A stretch of DNA of 64,000 nt from NCBI GenBank assembly GCA_001600415.1, contig BCJX01000001.1, forward strand, positions 3,606,410 through 3,670,409, written 5' to 3'. Shown here one piece after another: positions 1 to 64,000 of the stretch. The stretch is from Pascua guehoae (lineage: Eukaryota > Basidiomycota > Tremellomycetes > Trichosporonales > Trichosporonaceae). The position numbers were made by a program, and so were the translations under genes. The notes below the pieces were generated by a model. The model did no database searches and had not been told where the DNA came from. It was given only the letters and a program-made list of their open reading frames with translations. Numbering within the stretch: position 1 is the stretch's first letter; every line of letters starts with the position of its first letter.

Positions 1-1846
1 CAGATGACCCCTTTGGAGAGCCATAGTCGACGCAGACGACAGATAGAGAGACTTACTAAGACATAAAAGAGGATGATTCTCAAATACACCTGCCTGATGG
101 CGCGTGGGATGGTGCGCGCCGGGTTCTTGGATTCTGCAGCAGCGACAGCGACAATTTCCGAGCCAAAGTAGCTAAACGCAGCCTGGGTGAGGACACTCCA
201 CTAGAAAAGCAAGTTAGACGTGTGCCAATCTGCCACTCGAATGTATAGGTACTCACAAAGCCCAGGAAACGCGCGAGTGGATTGTCTCCCATGCCGAGGT
301 AGTTTTTCCCAAACGGTCCCGGGGTGACCCAGTACCTGAACCCAAGGTACTCGCCCGTCGGACCCGCGCCGACATTGATGCAGATTCCGCAGATGATGAG
401 GCCGATGATGGTGATGACCTTGATGGACGAAAAGAGAAACTCGACTTCGCCGTATACAGACGCAGGGAACAGATTGAGGATGGTGACGACGATCCATCCC
501 ATGATGATCCAGACGGCGTTGCTAATCTGCGTTGGAGGAATCCAATAGTTGAAAAGGACTGCCACGGCCGCAAGTCTGCATGGGGTTAGTACTGGCCCCA
601 GAAGTGTTTCAACAGTGCGTTCTGGTGCCTTGGTTGTTGGAGCAGAAGCTAGTGTGCCCCATAAACCTGCTTTACACAAGTACACGCTAGACTCACTCTG
701 CAGGGGTAACCAGGAGCCATTGAACAGCGTATGCCCAGTTGACAGCAAACGCGAGTGCGGGGTCGACAAAGCGGCCAGCGTACATCATGTGTCCGCCAGT
801 GATGGGCATGTACGATGTCATCTCGCCGAGACCCTGCATGACACTGGGGGGTTCATTAGTCATGGAAAGTTTCAACTTTGGTGCACAGACCCCCGATTGT
901 GCTTACCAGATAAGAACAAAGCCATAGATGGCATATCCTAGAAAAAGACCCACGGGCCCACCAGACACAAGCGCGTTACCCGTACCTGTGGCGTTAGCTC
1001 GGCGTGCAGACTGTGCGTGCGCCTGCATCTGCCTGTGGGCGCGTGGGTGTGGCGTGTGGCATGTGGGACAGAACGCCCACGGAGGTTTACGGGTCTTGCC
1101 ACGGGGGGCGGCAAGGTCCGGAGAGATGGGCACGCACCGAGGAATAGGCCTGTTCCAATAATGCCGCCGATGGAGAGAAGCTGGGGCGTTAGCAAAGCCG
1201 CAGCAGGTAGCGCATGGTGCAGAGAGAAGAAGCAGAAGAAGCTATTATGGTGCACGGGGATGAGCTGGGACAAAGAGTTGACGGTGCGAGTAAGCGCTCG
1301 CAACAGCCGAATCCGAACCCGATTGATCGACGGGCTGCTTGACTTGCTACCCGGCCATGGACAAAGCATGCTCACCGAGATATGGCGCGGCCTGAGCTTG
1401 CGCTTGAGGCCGTTGCCTTCCTCATCGTCATTGTGGGGAACCTTGTCCGGGGGGCTATCAGGATAGGGGTACTTGTGGTCGCTGTGCTCATGGTCGAGCT
1501 GGCTAGCATGGGTCATGTACGGGTAGTGGGCGTCTGCTGGATTGGCGTGCGTCGTGTAGGGGTAGTGACGGTCCTCGCTCTGGTACCTCGTGAGGCCGCC
1601 GCCATGGCCATCCTGGCTGCGGTAGGCGTGGCTGTCTTGGCTAAACGCCTGCTGGTGTTGGTACTTGTGGCTGTCTTGGCTGAACGCGTGATGGTGGCCA
1701 TCTCCGTCTCGGCTACCCCTGGTCCGGTGCGAGTACGTCTGCGGTGGGTACTGGTGGGAGTAGGGCTCGCTGGGAGGATAACTGTCTCGCGCGGCCTCCA
1801 CCCTGACAGAGTCAAAGTCGTGGTAGTAAGCCTTCTTCTCCCCCAT
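1..1846 (-). CDS. Amino-acid permease (APC/YAT family), 3' end cut by window edge
   Basis: This is a plasma-membrane amino-acid/proton symporter of the fungal YAT family, read on the minus strand from ATG at 1846 past the left edge. Visible exons are about 1846-1376, 1180-1138, 985-907, 843-697, 575-257 and 200-57, and joining them keeps the frame open. The family signature is clear: LKRKLRPRHIS runs into SIGGIIGTGLFLG (TM1), then SGGPVGLFLGYAIYG, then GEMTSYMPITGGH, then FGSEIVAVAAAESKNPARTI near the edge. About 157 residues precede the first membrane segment. They are rich in His, Ser, Tyr and Asp and carry repeats such as FSQDSH and HYPY, which is longer and odder than the usual permease tail. 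The small second exon (43 nt) encodes most of TM1. The family call is firm; the substrate cannot be read. Confidence 0.92.
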
Positions 1847-4800
1847 ACTCGACGGGTCCCGCTGCGGTGGGTACGGCGGAGAACTGGGATCGGGCAGGGG
1901 TTTGAAGGGGTGATGAACGGGTGGGGACGGCAGAATGGGCAGCGTGCGGGTGTGCAGTGTTGGCGTCGAGCGGTGAGTTCGACGCGCCTACTGCAGAGTA
2001 ACAAGTCGGAGGTAGAATGAGTGTGTCTATGTGGGGGTCATCGGCAACCTCTCTCCCCTGAGGTGTGTGTGGGTCTTATATGAATTCTTGCTTGGAATGC
2101 CAACTGGGTGTGCTCGGACTCTCCAGCCTTTCTTGGGCGGCTACGCCGTCCGTTCATTATCACCTGATGACAGCGAGGCGAGAGACAGAGGCAAACGTGG
2201 GGTTATGTCTGATAAGTAACCGTGAACACCCTGAACCACGACTGGCCTCAAAGTCCAGGAGAGGGATTTCGACGCTTGATCCTGACAGGTCATTGTTCTA
2301 TGCACAGCTGGGCCGCTCAGACCACACACACCACAGTACTGGACCCAAACGCCAAACACCAGACGCGAGACACGATGTACGCGCTCGGCGCCCGACCGCC
2401 CTAAAACGTTCTTTGGCATCTGATGGTGCCCGATCGCTGGGCCAAGCATGTGCATGCAGGACGAGCACTCATGTCCCTGCAGTGTCAAGCATGCAACGTT
2501 GGTTTGACGGCGATGTGGCTTTCAGACGGAGATACCTTTGTCTTGGACAGGGTGGCGCCATTTACTGCCCATACGAGGCCCCTACCGGACCCCACTCGTT
2601 CCCCCGAGTGGCGTAGTGAGGTCCTACCCGACGTGTTTATTTTGGGTCCGTGCGCATCGCGAGGCGCTAAGAGGCGGCATTCTGCCAAGGATTGTGAATG
2701 CCCCACCGCACTGTCCAATATTGCACGAGGACGCCAAAGATGAGAGGAAGACATTTCCACACTCCACACCGGATCTCCCACGAAACCCATCCAATCCAGG
2801 CCTTCTTGGCCGAGCGGTTCTCTTCGGCTACTCGCTCATGTATCGGCCGCCAGCTGACAACAATCTATCGGCGACCGACGAGGACTGGGCGCACCATTCA
2901 TTCGACCACACCACGCCCACAAACACAACGTGCGCGTAAACGTTCATTGACATTGATAGAAGCCGATTGAAACCGTCCAACAAACCGCAGACAGCTGGCA
3001 ACCAGTACAAGCCAACGTGATCGTGCTCGTTGTGGACGACTGGTTTCAACCAGAAACAACGCCACAACGCCACTGCCGCCATCACACCACGCCACAGAAC
3101 GGAGCCAAAGTCTGTGCCTGTCGAGGTGGGAATCAGTCAGCCACGAGCCACGAGCCACGCTGCACGGGCAGGTTGCAACATGGGCCAGAGACCACCTCAT
3201 GGTGCATGAGAAGCTCGAAAAAGACACTCGGGTAACAACCCCAGGCTAGCGGCGGACCGCGTGGCGGCGGCGGCAGCGACGTGTGATCCCGATACTTTCG
3301 GCGTCACGAGAACTAGTGTGAATTCCGCAGACCAGATGCCAAACAATGCACCCACTCAAGGCGTGACAGCACACAGAGATCACGAGCAGATCGGGATCAT
3401 GAGGGCCTCCACGAGTGGTCCTGTACATCTGCTCGTTGCGATTGGGAACAGGTAGCCGGCGGTCAATGTCGGTCCTCTCTTAAGATAGAGCATGCACAGG
3501 CCGCGAAAACCGGCCAACAGATGGCCCCATGGCCGCTGTGCCCGGGGATGGGCGAGCGCCACGGCCAGGCAGACGTCCGTCGCCAACCGATGGCCTCCTC
3601 ATTCAGCCTCCACGTGCCCCGCACCAGACCTCGGCAATCACTTGCCCTGTCAAAAATCAGCCACAGTGTGCCCAGATGTGCATCGCTGCGGCGCCATTCA
3701 GCGCTAGTGTACATACATCTTCGGGCCGCCAGTGCACAGTCAGAAGGAGGCGTCGTGGTCGTGTGAGCGGTGGTGGGCATGGTGGACATGTGGGGGCGCG
3801 TGGAAACAAGCAGCTGAAAGCGGCAATGGCAGCACAAACCGGTGTCTGGGGAGGCAGCTAGGTCAAAAGGTCGACCAGCACAAAGATGATCATGTCTAAT
3901 CAACACACCGCTCGTACAGTCCATCGACACCCCCATATTCCTCGGCCATCACGCCATCCGCGTCCCATCAGTGGGGAGGCAACGACGCGGAATTGGCCGG
4001 AATAACAGTCGTGGTCGGCTACTGTCTTGCCTCGGAGCCCGGCCGGCCTTGGTTTGGAGAAACACCAAACCTGACATTTACCCTCAATGCTTGAGCGTGG
4101 CGCTTAGTAGCCAACCTCGAGCGAGCCTCCACACTGCGATGCGCACAGATCGTACCCGGGTTATCCTCTACCAATGGGTTGGAGCATCCGCCAGTGGAGT
4201 GTGCAGAATAGATGCCGACTGCGGACGCCGAGAACGTCGCAGCCCAACATCAATGGATCGGAGACCGGGTCGGCGATAATTCATTGTCAGCAGAGGAGTT
4301 TAGTGGTGTCAAGGGCTCGCGAAGGGGGCGGCGCCGCGCCGGTGGCGTGGCGCACGGTCCGCCTCTGGCGAAAGGGTAAGAAAGGGCGAGGAGGACGCCT
4401 CCGTTTTTACTGGGACTGGACCAAATGGTGGCTTTGTAAGGAGATATTCGTGCCACCGAAATCGTACCGAGACACGGCAGATTGAACATAGATCCTATGG
4501 TACTCGTGTACGGGTGCTCTCTGGCTAGTCTGGCTCTGGCGCAGGACATGCCCCGTGCCCTGTGTCCCATGCTAGGCTGCGTGCATGCGCATGGCCTGGC
4601 GGAATACAAAACTCCGCACTCCGCTACCGCGCTGATAGCCGCAGTACACGTAAGTGGAGGACGGGTGAGATTGTCAAAGGTCAGAGGATCGGATGGACGC
4701 ACAAATATATGAAGAGATTGTCCAGCCATGCCAGCCAGTCGCGCTATCGTTGCACTCGAAACATCACACACCACAAGATATGCCCCAACAGACCAACACC

Positions 4801-5671
4801 AGTGTTCAAAACGATGGGGTGGGAAGCCTGTAAGCGAACCGATACCGCACTGTGCTTCCGTAGTAGCCGGGAGGAGCTCACCATCGGTCGAAGCCGTCGT
4901 CATCCATGCTGCTGACTGTTGGTTGCCGGATGGACTCTCCTGGGCGAGTTGGCGTGTCCGAGGATGGACATGCAGATCACAGTTGCTGCGAAGCACGGTA
5001 CAGAGCGACTCTGTCCTCGCACGCCACACTGGATCGTCATGGACACCATGGCTTGGAGTTTGAAGCAAGCTTCCAAGCCTTGCACGTCATGTGGTGAAGG
5101 CTTCAAACAATAGATAACGTGTATTGATGACTCGACACCGTTGCCATCGTGTCATATGCCTGCTAGTTGCTAGCCTGCTGCATGCTGTACCTGCTAGATG
5201 TGATACGACGGCTCGTAGGGCTCGCCATCGCGCCATGCATGCGCCATCCGTTCTGCGCCACGTGGTGAGATCGCCGTGACGTAGGTGAGCTGGCAGCGGG
5301 GTCAAAAAAAAAAAAACTTGTTGATCCGGGTTTAGCGGGTGCCGGCGCCACAATGATGTGCGCACCGTCGGGTCCAGCCGCGGCTAGCCGGCCACCGCTG
5401 ACAAGTGACTGGCCAGCAGTGACAGAGGGCCAAGCGCCGGCATTTCTTGACTCTTCACCTCGCACCCATCTTGTGCGTCTCGGAAGCCGAAGCGACACGT
5501 ACGTCCCTTGGACATCCCAGAGAGCCTAGCTAGCCTAGCCGACCGACTACGGACCACCGGAGGACGCCGTGTCATAAACTTGGCCCCCAACGCACGGTTG
5601 CGTCCTGCGATTGTTATTGCCACTATTTTATTGCTCACAATCCACCGCCCCCCCACCAATACTGTACAGCC
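1847..5671. other. 3.8 kb intergenic stretch, no convincing gene
   Basis: This holds the 5' leaders of the flanking divergent genes and otherwise only short overlapping ORFs in all frames, with no recognisable domain, no chain of exons with matching frames and no strong codon bias. The longest is a minus-strand ORF at 4250-5068 (272 codons) of random-looking composition. A 12-nt A run lies near 5305-5316. No transposon ends or tRNA were seen. It is long compared with most intergenic gaps here (0.4-1.3 kb), so a non-coding RNA or decayed gene is possible. Confidence 0.6.
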
Positions 5672-7608
5672 ATGACCATTGAGACCGAACCACCTTCACG
5701 CTCGTCCTCCTCAACACACTCCTTTTTCGAACCACAAACCTTTCTCGGCTCCTTACTCTCCCTTCCTGGAGTCATCTTATTTGCCATCCTCGGTGCCATG
5801 GGTTTGGCACGCTTTTCACGACAAATCGTCCGAGTCCGCCCCAAGGTGCCCGGCGAGATCGCGCTTGTCACGCATCGCAATGCAAAGCTGCGGACCGAGC
5901 CGTACGACGTCGACGAGTGGATTATCAAGAACACTCCCAGCCTCGATGGAACGTATACCCCTTCATGGTGGCTGCCAAAGTAGGTCCCTACGGGCGATGC
6001 GGGGACAGAGGTGGAGCGAGGGTCGAGATCAGACTGCGACTTGTGGGAAACATGTCGCCCCACACCAGCACACACAGCTGATCCCACCAGCGGCCACCTG
6101 CAGACTGGGTACATCGTTGTCGGCAACTTTAACGACGTCGACAAAGTCGACTACGTTCGGTAAGACTTTCGGGCCGTAGCCGGCGAGAAAACGTTGAATG
6201 TGACTAACTTCCCCAAAAGTACTATGCTCCGTCTCCCTGACGGAGGTACTATGTGAGTATCCTAACGCATCTTTCAAGATAAGGCGCCTAGGCAGTTCCG
6301 TATTGGTCGAGACTCACCCCCAGTTCAATTGATATGACGCCGCCCAACCATGCCGACCTGCCCGACGACACTCCCACGATTGTGTGCTGCCACGGCCTGA
6401 CCGGTAGCTCAGGCGAGAGCTATGTCCGAAACGTCATGTCGTGGGCCGCCAAGCCCAAGGAGCAGGGCGGTCTTGGTGCTCGTGGCGTTGTTGTTAATGT
6501 GAGCATGCGCATCGTGTGGCTGTGCCGTATTGGTTCTGGACCGCACAGCCTTCGTGTTACTGGGCGTCGCAGCACATCCACCAACGAGCGCTAACACGCA
6601 GTTCCGTGGCTGCGGCAACACGCCCGTGACATCACCACGACTTTACAGCGCTGCGGCTTCATCCGACCTGAACTCGGCAGCACACTACCTGCGCAACCGC
6701 TTCCCCAAGTCGGGAATGCACGGCGTGGGCTTCTCGCTCGGTGCCAGTGTCCTGGCTAGGTACCTCGGTGAGCAAGGGGACCGTTCGCTCCTGTCTTCAG
6801 GCTGTGCCTTGGCCTGCCCATGGAACATCTCCGAGCTCTCTCACGCACTCGAGGACGGCTGGTTCTCATCGCGCGTCTACTCGGCCGCGCTGGGGTCGAA
6901 TCTGCTCCGCCTCTTCTTCCGCGCCTACAACGCCAACCCAGAGATGTGGGAGCGCGACGATTCACCTATCAAGGACCGTATTCCCGAGCTCAATCGTCTC
7001 CTGCGCATGGGACGACAGGTTCGTCTCAAGATGGTCGACGAGATCTTGGTCACGGGCGTGGGTGGCCCTCATCCACCGTGGCCGTTCGCCTCCGCCGTCG
7101 ACTACTATGAGTACGCTGGCAGTCACCAGCTCATCCACAATGTCAGAGTGTGAGTAATTTGCCGGTGCGGCCATTCTCCCTTCCTGTACTCACCCCCAGC
7201 CCTCTGCTTGGTATCAACGCGATGGACGACCCGGTCGTGCATGGCCACGCTCTGCCCGTCGATGAGGTCAAGGGGTCCTCGCACGTCCACCTGGCCGTGA
7301 CAGGCGCTGGCGGACATTTGGGATGGTTTGACGGACCCATTTCCGGCCCCGAATCCAAGTCACGCTGGGTCGTCAAGCCCATTGCAGAGTTCTTCACCGC
7401 CGCCTGTCGTGACCTCGGCCCCAGGGGGGAGGTCCGCACGTACGAGGAAGGCGATTTCACCTGGGTCGACGGCCCCCTCTTCCCGCCGCAGACTGGCGCC
7501 GAACCAACGCAGGTCGGATGGAAGGTCCTCCTTGATGGAGTGCCAGTCGAAAAGTTCCGCCTTGACGCGGGAAACAACGACGATGACCTCGTCATCCAAG
7601 GCCTCTAA
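5672..7608 (+). CDS. ABHD1/3-YheT family alpha/beta hydrolase, membrane-anchored (EHT1/EEB1-like)
   Basis: The protein is 513 aa from six exons (5672-5979, 6091-6159, 6220-6252, 6324-6498, 6602-7149, 7200-7608). A hydrophobic N-terminal segment (residues about 25-50) suggests a membrane anchor. The family block PNGHLQTGY is recreated exactly across the first splice junction, which fixes that intron. The catalytic triad is visible: Ser in GFSLGA (about residue 241), Asp in NAMDDPVV (about 387) and His in GGHLGWF (about 415). The oxyanion region is CCHGLTGSSGESYV. Family members act as esterases or acyltransferases on medium-chain acyl-CoA esters (yeast Eht1, Eeb1) or as phospholipases (animal ABHD3). 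The fold and family are sure; the substrate is inference. The 33-nt third exon is complete and in frame. Confidence 0.93.
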
Positions 7609-8729
7609 CGTAGCCACTTGCATTGCTGTAGATTAGACAATGGACGGGCCCACCACGGACCCGACCCGGCACGACATCCCCGATGCCCAACGTGCCTCTC
7701 AGGAGAGGTAGGCATGCATATAGACTTGCACATTGCTGGCAAAGAGATCTGGCCACTCATTTCACTTACTGTAATGTGGCTTGCAACTCACAGATGACTG
7801 TTGCTGGCCATTGGCGAATGTGACACACGTGGTGGGGCATGGCGCGTGGGAGGCGTTGTTTAATGACATGACTGTCACTGTACCAAGCGACCCAACACAA
7901 CCCGTGGGCGTATGTGACGCACAGGAAGCGCCAGACGCGATGTCACAAATAAATCAACCTCCTGCCACCTTTTTCAGTTCGATCAGTTGGCTCGTCTCCA
8001 GTGGAGCGACTGCCCGAGGACGATTGACGCTCGGACCTGAGAATAGCAAAAAAAAAATGGTAATGAAAGGGAGGGGGCATGGGGCAGTAACCCTGGTGAG
8101 TGTACCAGACGTCATGCACATCATAAGATTGGTGTCTGTGCGCCCCGCCATATAAGTAGTGGTCCCTTACGCGCTTATCCTGCTCTCAAGCCGGCTAGCC
8201 CTGGGTGAGCCACTTTTTCTGTAAACATGATCACCTCATCCTTTTCTTCCTTTCTTCCTTCCTTTCTTCCTTCCTTTGACGCATCCACTCTGTCACCCCG
8301 CGTTAAAGTGCTCCCTACATCGCTGCCAGCGTGCCACCACATCCCCATTCTCGCCCATAGACGCTGTGCCTCTGGCCTCTGGGCGGTGGAGCGTGCGTGC
8401 GCACACCGACGAGCGAGCTGGCCCTCGCCCGTGTGTGGCAAAGGTGCGCTTTCAAAACGCGCAACGCGGTTCTCCCTTCCCCTTGATCCTCCCGCTCTGT
8501 GCGGCCGACTGTGACTGTGACTGGCGACTGGGGCCTTGTTTGGTCTGTCTGAACCAGTTTACTCGTTGCGCCCCGCGCCCATCCTTCATTTGCGCTCCCT
8601 TCCTGTTCTTTTTCGTTGCTTCCTTGCTTTTTACTTGCTTTCCTCACCACCTCATTCTTCTTCATTCCCTTCTCCCTTCACTTTGCGTTACCTCCTTCCA
8701 CCTGGCCCCTCGCGTCCTCTCACCCACTC
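7609..8729. other. Intergenic region and leader of the homeodomain gene
   Basis: No gene was seen. A TATA-like CATATAAG lies near 8149-8156. The last 500 bases become pyrimidine-rich and probably form a long 5' leader. The frame that enters the homeodomain gene is open from 8616, but that part encodes a hydrophobic, low-quality sequence and is taken as leader. Confidence 0.5.
8244..8280. repeat. CTTT/CTTC microsatellite
   Basis: This is an imperfect run of CTTTCTTCCTTC units in the leader upstream of the homeodomain gene. It is a simple tract, probably variable in length between strains. Confidence 0.8.
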
Positions 8730-11700
8730 ATGACCGACACCCTATCGCCCAGGGCGGCCGGGCAGCCGGCGTTGACGCCCTCATCGACAGCGCCCATCGC
8801 TGTCCCCAGCTCGGGCCCAACGCTACCCCCAAACCACCAAGCTCCACCATCCTCGACACGTTCCAGGTCCATGCCCGCGCCAGCCTCGATCACTGGTACC
8901 GACGCCCATGCAGCCCTTCCCCCTCCTCCTTCACCGCCGCCGACTCCGCTACGCGAGATTACATTCCCATGGCCACCCATTAATGCTGCGGGCGCCACGC
9001 TCGATCCCCTCATGTTCTGCATGGCCGAGGGGCCGGACCTAGAAAAAGTGCTCGCAATCGAAGTCTTCCCTCGAACGTTGTCGCCGAGTGCTCGCCGAGC
9101 TGCCAAGCGGCCCAAGGGGCTCATGCAAATGTTTGTCGATTCGGCTGGGTACACGGCACCCCATGGGGATCCGGTGACCCAGGTCGCAAACAATCGGGGA
9201 CGTCGCCCACTGGCTCCCAGAACCGTGCCCGCCATCGTTCCATCACGGAACGCCGGCCCCGCCATGTTCATCACAGCGGGGGTGACACCACCCATGTCGG
9301 AAGCGGACGCACAGGCAGCAGCTGCAACGCGTTCGCCAAAACTGCGAAAGGTGCCCGGACATGGAAAGAACAAGCCACCCACACAAAGCAACACACACGC
9401 CCAGACCATGCCCATGCCCACGCACGCACATGAGACGCAGCAGGGCGTGCACTTGAACCCTCGGTCTGTCCCTCGCCCAGAAGTTGAATCTACATCACAA
9501 CCCGCGTCCAGTGTTGCATCTTCTTCATCGTTTCCAATCTACTGGAAAGTCCAACCTCGACAACCGACCCAGCCAACACAACAATCCCAGCAACAGCACC
9601 ACGTCCACGCAGTCCCGCCTCAACGGCCCGTCACAATCATGGACAGCGCTCCCCCTCCCAACGCCCTTCCGCCGGATATTCTCACCAGCGACCGGAGGTC
9701 CATGGGGATCGTGGGTCCCGCCGCGCTCATGTCGGGATACCCGGTGTTCGTCGACCAGGCCTTGCCAAGCTCGACATCCACGGCCTCACACGCCCAATAC
9801 CTGTCTCCAACTGCCCTGTTCTCGACACCCGCAACGGCGCCGAGCCCCTCAGCCTTCTCTCTGGCGTCGACATCAGAAGGCAGCAGCGTGCCCGCTCGTT
9901 CCCCTCGCGTCTCGGCTGGTTCACACGGCATGAGAACAAGGGCCCATCCGTACGCCACTCAGGCCAGCGCGTCGAGCGTCGGAAACGTGCACAGTGTCGG
10001 GACCCTCCGCCGCGACCCAACACTCTCCTACCACACGCACATACACCATCCTTACCCCATACCGGCGGCACAGGTGCACATGCCGGGATCTATGACCATG
10101 CAGGTGCCACCTCCTACGCATAACCAGCAAATCCACCCAGCGAGCGAGCCCATGTGCCACCCGCAGATGCCACAGCTACAGGCACAGTACACGCAGCTGC
10201 AGGCACAGGCGCAGGCGTACGCCCAGACGCAAGCGCAGGCCTTCATCGCAAGCCAACCCGTTCCTCCGCTCCAACTGCTGCAGCAGTTTACCGAATTCAG
10301 CCGGGCTTCTCAGTCCGTGGTGACACCTGCCGTTGGCCACCCGACCTCTACACCTGTGATGGAACACCATGGTCATCACGCTCAATCCTCTACCCCTTCC
10401 CAACACATAAATGAGGCTGAGGCGACAGCTGGTGGCCAAAAGCACGCTGAGTCGACCAAGAGTCCGACAACATTCGAAGGCAAAGCCGCCGAGTGTGATG
10501 GGCAACAATCGCAGTTGCGCACAATTCCGCCAGAACAGGTTCCCCAACAGGCACCGGAACGGCCACTCTCATCACACACTTCATCGCCTGCTGAAACTCC
10601 CGGGGAATCGGTGGCCGTGCAGCGTGCACGGAACAATGGTGTCACCCCCATGTCCGTTCACGCACACCACCCCATTCACCACCAGCAACTGCAGCAGCTT
10701 GAGCGGCTGTACCGGTTTCCGTCGGACCAGCAGCAAGCTGGCTTTCAGCAGCAACTGTACCTTCAAGAACTTCAGCAGCAGGTCCACCTGCAACAACTCC
10801 AGCAGCGCCAGCTCCTGCAGCAACGGCAGTCAGAGCGGCAGCAGCAGCACCACCCCCTTCAACAACTCTCTCAGCAGCATGTTCAGCAACATGTACAGCA
10901 CCAGCTGGCGCAGCAACAACTCCACCAACCATACCACCTGCAACAGCAACCTCTGTGGCATCTCCAACAACAGCATGGAGATCCACACCCTGTGCAGCAA
11001 CATTGGCAGTTCCAGAATGCCCAATGCACCATGTCCCCTCCGGTACCATTGCAGGCGATGACACCAATGACACCCGTCGACGCCACTCCCACGCCCTCAC
11101 ATAACAAACCCAAGGCACGTCGGCCACGAACGCTGACGGAGGCGCAACTGAGGGTCCTCATTCAGCATTTCGAAGTCGATCGGTGAGTCAAAACCACGCC
11201 GACATGGCTCTGACCCCAGTATGCCAATCGCAGAGACACGGGAAGAACTGGCGCGACAGTTAGGCCTCTCAGCAAAGTATGTCAAGTACTGGTTTGACAA
11301 GCGTCGCTCGAAGGAGAGCCTCCCAATCAAGCCGCCTTTCGACAATGCCCGACCGCCACCCGTCCTCGCCGCACTCTGGTCACTCATCGACGAGGATGAT
11401 GGTGAGCAATGCAGTATGAAGGGGTTGGCTAACACTGCCAGAACACCTTAGCGTGATGGCAATCGATATGATGCGTATTTCAGGATGGCTGCGTGAAGGT
11501 GCTGAAGGCGGTAATATCGCTGTTGCGATCCGCAAAAGCCCACCGCAGCTCCTCCTTTATACCGCTTACGACGGCTGCACATACCGAATCACACTCCCCC
11601 TCACCCCCAATGCGTTTTCAAACGTGCACACGCGTGTCTCCACGCTCTCCGGGGCGCACCACCATCGGCTGCTCATTCGTTTCGACCTCGCCCCTGGGGT

Positions 11701-12453
11701 TGCTACGTTTGCGAAGAATGAAGGCTACTGGGAGTCGTGCACAGATTTTACGTCGGGACCTGCATCAAGGGGCGGTCGTTGTGAGATCATGGGTCGAGAA
11801 GAGGTGCGTCACCAATAGGGCTGGGAGGACAATCGTTGACCCTACAGACCATGCACCAGATGTGCGCCACAATGCAGGCACTCATTGCGGCTGGGTACCG
11901 ACCCATCAGCCGCAACGCTCAGCAACCGGTGGCGGCGGCGTCGTTCCTGCCGCGGCTGGTGCCCCAGCCAACGGCCGCGGTGGCTGTGCCCGACCCCATC
12001 TTTGCGTTCGACATCTCGGCCCTGACGCCGGCCACGACGGCATCGATTTCAACCACCGCCTCTTCCACAAACGCAGACGACGCGGACGCGTCGACCCTAC
12101 TGGACCGAGACGCGCTGGAGACGACGACGGCTAGCGCCGTGTGGAGTTCGCTAGCCAATGTCGAACTGCCCGAATTGAGCACCATGGCCGACGAAACTGG
12201 CAATGCGGGCAACACCGACGAGTTGGGCCAACCAACGCCGAGCTCTGCACCAGCGACCGCGCCAGCGGCGCCACCAAGAGAGCCAGCCTTCCCGTGGGGT
12301 GGCGTCAATGCTGACGCCGGCGCCGCTGATGTCACCCCGGCCGATCATGGCCCTGGTGGCTGCGTCGAAGGTAACGACAGGGGTGAGGAAGAAGCGGGTA
12401 TGGTGGGCGGCGGACTGGGTCCCTCGGCGCTAGCAAGCACGGCGGACATGTGA
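8730..12453 (+). CDS. HOY1/Phx1-like homeodomain transcription factor with aberrant helix 3
   Basis: The protein is 1200 aa from four exons (8730-11182, 11220-11401, 11442-11803, 11848-12453). ATG 8730 is chosen because upstream in-frame codons look like leader. Residues 1-790 are disordered: Pro/Ser/Thr-rich, then Gln/His-rich (about 650-767). The homeodomain spans about 794-853, split by intron 1, with hallmark L16, F20, W48, F49 and R53. Helix 3 reads KYVKYWFDKRRSK, so position 50 is Asp and the near-invariant Asn51 is Lys. About 25 residues later comes a block containing ISGWLREG, LLIRFDLAP and YWESCTDFTSG. It resembles the conserved downstream region I associate with HOY1/Phx1-type fungal homeobox regulators, which may act as activators in starvation or differentiation. 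The DNA-binding fold is sure; the family assignment is moderate; altered target choice is inference. Confidence 0.88.
10680..11030 (+). repeat. CAG/CAA-rich polyglutamine-coding tract
   Basis: This in-frame Gln-rich stretch of the homeodomain gene is interrupted by Leu, His and Val and mixes CAG and CAA codons. The mixture suggests selection for a Gln-rich activation-type segment rather than a pure slippage tract. Confidence 0.8.
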
Positions 12454-13586
12454 ACAGAGAAAACTGGGCCGCCGTATTTTCTCGGGTCGTATTGTGGCGC
12501 ACCCGCAGGCCAGGACTGTATTTTGGCGGTACGAGGGAGAAGTTGATGGACAGTAGCCTAGCCCGGCGTTCACTGCAGGTAGCGTCGACAGTTGTGGTGG
12601 GTACGAGAGGGGCAAGAGTCTGATGGAAGCCGGGCCTGGACATTGAAAGTGTACGTAGTTTGTGAATGGCATGCCAGCATCTGTACATGAGAGAAATGGA
12701 AACGTGGTCGAAAGCGGAAGTTGGCCGCCCAGGCAAGGCAGCATCCGGCTGCGGCGAGCCAGGGAGCGAGCCGTGTGGGCTTGCGGGCTTGTGGGATACT
12801 GGCAGTAGCTGAGTAGCTGGGACCTAAGTGGACCTGGAATCACCTGCGAGCACGCGGTGCGGGCTAGCTGGGTTAGGTTGGGGGGCAGAGCAAGGGGGAG
12901 CAAGGGGATGCCCATATGGTGCGCACACAATTACGGTAACGACCCGGGGAAATTGTCTCACCTGCCACAAGCATGCCACCAGAGCCACCAAAGACAAAGC
13001 AAGCATGCAAGCATCTCTCTCTCTGCCATCTCTGGCCCGTCCGTCCTCGACTTTGCCATTCTCGGCCAGGGCGCCTCTGTACCTCTGTGCTTTACCCACA
13101 CCATGCATGCAACCCTAGCCCCTTACCCAACCGCCAACCGCCGCCGCTCACTGACCCATCCCATTCTAGCGCCTGTACTTTGGTGTCCCTGCTTGTTCAG
13201 TTGGTTGTTCGAGTTGGTTATTTGCGCACAGTGTGGGTGTGTTTTTTCTGGTTTGTGCCTGGGGTCCCATCGTCGTTCAAACTCAATCCTCGGCCGTCGT
13301 CTTGTCCTCGACACGCATCCCATCCAGTGTTCGTTTCCATCCACGCCACGCCACGCCGCGCCACGCCGCCAGCGCCTCGACGCCTCGTCCACACGCTTCC
13401 GGCAACGGTACGACTTGGCACGCCGCAACGACGCACCAGACCAAGACACCAGACACTTGGGTGCCCCAGCGTGGCGACGGATCCTCGGCACCACCCACTC
13501 CACGATCCACAACCCAACACCATCATCCGAAACCAACACATCCAGCAGGCCCGCACGCATCCGCATCCCCCGCCCAGACGCGGCCG
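12454..13586. other. Intergenic region, leader of the ADF-H/PH gene
   Basis: No gene was recognised. The right half is C-rich with CCACGCCACGCC-like runs near 13335-13370 and probably is promoter and leader for the gene starting at 13587. Confidence 0.5.
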
Positions 13587-16500
13587 ATGTCCGCAGACAC
13601 CTCCGACCCCGCGCTCGCCGCGGCCGTTGCGGCCGTGCACGCGCCCGACGACGATACTTGCTGGTGAGTGCCTGAGTCGGATCGCGGATGGGCCGAGTGT
13701 TCCATCCCGGGAACACAGAGCGAGACGAGACAGAGACGCAGAGGACGAGGAAGAAGGAGAGAGAAGCAACCAAAAGAAACAGCAGCGGTTCAAGGAAACG
13801 GAAACACGCCACCACACATCAAAGAGTCACAGTGACAATTGTTCATCTGTGCATGTCTGCATGTCTACATTGCACGCCGTGTACTGCCCTCTGCACTGGA
13901 TGCATCGTGCACGGACGTGCCCGGGCCGCATGGCATGGCCGAGGACGCGTCGGATGCGATCGCCTCGCACAGCCATGTCTCACCTGTGCACATGGGACGC
14001 GACGACGGATGTTTTATGCCCCGCACACCAGCTTTGCCCTCGTGCTCGTCGACGCGTCGGCGCCGGCGCCGTGTCCGCATCCTCGTCTCATGCTGTGTAC
14101 ACCACACGCGCTTTTTGCGTGCGCAAAACGTTACCACCTCCAACCTCCCCCTTACGCCCTGCTCTCACTCGTGGTCGTCTTCCTCACGCAACCTTTCTCC
14201 CACCCTCCCGCATAGCCGACAACTAACAACCACAGGCTCGTCGCGCGCTATGCCGAGCCCGGCACCGGCGTCATTGTCCTGTCCGCATCGGGCGCGGACC
14301 CGTCCCTCCCACACCTGCGGCGGTACGTCGACGCGCCCGCGGGGAGCGACGCCGTGTTTGCGTACGCGACGGTCCAGGGGCGTGGGCTCGTGCTGCTCCG
14401 TATCGCGGATGGGGTGAGGTGAGTCTCGACTTGGGCGAGGACGGGGATGGGACAAGAGGGGAGGGGAGGGGTGCGGTTGGGCTTGGGTGTGGCCCGCGAG
14501 CGTGCGGCAAGGGCTGTGGGGACCACGGATGGGAGCGGGGGATGTGGTGGGGATGAGACGGGACCCCGGATCGCCGAGCGCGCTGTGGATGGGGGAGGCG
14601 AGGTGCACCAGCGGGGGCGAGCTCGGCGGTGGCAACGCCGCGAGCTCGGCCAGGAGACGGGTCCAGGACGAGGTGTGCCTACAGGACATGACAAGGTTTG
14701 GCCCGTGGCACGGGCGTCGACGCAGGGACGACGTCGGCGTCCGTGTGCGCATGCCGCGTCAGTCTGTGCGCCGGCATGTGTCCATGCGTACGTGCGCCTG
14801 TCGTCTGTCGCGTGTCGTTCTGTCGTCCCTCGGCGCATGTCGGAGCGGCATGGCGGCACAGGGGTCGCAGGGTCCGGTGACAAACTGCTCCGACAATGGC
14901 CACCCGGACACACCCTGCGATGCCGGCGCGGCCGCTTGCGCCGCTGCTGGGTTGCTGTTGGTGCCATGCGGGGTATGCTGGTGTCGGTGCAGAGTAGCGC
15001 CTCAAAGATGTGTCCAATGTGGATGCGCATTGATCGTGTTGTTGTTTGGGTCGCACCAACTGTCGCCTCCTCTCAACACGGACTCGCTGCCCACCCATCC
15101 CTTCACCCCCTTTCATGTCTCCCCAGAGTTCTCTCACGCGCAACCTTCATCTGTGTGGCAGCTACTAACCCCCCAGCGGTGTGCGCAGAGCCAAGGCCAT
15201 CGTGCACTCGCGTGCCTTTGCAGCTCTCTTCCCAGTGAGTAACCCATCCCTTCGCAATGCCTCTCCCACATCCCCCGATCCCCCGATCCCCATCTCGGGT
15301 CGGCACCGTCCTCCTCGTCACTCACACACAGGACTATCTGGCACTCGCCACGCTTCTCAAGGCTGGAGATCTCACAGACGCGCTCGTCCGCGAGCGCCTC
15401 GGCATCGACTCTGTTGGGTCTGCGGGCGCACCAGAACCAGAACCAGAACCAGAACCGCAAGCAGTCGAGCACTCTTCTCCGACACCTGCACCAAAAGCAG
15501 TGCCGGAACCCGAGCCGTCTGCAAAGACTCGAGAAACTAAACGAGATGCGGCCGCCGCCGAGCCTGTGAAAGCTGCTCCTGTGCCAATAGCAGGGCCAGT
15601 GCCAGTACGGGCAGCGGCACGAGCCAAGGCTCCATCCTCCCTCGCTTCAACCCCAACACCCACTGATGCCGCACGATCATCCACTCCCCCACCACCCGCA
15701 CTAGCAGCATCCACGCCGCCAAGACCACCACCAGCACCCAAGACGACAACGCCAGATGCGCCCACTACTCCTGGCGACGAACGCGACGTTCCCAGCGTCC
15801 CAGTGTCGGTCAGCACGACACCTGCGGCCGAATCCATTGCCGTATTCGAACCCGCACCCGACGTGCCCCCAGTGCCCATGCTGGCAGCGGAAAGAGTAGC
15901 TGCACTGGCAGCAGCACAGGCGAAATCCACTCCTGACGCGCCGGCATCGGTTAGGCCGGAAAGACGGCGACCTGTACCTTCTCCAGAACCACCATCTTCG
16001 CACCAAGGAGTAGTCGTCGTCGACAAGGAGCCTGTTGTTGTCGTGCCCGCCGAGCCAAAGGCGCGCACACCGGCCCTCTCAGTGTCTGTCCCGTCGGGGC
16101 CAAAGCAGCCGCCTCCGCCAGTACCCACCGAGTCTGGGGCGTCCATTTGGGCATCCCCGTCGCCGATCCACACCTCGCAGTTGAGCCCACAACGTCCAAT
16201 GCGAACAGGCGACGCGATGCTGTCCCCGATGGACACCCCTTCCGACGTCTCGTCCCAGCGAGGCTTTGACGCGCTCTCCCCCATCGTGGGCTCCCCAGCG
16301 GACACTCTGTCGCCGCTCCGCGCCTATGACGCCTTGTCACCAGGTTCGGCCACCGACGCCTTGTCACCAGTCTCCACGTCGCCCGCTTCTCTCACCTCTT
16401 TTACGCAACGCTCGACCGACTCTCTCACCCCCGTCCGCACTTCTCCTGCCGAATCACTTCCATCTGCGCGTCCCGCCTCCAAAACTGCAGGGGTGCCATC

Positions 16501-19500
16501 ACCAGCAGCCCGCTCACCTCCCGGAGTATCCCCCGCTGCAATTGCACACTCGCGGCAAACATTTGGTGCGAGCAACTTTAGTGCACTGGCCAGCGGGCCG
16601 CATCCTCCATTGCCAGCTGCGCCTCGGAGCGCCTCGCGCGAGACGTCGTTAACGACCCCACCGCATCTGCGCCCGTCGTCGCGCGAATCATCCCTTGACT
16701 CGCTGCAACCCATCGTTACCTCGAATCTGACATCGCCGGGGTCCTCTGCTCCCACACACGGAATGTCTGGCTGGACATCGCAGACCTCGCTCACGTCGTT
16801 GCCGTCGACAAACTCGTTTGCGACGGCCCATTCACGCCAGCTGTCCAGCTCACCCGACTCGCACATCTCTCATCTGTCATCGTCGCGACCCATGTCAGAA
16901 ACAGTTGAAGAAGAAGACGAGTCATCCGTCGAGTCCTCTGTCTGGAGTCCCGCGACGGCCTCGCCGACTTCACCAACCTTGGACGACCAACTGCGCGACA
17001 GCGACGTGCCTCGGCTACCGCACTCGAACCGCATGTCGCGCGAGACCCTCCGCCCACACTCTACCCAGATGAACGGAACACCTCTATCCTCGTCGCCACA
17101 CCCCGTTCCCGACGTCCCCTTGCCGCCTCTGCCACCACCTTCCAATGCCCCCCCGCTACCACCCGTGCCAAGACGGTCGTGGAGCCGCGGACCCCCACCA
17201 ATGCCTGTGAGCCCGGTGCCAGACGTCCCATTACCGCCCCTCCCGACCCCACCGAGTCGAACGCCACCCAGCAGCTACGTGGCCCCCAGGCGCGGGCACC
17301 AGCGTGAAGAGACGGTTGACATTGACGCGCTCCTGGCACAGGCCCAGGCCCTCCCTGGTGTCCAAGCGCATGCGCACGAGCTCCCTCCGCTACAGCCGCT
17401 TCCATCGTCTGTGCGCGTCGCATCCCTTCAAGCCATGCCGCCGGGCATGCCACCCCTGCCACCGATGCCGTCGCTGCCTCAAAGGTCGATGACGCCAGAC
17501 TCACAGACACCTGTCGACACGCCCCTCGAGGCGGCGTTGCCAGAGTCGACTCTGCTTGAGCGGCCCAGTCTGCCACTGCCCGAAGCTCCACCCGTGCCTC
17601 CGCTTCCCTTGCACCATCGGAGGACGGCCTCGGGGACCTCGACGCCTGCCACGTCCACCGTCGAAAGCGCCCTTTCGTCGGCGACGACAGCGACGGTGAC
17701 GGGCGCCGCATCGACTCCCGTGTCACCCGCGACAAAGGTGCCACCCACGCGCAAGCCTGTGCCCCCGATCGACGGTGATGTCCTCGCGAGCGTGGTGCCG
17801 CGCGGATCCTCCCTGGGTGCTCCTCGAGCGCCGTCGATCGGTGCCGCGTCGTACAAGTCGTTTGACACGGCGTCGACGGCCATGCCCCGATTCTCAATCG
17901 ACGGCATGTCCACAGCGAGCGGGGGGGCAAGTGTGCACCGGACCTCGGTTGGCGCCGCGTCGACCCACTCGCGTCGCTCCAACCACTCGCACTCGCGCAA
18001 CCAGTCATGGACAAGAGGCCACTCGCGCAACCAGTCATGGTCCCACGACGAGCCCCTGCCCCCACTGCCAGTGGACGACAGGACATCGCAGCGGAGTAAA
18101 GGGGAGTCGCCGTTTGTTGACTCGTCACCCCAGTTTTCCGGGTCGCCCCAGTTCCCCGACTCTTCACGGGTCTCTTCTCCTCTGGTCGACCAGGAGCCCG
18201 TGCCTGCATCGCCGCCACAGCGCCCAGACACGTTCAAGACGCCACCACCATCGTCGCCACCGACATCCAAGCGCGCGCGTCCTTCCCCGCTCCCCATTAA
18301 CGCGTCGCCACTCCACCTCGCCCACCTGGAGACTCAACGGCAGCTCGAGCGGCAGTTTGACCCAGACCTGCTCACACCCAGCGATTCGTTAGATGCGCGC
18401 TCGAGTTTCTTGTCGGTCTCCAACTCGCCCATGTCGGCGAGTGTCCTGGACCTGAGCGATATCGGCGCAGCAGCGACGGCGGCGGCCACGATCATGCCCG
18501 TGGGCCACATGGCGAGTGCGCGCGTTGTCGATCTGTCCAATGGCCACCTCAAGCGGCGCGCTCAAGCTGGTCGCTCTGGACGCCCAGAACGCGAGATTGC
18601 GCCCATGTTCTCAGACTCGAGCGCGACGGACACGAGCGATTTAAGCGACACCTCGTCTGACTCGGACGATGAGATTGGTGAAGTGTGCAAGCCTTTCGTG
18701 TCGGACCAGACTGCGGCGGTCATGACGCGCTCGCCAAGGGCGATGGCTGCGGTCCCAGACGTACCCTCCGAGGTCGAGCTCTCAACCCCGCCCACAGGCA
18801 GTGTCGATCGCTTCCGCACCCCGCCGTCTACAACGTCTACGAAGGCCATCGCTCCCATGCCAATGCCCCACGACCTTCTCTCACCTCAGCCGTCGCCGCA
18901 GCCGTCACCAGAGCCACCGCACGACATGCTTTCACCACAACCGTCGCCTACGCTGCCCCCGCGCAAGGACAGTCTTCCACACGACCTGCTGTCTCCGACC
19001 GCGGCAGGTTTCCCTGGCGATTTCACTGACCGTCCCCCGCCCCCAACGTCTGCTGATTACCCGTATTCGCCCGTCATGGATCACGATGACACCTCGGGCG
19101 CGGACGCTCCACGCCCATCGCTCGGACACCGGCCGCAGCGTTCGGTCGACAGCACCTCGACGTCGCGGCCGCAAGGGATTTACGGCCACCAGCCGCGCCC
19201 ATCGCTTGACAGCTTTGCGACTGCGCGCATGGCGACGAGCCAGGACTACCCGCGACCGTCCATTGACAGCTACTCGCGCCGCACACCATCGAGCCTAGAC
19301 CATCATCCGCGCCCCTCTGTCGACAGTTACTCGCGTCGCACGCCGTCAAGTCAGGGGCACCACCCCCGGCCGTCGATCGACAGCTATACTCGCCGCGCCC
19401 ACTCGAGCCAGGGCCACCACGGGCGGCCGTCTGTCGAAAGCTTTGCGACTGCATATGGCACACCATCGAGCCAGCGTCCGTCAATGGAGAGCTTTGCCAC

Positions 19501-22339
19501 CTCGCGTGTCGTTGGTCAGGGTCACCGTCCACAGCGTTCAGTCGATGGCGGGCCAACGTCGCGTCTGACGCCCTCACGGCAGGGCCACTCCCACCAGCGA
19601 TCGATGGATGGGAGCGTTGACAGTCTCGCTCAAGGGCGCAGGCTGCAGTCACGTCCTCAACCACAGCGGTCGGTCGACAGCTTCCATTCCGCCCACAAGC
19701 ACGCGTTTGTCACGAGCACCGGCTCGCTGACGTCGTCGACCGGCCACGGCTCGCCATTTGCCACGACCTCGCCTCCATCGCAGGGCTCGCACCACGGGCA
19801 CGGCTCACAGTCGTCACTGTCCAAGATCCGTTTCGCGTTCCGATCACCGTTTGGGTCGAGCAGCAATACTAATGTCAATGGGGACGCGGTGGTATCACAG
19901 TCCATGAGTACATCGCCTCCTCCCCCACACTCGCCACCAAGCCAGCGCCTACGCAAGGCGTCCCTGTCACGCGCGTTCCGGCTCAAGCGCAACTCGACGC
20001 CGCCCAGCTCCCCCGGACGCGTCCACGGGTCTTCGAGCTCGCACTCGCACGGGCACGGGGGGTACACGGACATGAACGAAGGGTACATGTCGGAGAAGGA
20101 AGAGTCCCTCGCTGGTCTGGGTCTTGGCACGGTTGGCGGCTTCCGGTCCAACACGTACCGCACGCCTTCCGGAGGCATCGGGTACACGCCGCCCGCCCCA
20201 CGCGAGCGGGACGCCGCGGCCTCCACTCTCGATGCCGAGGCAGCGCTCTACAAGGCGCGGCAAAAGAGCTTAGCCGAACAGAACGAAGCGCACGAGCGCT
20301 GGCGTCGTCTTGAGGGCGAGCGTGCCGCCCGCCGCGCGCGCGTCCCTAGCAACCCCCGCGTTGCCGACTCGCGCGTCACGTCCATGGCGAGCTCGGGGTT
20401 TAGTGACGAGGAATACTCGCAATTTTCACACATTACCCACACGACCGACCAGGCAAGCGACGAGGTGCCCCAGAGCCTCTCGCTTGCCGTCGTGCGGACT
20501 GCGGGCGACTCGCCTGGACCATCGCCTGTAGACCAGCTCAATGCCGCCGCGACGGCCGCGCGCCGGCACCGCCTGCGTGCGCGCGAACCGCAGCCGAGCT
20601 CGGATGGGCACGTCGACGACGAGCACGAGCTCCTTGACGAGCAGCTCGAGTATGACTATGTCTCAGACGAGGTGGACCGCCCCGAGAATGGCGTTCTGCG
20701 CGGGCCATACGCGACTCTCGCGTACGCCGAACCGTATCCGGACCAGAATGGCCGGCGCGAGACGGCCTATGAGGATGCCGAGACGGGCGAGGACGAGGAA
20801 GCCGACGATACCCTGGGTGCTGATGACGTCGATGCGCCGCAGGGTGCCCACGTCAACGCCAAAGCCGACGTTGCCAACCACGTTGATACGAAACGCAGTG
20901 CAGAGTCGGACCGCGTCGAGGTGGCGCGTGTCGCGGCCAGGAATGAAGACGAGGACCTCGTCGAGGCGGAGGATGAGGCACCCGAGTACGACGAGGGCGA
21001 AGAGAAGGTGCCGGAGTACGACGAGGCCGAGGGGCTCATGGTCGCCGAGGCCGAGGCCCGCCTTCGTGACGAGGAGCGCCGTGCAAAGGACTCTGTGCGC
21101 AGGGCACAGCAGGAGGACGAGACCCAGCGTGCCAAACAGGACGACGAGGAACGCCGCGCAAAGGACTCGGTGCGGCGTGCCCAGCAAGAGGACGAGGAAC
21201 GTCGCGCGAGGGAAAGGGAGGAGGAAGAACGACGCGCAAAGGAGGAGGATGAACGCCGCGCAAAGGAGGAGGATGAACGCCGCGCAAAGGAGGAGGAGCG
21301 TCGTGCAAGGGAGGACGAGGAGCGACGCGCAAGGGAGGAAGAGGAGCGACGCGTGAGGGAGGCCGAGGAGAAGCAGCGAGAGGCAGAAGAGAGGGAAAAG
21401 CGCGCCGCTGCCGAGCGCCGCGAGGCCGAACGGCGCGCGCGTGAAGAGGTAGAACGCACGCGCAGGAGGGAAGAAGAACGAATCCGGGCTGCGGAACGCG
21501 CAAAGGCCGAACGTATCGCGGCGGAAAAGGCGCGCGAGGAGATTCGGCTCCAGCTGCGCAAGGGCAAGAAGGATGGCGGCGTCATGTTGCGCGGGGTGAG
21601 TAGATTGTGAAGGTTGAGCCGGACGAGTCTGCGACGAGAGGCGAGGCGAGGCGAGGCGAGACCCGGGCTACCGAGCACGCCGTGTAGACGGAGCGCAACA
21701 CTGCATGTTCTGAGTCGCGTGCACCCATGTGGTGACGAGTGCAGAGGGCAGTCCCAGTGAAGAGCTGAACATGCCCTCTCTTCACCATCCGATCTTTGCC
21801 ACCATCTCACCAACTCGCCCTCCCCTTTCTCCTACTTGCTCCTTCTACCCGTCCAAACCCACTCTTCGCGTGCTCAAGCTAACACACAGTGGGTCACGGT
21901 CCAAACGACCAAATCCCTCGCGTGGCGTCGCCGCTACTTCCACCTGCTCGGCCGCGAGCTGCGCATGTTCAAGGGCGATGCGTCCGCCGACACGGATCCC
22001 GTCGACACGGCGCCCCTCGATGGCGCGCGCATTAGCCACGATTACGAAGACAGCCAGGTCCGCGGGAGCTGGAAGCTGCGGGATGGCAAGGGAGAGGTGA
22101 GTGCGAGACGAGACGCGTAGCGCCGAGTGGAGCCGAGAGGGGGTGGGGGCCTGGTTAGAGCCATCCGCGTCGTAGATACTCCTGGGCCCTGTTCCCCATC
22201 CGTGACCGTACCCACCACAGTGCCGCTCTCCACACACAACCACACCCATACTAACGCGCAGGAATTCCTCATGTTTGCCGACTCGACAGAGGACAAGGAC
22301 ACGATCCTCGAAGGTCTCTCAGTCGCTATTGGGACCTAG
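13587..22339 (+). CDS. Giant ADF-H + PH domain cytoskeletal protein
   Basis: The protein is 2288 aa from six exons (13587-13663, 14236-14418, 15177-15234, 15332-21595, 21890-22096, 22262-22339). Residues about 1-133, spread over the first four exons, form an ADF-homology domain of coactosin/drebrin type (motifs CWLVARYAEPG, VLLRIADGVRSG, AKAIVHSRAFAALFPDY), expected to bind actin. Residues about 135-2000 are disordered, rich in Pro, Ser and Thr, with LSP and PSP clusters and a tandem RPS-D-S repeat block (about 1364-1558). A Lys/Arg/Glu helix follows (about 2009-2188), predicted to be a coiled coil or single alpha helix. The last two exons encode a C-terminal PH domain (WRRRYFHLLGRELRMFKG, about 2195-2288) for membrane lipids. 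Inference: it links cortical actin to membrane. The second and third introns before exon 4 are long (573 and 758 nt). No fungal gene name is known to me for this order. Confidence 0.9.
19105..19690 (+). repeat. About ten protein-level repeats with RPS/V-DS core
   Basis: Units of about 18-22 codons share HPRPSVDSYSRRTPSS or variants (QRSVDS, RPSMESFAT). They lie inside exon 4 of the ADF-H/PH gene. Codons vary between units, so the amino-acid pattern, including a basic residue two or three positions before Ser, appears to be kept. Confidence 0.85.
21060..21560 (+). repeat. ERRAKEED tandem repeats in a charged helix
   Basis: Seven- to fourteen-residue units such as DERRAKEE repeat almost without break, with near-identical DNA at about 21230-21300. 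They form the long charged helix before the PH domain. Confidence 0.85.
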
Positions 22340-22726
22340 TTGTGTCGTCTGTCCGCGTGTTTGCTCGTTCTGTCCCCCATCCGTCCCCATCGCTCGTCAT
22401 CCATTGTTTCCAGCCCCCACTTTTGAACCCTGTCGCGCGTTCTTGCAAACCACGCCCACCACCGCTACCCGTCGTGTTGTATATATTCACCGTCCCCTGA
22501 TATCTTGGCCTGATAATCTTGGCCCATCTTGTACCAGTGTCATACTAGACATCGGGAATGCATAATGTCCAACCGCACCACACGTTTGCAGCACACGCTT
22601 CCAGTTTACTCTCGTCGGCCACATCTCACAGACTGCATCTCTCGCTACCCGCGGGGCCGCGCTTGATCAAGCTCTATATGACCGCGCGAATCTCGCCCAA
22701 ATCTCGCACACCGCACACGATCGGCC
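22340..22726. other. Convergent 3' intergenic gap
   Basis: The gap separates the tail-to-tail ends of the ADF-H/PH and cyclophilin genes. It carries an AT-rich stretch near 22480 (GTATATATTC) and no gene. It presumably holds both polyadenylation regions. Confidence 0.5.
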
Positions 22727-24966
22727 CTACTCCCTCTCATCGTCCATGACCATATCGCTCCCAGGACTACGCGCCCGCGGGCTCCGACTCCGACTCCGAC
22801 TCCGCCGCGGGCTCTCCCGCCTCTCAGCCGACCGCCACGCGTCGGCCCGCGCCACACGTCCCGGATCGCGATACTCGCCCTCCTCGCGCTCGCCGCCATA
22901 ATCGAGCGCCGGCCCCAGGCGGTCCGCTAGACTACGGTCGTCATCTCTGCGCGCGCCCGCGCCCCTGTCCCACCGGTCAAAGTCGCGCCCGCCCGAGCTG
23001 CCACTCGCGCGGGCAAATGCCGGGCGCGCGTCGACACCCCGCTCCCACCGCTCGCCCGATCCGGGCCCGCGGTCATGGCGGCGGCGCGGGCGGACGTCGT
23101 GCCACCGCGAGTCAAAGTTGGTGGGCGGGCGGCGCGATTCGGGGTCGACGTAGCGCATCGTCCCGCGGCCTGGGGGTTAGCTTCCTGTGCGCGTAGAACC
23201 AAGACGGAGTGTGGTGGGGGGCAGCAGAGTGATACAGCAGATGGGGGCAACGGACAACGCAAGCCCGGCGTTGCGCGCCGTCCGACACTGTGCCTCTTTT
23301 CTGCCTCTTTCGGCTCTACTCCACCCTCCCCAACACGTCGATTTGGCACACCGCGCTTACTCACCCTTGTACACGACGCCATCCGAGTCCTTGACGGCCT
23401 GCCGCTCCGCCTCGAGCTTGGCCTTCATCTCCGCCATGCGCTCGAGGCGCTCCACCTCGAGACGCGCCTTTTCCTCGCGCTCGAGACGCGCGTCGAGCTC
23501 CGAGAGCGTCTCGGACGGCGACCTGCGCCTGCGGCGGGGCGAGCGGGAGCGGGAGCGCGAGTCGGACCGATCGCGGCGGCGATCACGCCGCGTGCGCTCG
23601 GTGCGCTCGGCACGTTTCTCGGGACTTGCGGTCCGGCTCTTGCTCCCGCTCTTGCTCTTGCTGGGGCTCGCGTCTCTTCCCCTTGCATCGCTGCCCTCAC
23701 GCTCGCGCCGGCGCTCGCGCCGCGCGCGTTTGGCCTCTTTGCGCTCGGCGCGCTCACGTTCGCGCTCACGTTCGCGCTCGCGCTCGCGCTCCCGCTTGCG
23801 TTCCCTGCGGCGCTCACGCTCGTCCTCTGAATCCGAGGGCTCGGACGCGACGCTCGGCGAGCGCTGGGCGGGGCGGCGCAGTTCGAGCTCGCCGGCGTGC
23901 GCGACGAGGACCGACGCCAGGGGCCGGTCGTCGGCGACGGGCAGCTTGCCGATGGTCTCGACGTGGTCCATGCCCGCGACCACGCGGCCGAAGACGCTGG
24001 CTGTTAGTGGTGCAGGGAGGATGCAGCATACACCCATGGTGGACATGGTGCACTGGGAGATACTCACACATGCTTGCCGGTCAGGTGCTCGGCGGGGCCG
24101 AGGGTGATGAACCACTGCGAACCGTTGGTGTCCCGCCCGCGGTTGGCCATGACGAGGAGGCTGGGGTTAGCGTTTGGTTCTGGAGACGACGAGCACGACG
24201 AGTACGACGGGCGCGGCACAAGTCACACGTCCCGATTGAGTACATACAGCGCCTCAAGCCGCCAACGATAGCCGTGCGCTTGCAACTTCGCTCGCATCCA
24301 CACCGGCAGCCGGCTCGCAGCCAGGCTCTCCATCTCCATCGAGGCTTAGGACGGTGCCCATCGTCCATGTGTCGCCCCTCGCAGTCGTACTCGGCCCCCT
24401 CATGCCCCCCAACTCACCCTTTCCGGTCCACCTCGGACCTCTCGCCGCTGAGCCGCTCGTCCTCAAACTTGCGCCCATAGATGCTCTGCCCACCCGAGCC
24501 GTTGCGCTTGGTAAAGTCGCCGCCTTGGATCATGAACCCGTCAATGACGCGGTGCACTGGTGATCCCTTGTACGCAAGCGGAACGCCAGAGGATGTCGTG
24601 CCCTTTTCGCCTGTACACAGCGCGCGGAAGCTGGAGTTAGCGATGGGCAATATCAGTGGCTTGGGTTTGTTTACAGGTCCGCCCCCGTTCTGACCCCGGA
24701 CGAGATGGCAGACATTATCGTCAGAAGTCCATCTCTCCATACACAGTTCCTATCCGGATAACGGACACTCACTTCTCTGCAGTCTTGGGGACGCTGCGGG
24801 TTAGCAACTGGGACAAACAAGATGCAGCCGCACGTACACATCCGAGTAGAGCTCAAACTGCGGTGTCAGTGGTAGTCCAATAACCACAACCAAAACGCAC
24901 CACAACTCGTCCAAGAGGCGCGCCATCGACGGTAAAGTCGAAGAAGACGCGTGGGAGAGGCGCCAT
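22727..24966 (-). CDS. Nuclear SR-type cyclophilin, peptidyl-prolyl isomerase
   Basis: The protein is 495 aa from seven exons (24966-24901, 24857-24838, 24793-24773, 24630-24418, 24160-24068, 23996-23365, 23169-22727). The first 170 or so residues are a cyclophilin domain with [25 protein letters not shown] (catalytic Arg, Gln) and [19 protein letters not shown]. The Trp that contacts cyclosporin in cyclophilin A is His here, as in other SR-cyclophilins, so low drug sensitivity is likely. The rest is an Arg/Glu- and Arg/Ser-rich tail with YKGRGTMRY near the last junction and RSRSRSRSP near the end, which matches PPIG/NKTR-type proteins in nuclear speckles. The expected role is isomerising prolines in splicing or RNA polymerase II factors. 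Exons 2 and 3 are only 20 and 21 nt. Confidence 0.93.
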
Positions 24967-25374
24967 GGTTGCAGATTGTGAGAGATGGGTGGTATGGAAA
25001 TGCAGCAGAGGTCCCCAAAGCCAGCTCGTGCAGCGTAAGATCAGATGCTCCATGCTCGGCAGATCATGTTTCCTGTTTCGACTTTGCGGGGATTTGGTTC
25101 CGCCAGCTGCGTGTGTATCGACGGAGATCGCCTGATGTCCGCGTCCCAGTCGTCAACACGCGCCGCCAACGCTGCCCAGAGCGCGTCCAAGTCGTGAACC
25201 GCGACGAGGACAATCAATCAATCAACACTCACCTCACCACTCACCCATCCTCCCATCGTCTTCACACAACCTCCTTTCGTCATTCTCGCGCAGTCACTCT
25301 CCCGCGTTCCCAGCACTTAGCAGCAACACACTGCCGATACCTCCCTCCCACGCCATCGATCCCACGCACCCAAG
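24967..25374. promoter_or_regulatory. Divergent promoter between cyclophilin and gamma-tubulin genes
   Basis: This 408-nt head-to-head gap must hold both promoters. The gamma-tubulin side is pyrimidine-rich with CCCTCCCAC-like runs before the ATG and contains CAATCAATCAATCAAC near 25212-25227. No clear TATA box was seen. Confidence 0.5.
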
Positions 25375-27282
25375 ATGGGCCGCGAGATCATCTCGTTGCA
25401 ATGCGGCCAGGCGGGAAACCAGAGTACGTCTTGTTTGTACGAGCTACGCTAACGACAGTCGGACAACAGGTGTGTACTCGACGAGGCTGTGCCATTCAAT
25501 CCGTGCTACGAAGGACGAGGAGCAGAAGTGCGATCAGGAGGCGTTTCAAACCGCCGAGCACCGAGCATACTGTCACTGTTGCCACCTTCCTTCCCGCGGA
25601 GACATGGCCAAATACTCCCATACCCACGGATAACTGACGTGCAGTTTTGGCAGAAACTCTGTGCCGAGCACGGCATCTCACCGACTGGTATGCTTGAGGA
25701 CTGGGCCGAGAACCAGGGCGATCGCAAGGACGTCTTCTTTTACCAAGCCGACGACGAGCACTATATTCCGCGCGCTCTCCTGGTCGACCTCGAGCCAAGG
25801 GTGCGTATGGGTCCTTGCTGTCTGGTGGCTGCCATCAGCGGACGGTCTGGATGTCCTCCTCTATGGCGCCGATGTGGTGACGTGCTGACCACCAGGTGAT
25901 CAACAACATTCTCACATCCCCGTTCAAGGGCCTGTACAACCCCGAGAACATTTATGTGTCCAAGCACGGAGGAGGTGCTGGAAACAACTGGGCGCAGGGG
26001 TACAGTGCTGGCGAAAAGGTGTACGACGATATTATGGACATGATCGATCGCGAGGCGGACGGGAGTGATAGCTTGGAGGTGAGTATGGGGGTGCACGTTG
26101 TGCGATCCTCTCGTGACTCACCCGTGCCCTCGCGCGCGTGCTAACCGGCAGGGCTTCATGCTGCTCCATTCGATTGCCGGCGGAACAGGATCTGGTCTCG
26201 GCTCGTTCTTACTGGAACGGTTGAACGACCGGTTCCCAAAAAAGCTAATCCAGACGTACTCGGTCTTCCCCGAGGCCAGCGACGTTGTCGTACAGCCATA
26301 CAACTCGATTCTGGCGATGAAGCGCCTCGTGAACAATGCCGACTCGGTCGTCGTCCTTGACAATGCGGCGCTCACGCGTATCGCTGCCGACCGTCTGCAT
26401 GTTCAAGACCCAAGCTTTGTCCAGACCAACCAGCTCGTTTCGACGGTCATGGCGGCGAGCACAACAACACTCCGTTACCCCAGTTATATGAACAACGACC
26501 TAGTTGGGATCATTGCGAGCTTGATCCCCACGCCACGGTGTCACTTCCTTATGACGAGTTATACACCGTTTACAGGCGATGAGATTGACAAGGTAGGTCA
26601 CATGGACTCGATCAGACCTACGAATTGTACAGCTAATGCCACAGGCCAAGTCAATCCGGAAAACCACCACACTCGACGTGATGCGCCGCTTGCTGCAGCC
26701 CAAGAACCGGCTCGTGTCCACAACATCAACGCGCACATCATGCTACATTTCATGTCTCAACATAATCTCGGGAGACGTCGACCCCACGGACGTGCACAAG
26801 TCGCTCCTGCGCATTCGTGAACGCCAACTGGCCAACTTTATCCCATGGGGACCCGCCAGTATCCAGGTGGCGCTCACGAAGCGCAAGACGACACAGAACC
26901 GTGTGTCGGGTATCATGATGGCCAACCACACCAGCATGGCTTCGGTGAGTTGCAGTCCAATTGTTGTGTGGTTGCTGGATCCCGCCGTTGTGCTTCTGGT
27001 CTCACACAGCTATACCCACCGTCATGGTGCTCTATTACTGACACAGCAGCTCTTCAAGCGCATGATCGACCAGTACGACCGCCTCAGGAAACGCAATGCG
27101 TTCCTGGAGCAGTACAAGAAGGAAGACATGTTTGCGAATGGCCTCGAGGAATTTGACGACTCGAGGTGAGTTGAGCTCGACGTCGCCGCATGAACTAAGC
27201 TCACTCCTACAGACGCGTCGTCGCCGAGCTCGCAGAGGAGTACCAGGCATGCGAGAGCGAAGGGTACATCAACTACTCTTAG
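25375..27282 (+). CDS. TUB4: Gamma-tubulin
   Basis: The protein is 441 aa from eight exons (25375-25423, 25459-25469, 25645-25800, 25896-26078, 26152-26592, 26645-26944, 27050-27165, 27213-27282). It nucleates microtubules at spindle pole bodies in the gamma-tubulin complex. The sequence shows [20 protein letters not shown], the GTP-binding GGTGSGLGS, and gamma-specific stretches such as [28 protein letters not shown] and [14 protein letters not shown] at the end. Length fits the family (about 450 aa). Exon 2 is an 11-nt micro-exon supplying the end of Ile and then Gly-Gln-Gln. Without it the conserved QIGQQFW block cannot be built and the frame fails. It is gamma rather than beta because of the YINYS-type ending and the missing acidic tail. 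Confidence 0.97.
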
Positions 27283-28335
27283 CCTTGATGTACGCGGACG
27301 ATGTGGGATGAGCCACGGGACGTGCTCTACCCAGCGAGAGCGAAGAGAGAGAGACAGCGGGACGACATGCTCTAGTTTGGCATGCCTCACACCCCATGCA
27401 CGGTGTCTCTGTGCTGGGGAGCTGAACGCTGTCGCGTGCTGCAAGCCTCGCTTTCTGTTTTTGACCTTCGGGACTAGGTACGAAGTAGTCAATAGTATGA
27501 TGTAGCATCAATCACTTCAGTGCGGCCATTACCATTCGCCGGACCTTGGTTCTCTCAGCGACAGCGCACGCCAACGAAACAGCCCAGTTGAAGGGCTCAC
27601 CAGTCAATCTTTCATCTCCACGAACCCACAACACCGATCGGTACTGCAGACCGCCCAACCCATATGTAAACTAGTTGCCTAACTAGACCAGTTGGACGCG
27701 TCCGCATTGAAGCATTGTCACTGCTTCATCCACCTGGCAAAGTGACCCGATCCCCACCACAGGCTGGAACTGCCTCGACGTCATTGGCATCACGTGATGT
27801 CAGTGGCTTGGCGAGCTATGACCGCATGACGCGGTACATATTTCGCAGAGGCTTGAGTGTGGGATGTCAACACGACATGAGCATGGTGGTACTGACGAGC
27901 CCAGTGAACTGGAGTAGTGTGTGTGTGTATGCGTTTTAGTAGTGGCTGTGCCACACTACAAGAGGCGAGGAGGGGTCTGTGCTGCGAACGGCGTGTCCAT
28001 TTGTCACTGGTGACAGTTTGCATTCATGTCCATGTCCATGTATCCTGCCTGCCTGTGCTGTAGCCTCGAGTCGCCCCTCCCTCCACTTGCGCCCTTTGCC
28101 TTGCTCTTTTTTTTTTTTTGCCACCCAGTTGCCACTGCACCGGCAACATGGACGACACGCGACACGACACGACACGACACGACACGACAGTGTTGCATGC
28201 GTGTGATACCTCCGCCGCCTTTCATCTTCTCTCTTCCCTCTATTCATTCATTCCATCCATTCACTCTCTCTCACCTTTCCTCCCCTTCCTTCACCCCTTA
28301 CACTCTCACTCTCTTTCATCCATCTATCTTTCAAC
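27283..28335. other. Intergenic region with (CACGA)n microsatellite
   Basis: No gene was seen. The right end is pyrimidine-rich (TCTCTCTC, TTTCATCC), typical of leaders in this window. A T run lies near 28107-28120. Confidence 0.55.
28152..28190. repeat. GACAC pentanucleotide repeat
   Basis: Seven or so tandem ACACG units lie about 150 bases before the F-box/RCC1 start codon. Confidence 0.85.
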
Positions 28336-30747
28336 ATGGGTAAGCGCCGCGCCAAGGGCAGCAAGCAGCCCCTCGCACCCAAGTCGCAAGCTTCCCCCAA
28401 GTCCGGGTCCCCGTCACAGCACGAGCCCATTATCGTTTCGCTGCCGCCTACGCCTCCGGCAGCGCGCACTGCAGCGCGTTCCCCGACGTCGTTTCCGCTC
28501 CCGGACGATGTCATCCTAACCCACATCCTCCCTCTCCTCTGTACGGATGACCTACTCAGCCTGAGTAGTGTGAGCAAGCGCCTCCGTACGCTCGCAGTAA
28601 GTTTTTTCTCCCTGCCGCACGCTACTCCTCGTACCTGACACACACAGACGGACACGTCGTTCTGGCGTGCAAAGGTCCGCGCCGACTTTGGTTCGCACGC
28701 GTGGGTGCTCGACGCGCCAGCTTCGTCGTCTGCGAATCGTGGGATTCCCTCCGCCAATGCCGATCCCACGTGGCCACGCCGCGTCTACCTCGGCCTCGAA
28801 CACGCGCGCATGTTCCTCTGGGGTGGGTGCGTGGCCGAGGACGGCGTCGTTCGGCGCGTAGTCAAGATCGAGGGCGAGGTACAGGCCAACCATCCCGTCG
28901 ACGTTACCAAGCGCATGCGGCGTGCCCATGCCTGGGGCGTGGTCCGCCGTCATCGGTCCACGCGCACCAGTACTAGCTTCTCGGATACCGACATTGTGCT
29001 GAACCCCGCACTGAGGCTGAGTCCCAGTCCGGGTCCCAAGACAAAGCGCAAACGCTCAGTCGCTACCAAGGTTCTTGCTGGCGCCGAGGCGTTTGTCGTG
29101 CAGGACACGAATGGCTGTCTGTGGGGATTTGGTACGTGCGGTACTGAGACTCGGCTGCACCCGCTGACGTACAGGTGAGATGGGCAAGTCGCCTCGCAAG
29201 CTCTGGCCTCAACATGATCTCGGACGCCCGCTCGGGATCCCCCTTCCCTTTGTACCCGTGGCCACAGCAGTTGGCGAGCGGCACGCGCTGCTCCTCGACC
29301 CCGCCGGACGTATCTGGGAAATGAGCCCTTGGACCTATGTGAGTACCCATCGTAGGGGGGCATGCTGACAGATAACAGGTTCTTCAACACTCGTGGTGCA
29401 TTCTTGCCGACGAAGGACCACCTGGATCGACGGCTAAAGTCGTCAATATCGCTGCTGGACCGTACCATTCGGCATGCCTCACAAACTCCAACGCCGTCGT
29501 CGTATGGTTCCCGTTCTCCGATGAGTACGACCACGCCTGTGAGACGTGTCCCGACACGTTCATCAGCCCCGAGGAGAAGTCTGCGTCCGACCCCGTGTTC
29601 CTGGGAACGGCGACCGTTGGACACGCCACGGACGACTTTCTCCACCGCCTGCCGCCCATCCCCCATCTCTCCCGGTACAGCGCGGAGAGGAAGCAGTTCA
29701 GGAAATGGTACAACATGTGCAAGAGCAAGGGAGACGACATGTGGACGCTCGGCCAGCGCGTCGTCCAGATTACCTGTGGCGACAACTTTGTCCTGGCCTT
29801 GACGGAGAAGCATGAGGTGTGGATCGCTTCGGCAAACCCGACTGACGGCACTGGCAACTGGCAGATTGTAAGTTGCAACTCGTGGAGAGGTGACAACTGA
29901 CAGACTTTAGCTCCCTTTCTTCTGCAACGACCAAGTGACTGCCATCACTGCCAACAACGATGCGATTGCGGCATACGCGGCACCCGACGGCCAGTGGGAG
30001 GCCCAAGTATCGCGTCAGCTCGACAAGGACCTGCGCCCCCTGCGGGTCAACAAGGACATGGACCTTTGGCAGCACCATTCGTTTGTGCGTGCGGGCTGGG
30101 TAAAGTACCGCGACAAGGTCTTTACCGTACGCCAGGTCGAGGTCTCATGCAACGACAGGGACGGCACGCCGCTCCCTGTTGCCAAGGTCGTCGTAGGCGA
30201 GCGGCAGGGCGCGGCCCTCACGACCACGGGCAAGATGGTCACGTGGTGGCGCCCAGAGGAACTCGACGAGGAAGAAGAGTACTACCAGATCGACTCGGAC
30301 TCTGAGGACGGCATCGCCGGCGAGCCTTTCCTCGCGACTACTGTCCAAGTCTTCCCTGCCAACCGCTTCATCGACGCCGACCCCTTCGTCTTCGACATTG
30401 CGGCCAACGGGTTACACATCGGCGCCATTGGCCTGGGGTCACCAGCCGACGATGATCGCATCCCCGAGCCATGTCGGCCCGTGCCGCGCTTAACGGTCAA
30501 GCCCAAGGCCGTCTCTGCCAAGACGATCCTGCGCCACATGGGACTCGGCCCGACACCGGTGCAAGACTTTGGGTGGGACGAGTGGGCTCGGGACGAGTGG
30601 GCCCAGCCCACGGACACATTTGCGAAGACTGGCCGCAAACAGGCACCTGAGAAGACCGGCCGCAAACAGGCGAATGGCAAGACCGGCCGCAAGAACACGT
30701 CCGAGAGGCGGAACCCCGACACTTACGTCCGGCCGACCGAGTGGTGA
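28336..30747 (+). CDS. F-box/RCC1-like SCF adaptor (SAF1/Pof9-like), copy 1
   Basis: The protein is 744 aa from five exons (28336-28596, 28648-29131, 29175-29338, 29379-29867, 29911-30747). A basic, Pro-rich N-terminus leads into an F-box (about 52-90: FPLPDDVILTHILPLLCTDD) split by the first intron, then TDTSFWRAKVRADFG. The rest has RCC1-like blades: FLWGGCVAEDG, GCLWGFGEMG, GERHALLLDPAGRIWEMS, AAGPYHSACLTNSN and TCGDNFVLALTEKHEVWIA. F-box proteins bind Skp1 and present substrates to an SCF ubiquitin ligase; yeast Saf1 and fission-yeast Pof9 have this order. The C-terminus adds three KTGRKQ-like repeats, possibly a nuclear signal. A related gene lies at 46978-49080. The domain order is sure; the substrate is unknown. 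Confidence 0.88.
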
Positions 30748-31173
30748 GTGGGGAGAAACACAAAACGGACACGACCCGACGCATAGGCGATTAGCGGAGC
30801 ATGGAGGAATACAAAAGTGGATACACGTTGAAGGAGGAGCTGCGGTTGTATAGGCAGATGTTCATGGTGGCATGTAAAGACAAATACTGTGTACAAGCTG
30901 CGCAGAAATAGGAGCTGACATCGACCACGTCCCTCCAGTGAAGCCAACCTGCTGCGGGTCACTCACCAGACTCTGCCGATTGTTCCACATTGTATCAGGC
31001 ATTCCGCGATGAGAGGGACGACCACAACTCAGACGCAATCTCTCCACCCACAACATGTTTCCAACCCAAATGGGGAATGCCATGGTGCCACCGCCATCCC
31101 ACACCGACAATATCGGCTCCCCACATTCCCAACCATGGACTGTCGGAGCTGATGATGCCCCAAAGCAAAAAGC
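30748..31173. other. Gap between F-box gene and tRNA-Phe
   Basis: This is the 3' region of the F-box gene and the downstream flank of the tRNA. No gene or notable repeat was seen. Confidence 0.5.
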
Positions 31174-31258
31174 TGGAGTGAGGGCGGATCGAACGCCCGA
31201 CCGTACGAATGCGAAGCTGAACTTCAGTCGTACGCTCTCCCAACTGAGCTATCCCTCC
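31174..31258 (-). tRNA. tRNA-Phe (GAA) with 12-nt intron
   Basis: On the minus strand the gene reads GGAGGGATAGCTCAGTTGGG into a D arm (box A), an anticodon stem TACGA/TCGTA, loop CTGAAG with GAA at 34-36, and a T arm with GTTCGATC (box B). A 12-nt intron after position 37 restores a seven-base loop, giving 85 nt in total, or 73 after splicing. The intron sits at the usual eukaryotic place. All stems pair except acceptor pair 5-68, which is G opposite A. The gene may still be functional, or may be starting to decay. Confidence 0.88.
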
Positions 31259-31780
31259 TAGCTGTCAGCTAATGGGAAAGTTGGTTGAATAGACGGGCAG
31301 ATTCGTGCCTGATTGTCTCAGAGTGAAACAGCCGTCGTTGGCATGGTGTATTTCTGGTCTTGTCGCTGATCATTATTAAGCGAAGCCTGTGAGATTGGAT
31401 CCTCACTACGTAATGCCCATCACCGTCGGCTGGGCAATGTGCCTAGCATCCACCTCATCGCCGACTTGTTGCCCGTCCCTCCACTTGTGTGGCCTTCGGT
31501 CTGCTCATCGTGGCCGTAGGCCTGAGCAGATGTGCAGCAGAGTTTGTAAGACGGGTACGGCAATAACGGTAGGCAAGAGTTCTTGTGGGATGATATAAAG
31601 AGCAGCTCGCGGCCTACTCTTGTCCAGCAACACTGACAACCTAACACTCGACCTCGACGATAGCCAGACACACTCTGCCAACGAGTTCGTCTTGACGCCC
31701 GCCCTCTCTTGCGAGACCGTGCAACACACCACGCGCTTGCCTGTACCACCACCCGACGACCCCACTGTCCTGCCACCGCA
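31259..31780. other. Intergenic region before the SnoaL-like gene
   Basis: No gene was seen. It holds the upstream flank of the tRNA and the promoter of the next gene. Confidence 0.5.
31594..31599 (+). promoter_or_regulatory. TATA box candidate
   Basis: TATAAA occurs about 180 bases before the ATG at 31781, a plausible distance for a fungal TATA-driven gene with a leader. Confidence 0.45.
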
Positions 31781-32257
31781 ATGGCGACTGTAACACCCAC
31801 GACGCTCGCCTCGCTCGCGGACCGCCTCGCCCTCCGCGCCCTCTTCGACGCGTACGCACACTGCGCGGACCGGCGCGACGCCGCAGGCCAACAGGCCCTC
31901 TTTGCCCCAGACTGCGAGTTTGCCGTCCACATGGATGGGCCCGACACGCCTGCGACGTATACGCTGGCGGGGCGGGAATCGCTCGCGCCCGTCCTTGCCG
32001 ATCTGAACAAGTATGAGCGCACGACGCACTTTAATGGGCAGCAAGTGCTCGAGCTGTATCCGGGCGGCGACGAGCGGACGGCCACCGCCGAGAGTTATAC
32101 GCTCGCACACCATGTGTACGCTGAAAAGGGCGTGCGGATGATCATGGTTGCGAGTCTGCGGTACCTCGATACGTTTGGCAAGGCCGGGGAGATGTGGTAT
32201 TTCCGCAGGAGGGTGTTGGTGCTCGATTGGGCGGAGACGAGGGCTTGTGCGTCTTAG
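31781..32257 (+). CDS. SnoaL-like (NTF2-fold) domain protein
   Basis: This is an intronless 158-aa protein. The start MATVTPTTLASLADRLALR leads into FDAYAHCADRRDAAGQQALF and FAPDCEFAVHMDGPDTP, then SYTLAHHVY and WYFRRRVLVLDW. This matches the SnoaL_4 type of the NTF2-like superfamily: an N-terminal helix pair followed by a curved sheet, often a small cyclase, dehydratase or isomerase acting on polyketide or aromatic compounds. The whole protein is one domain without signal peptide, so it is probably cytosolic. A TATA candidate at 31594 and the lack of introns stand out among its neighbours and could suit an inducible or transferred gene. The substrate is unknown. Confidence 0.85.
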   Translation: MATVTPTTLASLADRLALRALFDAYAHCADRRDAAGQQALFAPDCEFAVHMDGPDTPATYTLAGRESLAPVLADLNKYERTTHFNGQQVLELYPGGDERTATAESYTLAHHVYAEKGVRMIMVASLRYLDTFGKAGEMWYFRRRVLVLDWAETRACAS

Positions 32258-32951
32258 CTTGTCGCCCGCGGGGTTTGTACTTCGTAGGTCGTAGCTCGTC
32301 AATGCGTCCGTCGTAGGGTTGTAATGTTTGATGCTGTGAGTCGGCAGTGGCTGGTGGGCGTCCAGGTATGGTAGGCTGTGTGGTATTGAGTGATAGAGCG
32401 ATGCGTGAGTCGAGTGTACCGTGTGCGGGCTGAAATAGCCACGCGCGCGCCGAGGCTGGAGTCCTTACAACCCTACAACATGCTTTAGTGCATTGCTTCC
32501 TATTCATACCTACGTGCGTTTGCACGTAGCACTGGCTGTTAGGACAGCCGACTCGGATAGTCGCACATAGCAGTCAGCTCGATCGTAAATAGCAAAGTTA
32601 GTACCTGGTCGCTACCAAGAGGTGTTACAGCACTATCCTGGCCGTAGTTCTGAGGGGACTTGTAGTGGTTCACATTCGGGACTTTCACGCTCTCTCAGGT
32701 CTCGGCTCGGGACGATGCCCCATCCGACGCAGGAAGGTCGACTGCACGACGAGCATTCACACCAGGCAGGAAGCAATACACTGGCACGGTTGAGGGATCG
32801 ATCACCAACAAGTATTTGGATGGCTGTGCTCAGTCTACCGCCTACAGCTAACATTCTGCTCCGCCGCCTCTCTACGGGTCTATGGATGGGGGATGGTCAT
32901 GGTATGTAGTGTACACAGGAGCTGGGCAGATGGATGGCTCTGTCGTTTGCC
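32258..32951. other. Convergent gap, nothing recognised
   Basis: Tail-to-tail gap between the SnoaL-like gene and the minus-strand gene ending at 32952. Only short spurious ORFs were seen. Confidence 0.5.
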
Positions 32952-33831
32952 TCAATCGAGCCAGTTTGGGTCATCGGGGAGCTCGGGCGCTCGGATCGGA
33001 CTGAGGCCTAGATGCCCAAGTTCGTAGCGGATGTACTGGGCGAGCTCTGTGTCGGTATACCATGTATAATGGCATAGGCTCATAGGAACAGGATGGTGGG
33101 AAGAGTAGGCCGCGACGATGAGGTTGAGCCATGTGCCGTTCTGGTCTGGGCCAGCCAAGCCTTCGGGAATCGGGACCCGGACATTTCCCTTTTGGTTATC
33201 AGCGAGGGGGGAATGGCTGCATCGCGAGCTACTCACAGGAATCACCATGGGGAGGTCTGAATTGACAGCCTTATGGGCCATAGAACCGAGACCACCGGCG
33301 AAAGCTTCACCCCGGGCTCGCAGCACCGGAAGCCATGGGTAGTTTGGACTGCCTTTCAATTTCTTGTTGATGCCCGCGACGTCCTTGGCACTGAGCCATA
33401 TACCCGATGCACCGCTTTGTTGGGCGGACTGGAGATGTGCACGACCGGCCTCAACTAGCCCAAGGTCCGGGACGTATCTCCCCCTCTTGCCATCTATGAT
33501 GGTAAACTTGTAAGGCGCGTAACCGACACCTGTGACGCAGCGTCCGACGCACTCCATGTACGCTTGCACGTCTGGAGCAAAGCTGGGCGATCAGTCTTGA
33601 AACGACGAGCAAGGCCCTACCTAGTTGCATCTTGAGCAAAATCAATGATATAGTCGCTAGCGTCTTTCGAACCCGTAAAGTACGTCGAATGCTTCCTGGC
33701 GTTGGGCGAGTCACTTGAGGTAAGCGAGGTGATGGATCCCGTTGTACTCACGGAGATGTGTCAGGGGTGTGCAGGCCATACTGCACTTTGACGTGCCGCT
33801 CGCGCATTGGTGAATCGTATGCGGATGTCAT
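32952..33831 (-). CDS. Unrecognised protein, about 260 aa
   Basis: The start ATG at 33831 gives MTSAYDSPMRERHVKVQYG. Three introns are inferred: donors near 33751, 33628 and 33235, the last rejoining MVIP to GNVRVPIPEG. The protein contains STYFTGSKDASDYIIDFAQD, YMECVGRCVTGVGYAPYKFT, RYVPDLGLVEAGRAH, GIWLSAKDVAGINKKLKG and YELGHLGLSPIRAPELPDDP. There are no membrane segments and no signal peptide. The composition is like a globular enzyme or binding domain, but I do not recognise the family. The acceptor of the second exon could be either of two AGs in frame, so that junction is uncertain. A coding gene is likely because the frame continues across all the junctions. Confidence 0.65.
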
Positions 33832-34875
33832 GGTGGCGAATGTTCAAGTGAGAGTATGAAAGTGGATGGAGTGTTAAAGATGAGACAAAGCAAGCAACGG
33901 CGATGGCGATGACTCGAACAACATCTGAGCAGCAAGGCTGGCAAGGCGGTGGCGGCAGGCAGGAGAGTCTGGGCTACGTACCTATGTCATTATTTACCCC
34001 TTTTAGCGGTGGCTGTGCAATGGACTAGAGTTGTTACATAAAGACAAGGCACGGCCAAAGTTTGGGTGGGTGAGTTTAGTGTTTCAATTCACAGACTGTT
34101 TTCTCTCCCGCCTTGCCCACATGCCGAGGGGCGGTGCGACAAGAAAGGTGGCTGTGTCCAAACGCAATGAGTCCAAGGGAGCTTGTAGATACTACTTCCG
34201 TGATGCATATGTAGTAGAGAGAGGTAACAAGTGCTGACGCACAGCTACTTCTTTTTCTGAAACGTCTGCCCTACGAAAGAGTTTGAGAGCAAACCATCCA
34301 CTTCCAACCCGTACCGCCTCGTTTTTCGACCCGCCAATGCTGTGTCTCGGGGTTGTCGCATGATGCGAACATGCACTGCCCGCAACGTCCAAGGACAGTG
34401 AGGCAGTACAACCTGTTGTGTGAAAGGCTCGCGTCTTCGTTTGAAACAGAGACCCCTTCCACCCGCTCACAGTGGCGGTGACCAGAGTCGTTGCACGTTG
34501 CACCGCTGTGTGGAACACGGTCCTCGCTGCTACTCCCCCCCTCCCCACCCCTCCCGACGGTCATCTCCCCTTCCCTCCCCATCGCTCCAACATACCTGCA
34601 GCTGTACCATCCCTCTGCACACCGCTTTGGACCAAGTGTGCACCCTTGATGCCATGGGGGTGAGACTTGGTGCAGGGGCGCCTGACGGCATGGAAGGCCA
34701 CGGCTTGTTGAAAGCAGTGAGCACAAGTGTCGGCCACCCTGTTCTTCTCAACCACAACTTATCCCCACCGCTTCTGAACAACGACAACACTTGTCTCTGC
34801 TGCGATCACCACGGTGAGTATCGTTTAAACTGCCCCTGTTCCGCTTGAGCTGACCAGGCTAGCAGCTGCTACACC
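33832..34875. other. Divergent intergenic region
   Basis: No gene was seen. Pyrimidine-rich stretches near 34535-34580 and a possible leader intron (GTGAGT at about 34814, acceptor TAG or CAG before 34866) probably belong to the gene starting at 34876. Confidence 0.45.
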
Positions 34876-37506
34876 ATGGCATCGTTCGAGAATGTCCCAG
34901 GCGTCGATTTCAGCGCCGACACGAATACGCTAGCGGAATGGAAGGGTCGTGTCAATGCTCTGTTGGGCAGAGCGACGGCGGTTTGCAAGCCATGTAGGCC
35001 GATCCCAGAGGGTACAACCATACACGTGGTGTCGTACGAGTTCCTCCGGGCGTACTACGGTAAACATATGCAGCGCAACAGCATATGCTTGGATCCCAAG
35101 CCCGACGACCCCATGTTCGCCTTTTCATGGCTCGACAATATCATTCTCAACGACTTATCCCAGGAGTCGGACGACATATCGAAAGGAACCGCCGAAAACC
35201 ACCGCAAGCTACTCAAAGCAATCAGCACCCTCGGACGCGGTGCAGCGACTTCGAACCGTAGGCTGGCCGAGGGCGTGGCACCCCGGCACGCTTTCGAGGA
35301 TGGGACAGAGATGTTGGTATGTGTCTGAGGCGTTTGAGAACCGTACTGACTTGGAAAGCACCTAGAGCTTCTGGATTGCGCACCATTGGTCAGCGACGCG
35401 GGTGTCCGCATGAAGCAGAGGGCCTACATACGCGCTATAGGCTATTATCGGTTCGCCCAGGCGTTGAGGTCGAAATATCACAGGTGTCCAGTTAAGGTGC
35501 TGCTGTACTGGAACGACATTGACCTCATTGTCAAGGACATGCTGGACACGGACTTTGCTTTCAAAGACGTCGAGACTGTCTATGATCTGAAGGACGTATC
35601 GACACTTCCCTCGTTCGACGATCAAATGAGCATGAAGGACATTAAGCGCGCGAACTTTTCCTGGCCTCAGGGCCTGGGTCGAGACCTGCCAGAAACAGCC
35701 CAAGTTAGCTACGACACGGCCGTCACCGTCGACACCAATTTGTTCATTGCCGGCCCGAACAAACACATCTACGAGGATGCGGTGTGGCGCTACATCAAGT
35801 ACGGAGAGAAGTCACAGAGGAGCGACGCCCTCGTATTTTCTGACACTGTTCTTCGCGAGATGTTCGATCACTGCGACAAGACGCGACCGACAGCCACGCA
35901 AACAGTTCAATCATGTCGAGGATCGAGCCTACCCGGTGTCGCCCAAACGTCCCAACTTGGTTCTGTTACACCCCAACCGCTCGCTCTCAACCTCCCAGGT
36001 TTCAGCAAAACTCGGGACGCCCACGGCAACTTTGAGCAGCCCCTGCAAGGGACAGCGCACAAGGACGCCAACATTCGGGTCGAGCTCGTCCATTACCGCC
36101 AGCAGTCATCACGCGAGGTTCTGATGGCGACAACCGACAGCGGTATGGCCACGGCTCTCTGGCATCTCAACATACCGGCCCTCCATGTTCTCGACCCCGG
36201 GGCTCCCAAGGCCCAAATCGTTACAGAGTGGGATATCAAGCCACCAAAGGTCCGCGGCGTCACCAAGAGGGAACAAGTCGAGCACGATGCAGCCTTCCTC
36301 CTTCGTCTATACTCTGCCATCATTGCCGACTACCATGCCATGCGATCCGGCCAAGCATCCCCTCCTGCTCAACCGCCGTTGACCACTGGACAGGTCAGCG
36401 CCAACATCGCTGGCCAGCCATCAGGATCGTCATATGGTCCCCAGAGTCGAAGCCTCCTGTCAACCTCCGAACCTCAACCTCGCTCTGGACAGCCCTCACG
36501 ATACAATCAATACCCGACAGGCCTCCACAACAATCAACAGCAACCCCGCTCGGGGCAACCCTCGAGTCGCGGTCAATATCCCACGGGCTATCACGACAAC
36601 CAACCTCAACCCCGCTCAGGGCCGTCCTCGCGGCACGAACAGTACCCCGCCGGCTACCACAACGACCAGCCTCGATCCCGCTCTGCACACCCCTCGCCTC
36701 ACCCTCAACACCCGACAGGCTACCCCAGTGGACAAGGGCAGACGAACCATTCCGCCCATGGCCGCGGTAGGGGTTACCATGTGATGCAGGGCGAGGAACA
36801 CCACAATAGTGGGGCCGGATGCTGCTGCTGTTCCTGTTTAACTGGATGCGGCTCGTCGCTGCTGTGCTGCGCTGGAAACTCCCAGCGGCGTGGTTTCTGC
36901 TCTTGGCTCCGCAATATGTGCGGAACATTTTGGGGGTGTTCCTGGTGCACTCAGTGCTGCTCCTGCCAGAGCTGCGGTGGGTGCGGTGGGTGCGGCGGAT
37001 GTGGGGGATGTGGGGGCTGCGGCGGGTGTGGCGGATGTAGTGGCGGGTGTAGCGGGTGTGGTTCGTGTGGTGGATGTGGCGCGTGCGGAAGATGTGCGAG
37101 TTGTGGAGGATGCTGTGACGGACACGGGGACGACGACCACTCGGGCCATGCGGACTACGAACGCGGGCACCGAGGTGCTCGCGGTTGGCGCGAGCTCCCT
37201 GAGCCTGGCGGGGACGGTGGAGCGTACGCTGCAGAGCCGTCTGCCTACCCTCCCGCACCTCCCATGCAGGCCCAAGGCTATCAGCAGGCCCCACGTACTC
37301 AGACTTTACGAACACCGACGCCACGCACGCAGGCGCAAGTCTACCCGCAGGCGCCCCGTATGCAAGCCCAAGCCTACCCGCAGGATCCTCGTGCGCAGGC
37401 CCAAGGATATCCGCAGCCCTCACGTATGCCGGCCCAAGGTCGCCCACAACCGCCGCGCGTGCAGGCTCAGGGCTATAGTACAAGCGCGTACGGGCATTAT
37501 CGGTAA
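34876..37506 (+). CDS. Repeat-rich protein with Cys-Gly-Gly array, unknown function
   Basis: The protein is 862 aa from two exons (34876-35316, 35359-37506). Residues 1 to about 490 look globular: YYRFAQALRSKYHRCPVKVL, then VTVDTNLFIAGPNKHIYEDA, VFSDTVLREMFDHC and LMATTDSGMATALWHLNIPA. The order vaguely recalls SRR1-like or PIN-like domains, but no key residues settle this. Residues about 518-610 are four PRSGQPS..QYPTGYH repeats. A Cys cluster follows (CCCCSCLTGCG and CSWCTQCCSC, about 635-680), then a run of CGG triplets and CSG variants (about 686-725), a His/Asp-rich linker (DGHGDDDHSGHADY), and a Gln/Pro tail of QAQ.YPQ.PR repeats. Cys this dense suggests metal binding or palmitoylation. 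No signal peptide or clear membrane helix was seen. The coding call is sure; the function is unknown. Confidence 0.85.
36475..36745 (+). repeat. Four imperfect 66-69 nt coding repeats
   Basis: Each unit encodes QPRSGQPS followed by a basic or polar stretch, then QYPTGYHNNQ or a variant. The DNA differs between units enough to show that the array is not recent. Confidence 0.85.
36973..37095 (+). repeat. TGY-GGN-GGN codon array encoding (CGG)n
   Basis: A 9-nt coding period repeats about nine times, then grades into CSG, CGS and CGA units. Third codon positions vary freely (TGC/TGT, GGT/GGC/GGA/GGG), so the amino-acid pattern appears to be maintained while the DNA has diverged. Confidence 0.85.
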
Positions 37507-38833
37507 CTGGAGCTTGGCACGTCTGCAGAGGTGGGGAGACGCCACGTGGCTTTCACAACATGTAGGACGCACAGCACGGAAAGTGTTACACATGTCAAAG
37601 CAGGACGAGGGCACAGTTGTGTCCTGTACATCAATAGTCTTCACCACACAGTTGCATTGTCCTCATTCCTTCCACATAGCATTCCCAGCATGTGGACTAG
37701 TCTCTACTTGCCCACTTGGGCGTCTGGTCACTTCTCCTTTAATGTTGTCGTTGCCCATTCATGCGCCTTTCCCATATTGCCATGTTCGTCTCAACCCGGC
37801 CGCCCCTTGTCTAGGCTGTATTCACCTCGACCCCCCAGTTTATCTCCATGACTGGGGACTATGGTAAGAAGCAAAATGGACGGCTTCGTCCTTCGTCCGT
37901 TCTACCATCAGGTTGTTACCAATCCATGTTTGGTACGTCTTGCAAACGCATGATCGATAAACGCCACCGTGGCAGTATCCTTGTGGAAAGCAGCGAATTC
38001 TATCCTTGTGAAACAGCTGTCCCCTATTCGCAGTTTCAGACGTGCAGATAAAAAAAAAACACGCCAATGTCCCTTTCGTCCTGCCGCGACCTAGACCGCG
38101 ACTCATGAATCACCGGGGTGGATTACCAGGGGCGCACAGCAGACAGTTGCGGAGAGCGGTCCGGATTTACAGTGACAGGTTACTCCTCTCCGAGTCATCC
38201 TCGGTCCGCGTCGTGCTAAACTCAAACCCAATCTTGCCCGGCTTCGCTTGCATCTATTGTGTAAACCTACCCGCACCCAGATGGGAGCACCCAGATGGGG
38301 CATCGGGGGGATACATGTTGGCGTGTTCTCCAACCACCAATGATCGCACGTAATGAATGTTCCTGACGCGTAAGATGACGCGTACGACGCAATCTGCCGG
38401 CACGTCCTGGTCACATCCGCCCGTTGCGTTGAGACTGCATGTTCTTGGCAAAGTCTGTTTTGACCTTTGATGTCGAGTGTTCTCCGAGCTGTCTAGTCTT
38501 GGCTGTCGTGTTGGACGTGTAATGTGGTCAGTGCCTGCCTGGGTCCGTGGTCGCCTGACCTTTTCGGCGGGGTGAGGTGCCCGTCCTGGTGAGCTAAGCA
38601 CCACCAAGTGGTGAACGACCTCTGTGTCCATCCTGCCCACACAACAGAAGGGGACATAAAAGCTGGTCTGAAGCAAGGGCGGGTCTTCAGCACCCTCGCA
38701 AAGTTCACACACCGTACGTCGCCCTCACTGAACTAGCTGACACCACAGCCAGCTCCGATCTCCACAGCCCAGCTGCCCCCATTTCTCACCCACTCCACCC
38801 GCCCACATTTCAACACATACAACCCCCCCTACA
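37507..38833. other. 1.3 kb intergenic stretch
   Basis: No convincing gene was seen. It includes an A run near 38051-38059 and, close to the right end, the promoter and C-rich leader of the secreted-protein gene. Confidence 0.5.
38655..38662 (+). promoter_or_regulatory. TATA-like CATAAAAG
   Basis: An A/T-rich TATA-like box lies about 175 bases before the ATG at 38834. It is weak but suitably placed for the secreted-protein gene. Confidence 0.35.
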
Positions 38834-39199
38834 ATGAAGCTCAGCACCATCGTCCTCGCCGCCGCCGCCCTCATGGGCGCCACCACCAACGCCCAATCCC
38901 AACCCCCCGGGGTCGCAGGCACAATGACAAAGGACGTGTTCTGCCCCGACCGCTTCCCCCGCCCCAACTGGCCCCCCAACTCGTTCACCCTCAAGGAGGG
39001 CGAGGCCGTCCGCGTGCTCTGCAGGCAGCGCGGCACGCCCGGTGGTTACTTTGTCTACGACCCGCCGCTTGTTCAGCTCAAGTTTTGCTTTGTCCCCGGT
39101 GCCGCTGTAAAGTTCCCCGACAACGTTAGGGTGGCCATTCCCGTGTGTCCGATCGACCCCCTGCGGACCTATGCGGGTGATGCCGCCGAGGGTGCGTAG
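38834..39199 (+). CDS. Small secreted cysteine-containing protein
   Basis: The protein is 121 aa, intronless as called. MKLSTIVLAAAALMGATTNA is a textbook signal peptide, probably cut after NAQ or TNA. The mature part has four Cys (VFCP, VLCR, KFCF, PVCP), which could make two disulfides, and alternating hydrophobic strands suggesting a small beta protein. I recognise no family. An alternative model uses a GTGCGT donor at about 39187 and the CAG acceptor at about 39297, and extends the frame to a stop at 39506. That would add about 68 residues with three more Cys (HLACNTSC, VTCVLP). Similar GTGCGT donors are used by other genes here, but the branch point is poor, so the short model is kept. 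Confidence 0.7.
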   Translation: MKLSTIVLAAAALMGATTNAQSQPPGVAGTMTKDVFCPDRFPRPNWPPNSFTLKEGEAVRVLCRQRGTPGGYFVYDPPLVQLKFCFVPGAAVKFPDNVRVAIPVCPIDPLRTYAGDAAEGA

Positions 39200-40031
39200 G
39201 GGGGTGATGTGTGGAGCTGGCAGGGCTGAGGGGGTACGGCGCGACACGGAGCGGACCAGAGTGGGGCTGGAGAAAGTTATAACTGTGATTGCAGACGATG
39301 TAAAGCTCGAGTTGTTTCCGAAACGATCCCCAATGTCCAGTCCAATCCGCAATAACCTCCCACAAAATGCCTCCTCTATGAGAGGGCAGAGTGGCGGGTG
39401 GGGCCACATCACCGTCGAGCCCACACGAGTTCACCTCGCATGCAACACGAGTTGTATGCTGGGAGAGAGGGTCGTTCCGTCAGTTGTTACTTGCGTGCTG
39501 CCATAACAGAGCTTCCGTCCCCGGCCCAGTGGAGCACAACCCTGTTCCCGATAGGGTGTATTCTCAATGATCACAACAAGGTTGAAACTTCAACTCTGCG
39601 TTTGGGCCGCGGTATGTCAGCTTGGGGATGTCGCGTGACGCGTCACACTGTTGCCTCGTCCAGCGGCATTCACCCTTATCAGCTTCACGCGTGCACTTGC
39701 ACATGCACCCTGCGTTCGCCTTCGCTCATCCAATACTTGGGGTTGTAGTAGTAGTACTAGTGGAGTAGAGTGCGTTTGATGATTGGTAAAACGGTAATGA
39801 ATAGTGGTTTTGTCTTGCACCGTACCGGCGCGGGTGATGAGGTCTATGTCTTGAGAGCTCACCAGGCGCGTTAACAGTGACAAATCTTGCCTCACAGACT
39901 GACCCAGCTCCCTGACGGAGATTCTACTTCGGACGCGATACATCTGCCTCTTAACATACAATAGTAGCCAGTCGGTGCTCTACATCTTGGAATACTATAT
40001 GGCTCGCCGTCGTCAACCAACGGCTGCTGGC
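39200..40031. other. Convergent gap, possibly with extra exon of the secreted protein
   Basis: The left 300 bases contain the open frame that may be a second exon of the secreted-protein gene (39298-39506). The rest shows nothing recognisable. Confidence 0.45.
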
Positions 40032-40856
40032 CTACTCCCTCGCCACCTGGCCCGCTTCGGCGCGCTCGTGCTCTACACTGGTCAGTGTCTCGTGTCTCAC
40101 AACTGTCATATGGCTTACGTTGAGCCTCGTGAAGAGCGGCACGGAATGTGTTGGTCAGGTCGGCATCGCAACCTTTGCCAATGCCGTGCGTGTCGCACAT
40201 TTTGCACAGTGCCCATTGGTATGCGGGCGGGATGACACTCCAGCTCGCGATGCCGAAATCAGATGGGCCCATGGTGTAGCGGTGTGCTTTCCACATAAAC
40301 CAGTGGGGGATGCCGTTTGCATACCGATTGGCGAGCACAATAGCTTGGTTGCACAAGTGGCTGTCATCTGCGATCGCGCCCGAAGTGAAAGCGAACGTGG
40401 GGGTCGCAAAGCCTTGGTGCATGTTGAGGGACACGTCCAACAGCAACGCCTGCTTTGCCGCCTGACAGTCGTATTTGAGCAAAAAATTGAGGAGCTGGAC
40501 GTGGTTTCGAAGAAGAGTGTTGGGGCATTCATGCGACAGCTCAAAACTGAGTGCTTTGATACCGTCGACGATGAGGTCAAGGAAGCCGTAGAGCACGTTA
40601 CTGCACTCGAAGTCGCTTGTGAAACGGACGCATTTCTCGTTATCACCCCCGACGGCGATCATGTCGCGAAACACAGTACTGCAAGAGGTAAGTCGAAATG
40701 TAAGGTACAGCTACCCATGACTCACCTGCTGCTCTGGAGGTGGTACGTTGCGACGCGGAACCGGACATTGTCGGATGAGATGAGCTCAAAGTCGCCCTCG
40801 GTCCAATCGGGCGCGTCGGTGATAGCGGGCGGTTCGTCATGCGGTAGTGCTTGCAT
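40032..40856 (-). CDS. BTB/POZ domain protein
   Basis: The protein is 243 aa from three exons (40856-40726, 40678-40119, 40072-40032). The BTB core reads GDFELISSDNVRFRVATYHL, then STVFRDMIAVGGD across the first junction, FTSDFECSNVLYGFLDLI and NFLLKYDCQAAKQALLLD. BTB domains dimerise and often bridge substrates to Cul3 ubiquitin ligases or act in transcription. No Kelch, MATH or zinc-finger partner domain is present, so its partner is unknown. The C-terminal half (NQAIVLANRYANGIPHW, ALCKMCDTHGIGKGCDADLT) looks like the BACK-less form I associate with Tremellomycete BTB families. The last exon is short (41 nt) and ends in a charged tail. Confidence 0.88.
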
Positions 40857-41488
40857 GGTAGATGGTGGACGGGTCCGGGACGACTTGGAGAGAGAGGTAA
40901 CGGCGTGGGCTGGGGATGGTTGACGGGAGTGGTGTTGCGCGGATCGCAAGGGACAGTAGGAGGGGTGAGAAATCAGAGAGTGGATAAAAGAACGGTTGGG
41001 AGGAAGGTGAGAAGTGTATACGTGTAGAGGAAGGAGCAAGCGAAGGAAGCAAGGCAGAGGAGGGGTGCAGGTCAACAAAGAGCGGCGAGCAAGGCATGGC
41101 GGCCATGCGTGTGCACGGTAGTGTTGGTTGGCCCGAGCTCGAACGAGCTGTGCGCTCACTCGCTTCGCTCGCATAGGCCATCTCGGTAGGCTGTATTCAA
41201 CATGCATCGCTCTATCACCCCATTCCTCGCTCGACACGTAGTGGTAATGTGATGATTCTGGCGCCAAGCGTCAGCCCACCTGTTATGTGGTGTGTTTGTG
41301 ACATGTCCAGAGCGGCTCAACGCCGGACAGTGAGAATGTCACACCTTGAGTACATACACTATGCGGTGATATGCGCACTTCGTGCTGGTTCCTGTACCTC
41401 AAGAGGGATTTCTGGCATCCCTCTCCTCAAGTCACTCTCCACCTTCCATGGCCCGAGGCTGAACGTTCGGGATGCAAAGGAGAAGAGA
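40857..41488. other. Leader of BTB gene and tRNA-relic flank
   Basis: The sequence just upstream of the BTB start is purine-rich on the plus strand, that is pyrimidine-rich on the coding strand, as in other leaders here. No gene was seen. Confidence 0.5.
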
Positions 41489-41565
41489 TGGACGGGTTAG
41501 GAATCGGACCAAAGACCTCGAAGAACCTTGCTAATGACGCGTTCTACCAACTGAGCTACACGCGG
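41489..41565 (-). pseudogene. Degenerate tRNA, closest to tRNA-Ala (AGC)
   Basis: The minus strand keeps box A (GTAGCTCAGTTGGTAGAA), an anticodon-loop-like TTAGCAA and a T-arm-like GGTCCGATTCC. The acceptor strands (CCGCGTG and CCCGTCC) do not pair at their ends, the anticodon stem is broken and the T loop has C in place of the usual second T. The length is 77 nt with no proper intron. It looks like a tRNA relic rather than a working gene. The assignment to Ala rests only on TTAGCAA and the partial acceptor match. Confidence 0.45.
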
Positions 41566-41797
41566 AGTCCGCCTTGTTTGCTGCTCGCCGGGGCTGTCGT
41601 TGAGGAAACTTGCAACAGTTCAAAAGTGGTCTCTTTGTCCTAGCCCGGCCCATAACACCATGATACGCAGGAGTTCTGTCAATAGCACACATTAGGGGAG
41701 AGTCTGCCGCGCATGGACTGCATGAGGGCTGACTGCAAACGGTGCATGAATGAGACACGAGATTCAATGAGAGATATCAACTTAGTTTAACCGGCGA

Positions 41798-44087
41798 TCA
41801 AACCTTCCCGCTGGCCTGGGAACCATGCCAGTCCTCCGAGTCGACGCCCTGAAGCCCCGGCAGTCCCTTATCTCCCCGCTGGCGACTCTCGTCGGCAAAG
41901 TTATCCGGGGGTGTGTTAAGGTGGCGGAAGTAGGTCGGGAGTGCGATGGCGGCCAGGAGCGAGGCGGCTGCGAGAGCGACCCACGGCCAGACGAGGTTTG
42001 GGTCCTTGATGACGTCGGCGAGCGCGAGGGAGATTGCCGACGAGATGGCGGTGGAGAAGAGGAAGAGGGCAAACACGAGACCCTTCATGCGAGCCGGGGA
42101 GAACATGTATGCGACCTCGTAGCTGGTAACGTTGACGAAGAGCTCGCCAATGGCGGGGATGACGACGATGGGCATCTGGAGCCACAAGCTGACTGTCGAG
42201 ACCTCGTCGCATTCCGAGGCAAACCTGCCGCAGGGCGAGGTCGTGTATACCCTGTCTTGGACGACGGCGGCAATGATGCAGCCCGTCATGCCGAGAAGGA
42301 AACCGATGCTCATCCGTGTCATGGGCTTGATGGGGCGGCCGAGGCGCTGGAAGAAGGGGTAAAGACCGTACGTGAGGATTGGGGAGAAGATAATAACTGG
42401 AGCGTGTTAGAGGCAAAAGGGGGTGAACCCCGAGAAGTTTGAGGACTCGGAGTAGCATGTGTACTTACTTGCAAGAGGATTGAAGCGGTTCAAAAGATCG
42501 TTGGGGACGTTATTCAGCACCATGGCATTGGACATTGCGCCCAGCTGGTTGCCAATACCCCCATCCGCGAGGTTGAAGATGGGCACGAGGGAGAAGACGG
42601 CACACGCCTTGACCGACTGGCGAATCTCGTCCACAAACTGGTCGTCCCAGAATACACGGGCGGGGTCTGCATTCTGGTTTTTGGCAATGTACGACGGCTT
42701 GGCCTTGTTCCAAAACTCGTCCCCGCCGCCGGTCAAGATGGCCCTCCACCCGCCATTCTTGAGGAGGACCTTGAAGACCTGGACTGTCTCGACGACCACT
42801 GAGCCCTGTGGTGGTGCCTTGTAGAGGCGTGGAGACGCCCAGAGGAGTACTGCCGGGACGATAAAGTAGATTACACCGGGGAGGAAGAAGGCGAGCCAGA
42901 AGCCGACAAAGCGCGAGGCGTAGGTTGTCGCAATTGCCTGAGTTGTTAGTATCTATTTCTGAAAATAGTTGTGGGGTGGTGGTGATATCACCCCAGTCGC
43001 CTGGGAAAGCTCTACACTCGCCTCCCTTTCCCCATCACTCACAAAGAAACCACCGACGTTGATGCAAAAGTAGAAAATAACCAGCCAACGGGACAGGGTA
43101 ACCTCTGGATCGACAATGACGCGCTCACCCGACTTGAGTACCTTGAGAGTGGGTCGTTTGACCGGCGACTGATCGCAGAGAAGCGGAGCAAGGGAAGGTT
43201 TGATAAACCCAGCGGCTCCCGCGAGGATGAGGATGGAGATGATGAGCGCCGCGAGGCTGCCGTCGGGATGTGCGATGACGCTCGGAATGGCGGGGATGAT
43301 GAGGAGAATGTGTGCCACGCCGCCTACCAGCGTACCGACCCAGATGGTCTTGAAACGACCCCACTTTGTGTCGGCGACAATCGCGCCAAAGATCGGTACG
43401 ACATAGGCCAAGAATGTAAACGTCGTCGTGACGGCGTTGGAGGCGGTGAGGCCCAGACCAAGCGCGCCTGGTTTCTGGTTTACGCCCTTTGGGCCTCGGA
43501 CTACTGCGCCTGTCCCGGAACCGCCGGCGGGGCGAGGGTTGTTGACAAAGTTGAAGAATACTGCGCTGCAGCCATAGTACGAGGCGCGTTCCGCGAACTG
43601 GGGGCATAAGCTTGCGTGGTCTTTGCGAGGTTCACCAGCCAGCATAATCCCCAAGCCACGCGGCTTGAACCCCCATGGCTGCACCAACTTGAACTCGTCC
43701 TCCCAGCACACACTCCAAGCACAGTACAACCTTGTAGTATTTTGGCACTCACCTCGACGATACACATAGCGATGGCAAGAAAACTGCAGAGGTTAATAAT
43801 CGGCTATTTCGCCCCTTCACGCCCCCCAACGCCCAGTGCCACACCGCCGTCTAGCAGAACCCCGAAGTACCACCCAACACACCGCCACACAGACTCAAGA
43901 CTCACGGCATGGGCGCAGCGACCTTGCGAAGCGTCGCCAAATCCTCCTCGGTAGGAACCGTGTCGGGATCATCATGAGGGGCTTGGACGAGCACCTCTGG
44001 CGCCTCCAAGTCTGGGTCGTACTGCTTCTTCTCGTCGCGGGCCATCGTGAGCGGCGTGCTGTAAGTTTGTGTGAGAACCTCTGCCAT
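41798..44087 (-). CDS. PTR2: POT-family proton/oligopeptide transporter
   Basis: This is a plasma-membrane di/tripeptide importer of about 600 aa. Five exons are read on the minus strand. A 31-nt micro-exon near 43771-43801 encodes PFLAIAMCIVE across its borders and joins the cytosolic N-terminus to TM1 and the motif FAERASYYG. Other marks are KWGRFKTIWVGTLVGG, FIKPSLAPLLCDQ, the FYxxINxGG motif as FYFCINVGGFF, and the final helices NVTSYEVAYMFSPARMKGLV. About 12 hydrophobic segments can be counted. ATG 44087 is used; an in-frame ATG at 44045 is equally possible. The C-terminus is short and acidic (SEDWHGSQASGKV). The family call is very firm. Confidence 0.94.
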
Positions 44088-45010
44088 CTGCGCTTTTAAC
44101 CCATTTCTTCTGATCGTCTTCGCGTAGCCTCCCCAGTAATTCTAAACACTACATGCCTGCATGCATGCGCACCAGCTTGGCGACACCCGATATGGACCAC
44201 TGATGGGCACATCATTTTCGCTCATGCACCAAGTGGGATCACTCGGATCCAGGCACAATCACGTCTTCCGCTAGTGTCGGTCCACGCGGTATGGTTCAAA
44301 CTGGGCAGTTGCATCGTTGGGCTCACCATCAGTCGGCATGCACGGGATCATGGCCAGGAGACAAGACTACCAAGCCAAGAGGATCAAAAAATGGCACAGT
44401 GGAGGGGGAGCACATGGGTGCAATGTCTTGGCAGCATCCATAGCGTCAGTTGGGCCGGAAATGGCGCGCGTTAGGCTTGGTTGTTATCTTTTAGTCAACA
44501 CCCGGCGCGTAAGGAATGTCCAACGCTCACGCGCTCTCCGACGGGTGGAGGCCGAGACGATCCGAGGCGGCGGCATGCAAGGCCCTTTCTGCCAGCATGC
44601 GACCAATGAGGGTTCAGTCAAGTCAAGTCGGCGGCTCAACTGGAGAGAGGCTTGTGATTGCCTTGTGAGGCAAGCTGCACGCCGGTGGAGTTGTTGACAC
44701 ATTTGCCTGTGCGACGAGTTTGCTGCTTGCACTCGGTATCTGCTTCGGCGAGCAATTCATTCCGCGACTCCCGCATAGGTGACGCGACGTGTGCACCAAG
44801 CGCGAGGAAGCGGAAATGGCCGACAAAGAAATGCCAAGAGGACATATTCTGGCGTGATATGAGGGACGATACTGTTCCGAGAATCATCCGTGTGCATGCT
44901 ACCCGCATCATGCTGCCTTCGACACTGTGCATATAGTCTACAGGAGGTGGGGGATCGCCGACCTTGACACAGGACAGGACATGGAGCGCGGCCAGCAGTT
45001 GCAGGACGCC
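44088..45010. other. Promoter of the peptide transporter and 3' flank of the acidic gene
   Basis: No gene was seen. The right end (44923-44981) is repeated at 45848-45903 and marks the left edge of the tandem duplication. Confidence 0.55.
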
Positions 45011-45035
45011 CTACGCCTCCGACTGTGCGTCCTCA

Positions 45036-45067
<32 letters not shown>

Positions 45068-45456
45068 CTCATCATCAACGTCGTCGTCAATGACTTGAGC
45101 ACGGCGCATAATCTGCCGAGTCAGAAAGCAGCCGACCTCGTCCTGCTCACCTCCATCAACCTGGTCACCGCCTCGAAAGCCCTTTCCCACGTCTCGCGCA
45201 TGTCGCGGCGTTCGTTGTACTCTTCTTCGTCGTCGTATTCGTCTTCGGGCTCGGCGGGCTTGGACTTGAGCACCCACGCATATATGTCAAGGATGCTCTG
45301 GCGTCAGTGCTGGGCAGCTTTGTCCTCCGATTCTTTCGTTACTGGGGTGCTTACGTTGACCATCTTCAGGTACACGCTACGCGTCACGATCATGGACGGC
45401 TCGTCGATGGCGTCGGGGGTCACGGGACACGGAGCGTGGGTACACTTGAGGCACAT
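45011..45456 (-). CDS. Small acidic CxxC protein, tandem copy B
   Basis: The protein is 116 aa from three exons (45456-45355, 45297-45151, 45112-45011), both introns phase 0. It starts MCLKCTHAPCPVTPDAIDEP, then MIVTRSVYLKMVN, SILDIYAWVLKSKPAEP, DEYDDEEEYNERRD and IMRRAQVIDDDVDDED, ending in a run of Asp. The N-terminal CxxC plus a nearby Cys could bind zinc, but no known zinc fold is recognised. There is no signal peptide or membrane segment. It is paralogous to the gene at 45934-46584, with the same first exon length (34 codons) and homologous introns, but it lacks that gene's middle exon. Family and function are unknown; a nuclear or histone-binding role is a guess from the acidic tail only. 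Confidence 0.8.
45038..45067. repeat. GTC (coding strand GAC) trinucleotide run
   Basis: Ten tandem GTC triplets on the plus strand encode a pure Asp run at the C-terminus of the 116-aa protein. This is a likely site of length variation. Confidence 0.9.
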
Positions 45457-45847
45457 TGTGTTTTCTTATCGTCAGTCCGCTTGTGTAGCGGAGAGCGCAA
45501 TCCAAGTAACTCACAAGCGATGATGGATGGGGCGGGTGGCTTGACGTGGGCGTTTGGTTGAGAGTTGTGATGGTGGTGGCTGGTATCTCTGATGGGAGAG
45601 GATTGGTACGAGATCAGGTGAGAGGAAAGAAGGAGCGTTGGGAGAAGAGGAAAAGACAAGGTATTGAGAGGAAACGAGAGAGGAAGGGGGGAAGGAAGGA
45701 ATGGGGGAAGGAAGGAAGGGGATGAATGGGAGAAGGAGGGAAGGGGAGGAAGACTGGGCGAGCGGGAGACCACAGGTCGATGGGGGATAAGGTATGGTCT
45801 GAGAGAAGACGAAAGATGGATGATGGCACTGATGTTGTTTCTCGTCA

Positions 45848-46850
45848 GACTGTGCATATAGACTACAGAAAGTTGGGATCGCGACCTTCACACAGGACAG
45901 GGCGTGGGGGAGGGCATACCGTCACAGGGAGCTTTACACCTCCAACTCTGCTTCCTCGTCCTCGTCATCGTAATCATCCTCGTCATCGTAACCATCCTCG
46001 TCATCGTCATCGTCATCACCCTCGACCACGCAACGGTCCAGGATCTGAGCCGAGTCAGAAGGGGCGGCCACGTCCTGCTCACCTCCTTGATCTTCTCCAT
46101 AGCCTTAAAAACGGCAATGAACTCGGCGCACTCCTTGGAACGTTCATGGCCAGGGGACTCTTCCTCGTCCTCGTATTCGTCTTCGGTGGGCTCCTCAGGG
46201 TGATCCTCGTCCTCGCTCTCATCATCGTCCTCGACCTTGGCACGGCGCATGATCTGAACCGAGTTAGATAGCAGCCACCAAGTCCTACTCACCTCCATCA
46301 CTTGGTTCATGCCCTCAAGAGTGGCCTTCCACTGCTCGTACTTGCTGCGGCGTTTGTTGAACTCTTCTTCATCGTCGTATTCGTCTTCGTCGGGCTCCTC
46401 GACGCGATGGTTGATCACGCAGTCGTAGATGACAAGCAGAGACTGGCGTGAGTGCTCGCACCCGCGGTTGCTGGGTGCGTACGTCGATCAGCGTCAGGTA
46501 GACCCTCCTGGTCACGAACATGGACGGTTGGTCAATGTCGTCCGTGGTCACACAGCACCGGGCGTCGAAACACTTGAGGCACATTGCGCTTCTTGCGGTT
46601 TGTAAGCCCCATTTTGAGCACTGACAATTCTCCAAGCTACTCAAAAGCAACGGCGAATGGGGTCCGGTGGCCCAACGATGGAGTTTGGTCAAGAATGGCG
46701 ATGGTCGTTACTGATAGTTGACGGGTGAGTGGCGAGAGGATCGGTGGGAGAAGATTGAGCGGGTGTAAGACAGGTGGGGTGAGAGAAGACAGAAGATGGA
46801 GATGGATCCTGGAACAGATGACATGGGATCCCGTCAGCGAAGACGAACAT
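45848..46850. repeat. Tandem duplication unit 2 (copy A)
   Basis: This unit starts with ACTGTGCATATAGACTACAG, matching the start of unit 1, and contains the 177-aa acidic gene. The promoter side also matches (GAGAGAAGACAGAAGATGGA near 46780 against GAGAGAAGACGAAAGATGGA near 45800). The right edge is approximate. Confidence 0.75.
45934..46584 (-). CDS. Small acidic CxxC protein, tandem copy A with repeated exon
   Basis: The protein is 177 aa from four exons (46584-46483, 46442-46293, 46253-46083, 46044-45934), all introns phase 0 and 38-40 nt. It starts MCLKCFDARCCVTTDDIDQP, MFVTRRVYLTLID. Exon 2 encodes EEPDEDEYDDEEEFNKRRSK and ends MNQVME. Exon 3 encodes IMRRAKVEDDDESEDED, EEPTEDEYEDEEE and ends MEKIKE. 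Exon 4 encodes ILDRCVVEGDDDDDDED and an acidic end. Exons 2 and 3 share the EEP..DEY.DEEE core and a closing amphipathic segment. Introns 2 and 3 are near copies of each other, so an exon-plus-intron unit was duplicated inside the gene. No known domain or targeting signal was seen; the function is unknown. Confidence 0.82.
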
Positions 46851-46977
46851 GCCGACGCCCGTCTCATGAGCTCCCACAGAAACGCCCTCTCTAGTTTCAG
46901 TATCACGCCCGCACACAGCCACACGCATGTCCATCAATTCATCATAGTCCAGAATCTTCTAATCGTGCACACACGTT
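46585..46977. other. Leader of copy A and 3' flank of second F-box gene
   Basis: No gene was seen. The left part is the duplicated promoter region described for unit 2. Confidence 0.5.
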
Positions 46978-49080
46978 CTAACCCCCCCATGGGCCCGGCG
47001 CACCAAACCTCGACCCCATCCCCCTGCCTGCAAAGCCGATTCGGAAGGGGAACCCGCCACGGAGGGGCCCACCGCGCGTGGGCAGGCCGCGAAGGACGGG
47101 GACAAACTCGGTGTTATCGTCGTCCTTGGGTGGAGCGACTGGGGCCTTTTGCTTTGGCGGTTCGGGCTTGCCGTGGCCAAGGACGAGGGCGCCCGTGTGC
47201 ATGCCTGCCGCGGTGATGGCAAAGACAAAGGCGTTGCGCCCGCCCTGCTGCGGGAACGGGACGCGCGTGGGGGCGTCGACGTGCTCGTATGAGCGGTACC
47301 GCGCGCCAGCAGAGGGGGGAGTCGCGAGGCCAAGCTGGCCGCAAGCGTTCTCGCCCCAGGTGAACATCTCGCCCTTGGCTGTCAGTGCCGCCATGTGCCA
47401 GTCGCCAGCGACGACTTGGACGACGGGCTGGCCTTCGAGTCCAGGGAGGGGCTGGGGGCGGAGACTGGGCCCGTCCCCGGGCCGGATGTGGTCGGCGCGC
47501 GCAAAGAGGACCGACGTCGATGCCGAGAGCTCTGCGGGCGTCGAGTAGGTGGTGAGCGTCGCGTATTGCGCGGTAATGTGCGTAATGGACGGAGAGGAAA
47601 AGTGGGCCATCTGAGAGAAAAATGGTCAGCCTGGGATGTTGCAGAGGGCAAGTTTCGGCATAGCTCACGTATTCCCACTGGTTGAGACGGCCCATGTCCA
47701 TCGCCCACACCTCGCCGTTACCCCTGAGCGCGACGATATAGTCCTGGCCACATGCGATGGTGACGATTCGTTCCTTTTCTTCCCGCTGTGAATCGGTCCA
47801 GCCGTGAGCAGCCTTCTCAAACTGCTTCTCGAGGGCCGCGAGCTCGCCGTCCGGATCGTCTTCGGGCGTTGGAGAAGGACGGTCCGGGAGTGGTGGAAGA
47901 GTGTGGACGACGTCGGCTCCTACTGTACCCCACTTGAGCTTGGGGATGCCCTCGTCGTCGTCACCGTCGGTCCACGTGGTATTTAGCTCGTCCTCTGGTG
48001 TACACGCTTCCTTGTACTCGGCACTGAGCGGGAACCACAGGTATACGGTCCCCTCAGCAGTAAGGGCCGCTGTCAGCTGCCAGCCGGCGGCGATCTGTTT
48101 TATGTGCGCCGCTCGGCCCGGTGCGCGGGCACCGCTCGATGACGGTGCGGTGAGTTCTGGAGCCGTATGGCGGTACGCCTGGGGTGTGAGCGCAAGCGGG
48201 GAGGATCACCATTTCCTTGTCGGCCCAACTCACGCGACCATATGAGCGCATCTCCCACACCAGGTTATCGTCGTCGAGTACGACCAGATGCTGCCGACCA
48301 GATGCAATCGCCGTGGCGCTGCATGGGAGCGGGAGTGGCGTCGGCTCCTCGACGGTAAAGGACGTGTTATCCCAGCTGGCTCCCCACCCGTGTCCCCTTC
48401 CATCGAGCTTACCTACTTTGTCAGCCACATGACAAGGCACACCGAGAGCAACTGGATGAAAACATACCCCACACCCAGACGGCGCCGCGCGCATCGCGCG
48501 CCGCAAAGCTCCACCCGCCGGCGACGAGCTCAACAATTCCTGTCGCCTCGTCGTCGACACCGGTGTCGTGCTCGCGCTGCTGTGCGTCGCGGTCCGCCAG
48601 CGCGCGGCCGCGGGACGGCGGCTCGAAGTTGAACGTCGCGTCCATGGGTTTCGTGACCCATGACGAGTGCATGTACGCCGCATCGTGGACGGGGCCGAGA
48701 CGGTGCCCGCTCTTGTCGCCCCACAAGAACGTCCGTGGGCGCCGGAGACCAATGTAGACGCGCTTGTACCACCCGTCGTCGCGGGGCGCGAGGGAGAGCG
48801 ACGAGGCGCGGTACGAGAAATCCATGGCAGTGAGGGTACGCCATAGCGAGGGGTCGTTCTGTGCCCAGTCAGTGGGGCGGGTAGATGCAGGTGGATGCAG
48901 GTAACTCACGACAAGTGCGTTCAGATCCTTGCTCACGACAGAGAGGTTGAGAAGGTCGGCGAGGGGCAGACATGGCAGGAGGTACTCGAGAATGACCTCG
49001 GGAGGGAGCGATAGCAGCGACGCGGGCGGCTCAGAGCTGTCACGAGCGGTATCGCCTGGTGTGGGGGATGTCGTGCTCAT
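46978..49080 (-). CDS. F-box/RCC1-like SCF adaptor (SAF1/Pof9-like), copy 2
   Basis: The protein is about 620 aa from five exons on the minus strand; the first two are about 49080-48910 and 48858-48468. The N-terminus carries an F-box (SLPPEVILEYLLPCLPLADL, then NLSVVSKDLNAL), an NDPSLWRTLTAMDF segment and YKRVYIGLRRPRTFLWGDKS, the same layout as the gene at 28336. RCC1-like blades follow: VELVAGGWSFAARDARGAVW, ASGRQHLVVLDDDNLVWEMR, IACGQDYIVALRGNGEVWAM and VAGDWHMAALTAKGEMFTWG with NACGQLGLA. The C-terminus is Gly/Arg-rich (FRIGFAGRGMGSRFGAPGPW). The expected role is substrate recognition in an SCF ubiquitin ligase, as for yeast Saf1. Sequence identity to copy 1 is low apart from the layout, so the duplication is old. 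Confidence 0.88.
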
Positions 49081-49658
49081 GGTGAGTGATGGAGCAAGAC
49101 GACAGCGGTGGGCACGCTGAAACTAGAGTGTGTCAGGAGTAGGTGCTCCAGAGTACTCGGTGTGGCTTGAGACTGGGCGGTATATGGCGGATGTTGCAGT
49201 GTCAACCGACTGATCCGACACGACACGACGCGAATCGCCACCCAGCAAGGTCAACGACGTCATCGCTCATCGTAAGCCACATGCAACCAAAAAAGGTCCC
49301 GCGCGTCTGATAAATGCGGAAGCAAAACTTCTTTCGGCGACCGTTCTCCTTGTGGTTGTTTGTGTTGTCGTACTGCTGAGTTTAGTTGAGGCCAAGTGGC
49401 ATGAGGACGGGTTCGAGAGCACATCATTCCCATACCAAACAGAAGTGGATAGTTTGGTAGCACTACTGCAGTTAGCAGACAGACATCCTCCGGCCAGTGT
49501 CGTTGTCTTACGCCACCAGCCTGGGACGCAATGTCTTCGCCAACGTCGTCTGCGACAGCTGTATTGGGTCGACCCCGTCCCGAGCGAGCTGGACTTGAAG
49601 GACTGATTGTGTCTATAGATGCATATGTGCCAGAAGTCCAGTCACCTAATCGAAACCC
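49081..49658. other. Gap between F-box copy 2 and NSA1
   Basis: This is the promoter and leader of the F-box gene on the left and the NSA1 3' end on the right. No gene was seen. Confidence 0.5.
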
Positions 49659-51030
49659 CTACTTTCTCCTGCGCTGCTTCTTGGCAGGCGCCTCGTCCTC
49701 ACTAGAGTCCTCCTCATCCTCATCCTCGTCCTCGTCCATGTCCTCGTCGTCACTGCGATCCTCTGCCTCGCTCATCTCCTCCCAAATCTCCTCTCCAACT
49801 TCTTCATCGTCGTCATCCTCGCCGTCTTCTGCTGCCTCCTTGGGCTCGGGCTTGTCGACACCCGTGCCGTACCCAGCAAAGACGAAAGTGCCGACACCGA
49901 CACCGCCGACGCTGCCGATGACGCCCGCCTTCTTGGCGCCCGTCACCCAGTTGCCCTTGGGCATGACGGCGGGCGGCGGGGTAGTGGCGCAAATGCGGAG
50001 GGTCGCATCGGACGAGATGCTCGCGAGGCCCGCGACTTGTTTTCCAGGAAGGTCAAACTCGGCGCCGTGGAGGGGGTGGAGGTAGTGCGCCGTCGCGGCG
50101 AGGCCGGGGATGCTGTACAGCATCTTGCCGGTACGGAGGTCGAGAATACCAGTGAGGTTGGAGTGGTCCGCAAAGAAGATCTCGTGTTCAGCGCCGGGGG
50201 CGACACAGCCGATCCCGCCCTCGCGCGCCGCCTTCCAGTCGCCGACGGGCTTGCGCTGGCGCGTGTCATACCGCCGGATACTGCCGCTCTTGGTCCCCGA
50301 GACAATGTCGCTGCTGGAGCCCGGGAGGAACGCCGAGCACAGGTGGTGTACGGGCTGACGCAGCTGGAGCGAGTTGTGCGGCACATTCTTGGCCTGCCAC
50401 ACCTGTCCAGGCGCGAGGGCGTCCTTCTTCCGCTTGCCGTCTGCCGCTGCGTCCTTGCCAACAAACGTCCGCTCCGTGTCCCACACACTCATCTCCACCT
50501 CCTTGCCGCCAAGAGCAAACAATCCGCCGTTCTCGGGGGACGAAAGCGTCAACACAGGCGCACCCAGCTTGCGCGTGCCCTGTGCCTCGGCGCTGCCTCG
50601 GTAGAGAGTCAGTCGTCCTGTTGAGAGGGACGACACGGCCGCGCCGGCGCCCACGTTCACGAGCCCCGTCCACAGCGACGTGCCCCGTGTCGGCACCTTG
50701 TGCTCTGCCTGGGATGTCACCACAGGGACCGCGGTCGGGTCGTCTGCCGCAGGGAGCGTGAGTGCGCTCATGCGGAAGGCGTCGTCGGCGACCAGGAGCT
50801 GAAGAGTTAGACCATCTCGAAACGGACCCTGGTGTCTTCGTCCGACTCACCCCTTCATCCGTCTTCAGAATCCGCTTGATCACGCCCACTGCCTCATGCT
50901 CGCCGTGCTTGATGGGCAACGCGCGCACGACTGGGTCGCGAGACGGGCCGGGTTCGGGGACTGCGAGCTGCAGGAGCGTGTTGGGGTGAAGAGCCGGCGC
51001 CCAGAAATCGACAGTGCGGTAGGACGACAT
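49659..51030 (-). CDS. NSA1: Ribosome biogenesis WD-repeat protein Nsa1/WDR74
   Basis: The protein is 439 aa from two exons (51030-50851, 50798-49659). It is a nucleolar WD40 beta-propeller of pre-60S particles, in yeast part of the Rix7-released Nsa1 module. Features are DDAFRMSALTLPAAD, GTSLWTGLVNVGAG, ALGGKEVEMSVWDTER, VWQAKNVPHNSLQLRQPVHH, FLPGSSSDIVSGTKSGSIRRYDTRQ and LASISSDATLRICATT. Of these, the KNVPHNSL...PVH and YDTRQ.KPVGDW blocks are typical of Nsa1. The C-terminus is strongly acidic then basic (DMDEDEDEDEEDSSEDEAP, KKQRRRK), as expected for a nucleolar protein. ATG 51030 is used; the in-frame extension upstream has no family likeness. It is divergent from APM3. Confidence 0.92.
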
Positions 51031-51372
51031 CGCGGCGAGCTCGGGGGATGCGTAGTATGTGATCTGGTTCTCAAGAGTTGTCAACACAGAGATGGGGTCT
51101 GTGGAATGAGAACAAAGCCGGTGGGTGTACAGCCGATCGAGTAGCAAGTGGATGTAGAGTTGACGGGAAAGAAATCGACAACAGTCACCAAAGTTGGGCA
51201 TCAGCAAAAATCCAAAAGGCACAGTGGGGCCCCAAATTTCCCTTGCCTTCGCTCTGAATCTGAGCCCGTCACGTCACTCAACTCGACTGAACTGACAACA
51301 CGTCCACTTTCTCGATTTCCACTCTCTGCACTCTCTCATCCTCGCTCACTCTCGCTATCCGTTGCTGGCGCC
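51031..51372. promoter_or_regulatory. Shared divergent promoter NSA1/APM3
   Basis: This 342-nt head-to-head gap shows pyrimidine-rich CTCTCTGCACTCTCTC and CTCACTCTCGC just before the APM3 start. No TATA box was seen, in keeping with two housekeeping genes. Confidence 0.5.
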
Positions 51373-53531
51373 ATGGCGCGTCTCGACGGCATCATCATCC
51401 TCGACCCCAACGGGTATGTCTTCAGGCTGCACTCGACTGGCGTGCAGAAGATGGCGCTACTGACGCGAAAGGAAACCCTTGATCACCTCGAACTTTGCCT
51501 CGCACCCTCCAGCATACGCGTCGGTCCACGTCGATGCCTTCAACCACGAGCTGTCCCGCGCGCGCACGGCAGAGACAACCCTCGAGCCTGTGCTATGGGT
51601 GAACGCTCTGGGTATGACGGGTGGAAATATTGGCGCGGCAGGCGCAGCGCTCTGCCACCTCGAACGCGATGGGCTCCGGTATCTCGTCCCCATTAGCGAG
51701 GAGGTGAACCCGCTCTTCGCATTTGCGTTCCTCGAGGCGTTCCTCGAGACGTTAAAGGAATATCTGGGCGAAGTAACGGAGATTACGGTCAAGGACAACT
51801 TTGACATTGTCTACATGGTGCGTAGCGAGGCACGAGCTAATGTGGCCAAGGGCGGAAAGCTAACCGCCAGTTGATTGAGGAGATGCTCGACGAGGGACAT
51901 CCCATGACGATGGAGACCAACATGCTCAAGGAGATTGTCCTCCCTCCGACCCTCATGCGCAAACTGCTCAATGTCGCGGGCATGCCTGGGTGAGTCACAC
52001 GTGCTGACCCCCAGTCGCTCAACCCCCACCTGACAAACTACAGACTCCAGTCCCATCCAACCGCACCGTTCGTCGCACCAATACCCTGGCGCCGGTCGGG
52101 GGTGCGGCATGCAAAGAACGAAATCTACTTCGACATTGAGGAGACGCTCGACGCTATTGTCGATCATCGCGGGCAGCTGCTCCAGTCCGCTGTATGGGGC
52201 AAGATTACCTCTAACTCACGGCTATCTGGCAACCCCGATTTAGTGCTCAGCTTTGCGAATGTCAAGGCGATGACGGACTGCGCGTTCCATCCGTGTGTGA
52301 GGTGAGTGAATCTGTTGGTGGTTGGCGTCAAGTCTGTGGGAGATGGCTCCATGGACGGCATAGGATGGCGTGAAGGCTGAGTTGGTGATATACGCTGTCA
52401 ATGCGAGTGACTCTCCTATCTACGCTGTGCCACGCAACATCGGGAGTTGCGAACTCAAGTGGACGTGCCGTTCTTTGCGGTAGCAGCAACCTCTTAGGCT
52501 CCAAATATGTCCTGGCTCTCTCGGCTGAAAGGGCCGTGTATAACGTGTGGACGGCTTGACCTCGCTTGTTTTGGTTCCAGCTCCCTGGAGATTTCTTGGC
52601 CTCAGAGCCTGCATATCATATCAACTCCTGTTCAGCTCCATTTCTCTAACAGCCGCAGGTACAACCGGTGGGAGCGTGACCATGTCCTCAGCTTTATCCC
52701 ACCCGATGGCCGCTTCAAGCTTCTCGAATATGCGGCTGGTAGCATCCATCAGCTTCCCTTTGCGCTCAAAGCCAACATGGTCGTGGATGATACAGGAGGT
52801 GGGTTGTGCTATCGGTGACCGCACTGACCCCCAGGCCGCTTCTCTCTAACCCTTTCATCACGCTTATCGACACGACCACTGGAGGACGTCGTCGTCTCCA
52901 TCTTTCTTGGATCGACCGCGGCGAGCGTCTCTGCAACACCCACTGGCGACCGGAGGCCGATGGGCTGGTCGGCGCCAGAGGGCACTGCAGACGGTCACGT
53001 TGGCGGCGGTACATGCGAGTTTGACCCCAACACGCAGGTCATGCGCTGGTCCTTGTCCTCGCTTGTCGCCTCGGAACGGGCGCCGTCCCTTACTGGATCC
53101 TTTGCGGCGTGAGTCTGAAGAGGTCATTTCCGCGCCGAGCATGGCGCCGAGCATGGCGCCGAGCATGTGCAACACATTTCCACAACATGCACGTGCGCGC
53201 CATTTTCCCCAAAAGGATGATGAGCAGTAGTGGGAACCGTGTGGCTGTGCAATGCGTGACGGTCGCGGTTTCCCCAGCCATCGTTGCCGTGACAGCGAGT
53301 ACTGGAGTCACTGCGCCACCAACATCCCCCACTTTACCAAATGACGCTGACTGTTTCAGATCCAGTCGCCCAACACCCAATCCAGCATTCACAGTCGCAT
53401 TCACAGTCGGCAGCCACACCTACTCTGGTCTGCGCGTGGACCAGCTCAAGGTCGCTGGCGATGTGGGCTACAAGCCATTCAAGGGTGTGCGGACGAGCGC
53501 GCGAGCGGGCCGCGTCGAGGTTCGATGGTAG
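51373..53531 (+). CDS. APM3: AP-3 adaptor complex mu subunit
   Basis: The protein is 449 aa from seven exons (51373-51413, 51472-51817, 51871-51989, 52044-52301, 52659-52798, 52835-53108, 53360-53531). It is the medium chain of AP-3, which sorts cargo from Golgi or endosome to the vacuole. The longin part has MARLDGIIILDPNGKPLITS, EYLGEVTEITVKDNFDIVYM and LIEEMLDEGHPMTMETNMLK. The linker has LPPTLM and PIPWRRSGVRHAKNEIYFDI. The mu-homology domain has FHPCVRYNRWERDHVLSFIP, PPDGRFKLLEYAAGS, FDPNTQVMRWSLSSL and the end GDVGYKPFKGVRTSARAGRV. Length matches the family (about 420-480). The introns at 52302-52658 and 53109-53359 are long for this window. Confidence 0.96.
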
Positions 53532-54780
53532 TAGAGAGAGGACATGGCGATGCAGGGCAGCTTGCTCGACTGTTGGGGTATCAGGACACTGTGTTGGCCT
53601 GAGCATCCGATGTACCGAACTCGGCAGTTCGTGCATCGTGCACGGATATCGATTCCGAAGGAGGTTGCCTGATACACGTTTTCCCTCCTTGCGTCGCGTG
53701 TCAGAGATTTAGAGATCCGAGTGCGAGCATGCCGCTCGGCCGCCAGGGGCTCGCTTGGAGGAGTTGAGAGTTGAGGCAGAAGTGGGATAACAAGGAGACC
53801 CTAGCCTCTTGCAGATCTGCGTCGACCTCGAGAGTAGATCCAACCAAAGCATTTGCCGAGACGGGATGGCTCTCGTAGCTCCGTATCTATCGCAGCTCTC
53901 ATTTGCTCGCTGCATTGTGCATTCCATGGAGAGCATCCACGACCCAGTAGGCGTGCCCGTCATCAAGCGCTCGTCATGGCATCGGCCAAGAGAACTGGCC
54001 GCAGGCATTTTGACAGTGCCAAGTTGATGCGATGGCCTGGGCGCCAAAAGGCCAAGAATCCAAGAAATGGAGGGAGGTGGGGGGATTACGTTTACAGCAC
54101 GAGCTGTTGGGTTCAACCTCTACCCCGCCCTGGACTAGCCCTAATAATAATACCCTTGTTCACTCTCTGGATGCGCGCCAACCGCCACGGCAGCTCGTGC
54201 GCCACCATTTTGCACAGTGGTACTACTGCACAGTGGGAGTGGTACCATGCCCCGTGTAGGCCGAGGCTCTTGCCAACATGTCGCAGGTACCGTACGCAGC
54301 TCCGTTTGGCTCACTGCCCTGGGCCCAGACCCGGCTTGAGCTCGCCCAATAGGCCGATTTAAGTGTCCCACATGTCAAGACAATGCATCAAGGCGTGGGC
54401 GAATGCAGCCCCTCTAGCCCTGCGTCTCTGTGCTCGTTTGTGTCGGTGTCCCTGGCCAGCCTGGCAGCCACCCAAGCCCCCGGCCCTCTGAGGTCTCAGG
54501 TATTGCACACTTTCCGGCCCATCCGCATCCATTCTATCGTCTGGCAATTGGGGCTCGCTCGTTCACTCATACCCACCCAACACCCCGCTCTTGTCCCGTT
54601 GCGGTTGTTGGGCTGACTGGGTCGCTCGATCGCTCCCTCCTTGCTGTACACTGCACGCTGCGCATCTCATCTGGCCTGTGATAAGCGCCTCGACATCGAG
54701 TACAAGAGACGCGATTGCTTGTCCCACATTTGTGCTCTTGCTCATTCTTGTCACCATCCACTTCGTCACCTACCGGGCCC

Positions 54781-54815
54781 AGAGAGAGAGAGAGAGAGAG
54801 AGTGAGTGAGTGAGT
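54781..54815. repeat. GA then GTGA microsatellite
   Basis: Ten or so AG dinucleotides run directly into AGTG tetranucleotides. Confidence 0.9.
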
Positions 54816-55159
54816 TTTGCAGGGTCCTGTCTGTACCTTTTTGGGCCAAGGGCAATAGTTCGGGGCCGCCGAAACCAAACGGCATGGGATAAGCTCTACC
54901 CTCCCGCCATCCGGATCATCCAGTGACGCCGAACCAGCAACGAGATGCAGCCCCTCCTCCCCTCTGTCCCCCCCTCTGCCCCCCGCCGCCGCCCCCCCGG
55001 GGTCTGTGCCATGTGCCACTCAGATTGGCCAGATGGCCAGAACTATACACGGACAAGCTACTGCACTGTGCTAGAGGGCAGCATGCAGAGGAGGTAGGCC
55101 GGGCGGACGCAAGAGGGCAGAGAGAGGAGGTGCGCACATGTTCAAGAGGGGAGGGATGG

Positions 55160-55186
55160 ACCATGGCATGGCATGGCATGGCAGGC
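55160..55186. repeat. CATGG pentanucleotide repeat
   Basis: About five tandem CATGG units. Confidence 0.85.
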
Positions 55187-57153
55187 AAGGGAAATGGGCA
55201 AATCCCTGTCATGGCCGGCCCTCTGCTGTCCTCCTCCACCCCTCTCCACCCACAACACATCCCCCCTCCCCTCCTCTGCTCTTTCAGCTCTCCCTCCCAC
55301 CCCACCACTCGCTCTCTCTCTCCTTCTCCCTTCCTGCCCTCTCTCTCTCTCACCCTGGTTCCCTGGGGCTGCCTCTCCCCTTGTACCAACCCCCCACTCA
55401 GGTTTCCAGGAATCCCATCATTGAGATTCGGCTTCTCGTCTCTCGTCGTCCAGACATTATTGCATCCAACCTCTCACCACTCGTGGTCGTCCGACCAACC
55501 AGCCAACCCCACTCCACCTAGGTCTCACACCCACCCAGAAGCTATCTATCACCGGCCACCACCACTCTCAGCGTTCACCAACCACCCATCATCCAACGTA
55601 TACACGGTACCGTCCACCCACGACACACACCCAGCGACAGCAAGTCTTTGTCGTCGCTCCCTCCCCCCGCCCACCACACCCGACGGCGATCTGGGTGATC
55701 ACACCCCCAGCGCGTTGGTTGTTCCGTGAGTACATGCCAACCCAGGCTCTGGCTGCACCACTTCATCTCTCTCGAGTCTGTCGTCGAGGTTTGTTCTTGT
55801 CCACCCGTCGTCGTCTGCATTCCGAGTCGACCGACAGCGCCGGTGTGTGCTGGGCAGCATACTCCCCCTTATCTACAGCCTTCATCTGCAGGCTGTGGAG
55901 CTATAGCTAGCCGGTGGGCCTGCACACCTGCACTCCCGCGTAGCTCGACTGTTCATCCAGTACCACTGCCTTGAACACACTCTGCGCGCGACGACATACA
56001 CTGCCTTGCCCGCGTCTTGCAATCTGTCGCCACCCACGCACTGCCCCATAACCCCGATTCGCCTCATCGGGAGGTGGGCGGTTGCGTCCGTGTGTGCTTC
56101 CTGCTTCCTCCTTCCTCCTTCCTCGTTCGGCCAGTTGCGGCATGGCCCGCGGCGACAGCCGGACACTTTACCGACGAGAGCACGCATGTCCGGGGGTGGC
56201 CGGGGAAAGGCAAGGCCGATGATGCGTTTGGCAGCCATTGAAGCCTTGGCGCAAGCCCAAAGGCACATGGACTCGGGACATTCACACCTGCGGTGCATGC
56301 GTCGGCTGGGCGGTAACCACCCATGTCACCGTTTCCGCTCATGGTGTGCCGTGCTCTGCGAGTGCCGGGGGGTAGACGGCCTGCACGTGTGTGTGTGTGC
56401 GGCGGCAGCCACCGCCGCATTGCCCGTTGGGGCTGGTGACGCCGACTTCCCGCTGAGCAAGGCCGCTGTACTTCCGGCGTGGGCAGTGGAGCCGGCGCGC
56501 GCGGAGCTAGTTGATAAGCGTGCCCGTGCGCAAGACGCGGTACACCCCTCGGGCGGCGCGCGGGCACAGCCCGAGCCGGCGCTGCATGACGGGTTGGTGG
56601 CCGGGTACAACCCAGCCTCGCCTCTGCCGCCTGCGAAAGGCAGCCGGTGCTGGTCTGGAACGGCGCCACATACTTGTGGTGGCGGTAGCAGCGACGGCCC
56701 AAGGCACGGTGGCGACGCAGAGGCGTCCGTGTCGTGTGTGTGCGCTGCCTCCGACGTGCATTCTTGGTTCGCGCGTGCGCGCGCGAGGTGGGGCACGACA
56801 TGTTGCTTGTCAAAGGAGGCCGACAGCACACGACACACCCAGCCTCAGGCGCTGCGCACAGTACTGCACGGCAAACGAGTCGCTTTGTGACATGCCGCGG
56901 TGGTTATTCACGAGTTGGCGGCGAGGCAGAACACCCCGAGGCAGCATGGCCGTCTATCGGCTCTTGCTTGTCCTCGTCGCTGTCGGCCTGATTGTCGTCC
57001 GATGCCTTTGCTCCCCGCTTGCCTTGGACACACACACAGACAATGCCGACACGTATTGCCACCAGCACAGCTCACTCTCGTCGTCCCCTCTTCTCCCACC
57101 ATTCTTAGAGATCCTTTCTCACTCTCCATGATCTCTTCCTTGTGCTCACCACC

Positions 57154-58748
57154 ATGACTGGGAACAACGACATTGAGCTAACCGTCCAGTCTGCATCCCC
57201 ACTCCCCCCGACCTTTCCTGCCCAGCTCTCGTGGCTGGCTGCATCACGTCCCACATCTCCCAACGGACTCCACCTCAGCAGGCGTAGGACTCCTCCCACA
57301 CGAGCCGTCAACCTCCCTCTCCAGCGCAAGTTTGACTATTGGTCGTCCCCGCCTCCTTCCGCACTTGCAACCCGTGCACCCTCCCCTGTAGCGACTCCCA
57401 CCGAGGCGTTCCCGGTTACACCACCCTCGAGCTCGAGCCCGCCCCGCCCCCAGCCCTCACACACCCGCTCGCCTTCGCCAGCGTACCACCTCTCTCCTCC
57501 CTCGACTGCGTCGTCGAGTTCATACACCTGCATCCTTTCCGAGCAAGCCAACGAGCGCATCAAGGCCCGCCGCCAAAGCTTGCAGAACAATCCCCCAGCT
57601 CTCGGACTCAACATGCCTGTCGAACCTGGTCTGAAGCGCAAGGTTGTCATTCTGGGCTCCCCCAGTGTTGGTGAGTGCCACGAGAAGCACAGAAGCCAAA
57701 AGCCACCCCCGCGTGCAGCGGCAACGAGGGTGGCTGGGATTGAGGCACGAGACCATGTGAATAATGGCAATGTGGGTGGCAAAGGCACGCTGCCACCACC
57801 ACGTCTGGTCGTTGTTGCCACCCACAACGTCACACGAGCGGTATTCCCACCATTCGGGACTTGTGTGTGCCTAGAGTAGTGTGCACAGCCTGTGAACATT
57901 ACACGGGGAGATCCATGAACGCGCGTCGGTTGCTCCACCCGGCGCGGCACTTGTGGTCCCGGTTGATTATTCCCGGTGATTGTCGTCGGGTGTGACATGC
58001 CGGTACAACCTTCGACTTGGTTGCCAGAGTCAAAGGGTGTCCTTTGGCTCGCTTGCAATGCTTCTGTCCAGCCGGCGCCCAAAGGGACACTTGTTATTCC
58101 TTTGGAGTCGGCCGCCGCGGAAGCGCTCGCTGCATCGCTTGCTTCGTGTATTGTTGTCGCCACCCGCGACTCGCGTCTCTAACATGCCCAGGCAAGACCT
58201 CTATCACCCAGCAGTACGTCACGCCGCCGACGTACAACGACGCCTACTTCCCGACCATTGAGTCGACGAGCCAGAAGGTTGTCAAGTACAAGGGTGTCGA
58301 GTACGACTGCGAGATTGTCGACACTGCGGGACAAGACGAGTTTTCGCTGTTCCCGCCCAAGTATGCCGTCGGCGTGCACGGCTACATGCTCGTGTACTCT
58401 ATTGCGTCGCGCCAATCGTTTGACATGATTTCGACGCTCCACGAGAAGATTCTCGACCAGGGCGGCCTCGAGCGTGTCCCCTGTGTGATTGTTGGCCAGA
58501 AGGTCGACCTTGCCAACGAGCGCCGTGTCACCACCGCCGAGGGCGAGGCACTCGCCAAGAAGCTTGGCGCCGCGTTTGTCGAGTCGAGCGCCAAGGACAA
58601 CCAAAATATCGGTGAGCACTGGACGGGTCCAAACTGGAATCTGTACTGACTGCCAGACCGCGCGTTTGACGCCCTCCTGTCCGAGATGCAGCGCGAGTAC
58701 AACCCCGAGCCCGAGAAGAAGAAGAAGGGCTGGTGGCCCTTTAGCTAG
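57154..58748 (+). CDS. RHEB-like small GTPase with N-terminal extension and no CAAX
   Basis: The protein is 342 aa from three exons (57154-57670, 58192-58611, 58657-58748). Residues 1-162 are a disordered Pro/Ser extension. The G domain reads KRKVVILGSPSVGKTSITQQ, with the first intron (521 nt) inside the P-loop, then YFPTIEST (switch I), EIVDTAGQDEFSLFPPKYAV (switch II, Rheb-like SLFP) and FVESSAKDNQNI (G5). RHEB activates TORC1 at endomembranes. Three departures are visible: the P-loop residue matching Rheb Arg15 is Pro, the G4 motif NKxD is QKVD, and the protein ends KKKKGWWPFS with no CAAX cysteine, so farnesylation is not possible. A Lys run plus two Trp may bind membrane instead. The Ras-superfamily call is sure; RHEB is the best subfamily. 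A missed 3' exon is the main alternative. Confidence 0.88.
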
Positions 58749-59987
58749 CCGTCGTCGGCCCCTCGGGCACACACGGTACACACGTGTAGCACACCACCGC
58801 GGTTGCCGCACATTGACCCATTCTATTAGCTTACAAGAACGCATCCCTTTATCCCCCTCGATCCCCCTCCATTCCCACTTCCACCCCTATTCCCCACGTC
58901 CACTTCCACTTTCGTCGCCCCGGCCCCCGAACTATGCCTGTTCGATTATGTACCATTACCGCTGGTGTCCGCCGGAGCCGCCGGAGCGCCCTGCGGCATG
59001 TACCACCACGCGTCCCTGCATAAATTGCGATGCATCGCGTCTGCTGAGACTGGGTTGGGTGTGTGGTTCGGCAGAGGGCACGCCGATCAAGTCGTAGGGA
59101 GTGAGTCGTCGAAGGGTGTGGGGAGTGAGTCGTCAAAGGTGTAGAGTGAGTCGTCGAAAGGGGTAGCGAGTGAGCTGTCGAAAGGGGTAGGGAGTGGTGA
59201 GGAGTCGTAGAGAGTGGTAGCGGCTCGTCTCTTGCCTGCCCCACTGGATCAGCTGGAAACAGCCGGCGCGGCGCTGAGGGGTAATGTTGGGCCGCGACTC
59301 GCACATGCTATCGCACGTGAGGGTGATCAACGTGCACGCGCCGCGACGCACATGCATCGCTGCGAACATCGAGCATATCGTGCCAAGCTCGCAGGCACGA
59401 CATGCACCGAGGCGAGCACAGCGAGTACAGTCCGGTGGCCGGTGGCCGGCCAGCTGTCGACATGTCGTGTCTGGATGTATCGCGGTTGTATCTTGGGCGA
59501 GGGGATCGGCGTCGCGGCCCGGTCCAATGTCGGCCCGTGTAATGCGCCGCATACGCCGCGCCTCTCCCCAGGCCACCCACCGCAAACAGCCTATCCACCG
59601 ATGGATGGCCACCAAATCTCCCCCCAGCGACCTCCAGGCACGCACCCCGATTAGAATTCCCGTTCGCGCGTTTTGCATATCCTCGCTCTAAGTTCCCGTT
59701 TTCGACCCCCCGAGTGGCCACCCCGCACGCCAAGTTCCCGTTTTGCACCCCCCACCCACGCGCTTTGTTGTCATTTCTCGGTGGCGCGACATTCCCGTCG
59801 ACCATGTCGAGCGTCGATATGTGGCCGGGGAGGGGTGGGGTGAAAGGGGTGAAATGTATATCTTAAGTCTGAGCCAGTCGGCCCCCAACTCACCCCCCAA
59901 CTCTTCGCACAGTCGTGACTTGATACTGCACCCGTGCTTGTGCCAGCTTGTGCCTGCCCCGCCCTCCACCCACTCGCAACCGCCGCA
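58749..59987. other. Intergenic region with minisatellite
   Basis: No gene was seen. It contains a GAGTCGTCGAAAGG minisatellite (59096-59215). Two copies of AAGTTCCCGTTTT lie at about 59691-59703 and 59731-59743, with a related AATTCCCGTT at about 59654. The GAL7 leader is at the right end. Confidence 0.55.
59096..59215. repeat. Minisatellite, about 25-nt period
   Basis: Five imperfect units contain GTGAGTCGTCGAAAGGGGTA or variants. Confidence 0.85.
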
Positions 59988-62985
<2,998 letters not shown>

Positions 62986-63508
62986 GTAGATGATGGCGGG
63001 TGGGAGCGTAGATGGTGGGCGGGTGGGAGCGGCCGTCACCGCGTAGAGTGGGTCAGGAGGGAGACAGTGGCGGCACAGCGCAACGACACTGGACACAGGC
63101 GTGTGCTTTCCGCACACTCCATCGTCTCCCACAAGAGTGGACGCTGTCGTGCCCTCGCCTCCCACGAACAGTACCGTAGAAACGGACGTTAGATCGTAGA
63201 TAAAACCCGTAGAAACCCGCAACAAAAGCCAGTGCAATGCCAGCCTGTCATATATCCAGTTGTACAGCTCTACGTGTCCTCGAGTCCCTGTCCCATGGCG
63301 GTCCGCTGTGCCCAGCCTGCGGTGAGGTGAGGTAGCGAGCGGAGTCTGCAGACATTGAGAGCGATTTTATAGCTCACAGGGCCACTATATCGCGACGCTG
63401 TCGGTGATTCGTGCCATTTGTGGACGACGCCACGTCGAGGTCGACCACCAGACACGCACCCCAAAGACGCGTCCTCTTTGACCCCACGCGCACCGGCTTC
63501 ACGTCCGT

Positions 63509-64000
63509 TCAAAACTTGGGCAGCTCGCCGCCACCTCCCTCCAAAAAGTCGAGGAAGCCGCGCGAAAACCGCACACACAGGTCGTAACACTGGTCAAACC
63601 CGTCGCGGCCGCCATAGTACGGGTCCGGAATGGCCTGCGGGCGCAGACGGGCGCCGGGGGACGCCAGCACGAGGTCGGGGTCAAACGCGCCAAAGAGGAC
63701 GATGCGCGCACGCGAGCCGCGCGGCTTGCGCGTGAGGAGGGTTTGGAGGCTGGAGGCACGAGTACGAGAGTCGAGGTTGAAGTGAGATTGGGGAAACACG
63801 CGGGAGAAGCGCGAAGGCGGGATATCGGGTCGAGGTCAGGAGAGGGTTCAGCGAGAAGGGTCGGTAGTCAGAAGAATCGAGCGCGAGCGGAGTCGAGAGC
63901 CAGTCGACGGTGAGAATAGAGGGCGGGACGAGCAATCAATAACGAAGAGATCGAGTGGAGTAGTTCACAGCACGAAGCGACGATCAGCATTGTCACTCAG
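63509..64000 (-). CDS. LTP1: Low-molecular-weight protein tyrosine phosphatase, C-terminal part
   Basis: The last exon (63749-63509, minus) encodes LQTLLTRKPRGSRARIVLFG, AFDPDLVLASP, then DPYYGGRDGFDQCYDLCVRF and SRGFLDFLEGGGGELPKF before the stop. DPYYG with a following Phe, Tyr and Cys is the hallmark of the LMW-PTP C-terminus; its Asp is the general acid in catalysis. The N-terminal loop with the catalytic CxxxxxRS lies outside the window. The sequence 63750-64000 is pyrimidine-rich on the coding strand with an open frame that does not resemble the family, so I read it as an intron ending in TCCAG at 63750. The upstream exons must be beyond the right edge. Confidence 0.85.

What the first reader, a model, noticed from the sequence alone, without database searches (positions are those of the whole stretch)
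44923..46850. Tandem pair of undescribed acidic CxxC genes from a 0.9 kb duplication
Two adjacent minus-strand genes share a first exon of exactly 34 codons starting MCLKC, then VTRxVYL, an EP..DEY.DEEE core, an IMRRA segment and an Asp/Glu-rich end. The flanks are duplicated as well: ACTGTGCATATAG plus ACACAGGACAG on the 3' side, and GAGAGAAGAC..AAGATGGA on the 5' side. I recognise no known domain. A small acidic family with a CxxC start, expanding by tandem copying, is a good candidate for a lineage-specific gene family.
Basis: seen in the sequence. Interest (0 to 1): 0.75.

Follow-up and report, generated by a model that had tools for sequence, protein, structure and literature searches.

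The report
Tandem pair of acidic orphan genes
Two neighbouring small genes in a soil yeast are old copies of each other and distant cousins of one longer cysteine-rich gene elsewhere in its genome; they look like an ordinary, lineage-restricted gene family whose job is still unknown.

Summary
Two minus-strand genes, A (116 aa) and B (177 aa), share exon structure, leader and 3' end, and differ less at amino-acid-changing than at silent sites (dN/dS 0.41). No convincing relative was found among 5.77 billion proteins or in Pfam, although a neighbouring gene finds Trichosporonales relatives at about 60% identity. Assembly statistics point to Pascua guehoae JCM 10690, where 3,277 of 10,065 proteins were counted as unique, so orphans are common there. 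B holds an internal duplication (about 210 nt) of core, intron and next-exon start. A third, dispersed member, C, lies on contig C10: same central exon between introns at the same places, but with two C-x2-C-x6-C motifs upstream and a basic tail where A and B have polyacidic tails. The shared exon is predicted as a helical hairpin (pLDDT 90). Best reading: a small lineage-restricted family built on a hairpin exon, with A and B as short acid-tailed forms. That they bind or compete with C is inference.

The parts
45011..45456 (-). Gene A, 116 aa, exons 45355-45456, 45151-45297, 45011-45112 (with stop)
   Evidence: Spliced reading frame, GT..AG introns
45298..45354 (-). Intron 1 of A, 57 nt, phase 0
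45113..45150 (-). Intron 2 of A, 38 nt, phase 0
   Evidence: 84% identical to intron 2 of B and 89% to intron 3 of B
45934..46584 (-). Gene B, 177 aa, exons 46483-46584, 46293-46442, 46083-46253, 45934-46044 (with stop)
   Evidence: Spliced reading frame, GT..AG introns
46443..46482 (-). Intron 1 of B, 40 nt
46254..46292 (-). Intron 2 of B, 39 nt, open in frame if retained (13 extra residues)
46045..46082 (-). Intron 3 of B, 38 nt
45990..46400 (-). Internal tandem duplication in B: acidic core, helix, intron and start of next exon, period about 210 nt
   Evidence: Protein score 99 vs shuffle mean 32, 0 of 1000; DNA score 147 vs 28, 0 of 200 codon shuffles
44924..44952 (-). Shared 3' flank, copy A
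   Evidence: 86% identical to 45849-45877
45849..45877 (-). Shared 3' flank, copy B
45795..45820 (-). Shared 5' flank, copy A
   Evidence: 85% identical to 46775-46800
46775..46800 (-). Shared 5' flank, copy B
45151..45297 (-). Exon 2 of A: predicted helix 2-11, acidic loop, helix 24-48 (hairpin); the exon shared with dispersed gene C
   Evidence: pLDDT 89.8 from a 3-row alignment; vs C exon 4 score 93, shuffle mean 24.9, z 12.0

Best explanation
A and B are a tandem pair from a small, lineage-restricted gene family of Pascua guehoae whose shared module is one exon, bounded by two phase-0 introns, that codes for a helix - acidic loop - helix hairpin. A third member, C, on contig C10 carries the same exon inside a longer protein (about 326 aa) with two C-x2-C-x6-C motifs before it and a basic, Lys/Arg-rich tail after it. 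A and B begin at a single shortened C-x2-C-x4-C motif and end in Asp/Glu tracts. Shown: the duplication, the internal repeat in B, homology of the hairpin exon with C, the opposite tail charges. Inferred: the hairpin is a protein-contact surface; A and B are soluble acidic binders that pair through it with each other or with C, and their tails hold basic partners (C's tail, histones or RNA-binding proteins). My odds: about 0.8 for what it is and its relation to C, about 0.2 for this mechanism.
For: Duplication of exons, introns and both flanks. dN/dS 0.41 over 94 codons, pn/ps bootstrap interval 0.36-0.81. Internal repeat of B. C found with A residues 1-98 at E 4.4e-5, and A found back with C at E 8.0e-5. 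A exon 2 vs C exon 4: z 12.0; B exon 2 vs C exon 4: z 5.8; each 0 of 300 shuffles. Exon lengths 147, 150 and 144 nt with the same intron places and phases. Hairpin prediction with mean pLDDT 89.8. Tail charges: A -18 over 33 residues, B -22 over 36, C +16 over 119.
Against: No transcript or protein evidence. Protein B alone did not find C. Exon 1 of A or B is not significantly similar to the Cys exon of C (p 0.10 and 0.26), and A exon 1 scores better against C's tail (0 of 300 shuffles) and against C exons 1-2 (p 0.007), so its kinship with the second Cys motif rests on position alone. Shuffles do not keep acidic clustering: A exon 2 vs C exon 3 also gave p 0.010. Differences between A and B are not concentrated at third codon positions (29, 22, 32; p 0.39), and codon usage is explained by GC3 alone. 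No trace of C's first Cys motif was seen upstream of A or B. The hairpin model rests on three rows, all from this pair, and matches no solved fold (18 matches, best E 4.6).
Confidence: 0.45

Rival explanations
1. Free-standing acidic binders: A and B work alone, as small histone- or RNA-binding-protein sinks through their Asp/Glu tails, without any contact with C.
For: Net charge -27 (A) and -48 (B), polyacidic ends; predicted pI about 4.05.
Against: Acidic tracts here are simple triplet runs and four other places in the genome code for similar tracts in unrelated frames, so such tails arise easily and need not be selected. No Pfam histone-chaperone match.
Confidence: 0.25
2. Decaying duplicates: A and B are relaxed, near-neutral copies of a once longer gene, kept by chance.
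For: Only about 49% protein identity between copies; no excess of third-position changes; a likely broken relative on contig C17 with a stop inside its Cys motif (E 0.0047) suggests that the family does decay.
Against: Both frames are open across three and four exons with splice sites kept; dN/dS 0.41 with pn/ps interval below 1.
Confidence: 0.2
3. Degenerate Skp1 or BTB proteins serving the neighbouring F-box-like gene.
For: Superficial likeness of the hairpin and acidic loop to the middle of Skp1; B vs the genome's own Skp1 p 0.05.
Against: Five of the six comparisons gave p 0.26 or more; no Skp1_POZ or BTB match in Pfam; kinship with C explains the exon better.
Confidence: 0.03

Closest known systems
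Gene C of the same genome (G000:C10:1083616-1084802, minus strand; locus L020)
   Same: Hairpin exon of 144 nt (A 147, B 150) with the same bounding phase-0 introns; C-L-x-C a comparable distance before it
   Different: Longer (about 326 aa), two C-x2-C-x6-C motifs, extra N-terminal exons, basic tail
Fungal Zn2Cys6 binuclear cluster proteins (PF00172)
   Same: C has two C-x2-C-x6-C half motifs
   Different: In C the halves lie 39 residues apart; canonical spacing, recalled, is about 5-12. Pfam score 9.0 bits, cut-off 21. A and B keep one shortened motif
MicroProteins (small relatives of larger proteins, keeping an interaction domain)
   Same: Short relatives of a longer protein that keep one module
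   Different: No interaction shown; which form is ancestral is not known. The definition is from abstracts in a search listing
Orphan or species-unique proteins of Trichosporonaceae
   Same: No convincing database relative; 3,277 of 10,065 P. guehoae proteins counted as unique
   Different: This one has traceable relatives inside its own genome

Membership tests
Tandem duplicated gene pair | Adjacent, same strand, shared exons, introns and flanks | tested here: met
Protein-coding gene under constraint | Nonsynonymous change below synonymous | tested here: met
   dN/dS 0.41; pn/ps bootstrap interval 0.36-0.81
Protein-coding gene under constraint | Excess of third-position changes; codon usage beyond GC3 | tested here: not met
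   29, 22, 32 changes by position, p 0.39; GC3-matched random codons score as well in 1097 (A) and 1333 (B) of 2000
Family of gene C | Homologous hairpin exon with shared intron places and phase | tested here: met
Family of gene C | Homologous Cys exon | tested here: inconclusive
   p 0.10 (A) and 0.26 (B)
Zn2Cys6 cluster (PF00172) | Two linked C-x2-C-x6-C halves; Pfam match above cut-off | tested here: not met
   No match for A or B; C only 9.0 bits, cut-off 21
Skp1 / BTB | Sequence match to the POZ fold | tested here: not met
MicroProtein | Small relative of a longer protein keeping one domain | tested here: inconclusive
   A and B share one exon with C; polarity unknown
MicroProtein | Binds and modulates the longer relative | not testable with these tools
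   Needs an interaction assay
Lineage-specific family | Absent from sister genera | tested here: inconclusive
   No convincing hit with a control that worked, but the search needs shared 5-residue words, one search scored only the 7987 top candidates, and C was never searched against that database

The most novel reading that the evidence does not exclude
A and B are acid-tailed relatives of a cysteine-cluster nuclear protein: they keep its pairing hairpin, have lost half of its metal site and have the opposite tail charge, and so act as natural competitors that pull C off its nucleic-acid target, a home-grown microProtein system in a yeast, tuned by triplet-repeat length in the acidic tails.
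Probability: 0.1. Interest if true: 0.6.

Novelty: new member of a known kind. Interest (0 to 1): 0.3.

Why it matters
It is a compact case of how a lineage-restricted gene family can grow: one hairpin exon travels with its introns, is doubled inside one gene, doubled again as a gene pair, and sits before a basic tail in one member and polyacidic tails in others. If A and B do compete with C, it would be a testable example of a repressor evolving from gene parts in a non-pathogenic soil yeast. As it stands, it is one orphan pair in a genome where about a third of proteins were counted as unique.

Tried and rejected
Skp1/BTB origin, suggested by eye: tested against the genome's own Skp1 (found through PF03931), a second Skp1_POZ hit and a BTB-like protein of the window. 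Five of six comparisons gave p 0.26 or more, one (B vs Skp1) p 0.05. Dropped.

Other genomic matches: the 5 non-self DNA matches are Asp/Glu-coding or CT-rich simple sequence (two of the five lie at one place on C6). The C9 hit (E 2.36) and the C9 hit (E 0.007) show nothing of the family on reading. The C17 match to C (E 0.0047) has a stop inside the Cys motif; kept only as a possible relic.

Database hits of the profile: 9 proteins at E <= 10, best 0.066; 7 of the 9 were fetched and read and share only acidic runs; 2 were not read. Fold search of the hairpin: 18 matches, none at E <= 0.001. The bacterial promoter/terminator scan does not apply to a fungus and was not used. Codon usage gave no support beyond GC3. 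Paper searches gave context only; two of them returned no papers.

Full report
What is there. On the minus strand two genes follow each other. B (ATG 46584, stop 45934-45936) has four exons and 177 codons; A (ATG 45456, stop 45011-45013) has three exons and 116 codons. Exon 1 is 34 codons in both; the first two introns sit at the same places, all in phase 0. Flanks are shared on both sides. The protein cores align with a score of 272 against a shuffle mean of 30. Identity is 75% in exon 1, 67% in exon 2, 61% in the near 5' flank and 74% in the 3' flank. Nei-Gojobori dS is 0.74 and dN 0.31 over 94 codons; the bootstrap interval of pn/ps is 0.36-0.81. Against this, changes are not concentrated at third positions (29, 22, 32; p 0.39), and codon usage adds nothing beyond GC3. 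I take the pair as likely coding and moderately constrained; transcription is untested.

An inner repeat. B holds a second copy of its acidic core, helix, intron and next-exon start, about 210 nt away (protein score 99 vs 32, 0 of 1000 shuffles). In a three-way DNA alignment A is closest to the first unit of B (76%), then B unit 1 to unit 2 (69%), then A to unit 2 (65%); two-way agreements number 31, 20 and 14. Taken at face value, the inner repeat is older than the gene duplication and A lost a unit; faster change in unit 2 would look the same. The short introns are more alike (79-89%) than the exons (67-75%), which I cannot explain; gene conversion is one possibility.

Which genome. The assembly searched holds 33,646,469 bases in 28 contigs, and contig C6 is 2,162,681 bases long. 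Table 1 of PMC7026411 (section 3, part 1, read) lists Pascua guehoae JCM 10690 with 33,698,914 bases and an N50 of 2,162,681. I infer that this is the source. The paper counts 3,277 of its 10,065 proteins as unique, the highest count in that table; the lineage is thinly sampled, so being an orphan is not rare here.

Relatives. B found none of 1524 candidates at E <= 10; a profile of A and B found 9 weak hits, best E 0.066, and the 7 that I read share only acidic runs. The control, the neighbouring NSA1-like gene, returned 48 proteins, the named top ones being Vanrija albida (62%), V. pseudolonga (61%), Cutaneotrichosporon spelunceum (59%) and Apiotrichum porosum (60%), so sister genera are in the database. 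The method needs shared 5-residue words, and fast-evolving relatives could be missed. Pfam gives nothing near a cut-off.

A third member. Residues 1-98 of A hit contig C10 at E 4.4e-5; the reverse search finds A at E 8.0e-5. The gene model of C has an exon of 144 nt between phase-0 introns that matches exon 2 of A (147 nt) and B (150 nt) end to end: score 93, z 12.0 for A, and 48, z 5.8 for B, each 0 of 300 shuffles. Of the 28 exon pairs tested, five others reached p 0.013 or less (A1 with C1-2, C4 and C5; A2 with C3; B2 with C3), so only the A2-C4 and B2-C4 results, which also have the intron evidence, are used. Exon 1 of A and B does not match C's Cys exon significantly. C has two C-x2-C-x6-C motifs 39 residues apart and a tail of net charge +16; the tails of A and B are -18 and -22. 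Searches with parts of C found no further intact member, only a possible relic on C17 with a stop in its Cys motif (E 0.0047). No remnant of C's first Cys motif was seen upstream of A or B.

What the shared exon looks like. From three window exons AlphaFold2 gives helix 2-11, a loop over the acidic stretch, and helix 24-48, with mean pLDDT 89.8 and pTM 0.67. No solved structure matches at E <= 0.001.

How it most likely works. Inference: the hairpin exon, the only part clearly kept in all three genes, is a contact surface; the tails decide what is bound. C, with Cys motifs and a basic tail, looks like a nuclear nucleic-acid binder; A and B look like acidic counterparts that could pair with it or hold basic proteins. 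None of this is shown.

Place among known things. Tandem duplication, exon duplication and triplet-built acidic tails are ordinary. Neither C nor A/B passes the Zn2Cys6 test, and a Skp1/BTB origin failed. The microProtein idea, known to me here from abstracts in a listing, fits the layout but not yet any test.

Noticed in passing
   Followed up: partly
L030 2767-8872: Large frames about 250 bases from gene C look like a Ty3/gypsy-type retrotransposon (motifs recalled, no family search), so C lies in a mobile-element neighbourhood.
   Followed up: no
L029 about 1501-1665 (G000:C17:587656-587826, plus): Possible relic of a C-like gene with an in-frame stop inside its Cys motif (E 0.0047).
   Followed up: partly
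window 45113-45150, 46254-46292, 46045-46082: The three short introns are 79-89% alike, more than the surrounding exons (67-75%); unexplained, perhaps gene conversion or intron constraint.
   Followed up: partly
window 46254-46292: Intron 2 of B is open in frame, so its retention would add 13 residues; in A the matching intron holds a stop.
   Followed up: no
window 46612 and 45457-45530: B has an out-of-frame upstream ATG (26 codons) just before its start, A has none in 45457-45848; A's leader also shows a possible 5'-UTR intron (GTGAGT...CTGAC...AAG) whose donor is altered in B.
   Followed up: partly
L030 1-1080 and L031 2598-3740: Two related F-box-like reading frames (FPHIxDL..SFAPRASL..LRRT.WE) flank gene C on either side, a separate local family (name recalled).
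   Followed up: no
window 46978-49122: Immediate upstream neighbour looks like an F-box plus RCC1-repeat protein (recognised by eye, not searched).
   Followed up: no
window 39892-41270: BTB-like gene (recognised by eye); compared with A and B and not related.
   Followed up: partly
window 20753-21547: Long ERR-rich, coiled-coil-like repeat frame, seen only as a low-complexity match.
   Followed up: no
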